A stretch of DNA of 64,000 nucleotides from Gottschalkiaceae bacterium SANA. GTDB taxonomy: Bacteria; Bacillota; Clostridia; Tissierellales; GPF-1. The position numbers and the translations under genes are program-made. This document shows positions 1 through 64,000 of this stretch, piece by piece. Each line of letters starts with the position of its first letter. The first letter of the stretch is position 1. Where the stretch lies: NCBI GenBank assembly GCA_036323355.1, contig AP028876.1, positions 806,001 through 870,000 on the forward strand, in the 5' to 3' direction. The notes beneath the pieces were generated by a model. The model had not been told where the DNA came from, searched no databases, and saw nothing but the letters and a program-made list of their open reading frames with translations.

Positions 1-237
1 CGCCAGAAGACTGGTGGTGAGTTGCTTGTTAATGATCAGAATGCACAGGTGACCTTTGAACCTAAATTTTTTATGCCTGTTGAGAAAGCGGAACTGTATC
101 AGCAATTGAATCAACTGGGTCAAGAAGTGGTTACGATTGAAATGAATCCCCTTACCCTGTATGCGGAAGATGCTTTTTATTATGAGATTGCTCAATTTGA
201 AAGCAGAAAGCTGAAGATTTATTCCATGTCGATCTAG
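1..237 (+). CDS. C-terminal end of an unrecognised protein (5' partial)
   Basis: The frame is already open at the first base and ends with TAG at 235-237, so this is the last 78 codons of a gene that starts outside the window. The visible tail has no signal peptide, membrane segment or motif I can assign, and it ends in a short basic stretch. A hairpin terminator follows directly and closes the transcription unit. No function is proposed. Confidence 0.6.
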   Translation, partial: RQKTGGELLVNDQNAQVTFEPKFFMPVEKAELYQQLNQLGQEVVTIEMNPLTLYAEDAFYYEIAQFESRKLKIYSMSI

Positions 238-260
238 GAAGCGAAAGCTTCCTTTTTTTT
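236..260 (+). terminator. Rho-independent terminator
   Basis: AGGAAGC and GCTTCCT arms enclose a GAAA tetraloop and are followed by a run of T at 254-260. It sits on the stop codon of the upstream partial gene and insulates the addB-like gene. Confidence 0.85.
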
Positions 261-320
261 ATGGAAAATCGAATTCTTGGATATGGTAAAATAGAAGAAG
301 TGAAGGAAGGGGGCAGTCGG

Positions 321-2798
321 ATGAATCAATTACAGCATATTTTTGAGTCGATGCCTTTACAAGAAAAATGGATAGTTGGCCAAAATGTTAGACAGATTTA
401 CCAATGGATTCGAGAGTTGGCATTACAAGGTGTTCCAGCCTTGAATTATCGAGTCATGAGTTTTCAAATGTTGGCAGAGGAATGGAATCAGGGTTTGGAA
501 AATCCAGGCCAATATGCCCATATGGATGAACGACTTTTGGCGGTTGGCGAGCAGGTTAGCCGCTTGCAGCCACAGCTTGGTTACTATGGACATGTGACAA
601 TCGGTATTCATTGGGTGGAAGCGCTGGTGGATGCGATGGATGAATTGAGATTGATTGGTCTTGAAGGTCAGAATTTTCCAATTTCTGCATTTTCTAATCA
701 GGAAAAAGCGAAGGACTTGAAATTGATTTTGACAGCCTATGAAGAATGGCTGATCCGTGAAGATAAAATGGATGCGGTGTGCGCTTATCAGCGTGTGATG
801 AAGGAAGCAGATTGTAAACGAATAGAGAATATTGAGATTGTTATACTGGATGACGGATTTAAGCAGATGCCATTGGTAAATCAATTTCGTGAATTTTGGA
901 TGGCTCGGAACGCTAGGTTGGTTTCGGTTGGTTCAAAACCAGCCGATGAGAAGAGACCGAAGCTTTTAAAAGCCTATGGTGATCTATCTGAAATCCATCA
1001 AGTTTTTGAAACAGTCAAATCCAGTGGTGTCGGGTTTGATAAGGTGCAGATCATTGCAACGAAACCAGAACAGCTGACACGGATTACCATGATTGCAAAG
1101 CATGAGGGAATTCCCTATTCAGCCTCTTTGGGTGATGCAGTTTTTGCCTTGCCGACAGCGAGAAAATGGATTTTTGATACCTTGGATCTGATCGAGGAGG
1201 GTGACTTTTGGAAGAAAATTCCAACGACAAACGAGTTGGAAGAGGAAGTGAAAGAGGGGATCGACGCCCTTTTAAACCGATACAGAGGATATGCAGATCG
1301 ATACGGGGACTCTGCCTTTATGCGAGATATTTTTCATCAAGCGATTACTCGCGTGCGACTTAAGGGGGAACCACGTTTGCCAGGCAAACTCTATGTGACA
1401 GATCTGGCAGGAGCGGATGCCATGCAACGAAGCAAAACATTTGTTTTGGGTTTGGATCATTTGAATAGTCAAGACGGCTTGACTGACGGCCCCATTCTTT
1501 ATGATAAAGAGAGGAATCGTTTGGGTGCTGATATAGTGACGGTGCAGGATCGAAAGCGGGAGGTTGCACAAAAAAGAAAACGAGATTTGGATCGTTTACG
1601 CGGAGAAGTCTATTATTCCTATTCGTGTTTTGATGCTGTGAATTTCACTGAAAAGTTTCCATCCCCGGTAATTTTAAATCACTATACGACAGAAACCTGT
1701 CAAAAACAAGCGATGGCCTCTTATCGCATTCCGCTGAAGGATGCAATCAATCAATGGGAATGGGAGTTGGCGACCACAGCATTTCCCCAGGAGTTGGAAG
1801 ATGCATATCCAAAACTTGCAGCCGGCCGCTTTGCCCGAGCACAGCGACAGTTGGATACTTTCAATGCTTATAACGGGCAAATTGACTGGCAGGGTCAACC
1901 GGACGAAAATAAGGCACCTAGCTCTGTTACTAAATTTGAAAAGCTAGCACGATCGCCGTATCTTTATTGGATTGAAAACATTCTGGAGGTTGGGCGGGAG
2001 CCTCAACCTGATGAGCCGACCGTTTGGTTGAATGCTTTGGAGAAGGGGACGCTTTTGCATGAAATCTTTCAGGCCTATTACCAGAAGATCTTACCGAAAA
2101 TGCAGCGCCCTAATCGTCTGCGAGATGAGCAGGCTTTGATTGCCTATGCGCATAAATTGATTGAGGCCTTATCAAGAGTCAATCCGCCGAAACTTCCTGT
2201 AGCAAAGGAGGTCTTCGTTGCAGAGGTGGAACAAACCTGCCGGATTTTCTTGTCTATGGAGGAACAAAACCTAGGCGAAGATCAACCGGTTTATCAGGAG
2301 CTTGACGTATCGGGGACATTGATGATGGAGAATGGCCAAAGCCTAAGTTTGCGGGGGAAAGTGGATCGCATGGATCGAACGCCAGAGGGCAAATACCGAA
2401 TTTATGATTATAAAACAGGAAAAAGTAAATCCTATACACAGAAACAGTATTTTGTTCATGGCACCCGCCTGCAGCATGCGGTTTATGCCTTGCTTGTTGA
2501 ACAGGCAGAGTTGGGGCAAAAAGTGGAAAGTGCGGGCTACTTGTTTCCAACGCGACGCGGCAATGGAAAACGAATCATTTATCCCTCCAACGGGGTTGAG
2601 AGCCGAGGGGATGTCATTACAATCTTGTCACTCTTGAGAGATGCCTACGCTGAGGGCAGTTTTGCCCAAGGCATTATCCCTTATGCCAATCAAGAACGCG
2701 ATTATCCCGAGTTGGCGGAACAAAATCCAGTTGAGAAAAATCAAAAAGAAATCTATAACAGTATCGAAACCCTACGGGAGGTGCATGCATATGAGTAA
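321..2798 (+). CDS. AddB-like PD-(D/E)XK helicase-nuclease subunit
   Basis: 825-residue protein that probably forms, with the next gene, an AddAB/RecBCD-type exonuclease for double-strand-break end processing. The start at 321 is chosen because GGAAGGGGG lies just upstream; an in-frame ATG at 261 has no such site. The N-terminal two thirds resemble the degenerate helicase half of AddB. The C-terminal quarter carries the RecB nuclease signature: a KGTLLHEIF helix near 595, a GKVDRMD segment and then YDYKTGK near 700. It is clearly shorter than classical AddB (about 1160 residues). Where many AddB proteins have a cluster cysteine before the nuclease (CPF/CPY) this one reads RSPYLYW, so the Fe-S staple is probably absent. 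Its end overlaps the next start by 8 bp, which suggests translational coupling. Confidence 0.8.
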   Translation: MNQLQHIFESMPLQEKWIVGQNVRQIYQWIRELALQGVPALNYRVMSFQMLAEEWNQGLENPGQYAHMDERLLAVGEQVSRLQPQLGYYGHVTIGIHWVEALVDAMDELRLIGLEGQNFPISAFSNQEKAKDLKLILTAYEEWLIREDKMDAVCAYQRVMKEADCKRIENIEIVILDDGFKQMPLVNQFREFWMARNARLVSVGSKPADEKRPKLLKAYGDLSEIHQVFETVKSSGVGFDKVQIIATKPEQLTRITMIAKHEGIPYSASLGDAVFALPTARKWIFDTLDLIEEGDFWKKIPTTNELEEEVKEGIDALLNRYRGYADRYGDSAFMRDIFHQAITRVRLKGEPRLPGKLYVTDLAGADAMQRSKTFVLGLDHLNSQDGLTDGPILYDKERNRLGADIVTVQDRKREVAQKRKRDLDRLRGEVYYSYSCFDAVNFTEKFPSPVILNHYTTETCQKQAMASYRIPLKDAINQWEWELATTAFPQELEDAYPKLAAGRFARAQRQLDTFNAYNGQIDWQGQPDENKAPSSVTKFEKLARSPYLYWIENILEVGREPQPDEPTVWLNALEKGTLLHEIFQAYYQKILPKMQRPNRLRDEQALIAYAHKLIEALSRVNPPKLPVAKEVFVAEVEQTCRIFLSMEEQNLGEDQPVYQELDVSGTLMMENGQSLSLRGKVDRMDRTPEGKYRIYDYKTGKSKSYTQKQYFVHGTRLQHAVYALLVEQAELGQKVESAGYLFPTRRGNGKRIIYPSNGVESRGDVITILSLLRDAYAEGSFAQGIIPYANQERDYPELAEQNPVEKNQKEIYNSIETLREVHAYE

Positions 2799-5700
2799 GA
2801 ATCGTATTTCAATCACCGATCAACGGGAACGGGATGCAATTATTAAAAACCTGAATGAAAACTTCTTGGTGGAAGCCGGGGCCGGTTCTGGAAAAACAAC
2901 GTCCTTGAAGGGGCGCATCCTGGCTTTGATTGGAACGGGAACGCTGAAGCCGTCTCAGATTGCTGCGATTACCTTTACCAACAAGGCAGCTGGAGAGATC
3001 AAAGAACGGGTGTATGAGGGACTTTTGCAAGCCCATCAACGTGCAGAAATAGAGGAAGAGAAGCAACGCTTCTCTATGGCGGTGGATAGCTTTGATGACT
3101 TGTTTATCGGAACCATTCATAGTTTTTGTGGACGTGTATTGAAGACTTATCCCATTGAGAGTGGACTGCTTCCTGGCTTTACAGAAATGACGGATCTAGA
3201 TGAGCAGGTGGAGTTGGACCGTGCGTGGCGACAGTTTTTGTTAGACCCAGACCAGACGGCAACAGACCGGTGGCGTAAACTTGGACTATCCTTGGAATTA
3301 TTTCGACAAAACACCCAAACGGTGATTCGAAACGCCGATTTGGACTTGCCGGCAGCGGCCGTTTCTTACCCCAAGTGGGATCGGATTGAAGAATCGATTC
3401 GGGCGTGGATTGAAGAAGCAAAACCCTTTATTCCTATTGAAGAGCCAGGGGTTTCCTACGACGGTGTGCAAGAGGTTTTGTTTGAATTGGAGTTCTCTTT
3501 GACTCATCTTGATTTAAGTCAATTGGAGAATCAATGGTGGGTTCTGCAGAAGGCTGCATCCGTAAAGCCATCGAAGGTAACCTTGAAGAGATGGACCGAT
3601 AAAAAATGGGCGAAAGAATTTAAGACAACAACATTGGAAGATTTTCAGATGGAGATGGATGCGGCTAATCAAAGTTGGATGCAGGCGCAATATCCGCAAT
3701 GCATTGCACTCTTAAAGGAATTTGCAGCCTATTACGTTTCTTACAAGCGAGAGCGAAATCTGGTTAGTTTTGACGATTTGTTGCAATTGACAGCTCTTGT
3801 ACTCAAGCAGCCTGAGATTGGCAGACACTATCAGGAAGCTATTCATTGTCTTTTTATCGATGAATTTCAGGATACGGATCCCATTCAAACAGAGATTATG
3901 GATGCCATTACACGTAAAGACGGCCAGCTCCGTCAAGGAAGTCTCTTTGTTGTGGGGGATCCCAAGCAGTCCATTTATCGTTTTCGACGGGCAGACATTG
4001 AGATCTATAATCGCGTGAAGGAAAGCATGGACAAGGAAGGCGAAGTCTTACATTTAACGTCTAATTTTCGATCCGCCAACGCCCTGTCACATGCGTTAAC
4101 CCCAGTCTTTGAAAGGTGGTTCCCAAGAGAAGAGGATGCCCATCAGGCGGAGTATGCGCCGATGAATACGATAAAGGAAAAGGTGATGGAACGGAACTTG
4201 TCCATTAAACCTGGCGTATATAAGCTGGATATTCCCGAAGAAAAGAAAAAGGATGAGGCTCTTTTAGTGGAAGCAGAGGCAATTGCACAAGTGATTCGCC
4301 ATGCAGTTGATGAGGGAAATGCTAAATATGAGGACTTTTTGTTGTTGTCTCGACAGAAAAAAGGATTGGGTGTTTATGCTGAGGTCCTCACCCAGTGGGG
4401 AATTCCTGTACAGGTGACAGGAGAGAACAAGGCGGTTCAAGCGCCAGAAATTCAGGAATTGAATTATCTTTTATACTACCTGTCCGATCCAACACCTACG
4501 AATTTATATATTGTTTTACGTGGTCTGTTTTTTGGATTTTCGGAACAAGATATTTTACTCTTAAAACAGAGCGTCGGTTCTGTTTCCCTTGAAGTGGAGA
4601 GGCTTGATGGTCTTGCAGATGAGGCCTTGCGTGAACGGTTTATGGATGCGGAGCAATGGTTGAAAGCCTTGATGGCGGACAGTTTTGATTTGCCGCCAGC
4701 TGTCTTCTTTAGAAAATTGATTGTAGAATCGGGTATTCTGGCAAGTGCAGCCGACAGAAAACCAGTGCGCGGTCTTTTGATTCATCTTATGGAAGTGGTA
4801 GCGGGCTTACAGGCCCAGGGGATCTATCAACTGAAGGAGATCGTTCAGCGGATTTCCACTTATTTGACCCATGAATTAGAGGAAGAATTGGATCCTGATG
4901 GCAGCTTGAATCAGACTCGGATTATGAATGTGCACAAGTCCAAGGGACTGGAAGCGGCCATTGTTTTTCTTGTTGGTCCCATGAATAACAAGGGCAAACG
5001 CACAAGAAAGCCTTCTTGGGTGGTTCGTCGTGAAGGAGATGGGGCCAAAGGATATTTGTCACTGGCTGAACAGTTTGGGTTTGCAAGCAAACCCGTGGCA
5101 GAGCCGGCCCGATTTTCTGAGATTCAGGAGTGGGAGCAACCGTTCTTGCAAGCGGAAGAGTATCGACTTTTGTATGTTGCTGCAACGCGGGCTAAACATG
5201 CTTTGGTGATTGCTTCTATGGGGGACAACAAATACAATCCTTGGCAAGCTATTTTGCCGGCGGCTGATCAGGACATGAGAATTCCTGAAAAGTTAGAACA
5301 ACCGATGGATCAACCCATGCAAGGAGGTGTAGGTCTATGGCAGGATTGGAAAGAAGAGCGTAGGACACATAGCTATTGTGTGGTGACACCGAGCTTACAC
5401 AGCGATCGTTCGATTTTAGAAGGGGTTGAACGAGAATTTGGGGGATCAGCTGTCTTTGGCTCCTTGATTCACTTGGCCTTTGAACGCTTGATCCGTTATG
5501 GTCAAGAGGCGGCGAACCAAGTAGTTGACCAGGAAGCAATTGATCCCTTGATGAAAAGACGGGGAAAGCGGATTGTAAAGAAATTTATAAAATCGGATTT
5601 GTATGCGCGAATTCAATCAGCGAAGTCGAGGATGCCCGAGATGCGGATCACCACGAGTTTGGCGGACGGATCGCTGTTTCAAGGGGTGATCGACCTGGTT

Positions 5701-5895
5701 TTTGAAGAGGACGATGGATGGGTGATTATCGATTATAAAACCGATCACTATAAGGCGGAAGCAGATCGGCTTAAATTGGAAACCTATTATCAGTCACAGA
5801 TTCAGGCATATCGTGATGTATTTCAAGAAATCACCAAGCAAAAGGTGAAGGAAACCCAGATTTATTTCACCCATGAACCCGAACAACTGCCATGA
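2791..5895 (+). CDS. AddA-like UvrD-family helicase/exonuclease subunit
   Basis: 1034-residue SF1A helicase with a RecB-type nuclease at the C-terminus. The start at 2791 has GGGAGG upstream and overlaps the addB-like gene. Motifs in order are Walker A AGAGSGKTT (about 28-36), motif Ia TFTNKAAGEI, motif II FIDEFQDTDP (about 354), motif III VGDPKQSIYRFR (about 388), a motif V-like MNVHKSKGLEA (about 710), and motif VI YVAATRAKHAL (about 795). The nuclease core GVIDLVF...IIDYKTDHY lies near 965-985. All helicase and nuclease residues expected for an active enzyme are visible. Together with the preceding gene it would unwind and degrade duplex ends and help load RecA. Confidence 0.9.
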   Translation: MSKNRISITDQRERDAIIKNLNENFLVEAGAGSGKTTSLKGRILALIGTGTLKPSQIAAITFTNKAAGEIKERVYEGLLQAHQRAEIEEEKQRFSMAVDSFDDLFIGTIHSFCGRVLKTYPIESGLLPGFTEMTDLDEQVELDRAWRQFLLDPDQTATDRWRKLGLSLELFRQNTQTVIRNADLDLPAAAVSYPKWDRIEESIRAWIEEAKPFIPIEEPGVSYDGVQEVLFELEFSLTHLDLSQLENQWWVLQKAASVKPSKVTLKRWTDKKWAKEFKTTTLEDFQMEMDAANQSWMQAQYPQCIALLKEFAAYYVSYKRERNLVSFDDLLQLTALVLKQPEIGRHYQEAIHCLFIDEFQDTDPIQTEIMDAITRKDGQLRQGSLFVVGDPKQSIYRFRRADIEIYNRVKESMDKEGEVLHLTSNFRSANALSHALTPVFERWFPREEDAHQAEYAPMNTIKEKVMERNLSIKPGVYKLDIPEEKKKDEALLVEAEAIAQVIRHAVDEGNAKYEDFLLLSRQKKGLGVYAEVLTQWGIPVQVTGENKAVQAPEIQELNYLLYYLSDPTPTNLYIVLRGLFFGFSEQDILLLKQSVGSVSLEVERLDGLADEALRERFMDAEQWLKALMADSFDLPPAVFFRKLIVESGILASAADRKPVRGLLIHLMEVVAGLQAQGIYQLKEIVQRISTYLTHELEEELDPDGSLNQTRIMNVHKSKGLEAAIVFLVGPMNNKGKRTRKPSWVVRREGDGAKGYLSLAEQFGFASKPVAEPARFSEIQEWEQPFLQAEEYRLLYVAATRAKHALVIASMGDNKYNPWQAILPAADQDMRIPEKLEQPMDQPMQGGVGLWQDWKEERRTHSYCVVTPSLHSDRSILEGVEREFGGSAVFGSLIHLAFERLIRYGQEAANQVVDQEAIDPLMKRRGKRIVKKFIKSDLYARIQSAKSRMPEMRITTSLADGSLFQGVIDLVFEEDDGWVIIDYKTDHYKAEADRLKLETYYQSQIQAYRDVFQEITKQKVKETQIYFTHEPEQLP

Positions 5896-5907
5896 ATTCC
5901 CATGCAT

Positions 5908-5949
5908 AAATGGTCTTAAATGAGGGATATATTTAATGAGAGACCATTT
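5908..5949 (+). other. Inverted repeat, possible weak terminator
   Basis: A 9-bp perfect inverted repeat (AAATGGTCT / AGACCATTT) has an AT-rich loop containing a second short pairing. It sits between the addA-like stop and the next gene. The trailing T run is short, so it could be a weak terminator or an mRNA 3' end stabiliser. Confidence 0.45.
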
Positions 5950-5970
5950 TATGATAGAAGGGAGTAAACG

Positions 5971-6273
5971 ATGAATGGATTTGGCGTAACTCGTGTTCAT
6001 TACCATGATCCGCAACAACGGGATTTCATAGAGGCTGTAAAAGTCATTGAATTTGAAGAACGTGACGGTCGTTTGGATTTAAAAAAAGAACGAGAATGGA
6101 GCCGCAAAGCTTTGCTCAACGAAGTTAAGTTTAATCATGACGTCTTTGTTCTCTTTGATTTGGATGATCTGGGACCACATTTAGAAACCGTTGAGGTGCA
6201 GGGGCGGCGTTATTTGCGAACGGATCGCAGAATGTTTCCCCACGATTTTATAGCGGGCCTTCCCGAGTTTTAG
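5971..6273 (+). CDS. Small DUF3892-like protein, copy 1
   Basis: 100-residue soluble protein with no signal peptide or membrane segment. Its pattern is HYHDP near the N-terminus, a central helix, then a YLRTDRR segment near 80 followed by the C-terminal LPEF. This resembles the DUF3892 family, whose members end in a YLRT-x-D-N stretch; the assignment is by eye. A GAAGGGAG ribosome site precedes the ATG. The next gene is a paralogue. The biochemical role of the family is unknown. Confidence 0.7.
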   Translation: MNGFGVTRVHYHDPQQRDFIEAVKVIEFEERDGRLDLKKEREWSRKALLNEVKFNHDVFVLFDLDDLGPHLETVEVQGRRYLRTDRRMFPHDFIAGLPEF

Positions 6274-6366
6274 GCAAGGGATTGAACGGTGAATGACCCG
6301 GGTATAGGTTGAAGGCAGAGGGTAATTCACATTTGCAGTTTCTCGATTAAAGAAGGGGTTGAGTCG

Positions 6367-6669
6367 ATGAAAGGTTTAGGGATCAAGGAAGTTCACTATC
6401 ATGACCCGAATACCAGAGACTATATTGAGCGCGTAAAGGCCATGCATTTCAGAGGAGTAAGAAACTGTAAACCAACTGATGATTTGCGAGAGTATACGCG
6501 TACGGAAATTTTGGAAGAAATCCAAATGAGAGATGACGTTTACACGGTTTTAGAGGACAATCATCTTGGCCATCGTGTCAATGCGATTCATATCGGCGAG
6601 GATGATTATATCCGTACAGACCGAAAAAAAGTTGGACATGATGAAGTTGACGAGGTGAAGTTTTATTAA
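6367..6669 (+). CDS. Small DUF3892-like protein, copy 2
   Basis: 100 residues, paralogous to the preceding gene. Both start with a short MxGxGxxxVHYHDP motif, have an ERVKAMHF/EAVKVIEF strand, and carry a YIRTDRK/YLRTDRR segment near residue 80. The two genes have the same orientation and are separated by 93 bp, so they probably arose by duplication. AAGAAGGGGTTG upstream of the ATG is an acceptable ribosome site. Function unknown. Confidence 0.7.
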   Translation: MKGLGIKEVHYHDPNTRDYIERVKAMHFRGVRNCKPTDDLREYTRTEILEEIQMRDDVYTVLEDNHLGHRVNAIHIGEDDYIRTDRKKVGHDEVDEVKFY

Positions 6670-6690
6670 TACATGTACGGGAAACTGCGA

Positions 6691-6720
6691 ACCGGAAGGC
6701 CTGAGCCTTCCGGTTTTTTT
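6691..6720 (+). terminator. Rho-independent terminator
   Basis: ACCGGAAGGC / GCCTTCCGGT form a 10-bp perfect stem with a CTGA loop region, followed by a T run. It ends the DUF3892-like unit. Confidence 0.9.
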
Positions 6721-6851
6721 GTGAAGAAAAATCATGAAGCGGAAAGAACTGTTTTTCCTCGATGTAAAGGGGGTTATACCCATATATGCAATGATTTGTA
6801 AGGTTCAGGAGCTCCTTTTATTGTAAAATATAGAAAAAGGAGGTTACTTGT

Positions 6852-8921
6852 ATGGAAAAGAAAATGTGTACACCGTTTCTATTAGTTTTCATTCTGGCTA
6901 TTAGCAGTGTATCTTTTGCACTTGAAGGACCCATATTTGAAAATACAGTATTGAGTGACAATCAGGAAATTTTGTTTACCCTGCAGGGTTCGGATATTGG
7001 TGCCCCAAGCAATCTTCGAGACCTAGCCTATGACAAGGAAAATGAGCATATCTATGTTATTTTGAAGGATGGAGAGTTAGAAAACCAAGAATCTGGTGAG
7101 GAAGATCCTTCTATACACCCAGCCACCGGTTTAAAAATTCATCCGGAGTCAGGATTTCTAATCGATCCGATCTCAGGTGCTTTTATAGATCCGATAGGAG
7201 GGATGATGTATACAGACCCAATCATGATGACCCCGGTATCGCCGTTTACGTTTTATCCGATCAATCCGGTTACCGGATTGCTTCAAGATTGTCATAGTGG
7301 CGATCGAGCAATACCATTTCCTGAAAATTCGTTTGCTGGTTTTCCAACAAATCCAGCGGATCTAACAGGTATTATTGATCCTTTAACGGGGCATTCTGTA
7401 GATCCAAAGACAGGTGCCTTATATATTTTGGATGGACCTCTTTTTGGTTATTTTACCGTATTTGACCCATCTGGGATTTTGATCAGTCCGATTGGTACGA
7501 TCGTAGATAGCATTACTGGACTGCGGATCTTGCCACCCACGCAAGAATATTTAGTTGATGCAAACAATCGGTTAATTAATTCCTTGACCGGACAAATTGT
7601 AGACCCTACGACGATGCAGCCAATAGAGCCGGCACAATGGTATCCCATAAATCCAGTTACGGGAGCACCTCAAGATCCGGCAACAGGGGAAGCTATTGCA
7701 GCGAGAGGAAATCAGCGAGTCTATACCATGGATGGAGAACTAGTTGAAAAACCTGCATATCCAATCGTTGACGGCATGGAACGAAGGGGAATTGAATTCG
7801 AAGCAGGAAATACCTGGTCATTGGAGCAGGTTTATGATGCAGCAAAAGTTGTATTGACCAATCATGATGAGAATAGTGGCCTAGAGCTTTCTCTGAAAGC
7901 AAAAGGTTTTGTTGTACAAGGTGGGCAAGTGGTCTATTACCTGGGTTGTGGTGATGATGGCGACGATGAATTTATACTAGGGATGACGAATGCTGCGACC
8001 GCCGAAAATGCAATTGCCAGCGACTTAGAATTTGTTAAAGCCTATGATTTATCACCTGATGGCAGTGAGTTGATATTTGTTGGTGGTCATTTCGATGATG
8101 AGGATCTACCTGAGTATGAAATAAGCTATTTGGTTCGATATGACTTAGAGAATGAGAATGTAATAGAAGAGTATTTGATCACTGATTCACCAATTAGATA
8201 TGAGGAAGATTATTATAGTGATGTAACAGATCTGTATGCCACCGAAAGTTATATCGTATTGGTTCGTAAAGACGCTGGAAAAATGAAGGGGTATATTGAG
8301 CGATATGATTATGAGGGTAATTTTATTGATGGTGTCGAAAGTAATTATTGTGTAAGAAGAATTACAGAAGGACCCAATGGAAGTACCATTTATATGCAAA
8401 TGAAATATCCAGCACCAAATGTTACAAGTAATGATACCCTTTCAGGTGGCGACTTGGAGTTTGTTCAGATCAATTGGGATGGAAAATTAGAACTTGCTGG
8501 GCCGAAACATGTGATTCAGGAACAAACAAGAGTCGGACATACACTTGCGCGATTTACAGACAACCAATTTGGTCTTCTAAGAATGGAAGAGCCGGAAACG
8601 GGGATTGTGGATTACAAAGCTCCGATTCGATCAAAAGAGAATCTTGTAAAGTTGCAAATTCCTTATTGTGATATAAAAGCAAAACTAGAGAGTGGTGCTC
8701 GCAACTTGATGGTCGAATATCAAGGCCAAACCTTAAGTTTCCCCATGGAACTTTTTCAATGCGATGACATGCTGGCAGCCATGCCTTGCCAAGACCATGC
8801 AACTATTGAGATCATCATGCACACCCATGAAGCTGGTACTGTTACCTATGACGTGCAGTTATTTGTTGTTGAACAGGTGGATGCAATGACGAGAGTTGTG
8901 TATCGAAAAACATTACAATAA
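6852..8921 (+). CDS. Secreted repeat protein, tandem paralogue 1
   Basis: 689 residues. Residues 1-23 form a signal peptide ending near SFA-LEG. Residues about 85-290 hold at least eight short units of the type (D/N)P-x-(T/S)G, for example DPLTGHSVDPKTGAL and NPVTGAPQDPATGEA, a segment absent from the two paralogues. Residues about 320-530 look like a beta-rich, WD40/propeller-like region with an IERYDYEG and GPNGSTIYMQ unit shared by all three copies. Residues about 536-689 form the conserved C-terminal domain, with four cysteines. The start has AAAAAGGAGG upstream. It is probably an exported or surface protein. I do not recognise the family. Confidence 0.8.
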   Translation: MEKKMCTPFLLVFILAISSVSFALEGPIFENTVLSDNQEILFTLQGSDIGAPSNLRDLAYDKENEHIYVILKDGELENQESGEEDPSIHPATGLKIHPESGFLIDPISGAFIDPIGGMMYTDPIMMTPVSPFTFYPINPVTGLLQDCHSGDRAIPFPENSFAGFPTNPADLTGIIDPLTGHSVDPKTGALYILDGPLFGYFTVFDPSGILISPIGTIVDSITGLRILPPTQEYLVDANNRLINSLTGQIVDPTTMQPIEPAQWYPINPVTGAPQDPATGEAIAARGNQRVYTMDGELVEKPAYPIVDGMERRGIEFEAGNTWSLEQVYDAAKVVLTNHDENSGLELSLKAKGFVVQGGQVVYYLGCGDDGDDEFILGMTNAATAENAIASDLEFVKAYDLSPDGSELIFVGGHFDDEDLPEYEISYLVRYDLENENVIEEYLITDSPIRYEEDYYSDVTDLYATESYIVLVRKDAGKMKGYIERYDYEGNFIDGVESNYCVRRITEGPNGSTIYMQMKYPAPNVTSNDTLSGGDLEFVQINWDGKLELAGPKHVIQEQTRVGHTLARFTDNQFGLLRMEEPETGIVDYKAPIRSKENLVKLQIPYCDIKAKLESGARNLMVEYQGQTLSFPMELFQCDDMLAAMPCQDHATIEIIMHTHEAGTVTYDVQLFVVEQVDAMTRVVYRKTLQ

Positions 8922-8979
8922 CCTGGGATAAGGTTGATTAATGTAAGTGTTAGATTAAATAAAAAAAGGAGTATCTGAT

Positions 8980-10059
8980 ATGATGAAGAGAAGAATAGCA
9001 GTGATTGGTGTGTTTTTTGCATTGGTATTTAGCAACTTTGGATTTGCAACAAATCAAGTGGGAGATCTACCATTACAAGGGAATCAAGAGCGGTTGTTTG
9101 TTGTTAAAAACATAGAAACGTTACCATTGTGTGTGATTGGAAATTTTGATTATGATCTAGAGAAGGAAGAAGTTACCTTGCAATTTGGTAATGAACAGAT
9201 TTTTTTACAGAGTAATTTGTCTCCAGATGGGACGGAGATGATTGATCTGGATCACGTGATGGTCAACGAAGAAGAAAATATTCGAAAAGTCTTTCTTGTT
9301 TTTCAAAAAATAGATTCGCCTGAGAGTAGAAGAATTTCGATTTCTGCCGATCAATTTTACAAACAAAAAAATATTCTAACAACAGATGAATATATTATTC
9401 TATCGTATTGGACCACGGATGGAAAAGTCTGTGTGGAGCGTTATACATATGAAGGTGTTTTAAAAGGGCGAGTCAAGGTTAACGAAAGAATTAGTGTAAT
9501 TATAGAAGGGCCCAATGGAAGTTCGCTGTATTTACAAAAAGTGAATTTGAATTCGAATTCGATGCCAGATGAAATGAGATGTGATGATCCAGTTGAATTA
9601 ATTCAAATCAATTGGGATGGAAAATTAGAACTTGCTGGGCCGAAACGTGTGATTCAGGAACAAACAAGAGTCGGACATACACTTGCGCGATTTACAGACA
9701 ACCAATTTGGTCTTCTAAGAATGGAAGAGCCGGAAACGGGGATTGTGGATTACAAAGCTCCGATTCGATCAAAAGAGAATCTTGTAAAGTTGCAAATTCC
9801 TTATTGTGATATAAAAGCAAAACTAGAGAGTGGTGCTCGCAACTTGATGGTCGAATATCAAGGCCTAACCTTAAGTTTCCCCATGGAACTTTTTCAATGT
9901 GATGACATGCTGGCAGCCATGCCTTGCCAAGACCATGCAACTATTGAGATCATCATGCACACCGATGAAGCTGGCAAGGTTACCAATGAGATTCAACTCT
10001 TTGTTGTGGAGCAGACCAATGCCATGACGAAGATTGTTCATAGAAAGACTCTTCAATAA
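8980..10059 (+). CDS. Secreted protein, tandem paralogue 2
   Basis: 359 residues with a signal peptide at about 1-23 (MMKRRIA...GFATNQ). It has a short propeller-like middle and a C-terminal domain from about residue 207 that is almost identical to that of paralogue 1. At DNA level, 9607-9950 differs from 8469-8812 at only about three positions, far less than the flanks, which points to recent duplication or gene conversion. It lacks the (D/N)PxTG repeat region. An AAAAAAGGAG site precedes the ATG, and there is no terminator after paralogue 1, so the two may be co-transcribed. Function unknown. Confidence 0.8.
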   Translation: MMKRRIAVIGVFFALVFSNFGFATNQVGDLPLQGNQERLFVVKNIETLPLCVIGNFDYDLEKEEVTLQFGNEQIFLQSNLSPDGTEMIDLDHVMVNEEENIRKVFLVFQKIDSPESRRISISADQFYKQKNILTTDEYIILSYWTTDGKVCVERYTYEGVLKGRVKVNERISVIIEGPNGSSLYLQKVNLNSNSMPDEMRCDDPVELIQINWDGKLELAGPKRVIQEQTRVGHTLARFTDNQFGLLRMEEPETGIVDYKAPIRSKENLVKLQIPYCDIKAKLESGARNLMVEYQGLTLSFPMELFQCDDMLAAMPCQDHATIEIIMHTDEAGKVTNEIQLFVVEQTNAMTKIVHRKTLQ

Positions 10060-10077
10060 AGCAAATTATATGAGTAA

Positions 10078-10113
10078 CCGGGCTACGAAATTATCGTAGC
10101 CCGGTCTTTTTAT
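10078..10113 (+). terminator. Terminator between paralogue 2 and mazG-like gene
   Basis: CCGGGCTACGA / TCGTAGCCCGG is an 11-bp perfect stem with an AATTA loop at 10089-10093, followed by TCTTTTT. It lies between convergent genes and terminates the plus-strand unit. Confidence 0.85.
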
Positions 10114-10472
10114 GCTTCTGTGTATTTCTTATTTGACCCTTTATATTCCTCAACAGAATATTTTTTAGCGTTTTTCACCATCTTGTTGAAAAAGGCTTGA
10201 GTCAGATCAATATCATTTTTTTGAGCAAAACGAAGTACAAAGAAAAATACATCTGCCAATTCATCACTGATTTCTTCTTTTCTATTAGGGTCATCCATCA
10301 TGGCAGACATTTGCTCGCTTGTTTTGAAGCGAAAATGATCCAACAACTCTCCGGCTTCTGTAGAAATGCCAATAGCCAGTTCTTTTGGCGAGTGGAATTG
10401 ATCCCAATCTCGATCTGCACAAAAAGATTGAATATGATCTTTCAGTTCTTGTAGGGTTTGTTTCTCGTCCAT
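10110..10472 (-). CDS. MazG-like nucleotide pyrophosphohydrolase
   Basis: 120 residues, the size of single-domain MazG/RS21-C6-type all-alpha NTP pyrophosphatases. Such enzymes hydrolyse (d)NTPs to NMP and pyrophosphate and act as house-cleaning enzymes. Diagnostic residues are EAGELLDHFRFK (about 37-48) and EEISDELADVFFFVLRFA (about 66-83), giving the E-x-x-E...E-x-x-D metal site. An NAKKY...KG tail is typical of the family. The start has GGAGGAAG upstream. It is a lone gene on the minus strand within the paralogue cluster. Confidence 0.85.
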   Translation of the reverse strand: MDEKQTLQELKDHIQSFCADRDWDQFHSPKELAIGISTEAGELLDHFRFKTSEQMSAMMDDPNRKEEISDELADVFFFVLRFAQKNDIDLTQAFFNKMVKNAKKYSVEEYKGSNKKYTEA

Positions 10473-10625
10473 GCGCTTCCTCCAGGATATTGTGATTTTC
10501 TATATTTTATCATATTCCTAGTGAAAGTATCGAGATGAGTAAGACAGTCAACAGAATAATCGGAATTTGTAATAAAATGTAATTTATTCCCTTTTCATAA
10601 TCGACTAGAATAAAGAGGGAGGTGT

Positions 10626-11813
10626 ATGATGAAAAAAAATAGAATGATAATTTTAGCATTAATGTTGGCATTGTTGTTTAGTGGTATAGGGTTTGCAATG
10701 GGATTGCCGCCAGATCAACCCCTAGGGGACAAAGAAAGACATTTGTTTTATGCCTCAGAGTTACCTAGCAATAAGCTGTCAGATATACAATCTTTTATGT
10801 ATGTGGCCGACCTTAATCAGATTCAAATACTTCAAGGTACTGATGAAGATGAGAGTGTCGTCGGATATGATCTAACAGGGGAGCAGTCTTTCAATATCGC
10901 TACTGTCAAATATCCAGTTATGGTCACGAACTCAGCAATATTGACTGCACAATCAAAGATTAATTCGGATCTTATTTACTTAACTAGAAATGGAATGCTG
11001 AGTGATCAAGGAGATAGTGGAGATCGTGAAAGGATGCGAACTTTTGATCTTAGATTGATGCGTCTTAATGATTCTGAAGAAATTCTAATGGATGTTCCAG
11101 TCTATTCGGGTCGTTTTGGTGAGATACGAGGTTTATACACCACAAAAGACTATATCGTTGTTCTCTACATCGATGAGCATATGACTGGGATTATTGAACG
11201 TTACACCTATGCTGGTGTCATGCATGATCATGTAATGGTCAATTATCGCACAAAAGGAATCGTGGAAGGACCCGATGGAAGTACCTTGTATATGCAAAAA
11301 GCCAATCCAACAAGAGGTGAGGGAGAAGATGAGTGTGAGGATCCCATTGAAGTGGTTCAAATCATCTGGGATGAAAAGGTTGATGTTGCTGGACCAAAAC
11401 GTGTGATTCAGGAACAAACAAGAGTCGGACATACACTTGCGCGATTCACAGACAGCCAATTTGGTCTACTACGAATGGAAGATGCGGAGACGGGGATCGT
11501 GGATTATAAAGCACCGATCCGATCAAAAGAGAATCTTGTGAAGTTGCAAATCCCTTATTGCGATATCAAAGCAAAACTAGAGAGCGGTGCTCGTAACTTG
11601 ATGGTAGAATATCAAGACCAAACCTTAAGTTTCCCCATGGATCTTTTTAACTGCGACGACATGTTGGCAGCCATGCCGTGTCAAGACCATGCAACTATTG
11701 AGATCATCATGCACATGGATGAAGCAGGTACTGTAACCTATGAGATGCAGCTATTTGTCGTTGAAAAGGTAGATGGTATGACAAAAGTCGTGCATCGAAA
11801 GACGATTCAATAA
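10626..11813 (+). CDS. Secreted protein, tandem paralogue 3
   Basis: 395 residues with a signal peptide of about 25 residues (MMKKNRM...GFAMG). The middle has the same IERYTYAG and GPDGSTLYMQK unit as the other copies. The conserved C-terminal domain starts near residue 243. Its DNA is clearly more diverged from copies 1 and 2 than those are from each other. AGAGGGAGGTGT is the ribosome site. It has its own upstream region and terminator, so it is probably transcribed separately. Function unknown. Confidence 0.8.
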   Translation: MMKKNRMIILALMLALLFSGIGFAMGLPPDQPLGDKERHLFYASELPSNKLSDIQSFMYVADLNQIQILQGTDEDESVVGYDLTGEQSFNIATVKYPVMVTNSAILTAQSKINSDLIYLTRNGMLSDQGDSGDRERMRTFDLRLMRLNDSEEILMDVPVYSGRFGEIRGLYTTKDYIVVLYIDEHMTGIIERYTYAGVMHDHVMVNYRTKGIVEGPDGSTLYMQKANPTRGEGEDECEDPIEVVQIIWDEKVDVAGPKRVIQEQTRVGHTLARFTDSQFGLLRMEDAETGIVDYKAPIRSKENLVKLQIPYCDIKAKLESGARNLMVEYQDQTLSFPMDLFNCDDMLAAMPCQDHATIEIIMHMDEAGTVTYEMQLFVVEKVDGMTKVVHRKTIQ

Positions 11814-11854
11814 GCTTAATTAGAAACGGTAGAAATAAAGAGGGAGAAATATTT

Positions 11855-11887
11855 GGCGGAGAGCGAAAGCTTTCCGCCCTTTTTTTG
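11855..11887 (+). terminator. Rho-independent terminator
   Basis: GGCGGAGAGC / GCTTTCCGCC stem (one G-T pair) around a GAAA loop, followed by C and a T run. It ends the paralogue 3 unit. Confidence 0.88.
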
Positions 11888-11924
11888 TGAAAAAATGGAC
11901 CTAGAGAAGAGAACAGGCACCCTT

Positions 11925-12148
11925 GCCCAAACATTAATCGTGGCGTATTTCGAGGGGCATTAAACTGTAGGGCAACAGAGATTAATCAAAAAATGAAAAT
12001 CGCTGCCGTAGATGCCCTTGCAGGATTGATTGCGGAAGATGAATTATGCGCTGATATGATTCTTCCATCGGTGTTTGATGAGCGGGTTGTGATTGCAGTT
12101 GCGGCAGCTGTCAAGCGGATGGCCATTCAGACCGGCGTTGCACATTGA
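11925..12148 (+). pseudogene. Remnant: C-terminal end of NAD-dependent malic enzyme
   Basis: Read in the frame of 11936, the sequence gives NRGVFRGALNCRATEIN, then MKIAAVDALAGLI, then SVFDERVVIAVAAAVKR and GVAH before TGA at 12146. This is the conserved C-terminal end of bacterial malic enzymes (malate to pyruvate plus CO2, NAD(P)H). The remaining N-terminal part (over 300 residues) is missing and no start or ribosome site fits, so it is a non-functional fragment. It abuts a truncated transporter gene and marks a deletion scar at the left side of the defence island. Confidence 0.85.
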
Positions 12149-12549
12149 TAAAAAGACATACTAGGCTCCTTATTCTTTTTGGTGGATTTTTAGTTTTTGG
12201 AATCAATACCCTTGTTCCGCTTTCTTTGGGACTCACTTTTGGAGTCGCGTTGATTGGAATTGCATTGGGTCAACAGGGTGTCTGGTTCTTAGCTGGCATT
12301 GGACTGTTCTTCTCGACGATCTATGCAACCACGGTAATTTTGATTCAAGAAGAGTTTAAGGAGGACGGCGTGCAGGTCATGGAGGTTATTCTTGCGACAA
12401 ACGCCATCATGATCTCGGTAATGAATTATATGATCGGCATGCTAAACGATCATTTGGGCGTAAGGGTTGGCATCCTCATTATGCCGTTTAATTTGATGAT
12501 TGCATGGGCAGCCTATCAATGGATTGCACATAAAAGGAGAAGCGCATAA
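12145..12549 (+). pseudogene. Remnant: C-terminal part of an MFS transporter
   Basis: 134 codons open from a TTG, encoding four to five hydrophobic helices arranged like the last third of a major facilitator transporter. MLNDHLGVRVGI near 100-112 corresponds to the loop before the last helices. The eight or so N-terminal helices are absent. No ribosome site lies before the TTG, which overlaps the stop of the malic-enzyme fragment in another frame. It is most likely a dead fragment left by the same deletion. A truncated expressed membrane protein is less likely. Confidence 0.65.
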
Positions 12550-12591
12550 GCGCTTCTTCATCACTTTTAGATAACTGAATGAGATCGCCTT

Positions 12592-12616
12592 ATACTCCTA
12601 GCGGAGTATTTTTTTG
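12592..12616 (+). terminator. Rho-independent terminator
   Basis: ATACTCC / GGAGTAT stem with a TAGC loop, followed by seven T. It is the old terminator of the transporter remnant. Confidence 0.75.
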
Positions 12617-12641
12617 TTTTTACTGAAACGCCATTTATTTA

Positions 12642-12691
12642 GTGAATATTTCGCTCCAAGTCAGCCACCCTCACGTTAGGATTGAGCCATC
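12642..12691 (-). repeat. Left arm of imperfect inverted repeat (IS21-like end)
   Basis: Reverse complement contains TGGCTCAATCCTAACGTGAG followed by GGTGGCTGACTTGGAGCGAA. It matches the right arm at most positions. Confidence 0.6.
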
Positions 12692-12946
12692 ACTATAATT
12701 GCCTACGATGAATCGCAGTTATGCATACAAAATCTAATATAGTATCTAGCTCATCGCAGTTATATTTATCCATGGGCAGCCATTTTGATGCTTTGCTCAA
12801 ATCTCGGACTTCTGCGGATCGCTGCAATCTCTGAGCCCTTAACGAATGTGGGCTTTTCGATTAGCTGCCTTATGATTCTAGTGAACTAAGTGTTGAGTAT
12901 TGTTCATTGAACAAATAATTGCTAAGTTGGCTCTCTGCCCGTGACC

Positions 12947-12997
12947 CTGGCTCAGTTTGAGCGTGAAGGTGGCTCAACGCGACCGAAATAATTAGTT
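12947..12997 (+). repeat. Right arm of imperfect inverted repeat (IS21-like end)
   Basis: Contains TGGCTCAGTTTGAGCGTGAA followed by GGTGGCTCAACGCGACCGAA. It pairs with the left arm at 12642-12691. Confidence 0.6.
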
Positions 12998-13101
12998 AGT
13001 GGTCTTGACCAGAATGTGATTCAAGAACTTTCTAGCTTCTGTGGAATTTGAGAGGGAGAGTTTTTGGTCCGTGAAATAAGCAATATACATGAGTCAATAA
13101 A

Positions 13102-13130
13102 TGGAATTTTTCTACAAATAATGGTATAAT
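13102..13130 (+). promoter_or_regulatory. Candidate extended -10 promoter of dptFGH
   Basis: TGGTATAAT at 13122-13130 is an extended -10 with a perfect TATAAT. A weak -35 (TGGAAT) lies 17 bp upstream at 13102-13107. It is 67 bp upstream of the dptF ATG at 13197. AT-rich sequence between it and the ribosome site could hold an operator, but no palindrome stands out. Confidence 0.55.
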
Positions 13131-13196
13131 TTTTAGTATAAATGGTTTATTTTACAATATTTGTTGGTTAAACGAAGTGATCATCTGGAGGTAATT

Positions 13197-15362
13197 ATGA
13201 ATCCAAATATTAGCATACTTAAATATCTACGAGAAACGAATAACATGCAAGTAAATGACTTTGTAAAAATATTACGTACTAGTAAATCTGAAGTATTTAA
13301 ATATCTTTCAGGAGTCAAATTAATTCGCAATAGACATAAAGACGTTTTAAGTGATTATTTTAATATTGATAGGGTCTATTTGGAGAGAGGTAATTATACT
13401 CATGATGAAGTGGATGCAATGAAAAATCAAGGGATTGGTGTTCTTGTTAAGGAAAATGGAATGAAAGATTATGAAAAGGTACTTGAACTTACGTCTTTTG
13501 ATAAAAAAACAGATAAACTCGAAAAAGAGAAACAGCAGCCTAAAACACCAATTAAGATTAAGGAAAATGAGACGATAGTTAAAACTTATATTAAGTCTGA
13601 TAGTAACATAGGCAGTAAATGCGAACTTGTAGATCTATTGCAAAAGCTGAGACAATCTTCAAAAGAAGCCGTTGAAGGAATAGAAGAATTCAGCGAGTTT
13701 AAAGAATATATGCATGTAGAACGCCAAGTGGAAAGAGAACTCATAGAAAAATTATCCGTAATTAAATCAGCTGGAAAATCAAAGCAACTTTTTTTCGTTT
13801 GTGGGAGTGTAGGTGATGGTAAATCGCATGTTTTGTCACAAATAAAAAACAGGAGACCTGATTTACTAGCGGGTTATAAAATCCATAATGACGCAACAGA
13901 GAGCAATAATCCGAAAAAAAGCTATAAACAAATTTTGGATGCACTATTTGATCCTTTTTCGGATAAAAGGATTCATGAAGAAGGTGATGATAAACTAATT
14001 GTGGCAATAAATCTTGGTACACTAAGCAATTTTATTGAAGATAAAGACTACAGAGATAAATATACCAAGATTAAGCAATATATCGATAAGAATAAAATCA
14101 TCGAAGATCTCATAGTTGAAGTTATAGAGAATGAAGTCATTGATTATGTTAGCTTCAGCGATTATTCAATCTACGAATTAACAAGTGAAGGACCAGTTAG
14201 TGCATTTATGGATGAAATCATCGAGAAAATTACTGTTGGGAAAATGGAGAATCCATTTCACAATGCATTTAAAACTGGCTGCGAAATTTGTACTAATAAA
14301 AATTACTGCCCTGTAAAGCGTAATTATGAAATGATGGAGAAATTAACAATCAAAAATGAAATGATAAACTTAATCATCGAAGCAATAATTAAGTTTAAAG
14401 TAATTATATCAGTTAGATTTTTAATGGATTTTTTCTATAAGTGTTTGGTTCCAAGTGAATTTGAGGCTCTGTATGATTCAGAGAATTTAGATAAAATGGA
14501 TACTATTATTTTCAATGATGATAATTATTGGAAATTTTTCTTGCCTAATATTTTATTTGAATCAAAGACTCACTCTCCTTTGTTTAATTCATTGAGTACC
14601 ATTGATCCAATTAATGAACGAATTGAAGATTTAGACGAAATTATAATCAATTTCAATATTTCTTCGAATAAATTAAATACACTCAAAGAAATTTTTAATA
14701 AACCTGAATATGATTTGTTGAATAATGCTTTCAATGATAAATATCTGTATATAATTGATAAAGAGAATCTTTCGATCATATGCAGATCATATATTAGATT
14801 TGCACGATTGATTGGTGATGAAATAATTCAAGATAGGCGATTATATAGAAGATATACACAAGAATTATTTAGTTATAATACGAATAGAATTAAAAAGCTT
14901 GAGAGTTTTTATGCAAGAATAATCAGTGCAATTTATAAGTGGAATGGAATAGCAGGAAAAAATTGGATTAATATCGATAATAATTCAAATAATCGTGAGT
15001 TTTTGATTAGTGAAGAATTAAAGATTGTTCCGTCAATTTCTCTTGAAAATGATGTTAATGAGGAAGACTTAATTTGGAAATTTGAAACTTCAATCAAAAT
15101 TAGATTAAAAAATGACGTGGGTACTGAGCTCGTAGAATTTATTGTGGATTATGACTTGTATGAAATGTTGGATAGAGTAAATAAAGGGTTTCGTTTGAAT
15201 CATAAAGATCAGCAAAATTACATATCATTTATAGATAGTATAAGCAAGCTTATTGAACAAGGTGGAAAAGCAAAGCAAGTGAAAATCATTTATAAAGCAA
15301 AGAAAAATTTAAAGGAATTCTACCTGAAAAAAAATGAATTTGGAGGATACTTATTTGAGTGA
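13197..15362 (+). CDS. dptF: DptF, phosphorothioation-dependent restriction ATPase with N-terminal HTH
   Basis: 721 residues, part of the DptFGH complex that restricts DNA lacking phosphorothioate marks. The start at 13197 follows CTGGAGGTAATT; an upstream TTG frame has no such site. Residues about 1-60 resemble a small XRE/phage-repressor-like helix-turn-helix (VNDFVKILRTSKSEVFKYLSG). A charged linker follows. Walker A is GSVGDGKSH at about 202-210. A cysteine cluster CEICTNKNYC at about 361-371 resembles a zinc knuckle and is usual in DptF. It is very AT-rich compared with flanking chromosomal genes. It overlaps dptG. The DptF call rests on the P-loop, the Cys motif and the gene order with dptG, dptH and a full dnd operon. 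Confidence 0.85.
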   Translation: MNPNISILKYLRETNNMQVNDFVKILRTSKSEVFKYLSGVKLIRNRHKDVLSDYFNIDRVYLERGNYTHDEVDAMKNQGIGVLVKENGMKDYEKVLELTSFDKKTDKLEKEKQQPKTPIKIKENETIVKTYIKSDSNIGSKCELVDLLQKLRQSSKEAVEGIEEFSEFKEYMHVERQVERELIEKLSVIKSAGKSKQLFFVCGSVGDGKSHVLSQIKNRRPDLLAGYKIHNDATESNNPKKSYKQILDALFDPFSDKRIHEEGDDKLIVAINLGTLSNFIEDKDYRDKYTKIKQYIDKNKIIEDLIVEVIENEVIDYVSFSDYSIYELTSEGPVSAFMDEIIEKITVGKMENPFHNAFKTGCEICTNKNYCPVKRNYEMMEKLTIKNEMINLIIEAIIKFKVIISVRFLMDFFYKCLVPSEFEALYDSENLDKMDTIIFNDDNYWKFFLPNILFESKTHSPLFNSLSTIDPINERIEDLDEIIINFNISSNKLNTLKEIFNKPEYDLLNNAFNDKYLYIIDKENLSIICRSYIRFARLIGDEIIQDRRLYRRYTQELFSYNTNRIKKLESFYARIISAIYKWNGIAGKNWINIDNNSNNREFLISEELKIVPSISLENDVNEEDLIWKFETSIKIRLKNDVGTELVEFIVDYDLYEMLDRVNKGFRLNHKDQQNYISFIDSISKLIEQGGKAKQVKIIYKAKKNLKEFYLKKNEFGGYLFE

Positions 15363-16746
15363 AGCTGTTAATAATTCATATTGTTTAGAGACCGAATTGA
15401 TTTACAAGCAATATCATATCAATAAAAATGAACTCAAGTTAGTTCAAAGCAAAGATTTTGTTGTTTTGCCTTTTCGAACAAGTTCAATCAATACAGATAT
15501 AAAACAAATTTCTAAAATAGTATCAGCATGTTTTAGAAATACGTTGAACATTAAAGATATCGAATTAAAAAATTCAGAAGAATTAATTGACGAAATCGCT
15601 CAGACGGTTACAACCGATGATAAAAAAGTATTTAAGCACTTATTAACATCATTGTATGTTGAAGAGAACCAATTAATAAAATTCCATCCTCGTATGTTTG
15701 TCTATGGAGGGAAGTCATCAAGTGGGATAAAAAACATAGCAAATTATTTAACTAATAATTTGTTTAGCAATAATATAGACGAAGCTTTGAGTGGGATTAT
15801 TACATCTGAAGCAAATGTTGTTATTGAGGAACTTATTATGGAGCATACCCCTTTAGCAATTCCACAGTCAGCAGAAAAAAAAACAGTGGATTTTTGTCTT
15901 ATCCCTGAAATTCGTGAAATGTTTGAGAAAGATCTTTTATTTCTTTGTACTTCTCAAAAAAAATTTTTGGATAACGTAGAAAAATTAATAACGTTTTATT
16001 TGTTTTTTATAACAAGCCAAACGATTTTGGCATTACGACGAGGTTTTGACGATAATGAATCAAATATACAAAACGTATTTTATTTTTTAGATTGGGAAAA
16101 AGTTTCTCGCTCGCGTACTGGATATCAACAAGGCTGGAAAATGATTGAAAAACGTTCGGAGAATATTTTTGCATATGTGAATTTACTGCAAATATTGAAT
16201 ATGACTAAAAATCGTAATTTCAAAGGTTCTTTCGCTGATATTTCATGTGCATTGTCGGAATTATCAGAGTTTGAAATGAGTGAATTTAAGAAAGATGTAG
16301 TAGAGATCAATAACAAAATACTCAGTATTATTGGTTACGATCGGCAAGGTAAGGTAAAAAAAAGTATTTCAAAAGAGTATGATTGTCTAAATGAGCTGTT
16401 ACAGACTTTAATAGATGCTAAAGATAAAGGGAACAGAAGAGTTGCACCAGCTTATGAGAGGTATCAAAAGAATATTAAATCCATTGCTGCATTAGGATTA
16501 CTTAAAGCGCGTGGGCAATTAGGCAATACACTTAATTTAAATCAAGAATGGATAATTTTTTTAACAAGATTATGCATTGGGGAAAGAGATAAAATTCGAT
16601 TAAATGAGCTTTGGGAAGAGTTAGCTAAACGAGGTGTGAATTTTGATAAGTATTCACGAGAAATGATTATATCATATTTTGAGAAAATTAATATTCTTGA
16701 GAAAAAAAGCGATAGCGGGGATGCGCAATATGTCAGAGTTTTATAA
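15355..16746 (+). CDS. dptG: DptG, phosphorothioation-dependent restriction protein
   Basis: 463 residues if translation starts at TTG 15355, which has GGAGG at 15342-15346 with 8-nt spacing. An ATG at 15334 in frame has no ribosome site. It overlaps the dptF stop by 8 bp (TTG start) and the dptH start by 17 bp, so the three genes are translationally coupled. No catalytic motif is visible. The protein is helical and Lys/Asn-rich, like its neighbours. DptG is required with DptF and DptH for restriction of non-phosphorothioated DNA. The assignment is by position and size within the dpt operon. Confidence 0.75.
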   Translation: MSEAVNNSYCLETELIYKQYHINKNELKLVQSKDFVVLPFRTSSINTDIKQISKIVSACFRNTLNIKDIELKNSEELIDEIAQTVTTDDKKVFKHLLTSLYVEENQLIKFHPRMFVYGGKSSSGIKNIANYLTNNLFSNNIDEALSGIITSEANVVIEELIMEHTPLAIPQSAEKKTVDFCLIPEIREMFEKDLLFLCTSQKKFLDNVEKLITFYLFFITSQTILALRRGFDDNESNIQNVFYFLDWEKVSRSRTGYQQGWKMIEKRSENIFAYVNLLQILNMTKNRNFKGSFADISCALSELSEFEMSEFKKDVVEINNKILSIIGYDRQGKVKKSISKEYDCLNELLQTLIDAKDKGNRRVAPAYERYQKNIKSIAALGLLKARGQLGNTLNLNQEWIIFLTRLCIGERDKIRLNELWEELAKRGVNFDKYSREMIISYFEKINILEKKSDSGDAQYVRVL

Positions 16747-19700
16747 ATATATTTCAAAAATAATTATTAACTATTTTAGTTCTATAAATCTTCAAACAGG
16801 GCAAAGATTTAGTTTGCAATTTGAGCAAAATGAGCGCGTCACGAATATGTATAATAGTATACGAAATACGGCGAAAGGTATGGGGTATGAAATTGTTGAG
16901 TTTCAATATAAAGAGGATTATTGTACGTATTGTATAGAAATTAATAACATCCGATTGTTAGTAGCACAAAAAAGTGAAGATGTTCGTGAAGATTTTTTGA
17001 CTTTTCTGCGTAATCAAATAGGTACCAAAGAAGAACCGTTTAGGAATACTGCACTATTAATATTACATGACACTAATTTAGATAGTATCATTGGGGGTTC
17101 AAAACGTCTGGAATCAGAAGGTATGCCATTACATCTTCGTTCAATTGAAAGAAACTTAAATGAATCAATTGAAACCTCAAAGTTAAATGAGTATGACAAA
17201 AGAATTATTAAGTTATATCTTGAGAGAACTAGAGACGATGTGTATGAAAGTAGTAGTTCGATTTTTGATTATAAAAGTATATACAGTGTATTAGAGATGG
17301 GTTTTATCGAGGAAAATAAATTTAAGGAATTTGGAATGTTCCGAGATAGTTCATTGGGATTTTTTTCAAATAATAAAGACAAAGCTTTAGATGCCCGTAT
17401 TAATGATAATATGAGTATTTATAATACAATTGATCAAATACATAAGTATTCTGATCTTAATGAGCTGGAACAATATTTTGAACATGCTGGTGTTAATTTA
17501 TTAGAGAAAGATGATTGGTACGATAATGAATATGATAAGGTTAGTCAATTAAAAGAAAAACATGATAAACAAATTAATCCGATTTACTGTGAAAATGACT
17601 TAATTAGAGATAATCCATCCATTGAAATATGGGATCGTCCAGATGGACTAACAAAAGCAAAACAAAGGAAACGTCATATCATCGTTTTTAATGAAAATGC
17701 TGAAGATAAGATTGTTGTATCACTGCGATTTAATGCAAAAGTAGAACAGAATTTTGTTATAAATGATAACAAAAAGGTTGAGGCAAATACAAATAATCAA
17801 TTATTGAAAATCACATTCAGTAAATTTTTGAATGGAATAGCAAGCACTAAAATCATGTATTACAATATAACTTTTCATATTATTGTTGTCAATGTTAGTT
17901 CTAGTATTTTTGGAAGTATTAAAGGTAAATATCAAGTTAATGTTAGCAAGAAGAAACCTGTACGAATTGATATTATTGACGACAAAGACCATTTAATATT
18001 GAATCAAGGATATGATGAAACACAAGTATTATATTTGAATGAGCAAATTTCTGAAGCGGAAATATGTCCAGAACAAGAACTGAAAATTTACAAAAATAAT
18101 AATGCTCATGAGAGCATAGAACTTTATGAGCTGTATCTAACTATTAATGGGACTATAATTCCGTTTGGATTCAAAAATGAAATGGTTCAAATCAACAGAA
18201 TTACTGCATATGAAGTCTGGGTTAAAAAGAAAATCTCATCACAAAGTTTTCAATATGAAAAATCGATTGAAGCAAATGAACGTGTAAAACTGATTCATGG
18301 AACTAGAGTATACTACCCAACAAGCGAATTCAGAAAGTTGCTTGATTATGAAGAACAGTATATTAATTCAGATGCGATTGCTTTTAATATACACAATAAT
18401 GAATTCCAAGCGATAGAATGTCGATTGCCTGAGGACTTGGAATCGGCGTATTTAGATGTGAAAAATTATTTTAAACATAGCAATACATTACCAAGTCTGA
18501 CAAGCTACAGTGAAGAATTAACTAGAAAAGCGAATAAATTTATTCAATGTTATTTTAAGTATTTGGATGAGCTTAGTAGTAATGACAATCCTCTAAAAAA
18601 TGTGTACAAGGAGATTAATAAACTAGGGATCGTAAAGGAAATTAATGGTGAGAATAAAATATACTTCACCCCGCTTCACCCAGTTAATTTAATGTATCAA
18701 ATTATGGCGAAAGAATTAACGAATAACAATGATTTTAATAATAACGTTGAACCTTTCATTGGCCATATGAATTTAATCCCTTATATCTTTGATAAGAGTG
18801 AAGTGTTATTCAAGGCGATTGACAATGGTACGATTGAATGGACTACCTTTGTAGAAAATGAAAATTCAAAATATAATTCTTCGAATAAATATACTCCTCG
18901 GATTGTATCTAGTAAAATTAAAGAGTTTACGACACATTTTGGTTATTTGTTTATTAGTGAACTTGCGCCTTTAAAGATTGGTATAGTTAATCTTGGCGAT
19001 TGTAAAGAGATCGTACAGGGTATATTTGAGTATTATATAAATGAACTAAAGAATCATTTGATTGAAGAACTACGGCCAATAGAAGTTTATATTTATGACG
19101 ATACAGGAACATATAATATATTTGAAGAGCTTTCATGCTATGATGATGCAGCAAAAATCAAAGAAAACTTTGGATTCAACCTTAATACAAAGAAATATAA
19201 TGAAGATGATGTACTATCCATGTATCGTACAAAAGTGCATTTTTTCAAATTGCACCTAGAGAAATTAGAGTACAATCATTTGATATTTTACAAAATGAAT
19301 GATCAAGTTACAACTGGTACAAATAATATGGAGAAAATTGATACTGGCATATCGTTGAACGGGATGATTTCAAATGTACCTTCTGTTTTTATTGAGAATG
19401 AGTATGTTACTGGGTTTGGATCTAAGAATCTAAAATATGAGAATGATGATTTTTTAAAAAGGCTTACGAGATATAATTCTTTTGTAGAATATATTAATAA
19501 GTTGGTTCCATATAATAATAAAACGGTTTTAGCAACGGCAATCTCTGCGCAGGAAAACTGTATGTTGAAACAAATATATAAGAAATCTCATTGGGTTACT
19601 TTTATTGATCCAAAAGTTGATTTGAATTATTTCTTAGCCGGAGATAATGCGGGTGAACTAATGATTATCCATTATAGTGATCAATACACTTCAAGTAGTG

Positions 19701-21886
19701 GATATGATGCGATTACTGTAACACAAAAATCAAAAATTTATACGAAAGTCATTCAAGAATTCTTAACTAAAGAAACTGATTATGCAGAGGAGTGCGATCT
19801 CAAAGAGATTGTTAATTCATTTAATGTATTTAATGGAGAATGGTTATTAAGGTTGATTTCACGCGAATTGATGGGCTCTCGTGACCAGTTTTCGAGAGAA
19901 AAGCTCAGCTTATTTTCGGCAGTTAAGTTATATCTTGCATATAATGTAAAGGCAGATGAACTCTGGATACCAATTTCTTTTGAAGAAATAATAAGGGTTT
20001 CAGGGGCTACGGGATTGTCACAAAGTGATTCAATATTTAATCCTAAGAAATTTAAGCAAATAGGTTCTTTTTCTGATGATATATTAATGATTGGCATAAA
20101 GAAGACTAATGATGATATTCAAGTCATGTATTATCCAATCGAAGTTAAGATCGGGAATAATGGAAATACAGTTTTAAAAAAAGCAGAGGAGCAAGTAAGA
20201 AAAACAACTATATTATTGAGAGATGAATTAGTTAGATCGAATTCGTTCTACGGAAAACTACTTCGAAACCAGCTAATCACCTTAGCATTAACTCAAATGC
20301 ACAAAATCAGTTTATATAATATTTGGAACGAGAAACATTGGGAAGATACGTTGAATGGAGAAGATATAAATAAGTTATTAAGTGATGAATATACACTTGT
20401 GGATCGACTTGATGGATTAAATAAAGACTGTGGGATCATTACATTTACAAAGCATACCTATAAGAGAGAGGAACCTAGGATTATCAATAGAGATGTGACG
20501 ATCGAGCATTTTGAGTGCCCATTGAATGATGCATATAAATATCTTTCAATTGGATTGAAAGATATTTATAAGCTCTATTTTGGATGCGAATTTAATGGGG
20601 AGAATTTGTCAAGCCACATAGAAGAGTACAGACCGTTTATTCCAATTCAAGTAGATGCTACTATCAATCCGGAGATTAAATTTCAAGATGAAATTGATCG
20701 AAATGAAATTCCGAATCATGTGGCCATACCTATTGGAAATAACCTCGGGATGGAAATAGTATTTGGAGAGGACCCACTAGACAATAAAGATATAATTTGG
20801 GAACCAAATTATACGAATAAAGTTATGCATACAAATACTGGGATTATTGGAACTATGGGTACAGGGAAGACTCAATTTACTAAATCGTTAATCACGCAGA
20901 TTAAACAGCAGGATCCGTTTAATGTTAATAATCAAGAAATTGGTATATTGATATTTGATTATAAGGGTGATTATGTAAAAGAAGATTTTACGGAGGCTAC
21001 GAAGGCAAAAGTATATAATTTGTATAATTTGCCTTTTAACCCTTTAAGTATTTATAAAGGAAAGACGTTTAAGCCTATGTTACCTCTACATGTGGCAAGT
21101 GAATTGCGTGATACTATAGCAAATGCGTATTCATTGGGAAATGTGCAAAAAAACACATTGAGTGTAGTCTTGGAAAAGGCATATGAGAGTATGGGGATAA
21201 TTGCATATGATGAAAGTACTTGGTCGAAACCGGCACCTACAATTGATAAGTTGTACAGAATTTATAATGCTGAAGAATATCCAACATCAGATTCATTATA
21301 TGCGGCACTTAATGAGTTAAATAAATATAGAATATTTGAAGCCGATGCAAATAAAACAAAACCATTATTTGATTTGATTAATGGTGTTACTGTCATTAAT
21401 CTTGCTGGCTACTCTGAAAGCATTCAAAACTTGATTGTTGCAATTACATTAGATACATTTTATGCTCAAATGCAAGCAGCAGGTCATAGTGAAATAGAAG
21501 GAGAATATCGCCAGTTGACAAAAATGATACTGGTTGATGAGGCGGATAATTTTTTAAGCAAAAACTTTAATTCGATTAAGAAAATACTTAAAGAGGGTAG
21601 AGAGTTTGGAGTGGGTGTTGTTCTCTCTACGCAGTTTCTTACACATTTTTCATCCAGCACCAATGATTATTCACAATATATTCTTACATGGGTAATTCAT
21701 AAGGTGAATCAGATCTCAAATAAAGAAATTGGGAATATATTTAGTGTTACAGATAAATCAGAACAAGATGTTTTGGTTAATAAAGTTAAAAATTTGGAGA
21801 AGCATTATAGCTTAGTTAATCTAGGTGGTAGTAATGAACCTTTATTTATTCGAGATCGGGCATTTTGGGAACTTATGGGAAAATGA
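16730..21886 (+). CDS. dptH: DptH, large HerA/FtsK-type ATPase of the phosphorothioation restriction system
   Basis: About 1718 residues. The start at ATG 16730 is set by GCGGGG 9 nt upstream; a second ATG at 16721 lies too close to that site. The first 1350 residues carry no obvious catalytic motif, apart from a possible nuclease-like IEVKIGNNG segment near 1140. The C-terminal 350 residues form a P-loop ATPase: Walker A GTMGTGKTQ near 1373, Walker B MILVDEADNF near 1599, and a later sensor-like VVLSTQFL. This domain order fits DptH, the DNA-processing component of DptFGH. Downstream, a shared terminator separates it from the convergent dnd operon by only 37 bp. Confidence 0.88.
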   Translation: MSEFYKYISKIIINYFSSINLQTGQRFSLQFEQNERVTNMYNSIRNTAKGMGYEIVEFQYKEDYCTYCIEINNIRLLVAQKSEDVREDFLTFLRNQIGTKEEPFRNTALLILHDTNLDSIIGGSKRLESEGMPLHLRSIERNLNESIETSKLNEYDKRIIKLYLERTRDDVYESSSSIFDYKSIYSVLEMGFIEENKFKEFGMFRDSSLGFFSNNKDKALDARINDNMSIYNTIDQIHKYSDLNELEQYFEHAGVNLLEKDDWYDNEYDKVSQLKEKHDKQINPIYCENDLIRDNPSIEIWDRPDGLTKAKQRKRHIIVFNENAEDKIVVSLRFNAKVEQNFVINDNKKVEANTNNQLLKITFSKFLNGIASTKIMYYNITFHIIVVNVSSSIFGSIKGKYQVNVSKKKPVRIDIIDDKDHLILNQGYDETQVLYLNEQISEAEICPEQELKIYKNNNAHESIELYELYLTINGTIIPFGFKNEMVQINRITAYEVWVKKKISSQSFQYEKSIEANERVKLIHGTRVYYPTSEFRKLLDYEEQYINSDAIAFNIHNNEFQAIECRLPEDLESAYLDVKNYFKHSNTLPSLTSYSEELTRKANKFIQCYFKYLDELSSNDNPLKNVYKEINKLGIVKEINGENKIYFTPLHPVNLMYQIMAKELTNNNDFNNNVEPFIGHMNLIPYIFDKSEVLFKAIDNGTIEWTTFVENENSKYNSSNKYTPRIVSSKIKEFTTHFGYLFISELAPLKIGIVNLGDCKEIVQGIFEYYINELKNHLIEELRPIEVYIYDDTGTYNIFEELSCYDDAAKIKENFGFNLNTKKYNEDDVLSMYRTKVHFFKLHLEKLEYNHLIFYKMNDQVTTGTNNMEKIDTGISLNGMISNVPSVFIENEYVTGFGSKNLKYENDDFLKRLTRYNSFVEYINKLVPYNNKTVLATAISAQENCMLKQIYKKSHWVTFIDPKVDLNYFLAGDNAGELMIIHYSDQYTSSSGYDAITVTQKSKIYTKVIQEFLTKETDYAEECDLKEIVNSFNVFNGEWLLRLISRELMGSRDQFSREKLSLFSAVKLYLAYNVKADELWIPISFEEIIRVSGATGLSQSDSIFNPKKFKQIGSFSDDILMIGIKKTNDDIQVMYYPIEVKIGNNGNTVLKKAEEQVRKTTILLRDELVRSNSFYGKLLRNQLITLALTQMHKISLYNIWNEKHWEDTLNGEDINKLLSDEYTLVDRLDGLNKDCGIITFTKHTYKREEPRIINRDVTIEHFECPLNDAYKYLSIGLKDIYKLYFGCEFNGENLSSHIEEYRPFIPIQVDATINPEIKFQDEIDRNEIPNHVAIPIGNNLGMEIVFGEDPLDNKDIIWEPNYTNKVMHTNTGIIGTMGTGKTQFTKSLITQIKQQDPFNVNNQEIGILIFDYKGDYVKEDFTEATKAKVYNLYNLPFNPLSIYKGKTFKPMLPLHVASELRDTIANAYSLGNVQKNTLSVVLEKAYESMGIIAYDESTWSKPAPTIDKLYRIYNAEEYPTSDSLYAALNELNKYRIFEADANKTKPLFDLINGVTVINLAGYSESIQNLIVAITLDTFYAQMQAAGHSEIEGEYRQLTKMILVDEADNFLSKNFNSIKKILKEGREFGVGVVLSTQFLTHFSSSTNDYSQYILTWVIHKVNQISNKEIGNIFSVTDKSEQDVLVNKVKNLEKHYSLVNLGGSNEPLFIRDRAFWELMGK

Positions 21887-21893
21887 TAAAAGA

Positions 21894-21926
21894 AAAGGAA
21901 AGAAGACTAGCTTCTTTCCTTTTTTA
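21894..21926. terminator. Bidirectional terminator between dpt and dnd operons
   Basis: AAAGGAAAGAAG / CTTCTTTCCTTT is a 12-bp perfect stem with an ACTAG loop. T follows on the plus strand, and the A-rich 5' side gives a U run on the minus strand. It sits between the dptH stop and the dndA stop, so it can serve both convergent operons. Confidence 0.85.
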
Positions 21927-23057
21927 GATGGAAAATAGTTTTAAGTGTTGTGTTAGCATTGTAAGCAGGTGATTAAGATTTATACCAGGTTGTTTTGAGA
22001 GTGTAATTCTAAGTGTGTTCTCTGATAGAGTGTGGATATTTTCAAGAACATAGGATGGTTCTCCTAGTCCGCAAGCCGAACCACTCGAGAAGGCATATTC
22101 ATCACTAAGTCTTTTAATTAAAATTTCATTACTGATTCTAGGTATCGTTATACTAATGATACCTGGAATTTTGTTATCTAGATCACCGTTGACTGATGCC
22201 TCTGAAATTGCCTCTTTTAATTCTTTAATGAAGTCTGCCTCAATTTTTTCCATGCGCGGAATATAAGTATCCATATCTCGTTTAGCAACTTCGCATGCTT
22301 TGCCAAATCCGACAATATTATGCATGGCATGAGTACCTGCTCGGAGCATATCCTCTTGAGAACCACCGTGAAAAAGAGGAGTGATTTGAGGTTTCAATCC
22401 ATATTCATCATTCTTGATGTAGACTGCACCCGTGCCTTTCGGACCATATATTTTGTGTGCGGAGCAAGTTAGGAAATCGATGTTTGTTTTTTGTAGATTA
22501 ACAGCCACTTTACCAATGACTTGTGTTGCATCTGTATGAAATAGAACATTATGTCGTTTGCAGATTTTTGAAATTTCATCTATTGGTTGAAGAGTTCCGA
22601 TTTCGTTATTCCCCCACATAATAGTGACTAGAATTGTCTCATCAGTAATTGCTTGTTCAAGCTCTTCTATAGATATTCTTCCTTTTTGATCTACGGAAAG
22701 ATAGGTAACTTGATAGCCTTTTGCTTCAAGGTATTTGCATGGTTCAAGAACTGCTTTATGTTCAATACATGTCGTAATGAGATGCTTACCTTTATTTTGA
22801 TAAGCATCGGCAACACCTTTAATGATCATGTTGTTGCCTTCAGTTGCACCAGAAGTAAAAATGATTTCGTTATTATCTTCTGCATGTATAAGATCTGAAA
22901 CAAGCGAGCGTGCTTGGCGTAACGCTTTCTTAGCACGCTCTGCTTGTGGATAATACTTGCTGGAAGGATTTCCATATTCAGTTTTCATATACTCAATCAT
23001 GGTTTCCAAGACCTCCGGGTCAAGGGGAGTAGTGGCAGCATTATCCAAGTAAATCAT
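21924..23057 (-). CDS. dndA: DndA/IscS-like cysteine desulfurase
   Basis: 377-residue PLP enzyme that takes sulfur from L-cysteine and passes it to DndC for backbone phosphorothioation. Visible hallmarks are YLDNAATTPLD at the N-terminus, the PLP lysine motif CSAHKIYGPKG near 202, and the sulfur-accepting cysteine in FSSGSACGLGEPS near 323-335. It is the last gene of the dnd operon. Its ATG overlaps the dndE stop by 1 bp. Its placement at the operon end, rather than divergent from dndBCDE, differs from the Streptomyces arrangement. It could also serve housekeeping Fe-S assembly, including the cluster of DndC. Confidence 0.92.
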   Translation of the reverse strand: MIYLDNAATTPLDPEVLETMIEYMKTEYGNPSSKYYPQAERAKKALRQARSLVSDLIHAEDNNEIIFTSGATEGNNMIIKGVADAYQNKGKHLITTCIEHKAVLEPCKYLEAKGYQVTYLSVDQKGRISIEELEQAITDETILVTIMWGNNEIGTLQPIDEISKICKRHNVLFHTDATQVIGKVAVNLQKTNIDFLTCSAHKIYGPKGTGAVYIKNDEYGLKPQITPLFHGGSQEDMLRAGTHAMHNIVGFGKACEVAKRDMDTYIPRMEKIEADFIKELKEAISEASVNGDLDNKIPGIISITIPRISNEILIKRLSDEYAFSSGSACGLGEPSYVLENIHTLSENTLRITLSKQPGINLNHLLTMLTQHLKLFSI

Positions 23058-23443
23058 TATAAGGTGCCTCCTTCAGCATAATTCATCAGGTTGATTAAGA
23101 ATTTTTCTGTATTTCCAGCATAATCATATTCAGCTTTTAGCATACGAATCCCGCGCTCAAGGTGAAGTTTGATGTAATGAGGGAAGTATTCTTCATCAGT
23201 TAGTTCACGTTCTTCTCGCTGAGAAATCAGTGATTTAAAGGTAGCATCGAAATTTCCAGTTAGTACATGACGATTGAATTCCAAACCGGAAACATCATAC
23301 TCCAATTCTTCCAATGGTTTTTGTTGCTTTACAGAAAGTGCTATTGCATATCGGCTAAGAATATTTGGAGTGATCTTCGTAGCATTCTTCAATTCAAGTA
23401 AGAGTTCTTGTGCTTTCCCTGAAGTTCGTAATCTAAATTGCAA
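23057..23443 (-). CDS. dndE: DndE, DNA sulfur modification protein
   Basis: 128 residues. It starts at TTG (23441-23443) with a near-perfect GGAGGTGAT ribosome site 8 nt upstream. The N-terminal FRLRTSGKAQELLLELKNAT and the central FNRHVLTGNFDATFKSLI segment are typical of DndE. The family forms small DNA-binding oligomers, and its role in sulfur insertion is still debated. It lies 0-1 bp from both neighbours in the operon, so it is translated in a coupled manner. Confidence 0.9.
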   Translation of the reverse strand: MQFRLRTSGKAQELLLELKNATKITPNILSRYAIALSVKQQKPLEELEYDVSGLEFNRHVLTGNFDATFKSLISQREERELTDEEYFPHYIKLHLERGIRMLKAEYDYAGNTEKFLINLMNYAEGGTL

Positions 23444-25426
23444 CTAAATCACCTCCGTTTTTTTCTCTACGACTGAACTGTTTAATTCGGCGTTAAACTC
23501 AATCTTATAGTGTTGAGCCATAAATGGTGCAAGAAGTTTTTCTTCCTTCACTCCAATTTCTGTATCAGTTGCGAGTACAATGACTTGTTCTCCGCAAGTT
23601 TTTAAGAATTGTGAAATGATATTTGCTTTATGGGAAGTGTCGAGTCTACCTAATAAAGTGTCAAACACCAAAGGGACTTGCTTCGTTGATGTTTTAAGCA
23701 TTCCATACAGTAATGATAATGCATAGATCTGCCGTTCACCCGCTGATAAATTCGAATGAGGAATGACCATATCTAATTTATTGATTAATTGAATTTCGCC
23801 TTGATTTTTCCCAATTCGAATTTCTTTAATAAAATCATCTTTTCTAATTAATGTATTAAAAATGTCTGTAGCAAATGCTTCTAGGTCGTGGAATCTAGTT
23901 TGCTTTGCTTGATCTTTATAGGTTTCTAAAGCCTGTTGAACTCTAATCACGACATCAAATATGTTTCTATCTTTACGAATTTTTTTTATCTCATCAGACA
24001 GTAATTTTATCTCTTCATTTAAACTCTCTAATGAGGTTTTACGTTCATTTTGTATGTCAGTTTGTGAGTCATGCTTAAGTTTTAGCTCCGTGATAGACGT
24101 TGATGCTTGTTTGATTTCTTCAAGAAGTGTGACAAGATCTTCACCCATTGTTGTTTCGAGCTCTTTATTAATGCGAGAGATTTTCTGGTTTTGGGTATGG
24201 ATTAATTCATAGTGTGATTGAAGATACTTATCTGGATAGTCTGGATTATTTATTTGTGATTTCAAGTGATGTATAAAAGCCTCATCCTCAGGAGAAATAT
24301 TATAACGGAAATTTTCTTTTAATTGTGGTCTGAATTCTTCAGAAAGCAATTGTAGAATTCGGGTTATTGCTTCTTTAGAAATTTTCATTTCTTCGTTCTC
24401 TAGTGTTTCAATAATTTGACTAGAAAGTTTTGGCTTTGTTAAAGCTTTAGATACAATAAGCTGATCTCGATATTCCTTTTCATTTAACAATGACTTTGAA
24501 AGCATATTGAGTTCATCTTTCAAAATATAAAAAGGCAATAACTCATGAATGAATTCTTTTGTTTTTTGATGCATCTCTTCTTTTATTTGTGTTGCATGTT
24601 GAAGCTCTGAGCGAAGTCTTGCAGACTCTTCTTTTTTAAGTCCACCCATTGTGTGATAAAACATTTCCCTTTCTTCAAGATCAGTTTCGGCATGTTGGAT
24701 TTTCAGACCTAGACGATCGATTTGAATTTCATTATCTTTGAATTGATCGAGGATAGTTTGTTTTTTTGACATCAGATTCGTATATTTTTTTTGGTTTTCA
24801 TCGAGGGTGTTGTAAACTGTTTTCCGATGAACATAATTGGTTAAATCAGTTTGCAGTTGAGAGAATAAATCTAGATTATATAGGGATTCAAAGATTTCGG
24901 TTAAATCATCTGTGCCATTTTTTAAGAGAAAAAGTTTTTCGATTTTTTCGCCATCAAAAAAATAAATATCAAATAAAGATGGTGGAATAAGTTTTTGAAG
25001 GTATTGGAAAAACTCGACTGTTTCCTTGCCACTTAGGGTGTCATCATTTTTTAAAACGACAAGGTTTTCTTTCAATTTTCGACGTTTTGAGTAATGCCAG
25101 TTGCGATGAATTTCATAGCTTTGTACAGTTTGATCTTCTGTTAATTCAAAAGATAAATGAATGGAATAAGTCTGTGTAAGATCTTTTTTTGCATACTCAT
25201 TTAGTTTAGTTTCGACATAAGCATAGTAGGGGGCGGAATACCCTTGGTAACCTAAGAACATTGGTCCATAAAGACAGAGCTTTAAAGCGTTTAAAAGTGT
25301 TGTTTTACCAGCACCATTTTTCCCGCTGATTAGAATTAGATTCTTTTCTGGCGTCACAGAAAAATCATATTCATGTTGATTCTTATAAATTCCAAAATTA
25401 TTGAGCGTAATCTTCTTCAGTTTCAT
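23444..25426 (-). CDS. dndD: DndD, SMC/Rad50-like ATPase of DNA phosphorothioation
   Basis: 660 residues. Walker A is SGKNGAGKTTLL near 36-47. A central coiled coil spans about 200-490, the ABC signature LSAGERQIYALSLLYG lies near 555, and Walker B/D-loop VFDTLLGRLD near 585. This is an SMC-type ATPase thought to supply energy or DNA nicking for sulfur insertion. ATG 25426 is preferred because GAGG lies 11 nt upstream; ATG 25438 would have no spacing. It overlaps dndC by 29 bp. Confidence 0.92.
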   Translation of the reverse strand: MKLKKITLNNFGIYKNQHEYDFSVTPEKNLILISGKNGAGKTTLLNALKLCLYGPMFLGYQGYSAPYYAYVETKLNEYAKKDLTQTYSIHLSFELTEDQTVQSYEIHRNWHYSKRRKLKENLVVLKNDDTLSGKETVEFFQYLQKLIPPSLFDIYFFDGEKIEKLFLLKNGTDDLTEIFESLYNLDLFSQLQTDLTNYVHRKTVYNTLDENQKKYTNLMSKKQTILDQFKDNEIQIDRLGLKIQHAETDLEEREMFYHTMGGLKKEESARLRSELQHATQIKEEMHQKTKEFIHELLPFYILKDELNMLSKSLLNEKEYRDQLIVSKALTKPKLSSQIIETLENEEMKISKEAITRILQLLSEEFRPQLKENFRYNISPEDEAFIHHLKSQINNPDYPDKYLQSHYELIHTQNQKISRINKELETTMGEDLVTLLEEIKQASTSITELKLKHDSQTDIQNERKTSLESLNEEIKLLSDEIKKIRKDRNIFDVVIRVQQALETYKDQAKQTRFHDLEAFATDIFNTLIRKDDFIKEIRIGKNQGEIQLINKLDMVIPHSNLSAGERQIYALSLLYGMLKTSTKQVPLVFDTLLGRLDTSHKANIISQFLKTCGEQVIVLATDTEIGVKEEKLLAPFMAQHYKIEFNAELNSSVVEKKTEVI

Positions 25427-26846
25427 GTAAATCCACATCCTCTTTTGCTGTAATTAATTGATCCATAACTATATCTTCATGTATCCAGTCTTGTCTCAAG
25501 ACACTACCTAATTTATCCATAACCCCTTTGCGAGATTTAAGACCATAAAATTCTTGTTCAAGAGTGATAAGCTTTTTAAGAAGTTCTGGTTCTAAATTTT
25601 CGTTTTGTGCGATTTCTTCCAACAAACGTACTTCATTTTTTGTGAAGACAGATTGTGCACTTTTTGGAACTTCGATTCGTTGGCCTTTGATCTCTTCATA
25701 AATAGTAATCGCTTGATTTTCCCAATCGCCAATTGCAGTCCAGTATTTTTGGATTTGTTTCACCTCTTCAGTTGTAATTAATGGTGTTTTTGGTCCAGAG
25801 ATGACTTGTTCTAAATACTCAATTTCAGCTTTTAAAAGTTCGCGAAGCATTTTTTTTCTGGCTTCAAGTGTATATGGGCCTAATCCTCGTTTTGGACCTT
25901 CCTTTGTGTTTAAAAGATAAATGCTACCATTCATACGACGATTCATTCGATTTTCAGGGAGATTACGCATTTTAGCAATTGTGTTTCTGACTTTTAAAAG
26001 AGGTATTAATTCCCTATGTCCGCTTTTGATAAAACCAGTTAATGATTTATCTTGTTGTACAACAGTACAGCACCAACATCCAAAACGACTATTGCCACAA
26101 GATGGAGCATCTTTATCGATCTGTAGTGGACAATCTGCTGCATCAGTTGCATCGTTATATAGGGCTAAAAGTTCACGATTATCGGCTCCCCATGGTGATT
26201 TTACCTGCATGAGATATGTCCAGACATCATCGAGTGAAAACATTTCGATTGGTGCATAGACATATGCGTTATTTGTTGTAACGTGTTTTTTTAGAATTTT
26301 CCCTTCGATTGTATGTTTATCAATTGTTCCAGCACGAGAAGAACTCTCTTGTCTTCTAACACCTAAAACGACAATGACTTCTCCAAATTGGTCAATTTTT
26401 TCAGCTATGAAACGGTCTATCGGATTAATCTTTAAACGATCGGTACACCAGCGGAACTTCTGCCGTGGACTTGGATAGCCTTTCCCAATGAGAAGTGACC
26501 AGAAGGTGTCAGTGATTAATGGGGTTACAAAGACAGCTTCAATGGGTAGCTCATTAATATTGGCATAGCTGTTTATTAGATGGTGCTGTTTTACTACAAA
26601 TTGATCAATCAAAGGATTTTCAACCAAAGTATTTGAAGACACAATATATATTTTTTTTATTCGTTTTTCTTTAGGTAGTTCATTGATTGCATTAATGACT
26701 AATTGAACAGTTGCAGTTGAATCTTTTCCACCGCTATATCCAATAACCCAAGGACGCCGGTCGTTTAAATAAACTTTCTGAATTTCTCTATGGCGTAAGG
26801 CAATGGCTTTTCGTAGTCCATGTTCTTGCAAATAATCGTTTTTCAT
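25398..26846 (-). CDS. dndC: DndC, PAPS-reductase-like sulfurtransferase
   Basis: 482 residues. The PP-loop SGGKDSTATVQL is near 39-50. Cysteines of the DndC Fe-S site are at CPLQIDKDAPSCGN and FGCWCC near 235-260. The family shows ATP pyrophosphatase activity and carries a 4Fe-4S cluster assembled by DndA. It activates the DNA phosphate for replacement by sulfur. The ATG follows directly on the dndB stop, and AAGGAG lies inside the dndB tail. Confidence 0.93.
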   Translation of the reverse strand: MKNDYLQEHGLRKAIALRHREIQKVYLNDRRPWVIGYSGGKDSTATVQLVINAINELPKEKRIKKIYIVSSNTLVENPLIDQFVVKQHHLINSYANINELPIEAVFVTPLITDTFWSLLIGKGYPSPRQKFRWCTDRLKINPIDRFIAEKIDQFGEVIVVLGVRRQESSSRAGTIDKHTIEGKILKKHVTTNNAYVYAPIEMFSLDDVWTYLMQVKSPWGADNRELLALYNDATDAADCPLQIDKDAPSCGNSRFGCWCCTVVQQDKSLTGFIKSGHRELIPLLKVRNTIAKMRNLPENRMNRRMNGSIYLLNTKEGPKRGLGPYTLEARKKMLRELLKAEIEYLEQVISGPKTPLITTEEVKQIQKYWTAIGDWENQAITIYEEIKGQRIEVPKSAQSVFTKNEVRLLEEIAQNENLEPELLKKLITLEQEFYGLKSRKGVMDKLGSVLRQDWIHEDIVMDQLITAKEDVDLHETEEDYAQ

Positions 26847-27938
26847 CTATTTCTCCTTAGCAAAACTATCTTCCAACAGTTGCTCTGAATCTTTCAAAGG
26901 GATCTCAAGTAATTGTTTGACTCGAACTGCAGTTAGCCGCGTATTCTTAGAACTTTTTGTAATCCGTCCATTTTCAGAAATACATCGACCTTCCCAATCA
27001 CCTCGATTTGTACGAGACCAGTCAACATCATTGATTCTTTTTAGTTGCTTTTTCCAATTTTTTTTATTACTTTGGTAGAGATCTGCTCCGATTAACCCTA
27101 GCGCTTCGATAACAACACCATAAGAAATGATGGATGATGCTCTCGTGTTAAATGGTGTAGATTCCTTATTAATTACAGCTTTCCATTCAAAAACTGTATC
27201 CAATAAAAAATCCCAGTAGTTGATTATAAAGGTTTTGATTTTTGGATCCCCGGGGTCTTCTTTTCCAATTAATTTTTGATTTGCAGAATAAAGGTTACTC
27301 AACAAGAAAAGTTTGTTAGAATACTTAGGAAGAGAAGAATTCTCTTTCTCAGTTAATTTTTCGAGTTTTGTAGAATGCTGCAACAATTCTTTCGTTAAAA
27401 TTGCAATGGGATCACGTGAATCGTAAAGGATTCCAATGGAGCGGGAAGCATTCACAGCATGTTTGTTCAAATCTGAGAATAGTTGCTGGCTTCGTCGTAG
27501 TCCTTCATCATGAAAAAGAACTACAGAAATGGATTCTGTTTTCAAACTGGGATCCGCTTCTAATGCGGCTTCAATAGCATACTTTCGATGCTGGCCATCA
27601 TTTATGAGTAGTCTACTGTCCATTGAAATTTGAAGCAAACCAACATCGCTAAAGTTCTCTGTTGTGGCTGGTGTGAATTGCAAATCGCCATCAACCGAGG
27701 CCGTTAATGAAGAAAACACATAGTCTTTTCTATTATTTAAAATATAGTCAGCGATATCAGGGATTCTATTTTCGTTGATCGTACGTTGAGCCCGCAAATC
27801 AGGAGGAAGCTCTTTGATTTCTTCATTGAATATAAAAAGTTTGGGTAAGATTGCAAGGGGACACATGATTACATAGTAGTCTCTTCCAGCTTGTTCACCG
27901 CGGATTGCAGGAAATGAATAATTGAAATTTGATTCCAT
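26847..27938 (-). CDS. dndB: DndB, DGQHR-domain protein of the dnd operon
   Basis: 363 residues from ATG 27936-27938, which has AAGGAG 7 nt upstream; a further in-frame ATG at 27980 has no site. The DGQHR motif INDGQHRKYAI near 156-166 defines the family. DndB is not needed for the chemistry. In other hosts it limits modification frequency and acts as a transcriptional repressor of the dnd promoter. It is the first gene of the operon, next to the palindrome at 27982-27993. Confidence 0.9.
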   Translation of the reverse strand: MESNFNYSFPAIRGEQAGRDYYVIMCPLAILPKLFIFNEEIKELPPDLRAQRTINENRIPDIADYILNNRKDYVFSSLTASVDGDLQFTPATTENFSDVGLLQISMDSRLLINDGQHRKYAIEAALEADPSLKTESISVVLFHDEGLRRSQQLFSDLNKHAVNASRSIGILYDSRDPIAILTKELLQHSTKLEKLTEKENSSLPKYSNKLFLLSNLYSANQKLIGKEDPGDPKIKTFIINYWDFLLDTVFEWKAVINKESTPFNTRASSIISYGVVIEALGLIGADLYQSNKKNWKKQLKRINDVDWSRTNRGDWEGRCISENGRITKSSKNTRLTAVRVKQLLEIPLKDSEQLLEDSFAKEK

Positions 27939-27981
27939 GAAATACTCCTTACATACATAGGTTATACGTAAATCAGACATA

Positions 27982-28001
27982 TTACGTACGTAAATATTAT
28001 A
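27982..28001 (-). promoter_or_regulatory. dnd operon -10 box with adjoining 12-bp palindrome
   Basis: On the minus strand a perfect TATAAT (27996-28001) is followed 2 bp later by the perfect palindrome TTACGTACGTAA (27982-27993). The palindrome covers the expected transcription start. A related half, TTATACGTAAA, lies at 27962-27972. The -35 is weak. The arrangement fits a repressor operator, plausibly for DndB or for the HTH of DptF; neither is shown. Confidence 0.6.
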
Positions 28002-28066
28002 CTTGATTTTTGTGAAGAGTTCTAGGGATTTATGAAAGAAATAAAAACGTTTGTTCGGAGGTTGAA

Positions 28067-28669
28067 ATGAGTAAAGATTATTATAATAAAAACGCAGAAG
28101 ACTTTATCAAACGCACCGTGGAAGTGGATATGTCAGACATCTACGATTGGGTATTGGCTGGTGTTGAGGATGGCGGTCGGATTTTGGATGTGGGATTTGG
28201 TTCCGGGCGGGACAGCCTGTATTTTCTTGCCATGGGCTATGATGTAACATCCTTGGATTCTTCACAACGCTTTGTTGCCATTGGGCGGGAACTGCTTCCT
28301 GATGTGATGCTTTGTGATGTCTGCGAGATGGATTTCAGTGAAGAGTTTGATCTGGTATGGGCCAATGCGTCGCTCTTGCATCTGGATGAAGAAGGATTTG
28401 CTCTTGCAGTTGCTCGAATTGAAGAGAGCCTGGAAGAAGGCGGATGGTTCTATGTTTCCATGAAACTAGGAGACTTTGAAGGCATTCGCAATGGCAGATA
28501 CTTTAAGTACTATACGCAGGATACCTTGGTGGATGCTGTGACTGCAGCCAGTTCTTTGGTGCTGGTGGATTATATGGAAACAGAAGACAGCCGGGAAGCC
28601 CATGGGGGAGAATACTGGGCCAATGCCATATTTATTAAACCAAGCGAAGAAAATGAGGATTGGATGTAG
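28067..28669 (+). CDS. Class I SAM-dependent methyltransferase
   Basis: 200 residues. Motif I RILDVGFGSGRDSLYF near 38-53 binds SAM, the acidic residue after beta-2 is in VTSLDSS near 66, and the post-motif FDLVWANASLLHL lies near 100. The N-terminal DYYNKNAEDFI start is common in small TehB/UbiE-like enzymes acting on small molecules. TCGGAGG precedes the ATG. Base composition returns to that of the chromosome here, so the gene is probably outside the defence island. Substrate unknown. Confidence 0.85.
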   Translation: MSKDYYNKNAEDFIKRTVEVDMSDIYDWVLAGVEDGGRILDVGFGSGRDSLYFLAMGYDVTSLDSSQRFVAIGRELLPDVMLCDVCEMDFSEEFDLVWANASLLHLDEEGFALAVARIEESLEEGGWFYVSMKLGDFEGIRNGRYFKYYTQDTLVDAVTAASSLVLVDYMETEDSREAHGGEYWANAIFIKPSEENEDWM

Positions 28670-28705
28670 GTGGGTATAGCAAAGATGAAAGGAAAGAGGG
28701 GAAAT

Positions 28706-29246
28706 ATGTCAAAACGATTGGTGTTGATTACAGGGACAACAAGCGGACTGGGGTTGGAGACTACCAAGCAACTTGCCAAACTGGATGTTCACTTGGTTTT
28801 AGCTGCAAGAAATGGGTCCTTGCTGAAAAACAAGCCGAAGCTATGAGGCAGGAGAGCGGGAATCAACATATCGAAGTGATGTATTTGGATTTAAAGCCTA
28901 CTCCGCTTCAAAACTGGCACAGATTTGGATGACCATTTACTTGGCGGAGGAATTAAAACAGAATCATATTACCGTAAATGCGGTGCATCCGGGTCAGGTG
29001 GCAACAGGGATTTGGAAAGGCGACAGTTTCTTGATGAAACTGGTTGCACCCATTAATAAGAAGCGGTACGCGTCTCCAATGGATGCTTGTGCAACTTCGG
29101 TCTACTTGGCTAGTTCCAAACAGGTAGAAGGAATCACGGGGAAGTTGTTTGAAAAGGAAAATCAAGTGAAGATGAAAGCCTTGATGGCTTATACAGATAA
29201 TTTGATCGAAATCAATAAGGTGAAAGTTATTGATGTGAAACAATGA
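28706..29246 (+). pseudogene. Decayed short-chain dehydrogenase/reductase gene
   Basis: The ATG at 28706 opens with the SDR cofactor site LITGTTSGLGLETTKQL, but this frame stops at about 28845. Near 28810 a frameshift moves the homology to another frame (AEKQAEAMRQESGNQHIEVM), and just after LDLKP an internal deletion joins it directly to YSASKLAQIWMTIYLAEEL in a third frame. That YSASK segment contains the catalytic Tyr-x3-Lys, and the C-terminal half then runs to TGA at 29246. About 100 codons of the middle are missing. It resembles retinol-dehydrogenase-like SDRs and is non-functional as it stands. Confidence 0.85.
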
Positions 29247-29260
29247 TAGGTGTAGATATA

Positions 29261-29296
29261 AAAAATCCCGAGATATGAAGTCTCGGGATTTTTTTT
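29261..29296. terminator. Bidirectional terminator
   Basis: AATCCCGAGA / TCTCGGGATT stem with a TATGAAG loop. An A run on the left and a T run on the right make it usable from both strands. It lies between the SDR relic and a convergent small gene. Confidence 0.88.
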
Positions 29297-29326
29297 GCTT
29301 TTGTGCTATGGATTTATCGATTGTTT

Positions 29327-29620
29327 TTAAACAGTGTATGGGTACGTTGCAAGTTTAAAGCAGAAGTCGTCTAGTTGCTTGTTTGCTTCTGAATACTGAT
29401 CCGCTTGTTCTGCTTCAACGATTTCGTTATATTGTTCTTCCAGAACGGGCATATCGCATGCGGGGATTTCTCTTTCCGGCATGGTGTTCAAATATGCTTC
29501 GAATTCCAAAGGTTGTGATTCAGTTATAACTGCAGGTGCAGTCTCTAATCCAAAGATTTGTGGGGCAGTCACCAGACAGATCATGATTGCTGCTAATACC
29601 AAAATAAGATTTTTTTTCAT
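29327..29620 (-). CDS. Small secreted protein of unknown function
   Basis: 97 residues with a signal peptide of about 24 residues (MKKNLILVLAAIMI...FGLETA). The mature part is about 73 residues, acidic, with two cysteines and a helical EQYNEIVEAEQAD segment. TAGGAGGAAATATAA precedes the ATG. It is a monocistronic unit ending at a bidirectional terminator. I do not recognise the family. Confidence 0.7.
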   Translation of the reverse strand: MKKNLILVLAAIMICLVTAPQIFGLETAPAVITESQPLEFEAYLNTMPEREIPACDMPVLEEQYNEIVEAEQADQYSEANKQLDDFCFKLATYPYTV

Positions 29621-29729
29621 TTATATTTCCTCCTATTTAAAGAGCCAAGTTTATTGTGTTTTTTTCTTCAAGTGCAGTATACCCGATGAAATAGGAAAAA
29701 TGTAAGTTGTTAAGGAAACTTAAAAATAT

Positions 29730-29805
29730 AAAGCGTTTTCCTACGTATTTAATTTATAATGCAACAGGAAAACGTTTTTATAAACAAATGTGCAAACGTT
29801 TTGCA
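29730..29805 (+). promoter_or_regulatory. Cluster of three LacI-family-like operator boxes with a -10
   Basis: AAAGCGTTTT (29730-29739), AAAACGTTTT (29769-29778, a perfect 10-bp palindrome) and TGCAAACGTTTTGCA (29791-29805) share the AACGTT core of PurR/RbsR/CcpA-type sites. A TATAAT at 29755-29760 lies between the first and second boxes. The cluster is 60-130 bp upstream of the nucleoside hydrolase start. No LacI-type gene is nearby, so the regulator would act in trans. Confidence 0.6.
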
Positions 29806-29863
29806 TGATTGAGAAGAATCAAGTATGATAGGGAAGCAGAATATGTATAGGGGAGAATGGGAA

Positions 29864-30799
29864 ATGAGACGATTTATTATTGATACGGATCCAGGGATTG
29901 ACGATGCCTTTGCCATTGGGCTGATGATGCAATCGGATGTGGAAATTTTAGGAATTACAACGGTGTCTGGGAATAATGGGATTGATTCGGTGACGGTTAA
30001 TGCCTTACGCCTGGTGAATTTTTTTGATCGACCCGAGATTAACGTGTATGAAGGTGCAGGTAAACCGATTTTGCGGAAATCGGGGACATCTGACGGCTGT
30101 CATGGAACGGATGGCATGGGCGGTACCTATTTGCCTGTGGGAGATGCCAAGGTTGATCAGAAAGGCGCGGTAGATTATTTGGTCGAGACCCTTAGGGCTT
30201 CGGATGGAGAAATAGAAATTTTGGCATTGGGTCCCTTGACCAATCTGGCGCTTGCCATTCAAAAGGCGCCGGAGGCTATGGAAAAGATAAAAATGATTCA
30301 TTCCATGGGGGGCGGTGTGAACCACGGCAACATTACACCCTTTGCGGAATTTAATTATTGGGTGGATCCGGAAGCGACACAAGTCGTATTCGACTTTGGC
30401 ATTCCTATACGTATGGTGGGATTGAATGTAACGGAGCAATGCATTATTTCCCCGGAAGAATTTGAGCTTTTAAATGAGAAGGGCGATCGAATTTCTGAAC
30501 TCTATTATAAGATGCAACAGCATTATTCGGATCACTATAAGAAGAGAAATGGAATCGATGGAGCTATCATCCATGATCTTGTAACAGCGGCAGCGATCTT
30601 TGACGAGTCTATCGTTACATTTGAAAGGCAGGATGTGCGAGTGGAAACAGAAGGCGAGAAGCGTGGAGCAACCCTGATAGAGCCGGGGAATGGGAAACCG
30701 GTGGAGCTTGGTATAGGTGTGGATGTAGAGAAATATAAAGCTTATGTGTTTGAGCATTTATTTGGAATCAGTGAAGCGGAGCTCAAAGAACTTTTATAA
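29864..30799 (+). CDS. Inosine-uridine preferring nucleoside hydrolase
   Basis: 311 residues from ATG 29864, with GGGGAG 8 nt upstream. The calcium-binding hallmark DTDPGIDDA is at about 6-14, LGPLTNLAL near 119-127, and EFNYWVDPEA near 160-170. The enzyme cleaves the N-glycosidic bond of ribonucleosides to base and ribose in nucleoside salvage. It is a single-gene unit with a strong terminator, and probably under repression or catabolite control through the boxes upstream. Exact nucleoside preference cannot be read from sequence. Confidence 0.9.
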   Translation: MRRFIIDTDPGIDDAFAIGLMMQSDVEILGITTVSGNNGIDSVTVNALRLVNFFDRPEINVYEGAGKPILRKSGTSDGCHGTDGMGGTYLPVGDAKVDQKGAVDYLVETLRASDGEIEILALGPLTNLALAIQKAPEAMEKIKMIHSMGGGVNHGNITPFAEFNYWVDPEATQVVFDFGIPIRMVGLNVTEQCIISPEEFELLNEKGDRISELYYKMQQHYSDHYKKRNGIDGAIIHDLVTAAAIFDESIVTFERQDVRVETEGEKRGATLIEPGNGKPVELGIGVDVEKYKAYVFEHLFGISEAELKELL

Positions 30800-30804
30800 A
30801 GTAA

Positions 30805-30847
30805 GAAAACAGCATGTGAGATTTCCTCACATGCTGTTTTCGCTTTT
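30805..30847. terminator. Bidirectional terminator
   Basis: GAAAACAGCATGTGAG / CTCACATGCTGTTTTC is a 16-bp perfect stem with an ATTTC loop, followed by GCTTTTT. It lies between convergent genes. Confidence 0.88.
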
Positions 30848-30873
30848 TCATTTACTTATGGTAAACGATGAAA

Positions 30874-32430
30874 CTATCGGAATGAAGGTGGAGCAGTTCT
30901 TGGTGCTGTTAGGTAAATGACATCACTGCCTGTGAAGGCAACGCCATCGAGATCTCTACCGATAATCGTCAGTTCCATGATGCATTCAAGATCAGGTTCA
31001 ATCAACGAAAGCACATCTTCCATAGAGAACATTAAGATAAGGTCGCAATACCCATCACCTTGATGTGGTCCATGGCTTGGAGACATATCCATATAAGCCC
31101 AACGCAGTGGTTCGATTTCCATATCTTTTCCATTCATGGTTAATCGAATCGTTGGTTCATCGATACATTTAACGTTAAATTCTTCACTTCCAAGAATGGA
31201 TATATCAAGCATACCCATCGGTTTTGGACAGACAACATTCTTGATGGTACCTGGTCGAATGTCGATGTCAATTTCGGTTACGACTGGAGGTGGTGAAACC
31301 TTTTGAAGGGTTAGCAGCGCCCAGGTGGTTGATAGGATTGAGTTGGTTTCATAATCATATCTAGTTTGTGGCCAAGAGTTATTAGCCAGTTGTTCATCCA
31401 AGAGCACGTCGGACACCTCGTCAAACCAATCAACTGGATTGCCGTCGACAGTCAGGATGTCAATCCCATAGGATTCAAGACCTTTCATCATTGTGAAAGT
31501 AGCTTGATAGTTTGATGGACTACCTCTCCACCCAGGATCTTGGTTAGCTACATTCCAATAATCTTCGATGAAGCCAATGGCTGCCTCGACTCTTGGATCA
31601 TTCGGTGCGTATCCAAGGTAGGCCATTTGTTGCAACAGGTTCCCGGTTTTTAATATGTTGTACCAAGACCCTGGACCTATATATCCTGATCCGCCGTTCG
31701 CATCATTTTGGATGTAATTAACCCAGAGATCCAATTCCTCTTTGACAAACGTTGGAACAGTACAGTTGAACCCATAATCGGAATGCTCAGCGAAAGCCAG
31801 CCCCATTACAACGTATCCTGAAATGGAGTTGTCGCTTCTGCTCGAATTATTATTCAGAGCAGTGTAGGTCCATCCGCCTCTAAATTTGCTAGTGGGATCG
31901 GTTTGACCATATGCAAGGTAGTCAACAACGTCTTGTGCGACGTCGCCGTAGGTTTCTCCCGTAAGTGGTCCAGTGACAACGAGACGATCTGGAGTGCTTG
32001 AGGCAATAATTGCCATCAGGGCAATGCTGGTTGTGTAGGTTTCATAGCCACCGAGTGCAAAAACAACCCCATTGCCGTTTCCGTTGGAATCTGGATCCCC
32101 AGCAGTCTGCAGTCCGATAGGGGTGCTTACAGCATGTGCAAATAAGTAGTCGAGACCATTTTCGACATTTTCTTTAAATGGATAGTCAACATGAAACGGT
32201 GTGCCAAATTCTGGATCATTCAAGGCATGGGTTTCAAATTTCAGCAGTGCAAGACCGGTTCGGGCAATATCATCGCCCCAGGAACCATTTTCATGTTGCG
32301 AATCGGCCAGCCATTCCATACCGAGGTAGGTTTGTTCTGCGATCACTTCTGGTGTTGCAGCAAAAGCAGCACCTGTAAACGCTAGTGAAATCATGATCAA
32401 TAGCGCTACAATTTTTCTAAAAGCTTTCAT
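30874..32430 (-). CDS. Secreted protein with prenyltransferase/squalene-oxidase-type repeats
   Basis: 518 residues. Signal peptide about 1-24 (MKAFRKI...GAAFAATP). Residues about 30-375 contain repeated alpha-hairpin units with the Q-x-x-x-G-x-W hallmark of terpenoid-toroid repeats: SQHENGSWGDD, QDPGWRGSP and LANNSWPQTRY. The C-terminal about 130 residues begin DIDIRPGTIKNVVCPKPMG and continue with FNVKCIDEPTIRL and FTGSDVIYL. That is the pattern of a beta-rich domain often found at the C-terminus of secreted bacterial proteins (IDIKPGS...SINP type). It is probably a binding or scaffold protein, not a cyclase, since export is clear. TAAAGGAGGAAACA is the ribosome site. A long structured leader precedes it. 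Confidence 0.8.
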   Translation of the reverse strand: MKAFRKIVALLIMISLAFTGAAFAATPEVIAEQTYLGMEWLADSQHENGSWGDDIARTGLALLKFETHALNDPEFGTPFHVDYPFKENVENGLDYLFAHAVSTPIGLQTAGDPDSNGNGNGVVFALGGYETYTTSIALMAIIASSTPDRLVVTGPLTGETYGDVAQDVVDYLAYGQTDPTSKFRGGWTYTALNNNSSRSDNSISGYVVMGLAFAEHSDYGFNCTVPTFVKEELDLWVNYIQNDANGGSGYIGPGSWYNILKTGNLLQQMAYLGYAPNDPRVEAAIGFIEDYWNVANQDPGWRGSPSNYQATFTMMKGLESYGIDILTVDGNPVDWFDEVSDVLLDEQLANNSWPQTRYDYETNSILSTTWALLTLQKVSPPPVVTEIDIDIRPGTIKNVVCPKPMGMLDISILGSEEFNVKCIDEPTIRLTMNGKDMEIEPLRWAYMDMSPSHGPHQGDGYCDLILMFSMEDVLSLIEPDLECIMELTIIGRDLDGVAFTGSDVIYLTAPRTAPPSFR

Positions 32431-32549
32431 TGTTTCCTCCTTTAGATTTTTTTGAGGTTAGGTTGCAGTGAAATGTTTTTCTATGAATCATCTCCTTTTG
32501 GTGTAGTTTTCTGTGCGATCATTGTGTTTAGCAAGTTTCTACAAAACAC

Positions 32550-32693
32550 AAAAAGACTCCCATGGAAGTGGAAGTCAGCATTCTTAACACCATAACTAAT
32601 CGTTATCCGCAAACTGCGTACAACGATTTTTCATAAGGGTATTCGCTTCAAGAATGATAAACTGACAAAAAAATGCCAGATGAGTTGACTTCC
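32550..32693 (-). ncRNA. Candidate attenuator/riboswitch-like leader RNA
   Basis: Read on the minus strand. Stem P1 pairs CATTCTT (32650-32656) with AAGAATG (32579-32585), P2 pairs AATCGTT (32622-32628) with AACGATT (32598-32604), and P3 is CGCA/TGCG (32608-32618). A terminator hairpin GACTTCC/GGGAGTC with five T follows at 32550-32576. The left terminator arm can instead pair over 8 bp with GGAAGTCA at 32686-32693. That is the terminator/antiterminator layout of a transcription attenuator, 120 nt before the gene at 30874-32430. I could not match it to a known riboswitch class. Confidence 0.55.
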
Positions 32694-32983
32694 TTGCTTC
32701 CTCTTTGATGTTCGTCCGCTATATGTATACCCGACAAAAAATGAAAACGGTATCTGAATCAATTATTTAAGTAAATAAAATACGAAATAAACCCATATTT
32801 TTCAATAATAATTACCGTATGCAGTAAAACACACACTTTGTTTACATACGTTTTGTGGTAATTGTATAGAAACGCGAGCGAGTTAACTTGAACAATGGAA
32901 ATATGAATGTCTGAATTTGTAAGAAGTAGTCTTTTTCATGAAAATACGTTTAAGATGCAAAAAAAGTAGAAACTTATTAGTCG

Positions 32984-33499
32984 CTACTTTTTTTTACGTT
33001 CATATGAGATTGTTTTGTCGTTCCTTTTTATTTCCTTCATTTGATTTTTTTCGAGGATCTTGCGGGAAGGTTGATTGACCAGCAGACATGTGGCACGAAT
33101 GCTCTTAACTTCCGGCTGTTGAAGTGCCCATTGTATCAAGGCCTGGAGGGCTTCTGAGCCAAAGCCTTGGCTCTGTTTGGACTCGACCAACCCATAACCA
33201 ATCTCCACGGTACCCGAACTGTCAGGGGGGCCTTGGAAGCCGATGTCGCCTATAACGGTCTGGGTGTCGCGTTTGACAATCATCCAGATCTCGAAGCCGC
33301 TGGGGTGTTCCTGCGATTCAAGGATCTGATCCGCAACGGGCAGGATATCCAGGGTGTCTTTTCTTGGCCAATGGGGATCTTTTTCTATGCTAGTTCCCAG
33401 ATGCGGGATTTCTTCTCCAATAATTACTGATCGAACCTGCTCGTGGCTCATGGGAATTAATAGGAGTCTTTTTGTGGTTAAGGGTTCTACATACATCAT
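32984..33499 (-). CDS. GNAT family N-acetyltransferase (RimJ/RimL-like)
   Basis: 171 residues. It opens with the LTTKRLLLIP strand of RimJ/RimL-type GNATs. VIGDIGFQGPP, VEIGYGLVESKQSQGFGSEALQALI (acetyl-CoA pyrophosphate loop Q-x-x-G-x-G/A near 111-117), and IRATCLLVNQPSRKILEKNQM in the C-terminal half complete the fold. It probably acetylates a protein N-terminus or a small amine; substrate unknown. AGGAAGTGAA lies before the ATG. The 550 bp upstream of the adjacent secreted-protein gene separates the two. Confidence 0.87.
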   Translation of the reverse strand: MMYVEPLTTKRLLLIPMSHEQVRSVIIGEEIPHLGTSIEKDPHWPRKDTLDILPVADQILESQEHPSGFEIWMIVKRDTQTVIGDIGFQGPPDSSGTVEIGYGLVESKQSQGFGSEALQALIQWALQQPEVKSIRATCLLVNQPSRKILEKNQMKEIKRNDKTISYERKKK

Positions 33500-33561
33500 T
33501 TCACTTCCTTTTTCGACCTATTCTTTTTGTACCCAAATTAGGTCGAAACCGGAGTCTGAAT

Positions 33562-33837
33562 CTAAAATCGGAAAAGAAAAGTGATGAAAAGTAGGTTGAC
33601 TAGAAGGAGAGCGGGAACTCCGTATTTGAAGCGTGGTTTCTTTGTTTTATGATGAAATACTTTCATTCCAGAAAAGAGGCCGATGGCGCCGCCAAGGAAT
33701 CCGAGAAGAAAAAGGCTTCCTTCAGGAATTCGCCATTGATTTTTAATTGCTTTTCGCTTGTCAATGCCCATGGCGAAAAAGCTTAAAAGATTGAGGAGTA
33801 TGATATAGCTGATAATCAATTGTGTAAGTGGTTTCAT
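33562..33837 (-). CDS. DUF1294 small membrane protein
   Basis: 91 residues with three hydrophobic segments. The family signature is clear: MGIDKRKAIKNQWRIPE near 23-39, then LGFLGGAIGLFSGMKVFHHKTKKPRF near 45-70. DUF1294 proteins are inner-membrane proteins of unknown role. The gene stands alone, divergent from the patB-like gene. Confidence 0.88.
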   Translation of the reverse strand: MKPLTQLIISYIILLNLLSFFAMGIDKRKAIKNQWRIPEGSLFLLGFLGGAIGLFSGMKVFHHKTKKPRFKYGVPALLLVNLLFITFLFRF

Positions 33838-33956
33838 GGCTTGTCCTTTTGTTTTCTTTTAGTATATCAAGAAAAGGATGAAGGCATTCGCTTGACGTGC
33901 CTTTTTTTTTGAATTTGTGATAAAATGGAAAGCAGAGAATACGAGGAGGAATTGAC

Positions 33957-35129
33957 ATGAATCGCTTGGACAGAGTAGTAGATCGTAAAGGGACAAATTC
34001 AGTAAAACTTACACATATGAAGAAACATTTTGGACGTGAAGATGTGATCCCCATGTGGGTTGCAGATATGGATTTTGAGTGCTCCGATGCCATGAAGGCT
34101 GCGGCTCATTTGGTTGCGGACTGGAATCTTTACGGGTATGCAGACCGAGAAACAGACTATTTCGAAGCGGTGCAGTCATGGCTTGATCGTCGATTCGATT
34201 GGAAGGTTAAAGCGGAGTGGATTGCCCATTCACCAGGCTGTGTGACTGCAATCTCCATTGCGATTCATGAGTTTACAAAAGAGGGAGACGGAATCATTAT
34301 TCAAGAGCCAGTGTATTATCCATTTCGCATGCAGGTAGAGATGAATAATCGGAAATTGTTGAACAATGTTTTGCTTGAAAATGAGGGTCATTATGAGATT
34401 GATTTCGAGGATCTTCGGGTAAAGGCGAAAGAAGCGAAGATGATGATTTTCTGTTCGCCTCACAATCCGGTTGGTCGTGTTTGGACGGCAGAGGAATTGA
34501 CCAAGGTGCAAACCATTTGTTTGGAAGAAGATGTCTTGATGGTTTCGGATGAAATCCATTTCGATTTGGTTCGACCGGGCATGACTCATACCATTGCGGC
34601 AACCTTAAGTGAGGCGTTCGCTAATAATACAATTACACTTACGGCACCATCAAAGTCATTTAATATGGCGGGCCAGCAAATTTCAAATATCATTATTTCG
34701 AATCCAGAATTAATGAAGCGATATGAAATCCAACGAGAAACCATGGGCATCCACAAGCCCAACAACTTGGGGATTCAACTAGCAAAAGCGGCATACAATG
34801 ACAGTGAAGCTTGGTTGGACCAAGTCATTTCCTATATCTTTGAAAATTTTACGTTCGTTAAGAATTTTGTGGATGAGCGTTTGCCTGGTGTGGAGTTCCA
34901 AATCCCTGAGGGAACTTATCTGGGATGGCTTGATTTTCGAGCGTGGAATTTTAGTGATGCAAAGCTACAGGATTTTGTATACAACAAGGCCAAGGTAGGC
35001 ATCAATCCAGGGTATAAATTTGGTAAGGGAGGAAGCGGGTATATGAGAATCAATGTCGCGACTTCTCGAGAAACGCTGCGCAAGGCAATGGAGCAAATCG
35101 AAGCAGCTTATCAAGAAATGGAGGCGTAA
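33957..35129 (+). CDS. patB: PatB/MalY-type pyridoxal-phosphate C-S lyase
   Basis: 390-residue class I/II aminotransferase-fold enzyme. The N-terminal MWVADMDFE motif near 33-41 is typical of MalY/PatB. The PLP lysine is in TAPSKSFNMAGQQ near 231-243, and FCSPHNPVGRVW lies near 164. Such enzymes cleave cystathionine or cysteine conjugates to thiol, pyruvate and ammonia. GAGGAGGAATTGAC precedes the ATG. The next gene starts 2 bp after its stop, so they form an operon. Confidence 0.88.
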   Translation: MNRLDRVVDRKGTNSVKLTHMKKHFGREDVIPMWVADMDFECSDAMKAAAHLVADWNLYGYADRETDYFEAVQSWLDRRFDWKVKAEWIAHSPGCVTAISIAIHEFTKEGDGIIIQEPVYYPFRMQVEMNNRKLLNNVLLENEGHYEIDFEDLRVKAKEAKMMIFCSPHNPVGRVWTAEELTKVQTICLEEDVLMVSDEIHFDLVRPGMTHTIAATLSEAFANNTITLTAPSKSFNMAGQQISNIIISNPELMKRYEIQRETMGIHKPNNLGIQLAKAAYNDSEAWLDQVISYIFENFTFVKNFVDERLPGVEFQIPEGTYLGWLDFRAWNFSDAKLQDFVYNKAKVGINPGYKFGKGGSGYMRINVATSRETLRKAMEQIEAAYQEMEA

Positions 35130-35131
35130 TC

Positions 35132-36625
35132 ATGAACAAAGATCCAAAAGATCGGAAAGATTTAGAAGGCGATGTACTTCCATTAAATGAAGCTATAGAA
35201 GTGGAATTGATGGATGAAACACGAGAAGAAGTAGAGTCGATTGAAGAAGGATTTGAAACCATTGAAGATGAGCTAGAGGAAACAGAGATCCTTGAAGAAA
35301 CTGAAGTGGAAGTCAATGCTGCCAATGTAGAAAGTGAAGAAGAAACGGTTGATGTTTCGATTTTAGAAAAACAAGCAGTAACGGCAGAAAAAATTGTGTT
35401 TTTAGATTACCCTGCCCTCTTTGAAAAGTCGATTCAGGCCTATCGTGACGCATGGTTTGATCTTTCTGTGAAAGACTATTATACGGTTGATGATACCGTG
35501 TCTGGTTTTAAAAAGTTCTTTAATCAACGGAACCTGGATAAACTAGAGGATGAATTGTTATCCTTGTCAGAGAAGTGGCATGCCAATCGATCAGAGACCT
35601 ATGCAAAGATCAAGAAGCTGATGAAAAAAGGTTTGAACTTGAGTGATGATAGTCTGGATTGGCTCTTGCGGGATGAAACCTTGGTGGCCATGCGTGCCTA
35701 TTTCAATCGTGCAAGACTGTTGAACCCCGAGTTATCCATGAACGATGTAGTCGGTGGATTTTGGCAAGTCATGTGGATGATGGCGGTTCGCGAAGCGGCC
35801 GGGCAAGAAATGAAATTAACCGACCCAATCTTTGGCTATGCCCTGTTGCCTATGTATGCGGATTATTTGGTCAATACCGTTAAGATGGAGTCTGCTGAAC
35901 AAGCCACTTCCATTGATAAACTGTTGGCCATGGTTCGTGGACAAGACATCGTGATTCGGAATTTAAAGGACAAGGAAATTCGTGAGTTGGTCGATGCAGT
36001 TGAAAAGGACTACGATCGTGGTCTTGATACTGAAATTTATATTTGCATGGAGCAGATGGTAACCACAACCATGAAAGCCTACGAGGAGCAAAAAGGGATG
36101 GCTCTTCCCTTCCTGAAAGATTTGCTGGGCGCGTCTATGACAAGAAGCATGACGCGAAGTATTGCCCGCAGCCAGGCTGCTTTGGGAACGCTCAAAGAAG
36201 CTGAATTTGATTTCTTTGCCGGTCAGGGTATGCTGGAAGGTTTTGTAGAGGAGTTTGCGAATCTTGCCTTTGATTTGGAACGCAAGCATTCAACCATATT
36301 CACGGTTGCTTCAAAGGTGGGTTCATTAGATGACTTCGCCGATAAGCTTTTGCATTTCACCGATGAGATGTTATCTAGATCCAAGGAATACTATGATGGA
36401 AGATTAACACCGTTTTACTCCTTATTGATGGATACCTATCGCATGAAGATTATGATGACGGTTATTGAGAATAAGAAGATGTTCTCTAAGGGATACTATA
36501 AAGAAATTTCTAAATTTGCTGTGATCAAACCAAGTTATTTGAGCCGTTTGGAAGAGCGTTGGATTGAGAAACAAAAGCTGAAAGAGATTTTGGATCAATT
36601 GCTATCAACCGAAATTAGAGACTAG
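35132..36625 (+). CDS. Cytoplasmic protein with highly acidic N-terminus, unknown function
   Basis: 497 residues. Residues about 8-85 are dominated by Glu and Asp and probably disordered. The rest is helical, without membrane segments or a recognisable active site. A short repetitive SMTRSMTRSIARSQ run occurs near 337-350. The start has GGAGGCG 7 nt upstream inside the patB-like tail, and a small membrane protein gene follows 10 bp downstream. The three genes appear co-transcribed. I do not recognise the family. Confidence 0.75.
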   Translation: MNKDPKDRKDLEGDVLPLNEAIEVELMDETREEVESIEEGFETIEDELEETEILEETEVEVNAANVESEEETVDVSILEKQAVTAEKIVFLDYPALFEKSIQAYRDAWFDLSVKDYYTVDDTVSGFKKFFNQRNLDKLEDELLSLSEKWHANRSETYAKIKKLMKKGLNLSDDSLDWLLRDETLVAMRAYFNRARLLNPELSMNDVVGGFWQVMWMMAVREAAGQEMKLTDPIFGYALLPMYADYLVNTVKMESAEQATSIDKLLAMVRGQDIVIRNLKDKEIRELVDAVEKDYDRGLDTEIYICMEQMVTTTMKAYEEQKGMALPFLKDLLGASMTRSMTRSIARSQAALGTLKEAEFDFFAGQGMLEGFVEEFANLAFDLERKHSTIFTVASKVGSLDDFADKLLHFTDEMLSRSKEYYDGRLTPFYSLLMDTYRMKIMMTVIENKKMFSKGYYKEISKFAVIKPSYLSRLEERWIEKQKLKEILDQLLSTEIRD

Positions 36626-36635
36626 AGGAGAAATA

Positions 36636-36908
36636 ATGAATAATATGGAATATAACGATATTTATCCAGAAGTAAAAGAAGATGTGGTGAGTGTTAAGGA
36701 TTGGTTGCTGGTGATGCTCTTAATGAGTATTCCTTTTGTGAATTTGATCATGCCTTTTGTATGGGCATTTGGCGGTGGAGATATTCCGGAAAGTAAAAAG
36801 AACTGGGCCAAGGCCATGCTTTTATGGGCTTTGATTATCATTGGCTTGTATATTGTACTGCTGGTTGTTTTTGGATTCTCCATTATGTCATTGGCAGACT
36901 CCTATTAG
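36636..36908 (+). CDS. Small two-helix membrane protein
   Basis: 90 residues. After a short acidic N-terminus, SVKDWLLVMLLMSIPFVNLI starts the first membrane helix. PFVWAFGGGDIPESKKNWAKA is the loop, and LLWALIIIGLYIVLLVVFGF the second helix. This SVKDW...NWAKA pattern is common in small membrane proteins of Firmicutes with no known function. TAGAGGAGAAATA is the ribosome site. Confidence 0.8.
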   Translation: MNNMEYNDIYPEVKEDVVSVKDWLLVMLLMSIPFVNLIMPFVWAFGGGDIPESKKNWAKAMLLWALIIIGLYIVLLVVFGFSIMSLADSY

Positions 36909-36944
36909 AAAAACTAGACAAAGAAATTCTTTTTTGATAAACTA

Positions 36945-37178
36945 GGAGCGTTGAATAGAAGAGACTGTGAATGGACCTAGTAGGGGATTGAAAAGTTATC
37001 AAGCGAGTCGTTGGTTGGTGTGAAACGACAACTTTTTCCTTGAACTCAGCCGGGAGTCAATCCTTGTAAAAGGATCGGTGAAAACCGTTATCTAAAGAAG
37101 AGGGCATAACTGCCAACTAGAGTGGTACCGCGGGTTTTCTCGTCTCTAAACAAGACAAGAATGCTCGCTTTTTTATAG
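36945..37178 (+). promoter_or_regulatory. T-box riboswitch (leucine) of leuS
   Basis: The antiterminator signature AGAGTGGTACCGCGGG is at about 37120-37135. It is followed by a terminator whose left arm begins in that GCGGG and whose right arm GACAAGAATGCTCGC precedes a T run near 37170-37176. In the presumed Stem I specifier loop the bases GAA-CTC-A (CTC at 37045-37047) give a leucine codon, matching the downstream leuS. Uncharged tRNA-Leu would stabilise the antiterminator and allow leuS expression. Confidence 0.9.
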
Positions 37179-37197
37179 AATCGAAAGGAGAACGATC

Positions 37198-39615
37198 ATG
37201 CAAATAAAAACTTATGAGCCTGGCGAGATTGAAAAGAAATGGCAAGGCCGCTGGGAAGAATTACAATGCTATGCAGCAACGAATGATTTGGATAAGGAAA
37301 AGTTCTATGCCTTGATTGAATTCCCTTATCCGTCTGGAAAAGGACTTCACGTAGGACACCCTCGTCCCTATACAGCTTTGGACATTGTGGCCAGAAAACG
37401 CCGCTTGGAAGGATATAATGTTTTATTCCCCATGGGATGGGATGCATTCGGTCTTCCAACGGAAAACTATGCCATTAAGAACAAGGTTCATCCTGCAACG
37501 GTAACTAAAGAGAATGTGGCGAGATTCAAGTCGCAATTGCAATCCTTAGGTTTCTCATTTGATTGGGCCCGGGAAGTCAATACGACGGATCCCAACTACT
37601 ACAAATGGACCCAATGGATTTTCCTTCAATTGTTTAAAAAGGGCTTGGCTTATAAAAAAGAATTCCCCATCAACTGGTGTACAAGCTGTAAGGTTGGCTT
37701 GGCCAATGAGGAAGTTGTCAACGGTGTTTGTGAACGTTGTGGTTCTCAAGTTGTTCAAAAGGTCAAAAACCAGTGGATGTTGAAAATTACCGAGTACGCG
37801 GATCGTTTGATCCAAGACTTGGATGAAGTGGATTATTCAGAAAGAATCAAGACTCAACAGAAAAACTGGATCGGTAAATCCAAAGGGATGGAAGTTGATT
37901 TTGCTATCGCTGGATCCGATGACAAGCTGCGGGTTTACACAACACGTCCGGATACTTTGTATGGAGCAACTTACATGGTAATGTCTCCTGAGCATCCCTA
38001 TATCAAAAAGTACGCCGATCGCATTCAGAATATGGATGCCCTTGAAGCCTATAAGGTGGCGGCTTCAAAGAAATCTGAGTTTGAACGTACGGAATTGGTT
38101 AAAGAGAAAACCGGAGTTGAAATCGATGGCTTGATGGCCATTAATCCAGTTAATGATCAAGAAATTCCAATCTGGATTTCAGATTACGTTTTAATGAGCT
38201 ATGGTACCGGTGCGATTATGGCCGTACCAGCACATGACACCCGTGACTGGGAATTTGCCAAGAAATTTGATTTGCCAATTGTAGAAGTGGTTGCAGGCGG
38301 CAAGGTGGATGAAGAAGCTTTTACGGATATCGCAGAAGGAATCATGATTAATTCCCCGGTGATCGATGGCTTGTCCGTGGCAGATGCCAAAGTGAAGATT
38401 GCTGATTTCATCGTAGAAAAAGGGATTGGTGAGAAAAAGACCAACTTCAAATTGCGCGATTGGGTCTTCTCGCGTCAGCGTTACTGGGGCGAACCAATTC
38501 CAATGGTTTACTGTGAAAAATGTGGTTGGCAGCCAATCGATGAGTCAGAATTGCCTTTGTTGTTGCCGGAGGTTGAATCTCCTGCACCGACTGAAACTGG
38601 AGAGTCTCCATTGGCGAATATGATGGACTGGCGTAGAACTACGTGTCCGCATTGCGGCGGGGAAGCCCTTCGCGAAACGGATACCATGCCTCAATGGGCG
38701 GGTTCAAGCTGGTATTTCCTACGATATATCGATCCGGATAACAGCAAAGCCTTGGCTGATCCTGAATTGTTGAAATACTGGTTGACTGTCGACTGGTACA
38801 ATGGCGGTATGGAGCATACAACCCTTCACTTGTTGTATTCTCGATTCTGGCATAAAGTTTTGTATGATATCGGTGCGGTTCCAACAAAAGAACCTTATCA
38901 AAAAAGAACAAGTCATGGTATGATCTTGGGATCTAATGGCGAGAAGATGAGCAAGTCTCGTGGAAATGTGGTCAATCCAGACGAAGTGGTTGATGAATAT
39001 GGTGCGGATACTCTTCGCATGTACGAAATGTTTATCGGTGACTTTGAGAAGAGCGTGCCTTGGTCCATGAATGGGGTAAAAGGTTGCCGTCGATTCTTAG
39101 ACAAGGTTTGGAAGCTGCAAGGCATGTTAGTGGATGGTGAAGCGTACTCCAAGGAATTGGAAACCATCATGCACAAGACCATCAAGAAGGTTTCTCATGA
39201 CTTTGAAACATTGAAATACAACACGGCCGTTGCGCAGATGATGACCTTTGTCAATGAAGTGATGAAGGTTGGCAAGATCAATCGCGCCGAGTTTAAATCC
39301 CTTCTTATTCTGTTGAATCCAGTTTCTCCTCATGTAACGGAAGAGATGTGGGTAGAAAATGGATACGAAGGATACTTGCATCAGTCGACTTGGCCAACAT
39401 TTGATGAAGCCAAGACGGTGGATTCAGTGATTCAAATGGCGGTTCAAATTAACGGCAAGGTACGTGGTACCATCACCATTCCAAAAGATGCTGACAAGGA
39501 AATTGCGAAAGCGGCTGCCATGGCAGAAGAAAATATCATGGCGCATTTGGAAGGCAAGAATATTGTAAAAGAGATATTCGTTCCGGGACGAATTTTTAAC
39601 ATCGTTGTGAAATAA
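37198..39615 (+). CDS. leuS: Leucyl-tRNA synthetase
   Basis: 805-residue class Ia synthetase that charges tRNA-Leu. Visible are the HIGH-type motif [10 protein letters not shown] near 48-57, the CP1 editing domain with [12 protein letters not shown] near 248 and [19 protein letters not shown] near 336, paired CxxC zinc-type cysteines (CEKCGW, CPHCGG), and KMSKS in [12 protein letters not shown] near 581. Length is normal. AAAGGAGAACGATC precedes the ATG. Expression is controlled by the leucine T-box immediately upstream. Confidence 0.97.
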
Positions 39616-39620
39616 ACATT

Positions 39621-39651
39621 AGAACCCTCTCGAACGAGAGGGTTCTTTTTT
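39621..39651 (+). terminator. Rho-independent terminator of leuS
   Basis: AGAACCCTCTCG / CGAGAGGGTTCT with a very short loop, followed by T. The T run is directly next to the GGAGG of the next gene. Confidence 0.85.
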
Positions 39652-39661
39652 GGAGGCACTT

Positions 39662-40621
39662 ATGGGAAATCAAGAAAGTAGAGGCCGATTTGCTCCAAGT
39701 CCATCGGGACGGATGCATCTGGGAAATGTGTGGGCCATGCTGGCAGCCTGGTTGTCAATGCGGAAACAAGGGGGGACCATGATCCTTCGCATGGAGGATT
39801 TGGATCCATCTCGTTCCAAGCAGATCTATGCCGATCAAATGATGGAGGATTTGGCTTGGCTGGGTCTTAGCTATGAAGAGGGACCCGACTGTGGAGGGGC
39901 GTATGGCCCTTATACTCAGGAAGAACGGCGAAATTTATACGAAGAAGCAATGAATCGATTAAAGGTGCAGGGGCACCTCTACCCGTGTTATTGTTCAAGG
40001 AAAGATTTGCAGGCGGTACGTGCACCCCATCGTGGCGAAGGAGCCAATGCCTATCCTGGAACCTGTAGATATTTATCTGATGAAGAACGAAAACTTCGAG
40101 CAGAAAAAAAAGCGCCTGCCATGCGGTTTTTGATGCCGGATCGTGAGGATTGTTTTGTTGATTTGAATTATGGCAAGCAATGTCAGTCGCTGCAATCTGA
40201 AACCGGCGATTTTATTCTGCGCCGGTCCGATGGCATTCATGCCTATCAATTGGCTGTAGTGGTGGATGATGCTTTGATGGGGATCACAGAAGTGGTTAGG
40301 GGAGCAGACCTTTTATCCTCTAGCCATCGACAACGAATTCTCTATGAAAGCTTGGGCTATTCCTCCCCAAAATTCGGCCATGTACCACTATTGATGGGAC
40401 GAGATGGGAGACGGATGAGCAAGAGGTTTCAATCCTTGGATTTGGGGCAATTAAAAAGTATAGGCTGGAAACCTGAAGAACTGTGGGGGCTCTTGCTTTT
40501 TGAAGCGGGCATGATGGAGAAAGAGGAAGCGGTCACCCTGCAGGAAGCCATTGAAATTTTTTCTTGGGAGACCATGGGGCAGACCGATCTGAAGATTGAT
40601 CTGCAACGATTGGAACGTTAG
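39662..40621 (+). CDS. gluQ: Glutamyl-Q tRNA(Asp) synthetase
   Basis: 319 residues, a truncated GluRS paralogue lacking the anticodon-binding domain. RFAPSPSGRMHLGNVWAML near 9-27 is the HIGH-equivalent, DGRRMSKR near 238-245 the KMSKS-equivalent, and CYCSRKDL plus the later YPGTCR contribute the zinc cysteines. The family attaches glutamate to queuosine at position 34 of tRNA-Asp. ATG 39662 is used because GGAGG is at 39652-39656. Confidence 0.93.
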   Translation: MGNQESRGRFAPSPSGRMHLGNVWAMLAAWLSMRKQGGTMILRMEDLDPSRSKQIYADQMMEDLAWLGLSYEEGPDCGGAYGPYTQEERRNLYEEAMNRLKVQGHLYPCYCSRKDLQAVRAPHRGEGANAYPGTCRYLSDEERKLRAEKKAPAMRFLMPDREDCFVDLNYGKQCQSLQSETGDFILRRSDGIHAYQLAVVVDDALMGITEVVRGADLLSSSHRQRILYESLGYSSPKFGHVPLLMGRDGRRMSKRFQSLDLGQLKSIGWKPEELWGLLLFEAGMMEKEEAVTLQEAIEIFSWETMGQTDLKIDLQRLER

Positions 40622-40633
40622 GAATGAAAGGGT

Positions 40634-40667
40634 AAAAAGACGTCACTTTTGTGGCGTCTTTTTGATA
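40634..40667 (+). terminator. Rho-independent terminator
   Basis: AAAAAGACGTCAC / GTGGCGTCTTTTT stem (one G-T pair) with a TTTT loop. Confidence 0.88.
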
Positions 40668-40770
40668 AAAAAAGTGTTGCAAGTTTCCTTTTTTGTGCTA
40701 TTATTATGATCTGATTCAAAATATAGAATGAAACAAAAAACAAAAAATGAGATGAAAAGTTGGAGAAAAC

Positions 40771-41403
40771 ATGAGTAAGTTACTGCTGATCATACTGATA
40801 CAACTTATATACGTGCCATTATTAACCTTGCGCACCATTACCATGGTTAAGAATCTTAAATTGTTAACCACTATTTTCGGATTTCTTGAAGCCTTTACCT
40901 ATGTATTTGGCTTGGCGATCGTCCTGTCGGGCGAGCAAAATGTAATTGAGATGGTTGTCTATGCCTTAGGATTTGCCTTAGGGCTTTTTGTGGGCATATT
41001 TGTCGAACAGAAAATGGCGATTGGTTTTGTTACCCTTTCGGTTAATATTAATCATCCCAATAAAGTCCTTGTCGATCATTTACGATCGTTGGGCTATGGT
41101 GTTACTGTTTTTCAAGGAGAAGGGCGTGATGGTGTCCGGTTCCGTTTGGAAATTTTAACAAAAAGGCGAAAAGAAAAGGAATTGTATCGCATTATTGATG
41201 AATTTGAGCCAACGGCATTTCTGATTTCCTATGAGCCCAAAACATTCAAAGGTGGTTATTTGTCAGAAATGATGAAACGTCGTTCCAAACAAAAACAAGG
41301 GGTAGCTGCAGAGGGGAAAATCAAACCGCATGTTATGAAACGCGGCGTGAATGAAGTGAGAAGAGAAACCGCTGAGTTTTCTAAAACATGGAAGAAATTC
41401 TAG
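40771..41403 (+). CDS. UPF0316 membrane protein (DUF5698-DUF2179)
   Basis: 210 residues. Three membrane helices in residues 1-85 include the family segment PLLTLRTITMVKNLK and LGFALGLFVGIFVEQKMA. A cytosolic DUF2179 domain follows at about 95-160. The tail from about 170 is basic. Family function is unknown. The gene is monocistronic, with a terminator on either side. Confidence 0.87.
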   Translation: MSKLLLIILIQLIYVPLLTLRTITMVKNLKLLTTIFGFLEAFTYVFGLAIVLSGEQNVIEMVVYALGFALGLFVGIFVEQKMAIGFVTLSVNINHPNKVLVDHLRSLGYGVTVFQGEGRDGVRFRLEILTKRRKEKELYRIIDEFEPTAFLISYEPKTFKGGYLSEMMKRRSKQKQGVAAEGKIKPHVMKRGVNEVRRETAEFSKTWKKF

Positions 41404-41479
41404 CGGTTTTGTGAATGTAGTTGAGCAACAAGAATGGTGTTGCAGAGCATTTGTTTGCTAGTAAGTCGTGATAGGAAAA

Positions 41480-41537
41480 ACGGCCCCTATAAAAGACGGA
41501 GCAATATGTAGATTGTCTTTTATGGGGGGCGTTTTTT
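41480..41537 (+). terminator. Long hairpin terminator
   Basis: ACGGCCCC-TATAAAAGAC pairs with GTCTTTTATG-GGGG-GCG across a central loop, followed by six T. It ends the UPF0316 gene. Confidence 0.8.
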
Positions 41538-41549
41538 CATTACGCAATA

Positions 41550-41684
41550 TTATTTTTTCGAAAGTTTCTCGCAGGCGGTAGGTGTGCCTGTTTCGCAGTG
41601 ATGCTCTTTGCATTCAATGCAATTTCCGTGTCTTGGACACGCAGAAGTACAAGGACAATTGGGATTCAAGTTTGGTTTGGTCAT
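41550..41684 (-). CDS. 44-residue cysteine-rich protein
   Basis: A short reading frame with a strong GGAGGTG ribosome site 6 nt before its ATG. Seven cysteines lie in the pattern NCPCTSACPRHGNCIECKEHHC, then a last TACEKLSKK. Clostridia carry many such small proteins with a C-x-C...C-x-RxGxCxxCxxxH spacing (DUF6485-like), probably metal binding. Codon use and start context make it a real gene. It is convergent with UPF0316 and lies just downstream of the oxidoreductase gene on the same strand. Confidence 0.75.
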   Translation of the reverse strand: MTKPNLNPNCPCTSACPRHGNCIECKEHHCETGTPTACEKLSKK

Positions 41685-41776
41685 TTTTTTCACCTCCAAA
41701 TAAAAGAAATCTGATTAGGAGAATAGAGTAGAGGATTGTTCCACAGTCAATTTAGTTAATTTAGCAAAGGAATTGA

Positions 41777-42688
41777 TCAGTCTGTTTTTGACGTATAAGT
41801 TTGAATGATTTCCTCGCATATTTCATGAGAGGATAAAGACAGTTCTAAGGGCTCAATTGATTTTTCCGGCGACTCGATATAGCCAAAGAAAGCTTCCATG
41901 GTCTGTTTAAATCCTCTTCGTTCAGAAATGGGGGTCCAGTCCTTATGTTTGGATATGGTCTTTTGTCCATTTTTATAATGGTGAACGGTTTCAAGGTCTT
42001 CGATAATCCATTTTTCTTGTGTGGCTGAAAACTCGAGCCTCTCTTCGTTGGCCCCAGATTGCCGGTTCATAATTGCCAAGCCAGTCTTGTTTTTTGTTTG
42101 AATCATTAGGGAGACATGTTGGAGCTTATGGCCATTCATTTTTACGGTGGAAGTGGTGGTAATAGGTTGCTCCTTAAGCAAGTAGAGAAGGGTATCGACA
42201 ATATGAATAAAATCATCGTAAATCAACTCACGCAGACCCAATGTTAGGGTTTGGCGATTTTTTTGAATGACAACCAGATCTCCATCAATTTTTGTTAGTG
42301 GTTGGATATGAGGAGCAAAACGACGATTGAATCCAACCATAAGCACCAGGTGTTTTTCTTTTGCTAGCGTGCAAAGTTCTCTGCTTTCCAGTATGGATTC
42401 AGAGATGGGCTTGTCCACATAAACATGAATATTTGATTCAAGGAAATATCGAATGATTGAAGCATGCGCATTTGTAGCGGCATGAATAAAAACAGCATCA
42501 ACTTGATCAATTTCAACCAAGTCTGTGTATTTGAGTCTACCGTTTTTGAAGTGGTATTTTGATTGGATTAGGTCTAGGCGTTCTTTGTTTCTTGTACATG
42601 GAATGAACTCATGATCAGGAAAAGATGATAATAGCGGCAGGTATGCCTTTTCTGCAATATTTCCAAGTCCGATTACGCCAATTTTCAT
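41777..42688 (-). CDS. Gfo/Idh/MocA-family oxidoreductase
   Basis: 303 residues from ATG 42688, which has GGAGCGG 4 nt upstream. The Rossmann motif is GVIGLGNIAEKAYLPLL near 3-19. VDAVFIHAATNAHASII near 65 and YVDKPISES near 88-96 (the conserved EKP-type lysine) follow, with a C-terminal alpha/beta domain. This NAD(P)-dependent family oxidises or reduces sugars and related compounds; the substrate cannot be told. Confidence 0.87.
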   Translation of the reverse strand: MKIGVIGLGNIAEKAYLPLLSSFPDHEFIPCTRNKERLDLIQSKYHFKNGRLKYTDLVEIDQVDAVFIHAATNAHASIIRYFLESNIHVYVDKPISESILESRELCTLAKEKHLVLMVGFNRRFAPHIQPLTKIDGDLVVIQKNRQTLTLGLRELIYDDFIHIVDTLLYLLKEQPITTTSTVKMNGHKLQHVSLMIQTKNKTGLAIMNRQSGANEERLEFSATQEKWIIEDLETVHHYKNGQKTISKHKDWTPISERRGFKQTMEAFFGYIESPEKSIEPLELSLSSHEICEEIIQTYTSKTD

Positions 42689-42752
42689 ATTTCCGCTCCT
42701 TTTTGTTTTCAAAAATTTTGTGAGATTTCGTTCTCTAGTGAACAGGCAAAGC

Positions 42753-43124
42753 CTAGGCTCTTATATTTTTACGGCTCGTTAGTATCCAATATACGGCAAG
42801 AATACCCACCGTATATGCGAGGAGATCACTCCATAAAAAACCTTGCCCGAGGATGAGTTTTCCAGGTATTGTTCTTCTAATTTGCTTTATCCATTGAGCT
42901 TGATACAATTGACTAAACTCGATGAGATAACAGAGTAAAAGACTCATTGCGGCTACAGTGCGATTCGTTTTTTTCACATGGATGAACTTTACCATAAAGA
43001 AAATTAAAATACCGTAAAGTGCATCGCCGATCCATAAAGGGACAAAGGTGATTGCTCTTGAAGCCAGTCCCAAAAGGATGGTGAAGTTTATCCAGAGCAA
43101 AGCATTAATTCTTGTTTTATCCAT
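42753..43124 (-). CDS. DUF2809 membrane protein
   Basis: 123 residues from ATG 43124 with GAGAGGAA upstream. Four hydrophobic segments carry family signatures: GLASRAITF, WIGDALYGILIFFMVKFI, EFSQLYQAQWIKQIR (near 69-83) and GQGFLWSDLLAYTVGI. The role of the family is unknown. It lies 64 bp upstream of the oxidoreductase gene and may be co-transcribed with it. Confidence 0.85.
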   Translation of the reverse strand: MDKTRINALLWINFTILLGLASRAITFVPLWIGDALYGILIFFMVKFIHVKKTNRTVAAMSLLLCYLIEFSQLYQAQWIKQIRRTIPGKLILGQGFLWSDLLAYTVGILAVYWILTSRKNIRA

Positions 43125-43277
43125 AAAATTCCTCTCCGTCTCACGTCGACATCCATTTTCTGTTTCTATTCTATTCCAAATCAAAACAAGTATAAATAAG
43201 TTTCTCTGCTTTGCAGTTCATTGTATGAAAAAACAGGAACATCCAGCCTTGGATATCCCTGTTAGCGTACCCGTCTT

Positions 43278-44729
43278 CTATTTTGAATATGGTGAAGAAA
43301 CAGATCCCAATCGTCGGATGAGTTTGATGTAATAGGTCACACTTTTAAGAACCGAGTCGACGGGTATTCGCTCATTGTTACTGTGAATCAGGTTCAATTC
43401 CTCCTGGGTGATTTCCATGGGTGCAAAGCGCAATACATTATCACAAATTGCATGGAAGTGTCTGGAATCTGTACCTGCAATCATCAAATATGGTGAGACC
43501 ACCGCTTGAGGCCAAATATCTAAAATTGTATCTTCAAGGGCTCTAAATGCATTGGATTGTAGTGGCGAAATGGGTGAAGCTTCTCTTCCATTTAGCACTT
43601 GAATGGTGTGAGGAACTTTTACCAAGCTGCTGATGTGGTTGATGGTGGAATCCATGGTATCGGTATTCAAAATGCGTGCATTGATGCCAATGGTGCCTTT
43701 TGGCGGCAAAACATTATAGGCTTTCGAGCCTTCCAACACAGTGACGGCAGTGGTCGTTCGAATGAGGGCATTCATTTGCCCACCCTGTTTTTTGAAAAGG
43801 ATTGTCAACAAGGGTTTGAATAGCCACATATTCGCAAAGATGATTTTGTAGCCAAAAGTGGAATGGCGACCCAATCGGTTGAACATCTCCAATACGGGTT
43901 CCATAAATACTGGCTTCATGGTTTTATTTTCCAAGTCAGCCATCAATTTGCCCATAGCACCGGTTATGCCATGGCGAGGGGGAGCGGAAGCGTGTCCGCC
44001 CTTGCTTTCAAATTGTACTTGCAGATCAATATAGCCTTTTTCGCCTAGACCGATTACAGCGGTCTGTTTATTGACCCCTGGGAAGATGCCGTCTTTTATC
44101 ACAACACCGCCTTCATCTAATACCATTTGTGGTTTTATCCCTTTGTTTTTCAAATGGTTGACAATGGCTGATGCGGATTCTCCACTGATTTCTTCATCGC
44201 CCGAAAAGGAAAAGTAGATGTCTTGACTGGGAACAAAGCCTTCCTTGATCAAGTGCTCTGCAGATTCCATGACACTAAGCAGGGTGCATTTTGTATCGAG
44301 GGTACCCCGGCCCCAGACAATGCCGTCAATGACGGCTGCTTCAAAAGGGGGAACATCCCATGCTGATTCCTCGGCAGGCACCACATCGTAGTGGGACATC
44401 AAAACGATAGGATCTTCTTGTGATGTGCCTTTCCAATGATAGAGTATACCGGTTTCTCCAAGATATTGGCAGGTGCAGTTTTTGTTGACTTCTGGGTAAA
44501 GAGAGACCAAAGATTTTTGAAAGGCTTGGAATGCTGCCAAGTCTGTTTGGTTTTTATCGATATGAGAAACTGTTTTATGGCGCAAGAGTTGTCTGAAGTG
44601 TTCAATGATTTGTTCACCATCTAAGACTTCTTCTGGCGTTTGCTCAATTGTCGTTTGAAGGGGTTGAAATAGAATTGCTCGTGCCAAAAGAACGACTATC
44701 AGAATACATAGCAAAAGTAATGGAATCAT
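43278..44729 (-). CDS. Membrane-anchored M20 family metallopeptidase
   Basis: 483 residues with an N-terminal membrane helix at about 1-20, then a dizinc peptidase. LMSHYDVVPA near 126-135 carries the first metal His, RGTLDTKCTLL near 157-167 the bridging Asp, and SGDEEISGE near 191 the catalytic and metal acidic residues. GTDSRHFHAICDNVLRF near the C-terminus provides the last His. It resembles the PM20D1/carboxypeptidase S branch, which cleaves or forms N-acyl amino acids and dipeptides. Its ATG overlaps the stop of the upstream membrane protein by 4 bp. It is the last gene of an operon with a GntR regulator and two transport-like proteins. Confidence 0.88.
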   Translation of the reverse strand: MIPLLLLCILIVVLLARAILFQPLQTTIEQTPEEVLDGEQIIEHFRQLLRHKTVSHIDKNQTDLAAFQAFQKSLVSLYPEVNKNCTCQYLGETGILYHWKGTSQEDPIVLMSHYDVVPAEESAWDVPPFEAAVIDGIVWGRGTLDTKCTLLSVMESAEHLIKEGFVPSQDIYFSFSGDEEISGESASAIVNHLKNKGIKPQMVLDEGGVVIKDGIFPGVNKQTAVIGLGEKGYIDLQVQFESKGGHASAPPRHGITGAMGKLMADLENKTMKPVFMEPVLEMFNRLGRHSTFGYKIIFANMWLFKPLLTILFKKQGGQMNALIRTTTAVTVLEGSKAYNVLPPKGTIGINARILNTDTMDSTINHISSLVKVPHTIQVLNGREASPISPLQSNAFRALEDTILDIWPQAVVSPYLMIAGTDSRHFHAICDNVLRFAPMEITQEELNLIHSNNERIPVDSVLKSVTYYIKLIRRLGSVSSPYSK

Positions 44730-45436
44730 AAGACACCTCGCTTATACATGATACGCGCGCTTACAATGGCGATGATTGCACCAACAGGGACAAACATGGA
44801 AACGGCAGAGGCTAAAGATGGGATCAAAGAGAAAATGACAACCATAAAAATCAGTGGGATGGCTGCAATCTTCGCATTCTTGCTGACATAGACGACAGCC
44901 AGTCCGCCAAACAAGGCAGGTAAAATTTGATCAAAGGCAGGTTTTAAGAGCTCTGAATTTAAAATCGGTGTGAGGGGTGCCATCATAAAGACGCCGATTG
45001 CGATAATGATCACCGTCACGATAGAACTGGTGGCAACCGCAAGGGTAGAGATGATTTCGCCTTCTTTGCTACCCTGTTTGTAACCCGAATTTTCCAGTGC
45101 CATCAAGGTACATGGAACCTTTAAATTGGTGAGGTTTCCTGTTACAAAACCCAGATAGGAACCGCCAGTACCCAACATGGGGGTAAAGGTGATGATCTCA
45201 ATTAAAGCAACTGTCCAGAAAATTGGTGCGACGCCGAGTAGTCCTTTTGCAACATCTTTAAAGACTGGATGTACGTCATAATAGGCACCAACAACGATCG
45301 GTACCGCCAACATAAACAAAAAGGTGAGCCCCATCCATAGGCGACCATAACGATGGGTTTGTTCGATAAAGAGATCCTTTGATTCATGTGATTCTTGTCG
45401 ATTTATGGGTTTTCTCATTTCAGCTGTATTTTTCAT
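44726..45436 (-). CDS. Membrane protein, partner of the DUF5058 protein
   Basis: 236 residues with about five to six membrane helices after a charged 30-residue N-terminus. LGTGGSYLGFVTGNLTNLKVP near 94-114 is a Gly-rich re-entrant-like loop, as in transporters. It sits between the DUF5058 gene (1 bp away) and the M20 peptidase (4-bp overlap). By context it probably forms with DUF5058 a two-part transporter for a peptide or acylated amino acid used by the peptidase. That role is an inference. Confidence 0.65.
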   Translation of the reverse strand: MKNTAEMRKPINRQESHESKDLFIEQTHRYGRLWMGLTFLFMLAVPIVVGAYYDVHPVFKDVAKGLLGVAPIFWTVALIEIITFTPMLGTGGSYLGFVTGNLTNLKVPCTLMALENSGYKQGSKEGEIISTLAVATSSIVTVIIIAIGVFMMAPLTPILNSELLKPAFDQILPALFGGLAVVYVSKNAKIAAIPLIFMVVIFSLIPSLASAVSMFVPVGAIIAIVSARIMYKRGVL

Positions 45437-45437
45437 A

Positions 45438-46160
45438 TTATCCTCCTATGATCCCGGTGATGAAGATGGAGAAAGCCATCCCACTCAACATAGAGATTGG
45501 CAGTGCATAATCTTCCAGTGCCTTCACTTTATACTTCTTAAGGAGCAGACCGATGACGATCATAACTGCCGCTGAAAACATCATGACAAATACACTGATA
45601 AAGCCGACTAATCCTTGTGAAACATCTTTAAAGACGACCCCTAGAAAAGCGCTGATCATGCCCATAAAGAGTGCAGTCATAAAATGCTCGCTCCAGACTG
45701 GGTCTCTTTTTTTGATGACGGACATGCCGGTTTGAAACTTCTTTAAGAATAAAGGAATGAGGAGCATGCTGGGAATGATGCCAAGTGTCATAACCCAAAG
45801 AATGGTCACATAGATCTGACCGGAAGAAATGGCTTCAGAAATGGAGATACCCATTGTAGCAGCCGCAGAAGCCGCTGCTGTCAACTCGTAAGTAATGGCA
45901 CCCAGAATTGATAAACGCAGCCAGGGGAGTGGCAGTCCCAAAAACTTGGAAAGTGTAATCACCCCAAGTAAAATGGATACGGCGGGTGCTACGGTAAAGG
46001 CGATGCTGGTTTTTACCGTTCGCATTAAAACTTTTTTCTCCATACCCATCCTGATTCCTTCTTGGTATGCCCTCATTAGGAAAAATATTGCCTGACATAA
46101 AACGAATACGATAAAAGTGCCTGATACGATAAATAAAAATGCGCTGTTTAAATTAAACAT
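45438..46160 (-). CDS. DUF5058 membrane protein
   Basis: 240 residues with about six to seven membrane helices. The YQEGIRMGMEKKVLMRTVKTS loop near 33-53 and LRLSILGAITYELTAAASAAATMG near 79-102 agree with DUF5058. It overlaps the regulator gene by 8 bp. The family is often next to a second membrane protein and M20 peptidases, as here. It is probably one half of a transporter whose substrate is processed by the peptidase. Confidence 0.75.
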   Translation of the reverse strand: MFNLNSAFLFIVSGTFIVFVLCQAIFFLMRAYQEGIRMGMEKKVLMRTVKTSIAFTVAPAVSILLGVITLSKFLGLPLPWLRLSILGAITYELTAAASAAATMGISISEAISSGQIYVTILWVMTLGIIPSMLLIPLFLKKFQTGMSVIKKRDPVWSEHFMTALFMGMISAFLGVVFKDVSQGLVGFISVFVMMFSAAVMIVIGLLLKKYKVKALEDYALPISMLSGMAFSIFITGIIGG

Positions 46161-46785
46161 CCTTTCCTCCTATCCAAAGTTTTTCTATTCTTTCGAAACA
46201 TTCATCCAGCAAATCAATGGCATGATTGACTTCGTTTTGCATAATACTATCTTCAATTTCTTGAAACAATCGACTAACCTCTTTGGAATCGATACAGCAT
46301 GCGGCAACATTCAAAATGCCCGTACGGAATTCATTGATCAACATGGGATAAACACCATTGCCGCATTGGCGGCAGTAGTCGAAAAAGAGATCAAAATAAT
46401 CTTCTGCAGTATGTAATCTGATTTCAGTCGCTTGTTTTTCAATGGATTCAAAGCAGCGAAGGACATTTTTAAAATTGTCCTTAATGAAGATCAGCATGTC
46501 GTGATTGAACTTTCTAGAGAGGACTTCCTTACTCTGCTGGCTGATCTCCTCGATGAGGCTAAGACGGCCTGACACTTTAAAATCAAGAATCTGGATGCCT
46601 TTGCGTGGTCGTATGATCAAAACGCCTTTGTCTTCAAGTCGAATGATGGCTTTATGAACCACTGGACGACTACAATCGTACTTGATTGCTAATTGCCGTT
46701 CGGGTTGCATCATTTGACCAGCTTGTAATTGACCGGATAAAATTTCGTTTAAAATACGTTGTTCCACTTGCAATTCTTTAGACAT
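46153..46785 (-). CDS. GntR/FadR-family transcriptional regulator
   Basis: 210 residues from ATG 46785, preceded by AGGAGG. Residues about 5-70 form the winged HTH: RILNEILSGQLQAGQMMQPERQLA, then RPVVHKAIIRLEDKGVLIIRPRKGI. The rest is an all-helical FCD-like effector domain. It is the first gene of the transporter-peptidase operon and has a perfect palindromic operator over its own leader, so it likely represses the operon until a peptide or amino-acid-like ligand binds. Confidence 0.87.
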   Translation of the reverse strand: MSKELQVEQRILNEILSGQLQAGQMMQPERQLAIKYDCSRPVVHKAIIRLEDKGVLIIRPRKGIQILDFKVSGRLSLIEEISQQSKEVLSRKFNHDMLIFIKDNFKNVLRCFESIEKQATEIRLHTAEDYFDLFFDYCRQCGNGVYPMLINEFRTGILNVAACCIDSKEVSRLFQEIEDSIMQNEVNHAIDLLDECFERIEKLWIGGKDV

Positions 46786-46795
46786 AAGAACCTCC

Positions 46796-46810
46796 TGTGG
46801 TATTACCACA
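46796..46810. promoter_or_regulatory. GntR/FadR-type operator palindrome
   Basis: TGTGGTA-T-TACCACA is a perfect 15-bp palindrome containing the TGGTxxTACCA core usual for FadR-subfamily sites. It abuts the ribosome site of the GntR gene, as expected for autorepression. Confidence 0.75.
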
Positions 46811-47037
46811 CTGTAATTTTATGTCAAGCAAGGTCAAGGGTCAAGGGTATTCAATTTGTTGTTGGGATACACAAAGGATACATCGGTTAGTTATGATAGA
46901 TTGAGAAATCAAATCAGAATCAAATCGATTGTGCGAGAGAAAGAAGTAAAAACTAGCTTGTGATCTTAGTTTCAGCTAAGAATCGTTACCGGTGGCAAAG
47001 AGAATTTTGTGTCAAGTAGGTATGACGAAAGGATAGG

Positions 47038-48351
47038 ATGGAGATTATGATGAAGAAAAAAATGATTGTGGTCGTGATGGTCGGCATTGCTCTGCTTCTT
47101 GTTGGATTGGGTGTGTCGAAAGTATTTGGACTTGGATTTAAGAAGGTTGCAGTCGAAGAACTCGATGTGCCTGGATGGAGAATGGAGCAAAGTATAAGCA
47201 ACCCTAATTACGAGTTCTATAAAGATGAGTACGATATTGTTCGCAACACGGATGCCTTAAGCGGGGCTGCTAAGAAATATTACAGCAAATACATGGACTA
47301 CAAGGCGCCAAACGGCAAGGCCATTCGATTGCTTGCCATGGATCAAGTGAAGGATGAACAACTTTTATATGCTCATAGCATCCTGAGTTTTTATTTATCA
47401 AGCAATGAGAATATTGATAAAACATCGATAGCAAATCAAATGGCTGATAGCCATACAGTTTTAATCATTCCTAATGGGGCTGATCGCGATGGGAAAACAC
47501 CCATGGCTGCAATGGCGCTTGGTCAAAACTTGAATCAAATGGAGATTGCAAATGTCGGTTCTAAATGGTATATCGACTGTGACTACCAACATCGAGATGC
47601 ATCCTTTGAAGAAATTTTTCATATGGTTCATGATTATGGGGTTGGAACAAGGCAAAATCCAGGTGCAGATCCAGCAATAGCAGAAATGATTGGGCTTGCA
47701 AAGGATCACGCTCTTCCTCTTAGGGAGTCTGACTGGGGGAAAAAGGGGCTATGGGGATTTAATAGCGTGAATTGGCTCAAAGAACTGTCTAAAGAAGGAA
47801 GTCTGGAACAAGAGTATATTGTATCGGTCATCGACAGTTATTATGGGTTATGGGATTCATGGGCAGATGGCCAAGGTGGAATGTGGGGAATTTACTGCGC
47901 AAAAAACAGAAAGGAAATCGCTGAGAAAGACCCCAAGGGAAAAGCCATAGTTGACTATTTTTTGAATGAAAATATTGACCAAATGCTGAGAGTAGATCCA
48001 TCCTTTGAGGGTGAGTTTTTTATGACTCAGGAGGAAAGCAAACCCTATACGACAAAGTCACAGTATTTGCAGAAGATCAGCCTTACCGGCAGTAAGGATA
48101 GTGCCCTTTCAGCAAACGAGCTGGATAATACTTTAATGGGAAATAGTGGATTTAATCGAATCGATGGTAAATCAGGTAATGATGTTGTACAATTCCGTGG
48201 TCATTCAGGCCAATACACAATTGTGCAGAAAAATAGTGAAATTGTGGTAACCGATCAAGTTCAAGGGAGAGACGGAGTGAATACACTGATCAATATCGAG
48301 CTGCTAAGATTCACTGACAAAGATCTAAAAATGGAAGAACACTCAATGTAA
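47038..48351 (+). CDS. Exported protein with RTX/M10_C-like C-terminal segment
   Basis: 437 residues. Residues about 5-33 form a signal anchor. The central part, about 40-335, is a soluble domain with several Trp and Tyr (DWGKKGLWGFNSVNW, WDSWADGQGGMWGIYC) and no catalytic motif that I can name. Residues about 365-430 read TLMGNSGFNRIDGKSGNDVVQF, then YTIVQ and NIELLRFTD, the arrangement seen at the end of serralysin/RTX-type proteins. Only one nonapeptide-like GxxGxD unit is visible. Two further in-frame ATG codons at 47047 and 47050 are possible starts. An 11-bp-spaced direct repeat lies upstream at 46907-46926. Confidence 0.7.
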   Translation: MEIMMKKKMIVVVMVGIALLLVGLGVSKVFGLGFKKVAVEELDVPGWRMEQSISNPNYEFYKDEYDIVRNTDALSGAAKKYYSKYMDYKAPNGKAIRLLAMDQVKDEQLLYAHSILSFYLSSNENIDKTSIANQMADSHTVLIIPNGADRDGKTPMAAMALGQNLNQMEIANVGSKWYIDCDYQHRDASFEEIFHMVHDYGVGTRQNPGADPAIAEMIGLAKDHALPLRESDWGKKGLWGFNSVNWLKELSKEGSLEQEYIVSVIDSYYGLWDSWADGQGGMWGIYCAKNRKEIAEKDPKGKAIVDYFLNENIDQMLRVDPSFEGEFFMTQEESKPYTTKSQYLQKISLTGSKDSALSANELDNTLMGNSGFNRIDGKSGNDVVQFRGHSGQYTIVQKNSEIVVTDQVQGRDGVNTLINIELLRFTDKDLKMEEHSM

Positions 48352-48368
48352 GTAAGCATAGTCGCCTC

Positions 48369-48413
48369 TAGGAAAAGAACTGCCTCGTAAAAATAGGGAC
48401 AGTTCTTTTCCTA
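48369..48413 (+). terminator. Long inverted repeat, probable terminator
   Basis: TAGGAAAAGAACTG / CAGTTCTTTTCCTA is a 14-bp perfect inverted repeat. The T-rich stretch is inside the 3' arm, not after it, so termination may be partial. Confidence 0.55.
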
Positions 48414-48532
48414 TGGGCTGATGGGTACAAGATTCGTGACCATTTCATTCGATGCATAGCTGCTGACGGTGTGATAAAATGAGAATACGTATTTGTATGT
48501 GGCAGGAAGAGAAAGAAAGGGGAAATGGATTG

Positions 48533-49186
48533 ATGAAGGCGATTTTAGTTGCAGATGATGAGAAAAAGATTCGGGAGTTTATCCGTTTTTTTTTGGAGAG
48601 AGAAGGATATTCTGTGATCGAAGCGAGTAACGGCAAAGAGGCTGTTGCATGTCTGCGTGAAAAGGAAGTTTCATTGATCATACTAGACTTGTTGATGCCC
48701 GAAATGAATGGTTTTGAGGCATGTGAATCCATACGAACATTTTCTGATGTTCCGATATTGATGCTGACTGCAGTGGAAGGCGAACAAGATCATATCGATG
48801 GCTATACGGCAGGAGCGGATGACTATATCACAAAACCTTTCAAAATTAAAATTTTATTGGCAAAGATCAATCGAATCCTCGGCAAGAACAACCAGGGATT
48901 TTTACAGGTACAGGAGCTCAAAATCAATTTTGAAAGTAAGCAAGTAATGGTGGAGGAAAGTCAAGTTGTGCTTGCGCCAAAAGAGTATGAACTCTTGGAG
49001 TATATGGTTGCCAATAAGAATATTGTCTTGTCGCGAGAGCGAATATTAGAATATGTATGGGGATACGATTTTGAAGGTGGAACCCGCGTTGTAGATAATC
49101 ATATTAAAAAGTTGAGAGGAAAATTGGATTCTTTTAGCAGACGAATTAAAACGGTTGTTGGGTCTGGTTATAAGATTGAGGGATGA
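48533..49186 (+). CDS. OmpR-family response regulator
   Basis: 217 residues from ATG 48533. The receiver domain has VADDEKKIREF at the N-terminus, the phospho-Asp in LIILDLLMPEMNGFEA near 51, T in LMLTAVEG near 80, and K in ITKPFKI near 102. The C-terminal winged helix spans about 125-217 with ERILEYVWGYDFEGGTRVVDNHIKKLRGKL. The histidine kinase gene overlaps it by 4 bp, so the two form a two-component system. Confidence 0.95.
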   Translation: MKAILVADDEKKIREFIRFFLEREGYSVIEASNGKEAVACLREKEVSLIILDLLMPEMNGFEACESIRTFSDVPILMLTAVEGEQDHIDGYTAGADDYITKPFKIKILLAKINRILGKNNQGFLQVQELKINFESKQVMVEESQVVLAPKEYELLEYMVANKNIVLSRERILEYVWGYDFEGGTRVVDNHIKKLRGKLDSFSRRIKTVVGSGYKIEG

Positions 49187-50874
49187 AGATGAGGAAAAGT
49201 ATCGTTAGAAAGGTATTTATATCGATTGTTTCAATATTAACGGTGACCCTATGTTTGCAAGTATTCTTTCAAATGACGATTATGCCAAAGCTGTATGTTG
49301 TTATGAAATCAAGAGAAACAGAAAAACAATTCTTGACCTTTGTTGAGGATTATCGAAATGATGTTTGGACAAAAGAAGAGCTAAATGCATTAACAGAAGA
49401 ATATCGAACAAGCACCGCGTCCCCAATTCTGGTGTTGGATCAAAATCTTGTTATCCAGAATGATCGCTTTTTTGAAAGGATGAACTATATTGTTGTGGAG
49501 AGTGGAAATAAACGAATAAAAGTCCTAATTGGTAATCGTGTTGATGAAGAGGGACGTTTATTTCCTGAGTTTGCAGAGTTGACAATGTTCAGCCATGTTG
49601 AAGTGAAAGGGGGCATGCTACATGGCGACCAGGTCATGCTCTTAGATTACGACTTGGACAGCCCATTAATTCAAGATGAAATTCACTTGTCTGGGACTAT
49701 TGTTCAGACCCATTACATCAGGCGTGATCAAGGGGTATACAGTTATCAGTCAGACAAATTACTAAGAGAAGCAGGCACTTTTTTTGCAGAGAATGCCGGC
49801 AAGGATGAAGAGGGTACCTTTCGGGAGACGGAGACCGGTTTAGATATTCGTATTCGTGCACAAGAGCAGCCCGATCAGTCTTGGGTGATTGGGCTATTTA
49901 CGATAGAAGATATATCTGAGACTTTTTTAGTTTTGAATAATTACTATATCTATATTTTTGGTCTTCAATTGTTGCTTTTTGCCATGCTGGCAATGGTCTA
50001 CTCCCGTTGGATTACCAAACCCTTGCGTGTGCTTTCCAAAGAGGCTGACAGAATTTCTCATTTGGATTTTTCCCAGGAAAGTCAGGTCCGTACCGGAGAT
50101 GAATTGGAAGATCTTTCCCATAGCTTGAATCGAATATCAAAAAATATGGAAAAAAATATTGCATTATTAAAAGAAGACGCACAAAAAAAAGAAGCAAACG
50201 AACAACGTATGCGCGAGCTATTGGCCAACCTTTCTCATGAATTCAAAACGCCTTTGGGTATTATGTCGGGTTTTCTAGAGATGCTGGAAGTAACGGATGA
50301 CAATAAAACTTATTATATTCAAACCATAGCAGAGGAGATTGACAAGTTAAATGGACTTACGAAAGAGACTCTCTTACTCTGTGAAAGCGAAGGTGGATCC
50401 ACGCAGTTAAACATGGAAGTGCAAAGTTTTGGTGAATTTGTGAATCTGGAGAAGTTTGAGCGTCAAATCGAAGAGAAAAACTTGCGGGTAATTCATCGGA
50501 TTCAAGACGCGCTGGTTATATGCGACGCTAGAAAAATACAAATCGTGATTGATAATTTAATGAGCAATGCAATCAAGTATTCACCGGCGGGAGAGTCTAT
50601 CATAATCGAGTCACTTATTGCAGACCATGAATTGAGCGTATCAATTAAAAACACTGGTTCAAACTTATCGGATGAAGAAATGACCAGGGTTTGGGAGAAA
50701 TACTACAGGACGGAAAAATCCAGAAATAAACGCTATGGCGGGAATGGGATTGGTCTCACCATTGTAAGAAATATTTTAGAAAAGCATAGAAGTGAGTTTG
50801 GCGTAGTCAGTGAAAACAATGCAGTTGTTTTTTTCTTTACTTTGCCAATCGTTCAAGACGAGGAACTAAAGTAA
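49183..50874 (+). CDS. Sensor histidine kinase, partner of the OmpR regulator
   Basis: 563 residues. The first membrane helix is at about 8-35, an extracytoplasmic sensor spans about 36-245, and the second helix is at about 248-270. HAMP follows at about 275-325, then HisKA with LANLSHEFKTPLGIMSGFLEML near 347 (phospho-His), the HATPase N box VIDNLMSNAIKYSP near 458, and the G boxes with GGNGIGLTIVRNIL near 520. It is a complete kinase. The sensor domain has no recognisable fold, so the signal is unknown. A small P-loop protein gene follows 25 bp later. Confidence 0.93.
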   Translation: MKMRKSIVRKVFISIVSILTVTLCLQVFFQMTIMPKLYVVMKSRETEKQFLTFVEDYRNDVWTKEELNALTEEYRTSTASPILVLDQNLVIQNDRFFERMNYIVVESGNKRIKVLIGNRVDEEGRLFPEFAELTMFSHVEVKGGMLHGDQVMLLDYDLDSPLIQDEIHLSGTIVQTHYIRRDQGVYSYQSDKLLREAGTFFAENAGKDEEGTFRETETGLDIRIRAQEQPDQSWVIGLFTIEDISETFLVLNNYYIYIFGLQLLLFAMLAMVYSRWITKPLRVLSKEADRISHLDFSQESQVRTGDELEDLSHSLNRISKNMEKNIALLKEDAQKKEANEQRMRELLANLSHEFKTPLGIMSGFLEMLEVTDDNKTYYIQTIAEEIDKLNGLTKETLLLCESEGGSTQLNMEVQSFGEFVNLEKFERQIEEKNLRVIHRIQDALVICDARKIQIVIDNLMSNAIKYSPAGESIIIESLIADHELSVSIKNTGSNLSDEEMTRVWEKYYRTEKSRNKRYGGNGIGLTIVRNILEKHRSEFGVVSENNAVVFFFTLPIVQDEELK

Positions 50875-50899
50875 GCGGAAGATGCGTGGAGGGGAGACT

Positions 50900-51463
50900 A
50901 TGGTTATAATTGTCGCAGGTCATTCAAGGTCTGGTAAATCAACAATCGCTAAAAGAATTGCAGCTGAGATGCAAATGAATTATATTCCTTTTGATAGCTT
51001 GATTTCTACCTTGGAGAATTTGTATCCAGAAATCGGCATTCTACATTTGGACGAGAATCGTTCTTTTAGTAAAAAACTTGCGGGGTTTGTCGATGAATTC
51101 ATCACACATATTTCCTATGAAGAAATTGATGTTGTGATCGATTTGTATCAATTGTTTCCGGAAGATTATATCAGTATGAAAAATAAGCAAGAGACTGAGA
51201 TCCTTTATATCGGTTCCACTCATGTAAATGCCGAGGAAAAATTAGTAGATCTTCGACGTTTTGAGCGAAAGAAGGATTGGACACGAGATGTTAACGACGA
51301 TGAGATGAAGAAAATTTTAGAAGGATTCTTGGCTGAGGGCATTTTGATGGAAAAGCAATGTAGTCAATGGGGGCTTCCTTTTGTTGATAGCAGTCATCGC
51401 TTTGATGAGGCCATTGAGGAAAGCGTAGGATACTTGCGAAAAGTGATCGAAGCGAGACGGTAA
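50900..51463 (+). CDS. P-loop kinase-like ATPase
   Basis: 187 residues from ATG 50900 with GGAGGGG upstream. IIVAGHSRSGKSTIAKRIA near 3-21 is a Walker A of the nucleotide or shikimate kinase type. VVIDLYQLFPEDY near 79-91 could contain the acidic second motif, and an R-rich LID-like segment DLRRFERKKDWTRD lies near 117-130. It follows the two-component pair, perhaps in the same transcript. The substrate cannot be assigned. Confidence 0.75.
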   Translation: MVIIVAGHSRSGKSTIAKRIAAEMQMNYIPFDSLISTLENLYPEIGILHLDENRSFSKKLAGFVDEFITHISYEEIDVVIDLYQLFPEDYISMKNKQETEILYIGSTHVNAEEKLVDLRRFERKKDWTRDVNDDEMKKILEGFLAEGILMEKQCSQWGLPFVDSSHRFDEAIEESVGYLRKVIEARR

Positions 51464-51586
51464 TCAAAGCAATTGATTCAATGTTCCATTAGAAAGGAAG
51501 TTTTCGACTGGGTATAGAATAGATAGTAATGAAATCAGAGTATAGAAAAACTTTATGCGTTGTGAGAATAAGGAGGTGGTTTGAAG

Positions 51587-52114
51587 ATGAATTTGATAAT
51601 TAATGGAATAACGAATTCGAATTTCAGTGAGTTTGAAACAAAATTGGAAGAGATGGATCGTAAGGATTTGGTGTACTTCAAGCTAAGAGAACTTAATATC
51701 AACTATTGTCAGGGTTGTTGGGATTGTTGGGTGAAGACACCGGGGATATGTGCCCTGAAAGATGACTATGAGCAGATTTTGTCTCGAATTCCTTCAGCAG
51801 ATCAACTAACCATAATTACGCCCATTCTTGCAGGGTATGAATCTTCATTGATTAAGAAGTTCAAAGATCGCTTGATCCCGATGATTCATCCATACATAGA
51901 GAGTTATCAAGGAGAACAGCATCATAGACGGAGATACGATAAATTGCCTGATATCAAGGTGATTGTGCTTGAGGATGAGGATACAACGGATGAAGACATT
52001 GCCATATTGACAGAGCTTTATGAAAGAACGTCCTTTAATCTTAGGAATAAATTGATTGAGCTTGTCCGAATTAAGGAAGGAGCTGAATTTGAACATGTCT
52101 TTACTCATATTTAA
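51587..52114 (+). CDS. Flavodoxin-fold NAD(P)H oxidoreductase, first of a pair
   Basis: 175 residues. ATG 51587 has AGGAGGTGG 10 nt upstream (a TTG at 51581 is also possible). LIINGITNSN near the N-terminus resembles the FMN phosphate loop, and CQGCWDCWVKTPGICALKDDYE near 44-65 is the cysteine-rich loop found in iron-sulfur flavoprotein/NADPH-dependent FMN reductase relatives. Three to four Cys remain, so an Fe-S cluster is possible. It overlaps the next gene by 20 bp, and the two products may form one complex. Confidence 0.75.
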   Translation: MNLIINGITNSNFSEFETKLEEMDRKDLVYFKLRELNINYCQGCWDCWVKTPGICALKDDYEQILSRIPSADQLTIITPILAGYESSLIKKFKDRLIPMIHPYIESYQGEQHHRRRYDKLPDIKVIVLEDEDTTDEDIAILTELYERTSFNLRNKLIELVRIKEGAEFEHVFTHI

Positions 52115-52742
52115 TGGCAGTCCCAGAGGTGAAAAGAGTAATTCTGATATCATTATTTCATGGTTTGTGGAAGGTTTTGAAACACCATCAACGATGTATC
52201 TGAAGAAAGTGAAGCAGCATGAAAGCTTTATTGAGAAGGCAAGATCATTTGATCAGCTTTTATTTGTGTTTCCTCTTTATGTCGATGGAATGCCTGCTCA
52301 AGTCAAGGTGTTTTTTGAAAAGATGGGTGAGAATAAAGAGATTTTTAAGGACAAGAAGGTATCATTCATTATTCATTCGGGATTTTCAGAAGCCATCCAT
52401 TCTAAAAATTTGGAAAAATATTTAATGCGATTTGTAGAGATTATGGAAATGAAAAACTATGGCGTTTTTATTATACCGGGCAGTGAGGGGTTTAGAATTA
52501 TGCCACCTAGAATGACAGCTAAAAAAGCACGGAAAGTAGCCAATATTGGTCGGTTGTATCAAATGGATAAACCATTTCATAAAGAGGATCAAGCCGCATT
52601 AGAAGGACCTTTGGTACAAAATAAAACAAAAGTGGCATGGTTTAAAGTGATGAAGAAACTAGGGCTTACGAATTTCTATTGGAATCAACAATTAAAGAAG
52701 AATAACGCTTTTGAAAAACGATTTGATGCGCCTTATCGGTAA
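52095..52742 (+). CDS. Flavodoxin-fold NAD(P)H oxidoreductase, second of a pair
   Basis: 215 residues from ATG 52095, in a different frame from the preceding gene. LLIFNGSPRGEKSNSDII near 3-20 is the FMN-binding loop of flavodoxin-like reductases. FDQLLFVFPLYVDGMPAQVKVFFEKM near 58-83 is the next family segment. It lacks the cysteine loop of its partner. A strong terminator follows. The pair is probably a heteromeric flavin reductase; substrate unknown. Confidence 0.78.
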   Translation: MSLLIFNGSPRGEKSNSDIIISWFVEGFETPSTMYLKKVKQHESFIEKARSFDQLLFVFPLYVDGMPAQVKVFFEKMGENKEIFKDKKVSFIIHSGFSEAIHSKNLEKYLMRFVEIMEMKNYGVFIIPGSEGFRIMPPRMTAKKARKVANIGRLYQMDKPFHKEDQAALEGPLVQNKTKVAWFKVMKKLGLTNFYWNQQLKKNNAFEKRFDAPYR

Positions 52743-52782
52743 GAATAAGGGATAAAAAATAACGAGATATAAATTATGGAAG

Positions 52783-52820
52783 TCAAGAGGAGCCTCGAAA
52801 TTGAGGCTCCTCTTGATTTT
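52783..52820. terminator. Rho-independent terminator
   Basis: TCAAGAGGAGCCTC / GAGGCTCCTCTTGA is a 14-bp perfect stem with a GAAATT loop, then TTTTT. It separates convergent genes. Confidence 0.9.
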
Positions 52821-52837
52821 TACATTAATTGTTACCG

Positions 52838-53116
52838 TTATTCATAGTTTTCTATGGATATGATTTCTGCTTGGTAATTATCTTCTATAAATCGAATAAT
52901 GCGATTAAAGATCTGTTGGTTTAATTGATTGTTGTTGCTTACAATCGCTATGCCTAAAGTCGTCTTATTCAATAGATCGTAGTCTTCCACTTCTGAGATG
53001 CTTACATTAAATTTTCGATGGGTTTTGGCAACGATGCTTTTGACGACACTTCTTTTATCCTTTAGTGAGAATGAATCGAAAATCCGAATTTCGATTTTAT
53101 TAGATTTTACAAACAT
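52838..53116 (-). CDS. DUF503 (YlxP-like) protein
   Basis: 92 residues from ATG 53116 with AGAGGTG upstream. The family signature SFSLKDKRSVVKSIVAKTHRKFNVSISEVE near 17-46 and the later TLGIAIVSNNN are clear. DUF503 proteins are small ferredoxin-fold proteins; YlxP is linked to ribosome maturation in Bacillus. Here it is isolated from any translation operon. Confidence 0.9.
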   Translation of the reverse strand: MFVKSNKIEIRIFDSFSLKDKRSVVKSIVAKTHRKFNVSISEVEDYDLLNKTTLGIAIVSNNNQLNQQIFNRIIRFIEDNYQAEIISIENYE

Positions 53117-53406
53117 ATTTTCACCTCTATTTTGCATTCGTTACTATAACTATAACCTGATTCTGGTTCAATTTGAACGGTTAAGTTGAAAATAGTAAGG
53201 GAAAAACAAATCGATTTTATATGAATCTATAGGTTGCCTTGCTAGCTGGAGTGAAATATGAAGAAAATAGATTGTGAGCCATTGATTCCCATGAATCGGG
53301 TATTCATATTATAACTCATTATAGAGAGAGGCATTTCATTTGATTGTAAAGGGAGACTAGAATCAAATTATGTAAGAATTCAAGTTGAGTAAGGAAGGAG
53401 CAAGCT

Positions 53407-55257
53407 ATGAGCAAGCCTGTCATTCGAACTAGTAAAAATGGCCCCTATGTCGTGCAATATGCAAAAAAACTGACAGAGTCAAGAGGTTCGGCGGTTGAAA
53501 TCAAGGATCAAGCCATCGCTTTATGTCGCTGCGGGCAGTCAAAAAACAAGCCTTTTTGCGATGGAACACATGGTAAAATTCAATTTGATTCCAGAAAGAA
53601 GGATGATCGAGTTCCCCGATTGCTTGAAACGTATATAGGAAAAGAAATTATCATTCACGATGATCGTGGTATATGCTCCCATGCGGGGTATTGTACCGAT
53701 GGATTACCCAAAGTTTTTCGTATGGGAATAGAACCCTGGATTGATCCAGATGGAGAAAGCATGGAAAAGATTATTGAGACTATAGAAAAATGTCCTTCTG
53801 GAGCACTTAGTTACACGATCGATGGAGTTAAAGTCGATGATTTTTCCAAAGAACCAACTCTTGAGATCAGTGAAGATGGACCCTATTATGTGGGGGGGGA
53901 CATTGAACTGATCGACGAAGATCATCCACAAACCATGAATCATTATGCTCTTTGTCGATGTGGTCATTCCACGAATAAACCCTTCTGCAATGGACAACAC
54001 TGGTACAAAAGATTCGAAGACAAGGGACTTGTTGCTGAATCGAAGGAATGCACTTGCTCAGACCAAGAAGCTTTCGACAATAAGGTTGGCGCAATTCAAA
54101 ATTTAGCAAGAACGGGGAAAAGTGAAAATTCTGCCATGAGAACACAAGAAACCTTTCTGGATTTTAAATCCATTATGTTTAAAGGAGCTCAGTTAGATCC
54201 CATGCCTTTAAATGGTGAGGTGAAAGTTGATCTAACAACGATCATTGGGAAGCAGGCAAAGAAACCCTTAGTGATGTCTATTCCATTTTATGTTTCCCAT
54301 ATGTCTTTTGGTGCTATCTCACGTGAAGCGAAAATTGCATTGGCAAAAGGAACAAGCTTAGTTGATACGGCCATGTCTTCCGGTGAAGGTGGTATGCTGC
54401 CTGAATCGAGAGCCGCTGCCAAGACCTATATTTATGAGTTGGGTACGGCTGCATTTTCGCATGATGACCAAATCATTCGACAAGCAGATGCTGTGGAAAT
54501 CAAAATTGGTCAAGCGGTAAAACCGGGACTTGGCGGTCACTTGCCCATCGAGAAAATTACCCCTGAGATTGCAAAAATCCGTGGCTTAAAAGCAGGTGAA
54601 GCATCGGTATCTCCCGGTAGGTTTTCAGGTGTAGATACAATAGAAGACTTGATTGAAATGGTTGCCCATATTCGCCAAGTAACAGGGGGCGTGCCTGTGG
54701 GTATTAAGTTTTCAGCGGGTCATATCGAAGCGGATTTGAAACAAGCACTTCAAGCTAACCCTGACTTCATCACCATTGACTGTCGAGGAGGCGCAACGGG
54801 GTCTTCTCCAAAATTTTTGAAAGACAATGTAGGCGTCCCTGCCATTTATGCCATTACAAGAGCAAGAAAGTACTTGGATCTTGTCGAGAGCAAGGTAAGT
54901 CTTTGCATTACCGGAGGCTTTCGAGATGCAGCCGATATCGCCAAGGGTTTGGCACTTGGGGCGGATGCGATTGCCCTTGCGACAGCATCCTTAATCGCCA
55001 TAGGCTGTATGCAGTCTAAGGTTTGCCATACAGGAACCTGCCCTGCCGGAATCGCAACACAAGATGAAAATCTGAGAGCCTTGTTTGATGAAGAAAAAGC
55101 GCTGCTTCAATTTCAAAATTTCTATAGCGCTACAGCAAAAGAATTGCAAGTTTTTGCACGGTCAAATGGGAAAGATTGTATTCATGACTTGAATTTCGAT
55201 GATTTGGTGACCGATAGTTCGGAAGTGTCTAGACACACAGATCTGACTCATATGTAA
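53407..55257 (+). CDS. CDGSH - monocluster Fe-S - CDGSH - glutamate synthase-type FMN fusion protein
   Basis: 616 residues. CDGSH motif 1 at about 40-55 (CRCGQSKNKPFCDGTH) has all three Cys and His. A divergent 4Fe-4S/ferredoxin-like domain lies at about 76-140 with CSHAGYC and KCPSGALSY. CDGSH motif 2 is at about 182-197. From about 255 a GltB-type FMN barrel follows, with SGEGGMLPES, IKIGQAVKPGLGGHLP, and the GltB cysteine cluster CMQSKVCHTGTCPAGIA near 538. No glutaminase domain is present. It is probably a soluble multi-cluster flavoenzyme of electron transfer or an archaeal-type glutamate synthase variant. AAGGAAGGAGCAAGCT is the ribosome site. It is monocistronic. Confidence 0.88.
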   Translation: MSKPVIRTSKNGPYVVQYAKKLTESRGSAVEIKDQAIALCRCGQSKNKPFCDGTHGKIQFDSRKKDDRVPRLLETYIGKEIIIHDDRGICSHAGYCTDGLPKVFRMGIEPWIDPDGESMEKIIETIEKCPSGALSYTIDGVKVDDFSKEPTLEISEDGPYYVGGDIELIDEDHPQTMNHYALCRCGHSTNKPFCNGQHWYKRFEDKGLVAESKECTCSDQEAFDNKVGAIQNLARTGKSENSAMRTQETFLDFKSIMFKGAQLDPMPLNGEVKVDLTTIIGKQAKKPLVMSIPFYVSHMSFGAISREAKIALAKGTSLVDTAMSSGEGGMLPESRAAAKTYIYELGTAAFSHDDQIIRQADAVEIKIGQAVKPGLGGHLPIEKITPEIAKIRGLKAGEASVSPGRFSGVDTIEDLIEMVAHIRQVTGGVPVGIKFSAGHIEADLKQALQANPDFITIDCRGGATGSSPKFLKDNVGVPAIYAITRARKYLDLVESKVSLCITGGFRDAADIAKGLALGADAIALATASLIAIGCMQSKVCHTGTCPAGIATQDENLRALFDEEKALLQFQNFYSATAKELQVFARSNGKDCIHDLNFDDLVTDSSEVSRHTDLTHM

Positions 55258-55279
55258 TGCGTCTGTCGTATGAGAAAAA

Positions 55280-55310
55280 GAAACTGGCAGCTAAGGCTAC
55301 CGGTTTCTTT
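55280..55310 (+). terminator. Hairpin terminator
   Basis: GAAACTGGCAGC / GCTACCGGTTTC stem (one mismatch, one G-T) with a TAAG loop, followed by TTT. Confidence 0.7.
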
Positions 55311-55448
55311 GTATATGGAAGTGAACAATAAAAGGATTGCGGCTTAAGACTCTACGGAGCGTAGATAGCAAAATGAAAGTTACTCTGCTATATTTAGTAT
55401 AGAGAGAAAAGAGGATGAAAGTTAATGAATGCAATTTAGGAGAAAAAG

Positions 55449-56033
55449 ATGGATTGTTTAAAGATCGGCGAATTGATTCGAAGCCTGCGTAAAGAAAAAG
55501 AAATGACGCAAAATGACCTAGCTAATCAATTAAATATCAGTGATAAAACCATTTCAAAATGGGAGCGTGGTTTGGGTTGCCCTGATATTACGTTGATTGC
55601 AGAGCTATCAGAAATCCTTGGCGTAGACCTGGCCCATATGTTAAAAGGGGATTTACTGGAAAGTGACATGGTAGGAGGAAGTATGAAAAATTCAACGTTT
55701 TATGTATGCCCGACATGTGGGAATATAACAGTATCCACAGGAGATGCGAGTGTTAGCTGTTGTGGCAGAAAAATGGAGGTGCAAACCCCTCAAAAGGCAA
55801 GTGACGATAAAAAACTGAATGTAGTCTTGGAAGAGGGAAAATGGTATATCACCAGCAATCATCCTATGGCCAAGGATCACTATATTTCATTTGTAGCCTA
55901 TCTAGTAGGGGGAGGCATGCAACTCGTGAAACTCTATCCGGAGTGGGACATGCATCTTCGAATGACTAAACAAGGCCATGGGAAATTTGTGTGGTATAGC
56001 ACAAAGGAAGGACTCTTTTATCAGTTGATTTAG
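55449..56033 (+). CDS. XRE regulator fused to a desulfoferrodoxin-like domain
   Basis: 194 residues. The XRE helix-turn-helix is at about 5-62 (IRSLRKEKEMTQNDLANQL then KTISKWERG). From about 80 the sequence YVCPTCGN...SCCGRKM matches the desulforedoxin-like zinc/iron site, and SNHPMAKDHYISFVAYL with a later LYPEWDMHLRM resembles the superoxide reductase barrel. The expected iron-ligand His residues are partly kept (HPMAKDHY). It could be a regulator that senses redox state or superoxide through its own metal domain. The ribosome site is AGGAGAAAAAG. Confidence 0.82.
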   Translation: MDCLKIGELIRSLRKEKEMTQNDLANQLNISDKTISKWERGLGCPDITLIAELSEILGVDLAHMLKGDLLESDMVGGSMKNSTFYVCPTCGNITVSTGDASVSCCGRKMEVQTPQKASDDKKLNVVLEEGKWYITSNHPMAKDHYISFVAYLVGGGMQLVKLYPEWDMHLRMTKQGHGKFVWYSTKEGLFYQLI

Positions 56034-56087
56034 TGGTAGAATGATATATTTTCAGGTATATTTACAGGTTAATAAAGGGATCGAAAG

Positions 56088-56119
56088 AGTACAGCATTCT
56101 TAGGATGCTGTACTTTTTT
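56088..56119 (+). terminator. Rho-independent terminator
   Basis: AGTACAGCAT / ATGCTGTACT stem with a 7-nt loop, followed by a T run. Confidence 0.85.
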
Positions 56120-56273
56120 CAGCGGGAGCTGTGAAGAGGATATAGGTGTATTTGGTACTTTAAAGACCGGACTTTGTATCGTTGAGATTGGCTAATATGG
56201 TGAACTCATTTAAGTTATCATTGAATGTTGTGATTGAAATGTAATATATTAACAAGTAGAAGGATGTGAGCCT

Positions 56274-56993
56274 ATGATTGAACTTGCAATATGTGATGAT
56301 GAAGTCAAAGAGATTGAACACACTCAAGCCATGATTATGCAGTATATCAATAAACATCCCCAATACGACATAAAAATTCACTCTTTTTCTGCGCCATTGG
56401 AGCTCTTGTCCTTTGTGGAGGAAAATGGTGGTTTTGATGTGTTACTCCTAGATATCTATATGGCTGGCATAAAGGGGATCGATCTAGCTAGGGAGCTTCG
56501 TACCCTTGGTGATGAGGGCGAGATCATCTTTCTTACGACGTCCCGCAACCATTCCCTAGAAGCTTTTGAAGTGAATGCTGCACAATATTTGGTAAAGCCA
56601 TATGGAAAAGAATCTTTTTTTTCTGCCTTGGATCAGGTGATGCGACGGATTGAAGTCGATCGAAGAGCGGTGATCGTTTTAAAGACTTCGGAAGGGATTT
56701 CTCGCATTGCGCCTAGGGATGTTGTGTATACGGAGACCAGTCGGAACAACTATCAGTTGATTCATGCCATTCAAGGTCAAAAAATGGAGGTTCGCATGAC
56801 ATCCGCAGAGCTTTTTGCATTGCTTTCTGTCAATAAGTTTTTTATCAGATGCGGAGCTTCCTTGAATTTGAATTTAAAATATATTCGTCAGATTTCCAAA
56901 AAGTTGATTTTTTTTGATACAGGAGACCAGATTGCATATCCCTACAGGTCTTATAAAAAGCTCAAAGAGGAGTTTTTACATTTTCAAATGTAG
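56274..56993 (+). CDS. AgrA/LytR-type response regulator (LytTR DNA-binding)
   Basis: 239 residues. The receiver domain has ICDDEVKEIE near 6, phospho-Asp in VLLLDIYMAG near 60, TTSRN near 88 and VKPYGKE near 108. The LytTR domain from about 137 holds the VVYTETSRNNYQL and FFIRCGASLNLNLKYI segments. LytTR proteins bind direct repeats with about 21-bp spacing. The kinase gene follows 65 bp downstream. No agrB/agrD-like genes were found beside it. Confidence 0.92.
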   Translation: MIELAICDDEVKEIEHTQAMIMQYINKHPQYDIKIHSFSAPLELLSFVEENGGFDVLLLDIYMAGIKGIDLARELRTLGDEGEIIFLTTSRNHSLEAFEVNAAQYLVKPYGKESFFSALDQVMRRIEVDRRAVIVLKTSEGISRIAPRDVVYTETSRNNYQLIHAIQGQKMEVRMTSAELFALLSVNKFFIRCGASLNLNLKYIRQISKKLIFFDTGDQIAYPYRSYKKLKEEFLHFQM

Positions 56994-57058
56994 GCCTAGT
57001 GGATGAATGAACGGCTGATCCATGCAGTGCGGACCAAATAGGTGGAAGAAGGTGGACT

Positions 57059-58363
57059 ATGTTCTATGCGATACTCATATTTTTTTCGTTTTTAGAATCG
57101 ATTATCGGTTTTTCTTTTATGTCGGCCTCGATCATGAAATTTCGTGAACCGGTAAAAAAACGAATTATTGTAGCCCTTTCTTTTATGATCTTGAGTATGA
57201 GTGTATTTTTTTATGCGCTTGTTGCTTATGGGTCACAGGCTGTGTCGGGATTTGCTATTGTGATTATTCTGATCGCATTTTCGATTTGGTATGTGATCTG
57301 TTCGGGGGATCCTTTATTTGTTTCTCTGTTTCATTTCTTAACTTTCGTGAACATCTATATTTCGATCAGTTATATTGGTGATGATTTAGCCATGCAGCTA
57401 GAGGGCGTGCAGAAAGTCTTGCTTTATATCACCATACGCACATTGATCTATGCGGGCCTCATATTCTTGCTTTTCAAATGGGTTCGACCCCGCGTTCATC
57501 GGCTAGTTGAGATTCTTGACCAAGAATGGCGAGCGGCGACACTCGTTCCCTTCGTTTTTTTACTACTTCAAATTTTGCTTCTCTATTATCCAACACCCTA
57601 CTGGAATTGGGATAGTAATAGTTGGTATAAAACAATTACAGTTGTTGTTTATGTGCTTTTTGTGGTAGTTTATTATCTGTTGTATATACAGGCCAATGCT
57701 ATTGTAGAAAAATATCTCTTAGAAAAGAAGCAACTGCTGATGTCACAGCAGGAAAAACTTTGGGAATCCGAATTGGAGAGACAAAAGCTTGCTACGGAGT
57801 TAGCCTTTGAGCAACGGCATAATATGCATCATCACAACGCGGTGATCAGCGGGATGCTGCAAAGCCAACAAATAGAGGAACTGAAAAGATATATGAAAAG
57901 TTGTGACGCTGCATTGGATGTCAAGTATTCACATGATTATTGTAAAAATCCAATTGCCAATAGTATATTCAACCTCTATGCAGACCGAGCGGAGAAAGAA
58001 AACATCCGATCTGAATTTTATGTAAGTATCCCCGAGGATATCGGTATCGAAAATGTTGATCTAACATGTGTCCTTGGAAATGCCTTGGAAAATGCATTGG
58101 AAGGTTGTTTAAGGCTTGCAGTTAAAGTGGATAAAGAGATTATCGTTACGACAAAATTTATTGATCGGCGTCTACGTATTCAGGTGGAAAATACGTGTCG
58201 AACGGATATTAAGTTTAAAGAAGAACTACCTGTCACTCAAAAGCAAGGAGGGGGAACCGGTACGAAAAGTATTCTATACACGGCGGAAGAGTATGATGGC
58301 GCAGCGGGCTTTTCGGTCCGGAATGGAAGCTTTATTACACAAATTGTGATGAATGCAAGGTAG
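57059..58363 (+). CDS. AgrC/ComD-type sensor histidine kinase (GHKL)
   Basis: 434 residues. About six to seven membrane helices span 1-215, followed by a short coiled coil. The phospho-acceptor region FEQRHNMHHHNAVISGMLQ near 252-270 is of the HPK10 type, and the GHKL ATPase has CVLGNALENALEGCLR near 340 and GGGTGTKSILYTAEEY near 398. It is the partner of the LytTR regulator just upstream. The ligand is unknown; relatives sense peptides, but no peptide precursor lies nearby. Confidence 0.9.
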   Translation: MFYAILIFFSFLESIIGFSFMSASIMKFREPVKKRIIVALSFMILSMSVFFYALVAYGSQAVSGFAIVIILIAFSIWYVICSGDPLFVSLFHFLTFVNIYISISYIGDDLAMQLEGVQKVLLYITIRTLIYAGLIFLLFKWVRPRVHRLVEILDQEWRAATLVPFVFLLLQILLLYYPTPYWNWDSNSWYKTITVVVYVLFVVVYYLLYIQANAIVEKYLLEKKQLLMSQQEKLWESELERQKLATELAFEQRHNMHHHNAVISGMLQSQQIEELKRYMKSCDAALDVKYSHDYCKNPIANSIFNLYADRAEKENIRSEFYVSIPEDIGIENVDLTCVLGNALENALEGCLRLAVKVDKEIIVTTKFIDRRLRIQVENTCRTDIKFKEELPVTQKQGGGTGTKSILYTAEEYDGAAGFSVRNGSFITQIVMNAR

Positions 58364-58381
58364 GACATCAATCAAATAAAG

Positions 58382-58427
58382 AGGAAGTAAGCGATCGGTT
58401 TAAACCGGCAGCTTGCTTCCTTTTTTT
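58382..58427 (+). terminator. Terminator with nested hairpin
   Basis: GGAAGTAAGC / GCTTGCTTCC outer stem encloses the perfect CGGTTTAAACCG hairpin, followed by seven T. Confidence 0.85.
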
Positions 58428-58433
58428 ATGAAA

Positions 58434-58527
58434 GAGTCAATTACCCCAATAAGTGAGTCAATTGCCCCAAAAACAGTTATGATTTCCCTTTTATGATAAA
58501 TTGAAACGTAGATAGTTGGGACAATTG
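58434..58527. promoter_or_regulatory. Direct repeats with 21-bp period, candidate LytTR site
   Basis: GAGTCAATTACCCCAA (58434-58449) and GAGTCAATTGCCCCAA (58455-58470) differ at one base and have a 21-bp period. A related inverted copy, TTGGGACAATTG, is at 58516-58527. They lie after the AgrC-like gene's terminator and 115-210 bp before the surface-protein ATG. The spacing fits LytTR dimers on one DNA face. Confidence 0.5.
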
Positions 58528-58641
58528 TTTGTTTTTTTACAGGAATTGATAATATGGTTTTTTTATAGTCGCCCAATAAATTGTGGAAATAATTACTTGT
58601 AGAATACTGGATATGCTCATAAAAAAGAGAGGAAGTCTAAA

Positions 58642-61600
58642 ATGAAAAAAAGAATCGTCTGTATTTTGCTTTGTCTATCAATGCTATTGAATATGATACC
58701 TTTTTCAGCTTTTGCGTTGGACAATCAGAGGGAGGAATTGTTTAATGATGTCAATCAGAATGATTGGTTTTATGATTCTATTCTGTATGCTGTTGAAAAT
58801 GAGTTCTTCTCGGGCATAGGACCAGATACGTTTGCGCCGGAGGATCCAATGACGCGTGCCATGTATGTAACGGCGATTGGGCATATAGCAGGAGTCGATG
58901 ACAGCTATCCAGTGCAAGAAGGATTCTTTTCGGATGTTGAGATTAATGCTGACTATGCACCCTTTGTGATGTGGGCGGCAGATCAAGAGATCAGTCAAGG
59001 GGTTGGCAATCATGTATTCGGTCCTGATGGATTGATCACTCGAGAGCAGATGGCAACTTTTACCGTTCGTTTTTTCGATGCATATGAAATTTCATACCCA
59101 CAAAGCATAGATAAAGCGGCTCCCAAAGATTTTGACAAAATCGAAGACTATGCAAAGGCTGCTGTCTTGAAGCTCTGGAACTGCGGACTCTTTGTTGGAG
59201 ATGGAGAAGGCTTTTTCAATCCAAAAGGCAGTGCAAGCCGCGCTGAAGGGGCAACCTTTTCGGTACGGATGAATCAGATTTTCGAAAGTGAAAGGGTACG
59301 AATGCAAGAAACGCAAGAAACCGGAGTTATGAGATCCTATGCGGAACACTTTCGCATTGAATATGTTTCCAATGGTGGCAGTGAAATAGAGCCCCAAATT
59401 CTTAAAAAGGGTTCATCTCTTGAGATGCTACCGATTCCTTATAAGGAGAATGAAATATTTTCAGGCTGGTATTATGATAAAAACTTTGAAAAACGTGTAT
59501 ATAGCAATGCGATCTTAACGGAGGACATTACTCTCTATGCAAAATACGGGGAAGTGGGACCTTTGACTGAGGCCGAATCTCCATCCTTTGCCAGTGCTTT
59601 GGATCAGGAGACCAATTTTTCGATTACCGTGGAATCCTTGGCGCCGATGACTACTGAGGAGGTAAAAAAATTCGTTACAATTAAAAATCTGAATAGCCCC
59701 AATCAAACGGATTTTCTTCAGGTGAGTGTAGAGGGAAACGCATTTGATCTTTCCGGTATTGGTGGATTTGAAGCGGGGGCAACCTACCGAATTACCCTTG
59801 AAAATGAAATCTTATATTTTCAAGGATTTGGACCCTCTGTCCGAAATTACAATTTTACGATTGTAAAAGATGATGTAATGAACCTGGCCCTAAGTCCGGA
59901 TATGATTTATATCCCATTTGACCAGGTTGGCAGTCTCAGCCAAGAGGGAAAGCGGGTTCAAACCCTGTCGACTCCCCTAGCTTCTGTGGGTGGCACAAAC
60001 AGTTCAGGGCTTTCCGATCTTACAGAAGGCACCTTTATTTATGATGAAATTCTTGAAATTGGCGACACGGTTACGATCTATGAAGGAATTCGTCCCGATC
60101 AGCGCGTATTGGATGATAGACGGGCCGGTGCAGATGGAGAGATTGCCTATGTGACCATTACAGCTACAAACGGGAATACATATACTTTTGTCAGTGCACA
60201 AGCGGAGGATGTCTTGTTTACACCGGATGTGCTTCCTTTGAATCGAGTAGAGGATACGGACGGAAATCCCATGGATCATTCACTAACGGTCAATGAAACG
60301 GCAATGGAGTTTTCAGACGATCGCTATGGACCGATGCAACTTGATTCTCAAACAAGGGTTGACCGGGGGGACTATATCGCTTTTTATGAGGGTGAATTTG
60401 GTCCGAATACCAATGTGACTGGATACGGATTGATCAGCTCGATAAGCCGTGAAAATGGCTATATAGTTATCGAGTATACGGATGCGACGATGGATGAAAT
60501 TCTTGCGGCCATGGATATGTACAATACGGATTCCATGAGTGGAGATGAACTGTTGGATCAAGTTGATGTGGCGGCATTGGAAGCGGATATCGAGCAGCAG
60601 GCCATTGATAGTGGCTTTGCGGATGAAGCGGCCTTATATTTGTCTGAACTTGCTTTGAAAACGGATTCATTTACGGAGTTAAGCGAAGATTTCCAACTGA
60701 CTAGTTATGAACTCATGTCGGAAGACGGGAAACTGATCAAGCCCGAGGAATTGCAACTGCTGGGTAGCGGAAACAAAGTTGAGGTGAAATTGGATAAATT
60801 GCAGGCGAATATATCTACTCACCTGCAGCATTTTGATGCCTCTGGCGTACGGCTTACCCTTGATGTGGGAGTCAAAATTAAGATCTCGGTCAATGACGAT
60901 ACAGAAATTGTCATTACGGTGACTGGTACCTTCGAAGAAGAAGTGCGGATCGCCATCAATGTAGATGGGGGAGCCGTTTGGAAATGGTGGGGGATTTTTC
61001 CATACATCGCGGAATATGAAGTGACGGCTAATACAGACCTGTTTAACTTCACGGGGATTGGGATCAACGCCAGCATTGTAACTAAGGAAAAGAAAGACAA
61101 TGTATGGACTGATAACAAGGAACTGCAAAACATTAGCAACGAGCTAAGGAAACTTCTGGATAAAAAAGATCCACTGATCGGTGGTGGACAAGGCACCGTA
61201 GCTGACGGCTTGGCAGATAAGTACAAGGCGATGATTGACACGGAAAGCGACTGGGTCAATCTCTTTGAAAAAGATATTTTCAGTAAAGAAATTCAGATTC
61301 CACCCATCTATATTATTGTGGTTGAACTTGGCGTAAAATTCGCCGTTTCGGTAGATATGAATATCTCTTTGGGATGCGACTTCTACTATGAAAATGCAAA
61401 GCGATATTCCTATACCGTTGAGGTCTTTGGAAAGAATGTGACCAGTGATGTGGTTGACATGGTGGAAGAGCACTATGAGTTTACCTTTTATGTCATGGGT
61501 ACCATGGGGCTGAAAGCCGGTATTATTGCGGAAATCAAAGTCGGACTCTTTTCCACCAAGGTTGCCAGTGTCGGATTCTCGGCGGAAGCAGGGGTTTATA

Positions 61601-64000
61601 CCCGCGTCTGGGGATATTTCTACTATCAATTGGAATATACAGCTTCGAAGGGCCGGTCCAGTGGTTATGCTGGAGCGCTGTATTTTGAATTGGGGATCTA
61701 TTTGGAGATTCAATTTGAAGCCCAGGCATTTGCTGGAACCTTCTCCTATAATCCAACGCTCTATGAAAATGAGTGGCCCTTGTGGTCGGCTGGTGAGCAG
61801 AATAATGTTCAGGACTTTGACTACGAAGAGACTGATCAGCTGCTTTTGAAAAAGCTAATCCGATCTCTCACGGTTCCGGATGATTTGTTCAGGATGTCTT
61901 ACATGGATCTGAAAACAGGAGATGTGGATGATCAAGTGTTTGATGATGCGACCCATTTTACGATCGAAACAACAAATGATGCTTTTGTCTATGATCCGAA
62001 AACCAATAAGTTAATTGTAACGCCGGATGAAGGCGATCCAATTGAAGAAGGGCAGCTGATCATCACTTGGGCGGGGGCGCCATTGGCCTTTACATCAGCA
62101 CCGATTAGGCGGTCCGTGGATATTTATTGGGATAATTTGAACAATGGATATACGATTATTTTTGATACAAATGGTGGCAGCGCGGTACCAATGGTTCTAG
62201 AGCGTTTCAACGCACCCATACCAGAATTGATCCAGCCCGTAAAGAAGGGGTATGACTTTGATGGCTGGTATAGAGACAATGCTTTTAAAACGGCTTATGA
62301 AATTCCTACAACCATGCCTGATGAGGATGTAGTTGTATACGCCAAGTGGATTCCGCGAGAGGATACGGTTTATAGGGTTGAACATTATCAACAAAATTTG
62401 AATAATTATCTTTATACATTGGTAGAGGCCGACACTCAAAGTCTCTATGGGACAACAGACAGTCTGGTTGAGCCTGCAACAATGACTTATGCTGGATTCC
62501 ATTCTCCAGAATCGCAAAACCTAAGTATTTTGCCGGATGGCAGTGCTGTTGTTAAGTATTATTATTCTCGTGACAGTTTTACAGCAAGCTTTGATCCAGG
62601 GGAACCTGGGGGTCAAGTGACTGTCTACAAGTACAAATTTGGAAAGACTCTTGTGGCGCCGCAGTTTAATGCCAAGGGCTATGAATTTGCATCTTGGAAC
62701 CAAGCAATTCCGGATACCATGCCAGCTGAGGATTTGGTTTTTGTTGCTAAATGGAATCCTGGAAAGAATTCGGCCTATCGGGTTGAGCATTATATCCAAA
62801 ACACAAAAGGAAAAGGAACTACTTTAAGTGAGATTGAAGAAAAAACAGGAACCACGAATCAAACCTTGCGGATTGCCGATTTTGCAAGGGTGACTGAAGG
62901 ACTGACTTTTGAAAAAACTACGCTTGATGGAAAAGTTACAGATAGGGCTTCAGTTAAGGGGGATGGTAGCCTAGTCGTTAAAGTATACTACCTCAGAAAT
63001 GAGTATCAGATTACCTATCTTGTCGAGAACGGTGAGGATCGTGAAAGTAGCAATCGTTACGGTAAACTTATTGCAGAGCCGATTGCTCCTGTAAAAGACG
63101 GGTACACCTTCTCGGGGTGGAAAGCCAATGTGGAAGGAACAGAAGCATTTGTATTTGGCGAAAGGATGCCTGCTGAGGACTTGATTGTTTATGGTCGCCT
63201 GATCCCGAATCATGGGACGCGCTTTTCTGTCGAACATTATGTTCAACAGACCACAGGGTTTGATTATGATTTGGTGGGGACCGACCAGGAATCGGGCGTC
63301 ACAGATGAAAGCCTTGACGTGACAAGCCTTGCAAGAGACCAAGAGGGCAAGCGTTTTGAAAAGGCATTGGTTGAAGGTAAAGTGGTGGAAAACGCCACAA
63401 TTGCTGGTGACGGTTCGCTAGTCATTCAACTGTACTATGTGCGAAATGAGTATGTGATCACACATCAAATCAGCAATGGAGATGACATAGAAAAAACGTA
63501 TCGTTTTGAAGAAGGCATTGCATTGCCGCTTGCACCTGTTAAGGCTGGTTATGTGTTCACTGGTTGGAAAGGTAACGAGTCCCTTACGGAGCCCTTCCAG
63601 GTCGAAAGGATGCCGAGTGAGAATCTGATGGCATATGGCAAATATGTGCCAAATAGCGACACACCTTATCGGGTTGAACATTATCAAGAGAATGTGTCGG
63701 ATGGATACACCTTGGTGAAAGCCGATCAGTTTGCTGGAATTACCGATACATTAACCCAAGCTGAGGCAGATTCCTATAGAGGTTTTGCGGAGAAAGCATG
63801 GAATCAGGTCCCTATTTCAGGCGATGGAAGTACGCTTATTCGAATCGATTACGACCGCAATATCTATGCGGTGGACTTAGATCCTACCGGTGGCACCATT
63901 CATAGCGGAGATCTTGCTGAATATACCTATGGGATTGGCGCTCCATTGCCGACGGATATCAGCCGGCCGGGGTATATCTTTGATGGATGGCTTGAAGGAA
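58642..64000 (+). CDS. Giant SLH-domain surface protein with InlB-type repeats (3' partial)
   Basis: The frame is open from ATG 58642 to the window edge, over 1780 residues. A signal peptide of about 26 residues (MKKRIVC...FSAFALDN) leads into three SLH motifs at about 30-215 (LFNDVNQNDWFYDSILYA, FFSDVEINADYAPFVMWAA, FDKIEDYAKAAVLKLW), which bind secondary cell-wall polymer. A first InlB-like unit, EYVSNGGSEIEP...FSGWYYDKNFEKRV, is at about 230-290. A long beta-rich region follows at about 300-1160. From about 1170 a series of units alternates Flg_new/InlB B-repeats (GYDFDGWYRD, GYEFASWN, GYTFSGWKA, GYVFTGWKG, GYIFDGWLE) with YRVEHYxQ modules. It is an S-layer-anchored adhesin-like protein. 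AGAGGAAG is the ribosome site. Confidence 0.88.
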   Translation, partial: MKKRIVCILLCLSMLLNMIPFSAFALDNQREELFNDVNQNDWFYDSILYAVENEFFSGIGPDTFAPEDPMTRAMYVTAIGHIAGVDDSYPVQEGFFSDVEINADYAPFVMWAADQEISQGVGNHVFGPDGLITREQMATFTVRFFDAYEISYPQSIDKAAPKDFDKIEDYAKAAVLKLWNCGLFVGDGEGFFNPKGSASRAEGATFSVRMNQIFESERVRMQETQETGVMRSYAEHFRIEYVSNGGSEIEPQILKKGSSLEMLPIPYKENEIFSGWYYDKNFEKRVYSNAILTEDITLYAKYGEVGPLTEAESPSFASALDQETNFSITVESLAPMTTEEVKKFVTIKNLNSPNQTDFLQVSVEGNAFDLSGIGGFEAGATYRITLENEILYFQGFGPSVRNYNFTIVKDDVMNLALSPDMIYIPFDQVGSLSQEGKRVQTLSTPLASVGGTNSSGLSDLTEGTFIYDEILEIGDTVTIYEGIRPDQRVLDDRRAGADGEIAYVTITATNGNTYTFVSAQAEDVLFTPDVLPLNRVEDTDGNPMDHSLTVNETAMEFSDDRYGPMQLDSQTRVDRGDYIAFYEGEFGPNTNVTGYGLISSISRENGYIVIEYTDATMDEILAAMDMYNTDSMSGDELLDQVDVAALEADIEQQAIDSGFADEAALYLSELALKTDSFTELSEDFQLTSYELMSEDGKLIKPEELQLLGSGNKVEVKLDKLQANISTHLQHFDASGVRLTLDVGVKIKISVNDDTEIVITVTGTFEEEVRIAINVDGGAVWKWWGIFPYIAEYEVTANTDLFNFTGIGINASIVTKEKKDNVWTDNKELQNISNELRKLLDKKDPLIGGGQGTVADGLADKYKAMIDTESDWVNLFEKDIFSKEIQIPPIYIIVVELGVKFAVSVDMNISLGCDFYYENAKRYSYTVEVFGKNVTSDVVDMVEEHYEFTFYVMGTMGLKAGIIAEIKVGLFSTKVASVGFSAEAGVYTRVWGYFYYQLEYTASKGRSSGYAGALYFELGIYLEIQFEAQAFAGTFSYNPTLYENEWPLWSAGEQNNVQDFDYEETDQLLLKKLIRSLTVPDDLFRMSYMDLKTGDVDDQVFDDATHFTIETTNDAFVYDPKTNKLIVTPDEGDPIEEGQLIITWAGAPLAFTSAPIRRSVDIYWDNLNNGYTIIFDTNGGSAVPMVLERFNAPIPELIQPVKKGYDFDGWYRDNAFKTAYEIPTTMPDEDVVVYAKWIPREDTVYRVEHYQQNLNNYLYTLVEADTQSLYGTTDSLVEPATMTYAGFHSPESQNLSILPDGSAVVKYYYSRDSFTASFDPGEPGGQVTVYKYKFGKTLVAPQFNAKGYEFASWNQAIPDTMPAEDLVFVAKWNPGKNSAYRVEHYIQNTKGKGTTLSEIEEKTGTTNQTLRIADFARVTEGLTFEKTTLDGKVTDRASVKGDGSLVVKVYYLRNEYQITYLVENGEDRESSNRYGKLIAEPIAPVKDGYTFSGWKANVEGTEAFVFGERMPAEDLIVYGRLIPNHGTRFSVEHYVQQTTGFDYDLVGTDQESGVTDESLDVTSLARDQEGKRFEKALVEGKVVENATIAGDGSLVIQLYYVRNEYVITHQISNGDDIEKTYRFEEGIALPLAPVKAGYVFTGWKGNESLTEPFQVERMPSENLMAYGKYVPNSDTPYRVEHYQENVSDGYTLVKADQFAGITDTLTQAEADSYRGFAEKAWNQVPISGDGSTLIRIDYDRNIYAVDLDPTGGTIHSGDLAEYTYGIGAPLPTDISRPGYIFDGWLEG

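What the first reader, a model, noticed from the sequence alone, without database searches (positions are those of the whole stretch)
32550..32700. Riboswitch-like leader with switchable terminator before a secreted repeat protein
On the minus strand three nested or adjacent stems (P1 7 bp, P2 7 bp, P3 4 bp) are followed by an intrinsic terminator. The 5' arm of that terminator can pair perfectly over 8 bp with GGAAGTCA located before P1. P1 formation would separate these partners or bring them together, so ligand binding could choose between terminator and antiterminator. The 120-nt leader and the target gene fit control of an exported protein. I could not fit it to GEMM, purine, TPP, SAM, cobalamin or T-box consensus by eye.
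Basis: partly seen in the sequence, partly recalled or inferred. Interest (0 to 1): 0.65.

Follow-up and report, generated by a model that had tools for sequence, protein, structure and literature searches.

The report
Genus-specific RNA leader with switchable terminator
Upstream of a gene for an exported protein in a little-known clostridium lies an RNA leader whose stop signal for transcription can be undone by a competing helix; it matches no known riboswitch family and has one close relative, so it is a fair candidate for a small new RNA switch, but its trigger is unknown.

Summary
On the minus strand, a terminator (32576-32555) is preceded by GGAAGTCA (32693-32686), which pairs with the terminator's 5' arm. 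I read that pairing as the closing helix (P1) of a three-way junction; the natural reading is an ON switch: P1 formed, no terminator, transcription continues. The only relative found (L009, MAG CSMAG_119) is 70% identical over 217 nt and precedes a 65%-identical orthologue. Conservation peaks at an upstream promoter-like block, P1 plus hairpin P2, and the terminator, and drops in the middle and in both flanks. No Rfam family matches; a covariance model finds no further copy in 249 order-level or 391 class-level genomes. Two sequences give one compensatory pair, so covariation is not established. All ten c-di-GMP-I riboswitch matches in this genome precede exported proteins, and six share the terminator-overlap layout. 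Best reading: a lineage-specific switchable attenuator for an exported protein, trigger unknown; a new small riboswitch class is possible, not shown.

The parts
32727..32755 (-). Promoter-like block AGATACC-N15-CGGGTA(T), spaced like an ECF-sigma -35/-10 pair; would place the transcription start near 32715
   Evidence: Conserved in L009 with identical 15-nt spacing; 73% identity in this block vs 37% upstream. The sigma assignment is inference; exact match only at these two leaders among three genomes.
32697..32703 (-). GAGGAAG, upstream repeat whose GGAAG can pair with CTTCC in the terminator loop and extend the antiterminator
   Evidence: MFE fold; core GGAA/TTCC present in L009 as well
32686..32693 (-). 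5' strand of closing helix P1 (antiterminator), GGAAGTCA
   Evidence: 7 of 8 pairs invariant in L009
32662..32679 (-). Hairpin P2, CTGGCA-TTTTTT-TGTCAG
   Evidence: conserved with one G-U / A-U difference in L009
32579..32656 (-). Variable arm P3, with conserved tip TGCGGATAA (32611-32603)
   Evidence: 55% identity to L009; tip stem keeps 8 pairs with one double change; lower helix CATTCTT/AAGAATG not conserved
32570..32577 (-). 3' strand of P1, TGACTTCC, overlapping the 5' arm of the terminator
32547..32576 (-). Intrinsic terminator GACTTCCA-CTTCCA-TGGGAGTC-TTTTTGTG
   Evidence: P1 3' strand plus terminator 89% identical in L009
32487..32499 (-). AAAAGGAGATGAT, second SD-like element about 60 nt before the start codon (STAB-SD-like)
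   Evidence: Sequence; counterparts in L009 (GAGGAGGTGAT) and in c-di-GMP-I-controlled genes L072, L073, L081, L088
30874..32430 (-). Exported 518-aa protein: signal peptide, alpha/alpha-toroid (squalene-cyclase/transcobalamin-like) repeats, C-terminal IDIxPG..ILGS domain
   Evidence: Pfam SQHop_cyclase_C below cut-off; fold match to 2sqc and transcobalamins from a modest model; own SD at 32443-32428

Best explanation
A transcription attenuator in the 5' leader of an exported-protein gene. RNA polymerase starts near 32715, and the leader folds into a three-way junction closed by P1 (GGAAGTCA/TGACTTCC) with P2 and a variable arm P3. The 3' strand of P1 is also the 5' arm of the terminator. When P1 is held (by a small molecule at the junction, a protein, or folding kinetics) the terminator cannot form and the gene is on; when P1 opens, transcription stops at 32554-32547. 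Shown: the two competing pairings, their conservation in a second species and their similar energies. Inferred: promoter, ON polarity, existence and nature of the trigger. The trigger I think most likely is a small molecule; c-di-GMP is a guess from the rest of the regulon.
For: Terminator, competing helix, similar energies of the two states in both species, fold z-scores. Conservation is peaked on P1, P2 and terminator. No codon periodicity (25/22/21 changes by frame). Orthologous position before orthologous genes. The upstream acetyltransferase gene has a terminator-like stem of its own at 32990-32958 (read from sequence), so this terminator is unlikely to serve it. Six of ten c-di-GMP-I leaders in the same genome have the terminator 5' arm overlapping the aptamer 3' end, so the organism uses this layout.
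Against: Only two sequences, one double compensatory change. P3 is poorly conserved. The third species of the genus lacks both gene and leader, so nothing independent can be compared there. No transcription data. Conserved P1 strand and terminator could be kept for other reasons.
Confidence: 0.66

Rival explanations
1. The narrower claim: a metabolite-binding riboswitch of a new class (ligand pocket at the P1/P2/P3 junction), possibly another c-di-GMP sensor. It is a special case of the best explanation.
For: Conserved strands lie around the junction (J1/2 CAT, J2/3 TTTA, J3/1 GTT-AGAAT); all ten c-di-GMP-I matches in the genome precede exported proteins, and two in sister species precede proteins sharing this protein's C-terminal domain.
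Against: No covariation support; family of two; P3 variable; nothing links the leader itself to a ligand.
Confidence: 0.35
2. A protein-controlled attenuator: an RNA-binding protein grips P2 or the GGAAG repeats and selects the helix.
For: Conserved short elements (GGAAG-caa-GGAAGTCA, P2) rather than a large conserved core.
Against: No match to any protein-bound leader family in Rfam; no candidate protein identified.
Confidence: 0.2
3. An unregulated attenuator: a partial terminator that sets a constant level, with P1 only a folding accident or a stability element.
For: Similar energies can give constant partial read-through; small family.
Against: The 8-nt complement arises by chance in 0.4% (window) and 0.15% (L009) of shuffles, and is kept in both species.
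Confidence: 0.2
4. A degenerated or diverged c-di-GMP-I riboswitch.
For: Terminator 5' arms alike (GACTTCC here; GACTGCC in L073, L080, L083) and shared C-terminal domain of the targets in L073 and L088.
Against: No Rfam match even at E up to 10; GCAAA and ACGCAAA motifs of the family absent by eye.
Confidence: 0.1
5. Remnant of a coding sequence: L009 has an open 136-codon frame across the leader.
For: Open frame 1355-1765 in L009.
Against: Stops in the window copy, equal change rates in the three codon positions, no Pfam match.
Confidence: 0.03

Closest known systems
c-di-GMP-I riboswitch (RF01051) leaders of the same genus
   Same: Precede exported proteins; in six of ten in this genome the 3' end of the aptamer overlaps the terminator 5' arm
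   Different: None of the family's conserved core; no score in Rfam searches
ON-type transcriptional riboswitches whose P1 3' strand is part of the terminator (e.g. the pbuE adenine riboswitch; from general knowledge, not tested)
   Same: Mutually exclusive closing helix and terminator, three-way junction
   Different: No known aptamer sequence; ligand unknown; ligand dependence not shown
c-di-GMP-II riboswitch (RF01786)
   Same: Controls surface adhesins and pili in C. difficile (PMC11477304)
   Different: No match in the leader or in the three genomes (whose control genomes were also silent)

Membership tests
c-di-GMP-I riboswitch | Match to the RF01051 covariance model | tested here: not met
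   No match at gathering or at E up to 10, while ten loci in the same genome were found, nine of them over the cut-off
c-di-GMP-II riboswitch | Match to the RF01786 covariance model | tested here: not met
   No match at E up to 10
Any other Rfam 15 riboswitch or leader family | Match above gathering score | tested here: not met
   Only a T-box at 36958-37150 in the whole window
Transcriptional riboswitch (as a kind) | Intrinsic terminator with a mutually exclusive antiterminator | tested here: met
   By sequence and folding energies only
Transcriptional riboswitch (as a kind) | Conserved structured aptamer with covariation | tested here: inconclusive
   Two sequences; one double change
Transcriptional riboswitch (as a kind) | Ligand binding changes termination | not testable with these tools
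   Needs in vitro transcription and probing

The most novel reading that the evidence does not exclude
A new, very rare riboswitch class confined to one clostridial genus, wired into the same exported-protein programme as its c-di-GMP-I switches, perhaps sensing c-di-GMP or a related signal with a different aptamer.
Probability: 0.25. Interest if true: 0.7.

Novelty: new member of a known kind. Interest (0 to 1): 0.42.

Why it matters
If a ligand is found, it adds a rare riboswitch class of the sort expected in the long tail that consensus libraries miss. It would also show how a clostridium with a large c-di-GMP-I regulon sets one exported toroid-repeat protein apart from, or joins it to, that regulon.

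Tried and rejected
Rfam at gathering and at E up to 10: nothing at the leader. Leader peptide or ORF remnant: no conserved reading frame, no period 3. Whole-genome DNA search in 60 relatives: only L009 above noise. Covariance model R1 over the genus, 249 order and 391 class genomes: only the two known copies; the large scans used stricter filters and can miss weak matches. Weak R1 hits in the window (e.g. 12530-12617) and at L041 201-256 match mainly the terminator; the latter overlaps a c-di-GMP-I switch. Plasmids: none. One viral-contig pattern match, L090, is not supported by the model. Promoter-block search for a regulon: no other convincing site. More distant protein homologues (Paraclostridium ghonii 36%, KSB1 and others) show no model match in the DNA held.

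Full report
What is there. The minus strand between 32755 and 32547 holds a leader before an exported 518-aa protein (30874-32430). A terminator-like hairpin with a T run lies at 32576-32555. GGAAGTCA at 32693-32686 is perfectly complementary to TGACTTCC at 32577-32570, the outer part of the terminator's 5' arm. The 161- and 186-nt strands fold better than all 200 dinucleotide shuffles (z -3.6 and -3.4). Among 49 terminator-like hairpins in the window, this is the only one with an 8-nt complement in the preceding 170 nt; shuffles give the 8-mer in 0.4% of cases.

The relative. It stands before the orthologue of the same gene (65% protein identity), downstream of an 84%-identical acetyltransferase gene. 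The third species held, G002, keeps the acetyltransferase and its neighbours but has neither the gene nor the leader at that place, and the model finds no leader elsewhere in it. The gene is found in 2 of 249 genomes of the order.

Which parts are conserved. Identity is 73% in a promoter-like block, 79% over the P1 5' strand and P2, 55% over the P3 region, 89% over the P1 3' strand and terminator, against 37% upstream and 48% between terminator and start codon. P1 keeps seven identical pairs; P2 keeps six with one G-U/A-U difference; the P3 tip keeps eight with one double change. Changes fall equally on the three codon positions (25/22/21), so the block is not coding, although L009 happens to have an open frame through it.

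How it would work. P1 and the terminator exclude each other. Forcing either in turn gives -51.2 vs -46.5 kcal/mol in the window copy and -39.0 vs -38.5 in L009: two states of similar energy, as expected of a switch, although folding energies are rough and P1 is completed before the terminator during transcription. In this geometry whatever stabilises P1 turns the gene on (inference). The upstream block AGATACC-N15-CGGGTA resembles an ECF-type promoter in layout (inference); it would start the transcript near 32715, about 20 nt before P1. A second SD-like sequence, AAAAGGAGATGAT (32499-32487), recurs in similar form in L009 and in several c-di-GMP-I-controlled genes of the genus; it resembles the STAB-SD element of Agaisse and Lereclus 1996 (seen here only as a title in reference lists).

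Context. The three genomes carry 10, 11 and 11 c-di-GMP-I matches. All ten in the window's genome precede an ORF that begins with a signal-peptide-like stretch (two of the ten are in tandem before one gene). In the sister genomes the same holds for most; a few loci were too short or gave no reliable gene. Two products, in G001 and G002, share the window protein's C-terminal domain. Six of the ten in the window's genome have the terminator 5' arm overlapping the aptamer's 3' end. The window leader shares this layout but not the c-di-GMP-I sequence, and it scores with no Rfam model. That c-di-GMP is its ligand is therefore only a guess.

The target. Pfam gives a sub-threshold squalene-hopene cyclase C-terminal hit. 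An AlphaFold model of modest confidence (mean pLDDT 68) resembles alpha/alpha toroids: squalene-hopene cyclase, E 8e-4, and transcobalamins, E 3e-3 to 7e-3, with low TM-scores. Its function is unknown; transcobalamin likeness is a lead only, and no cobalamin riboswitch was detected.

Judgement. A switchable attenuator is likely (0.66). A true small-molecule riboswitch is possible, and its novelty would lie in being a very small family. Two sequences cannot establish covariation, so no class is claimed.

Noticed in passing
window 36958-37150 (+): T-box leader (RF00230, 103.7 bits) before the leucyl-tRNA-synthetase-like ORF at 37198-39615.
   Followed up: no
L060-L089: About ten c-di-GMP-I riboswitches per genome in this genus, apparently a regulon of exported proteins, some in tandem (e.g. 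L068 and L071, spaced about 37 nt apart).
   Followed up: partly
L041 2142-2258: Molybdenum-cofactor (Moco) riboswitch, 64.3 bits, downstream of the VWA-like exported protein.
   Followed up: no
L083 1292-1384: Selenocysteine tRNA just upstream of a c-di-GMP-I riboswitch in the window's genome.
   Followed up: no
window 32487-32499 (-); L072, L073, L081, L088: Recurrent second SD-like element (AAGGAGGNGAT type) well upstream of the true SD in leaders of exported proteins, STAB-SD-like.
   Followed up: partly
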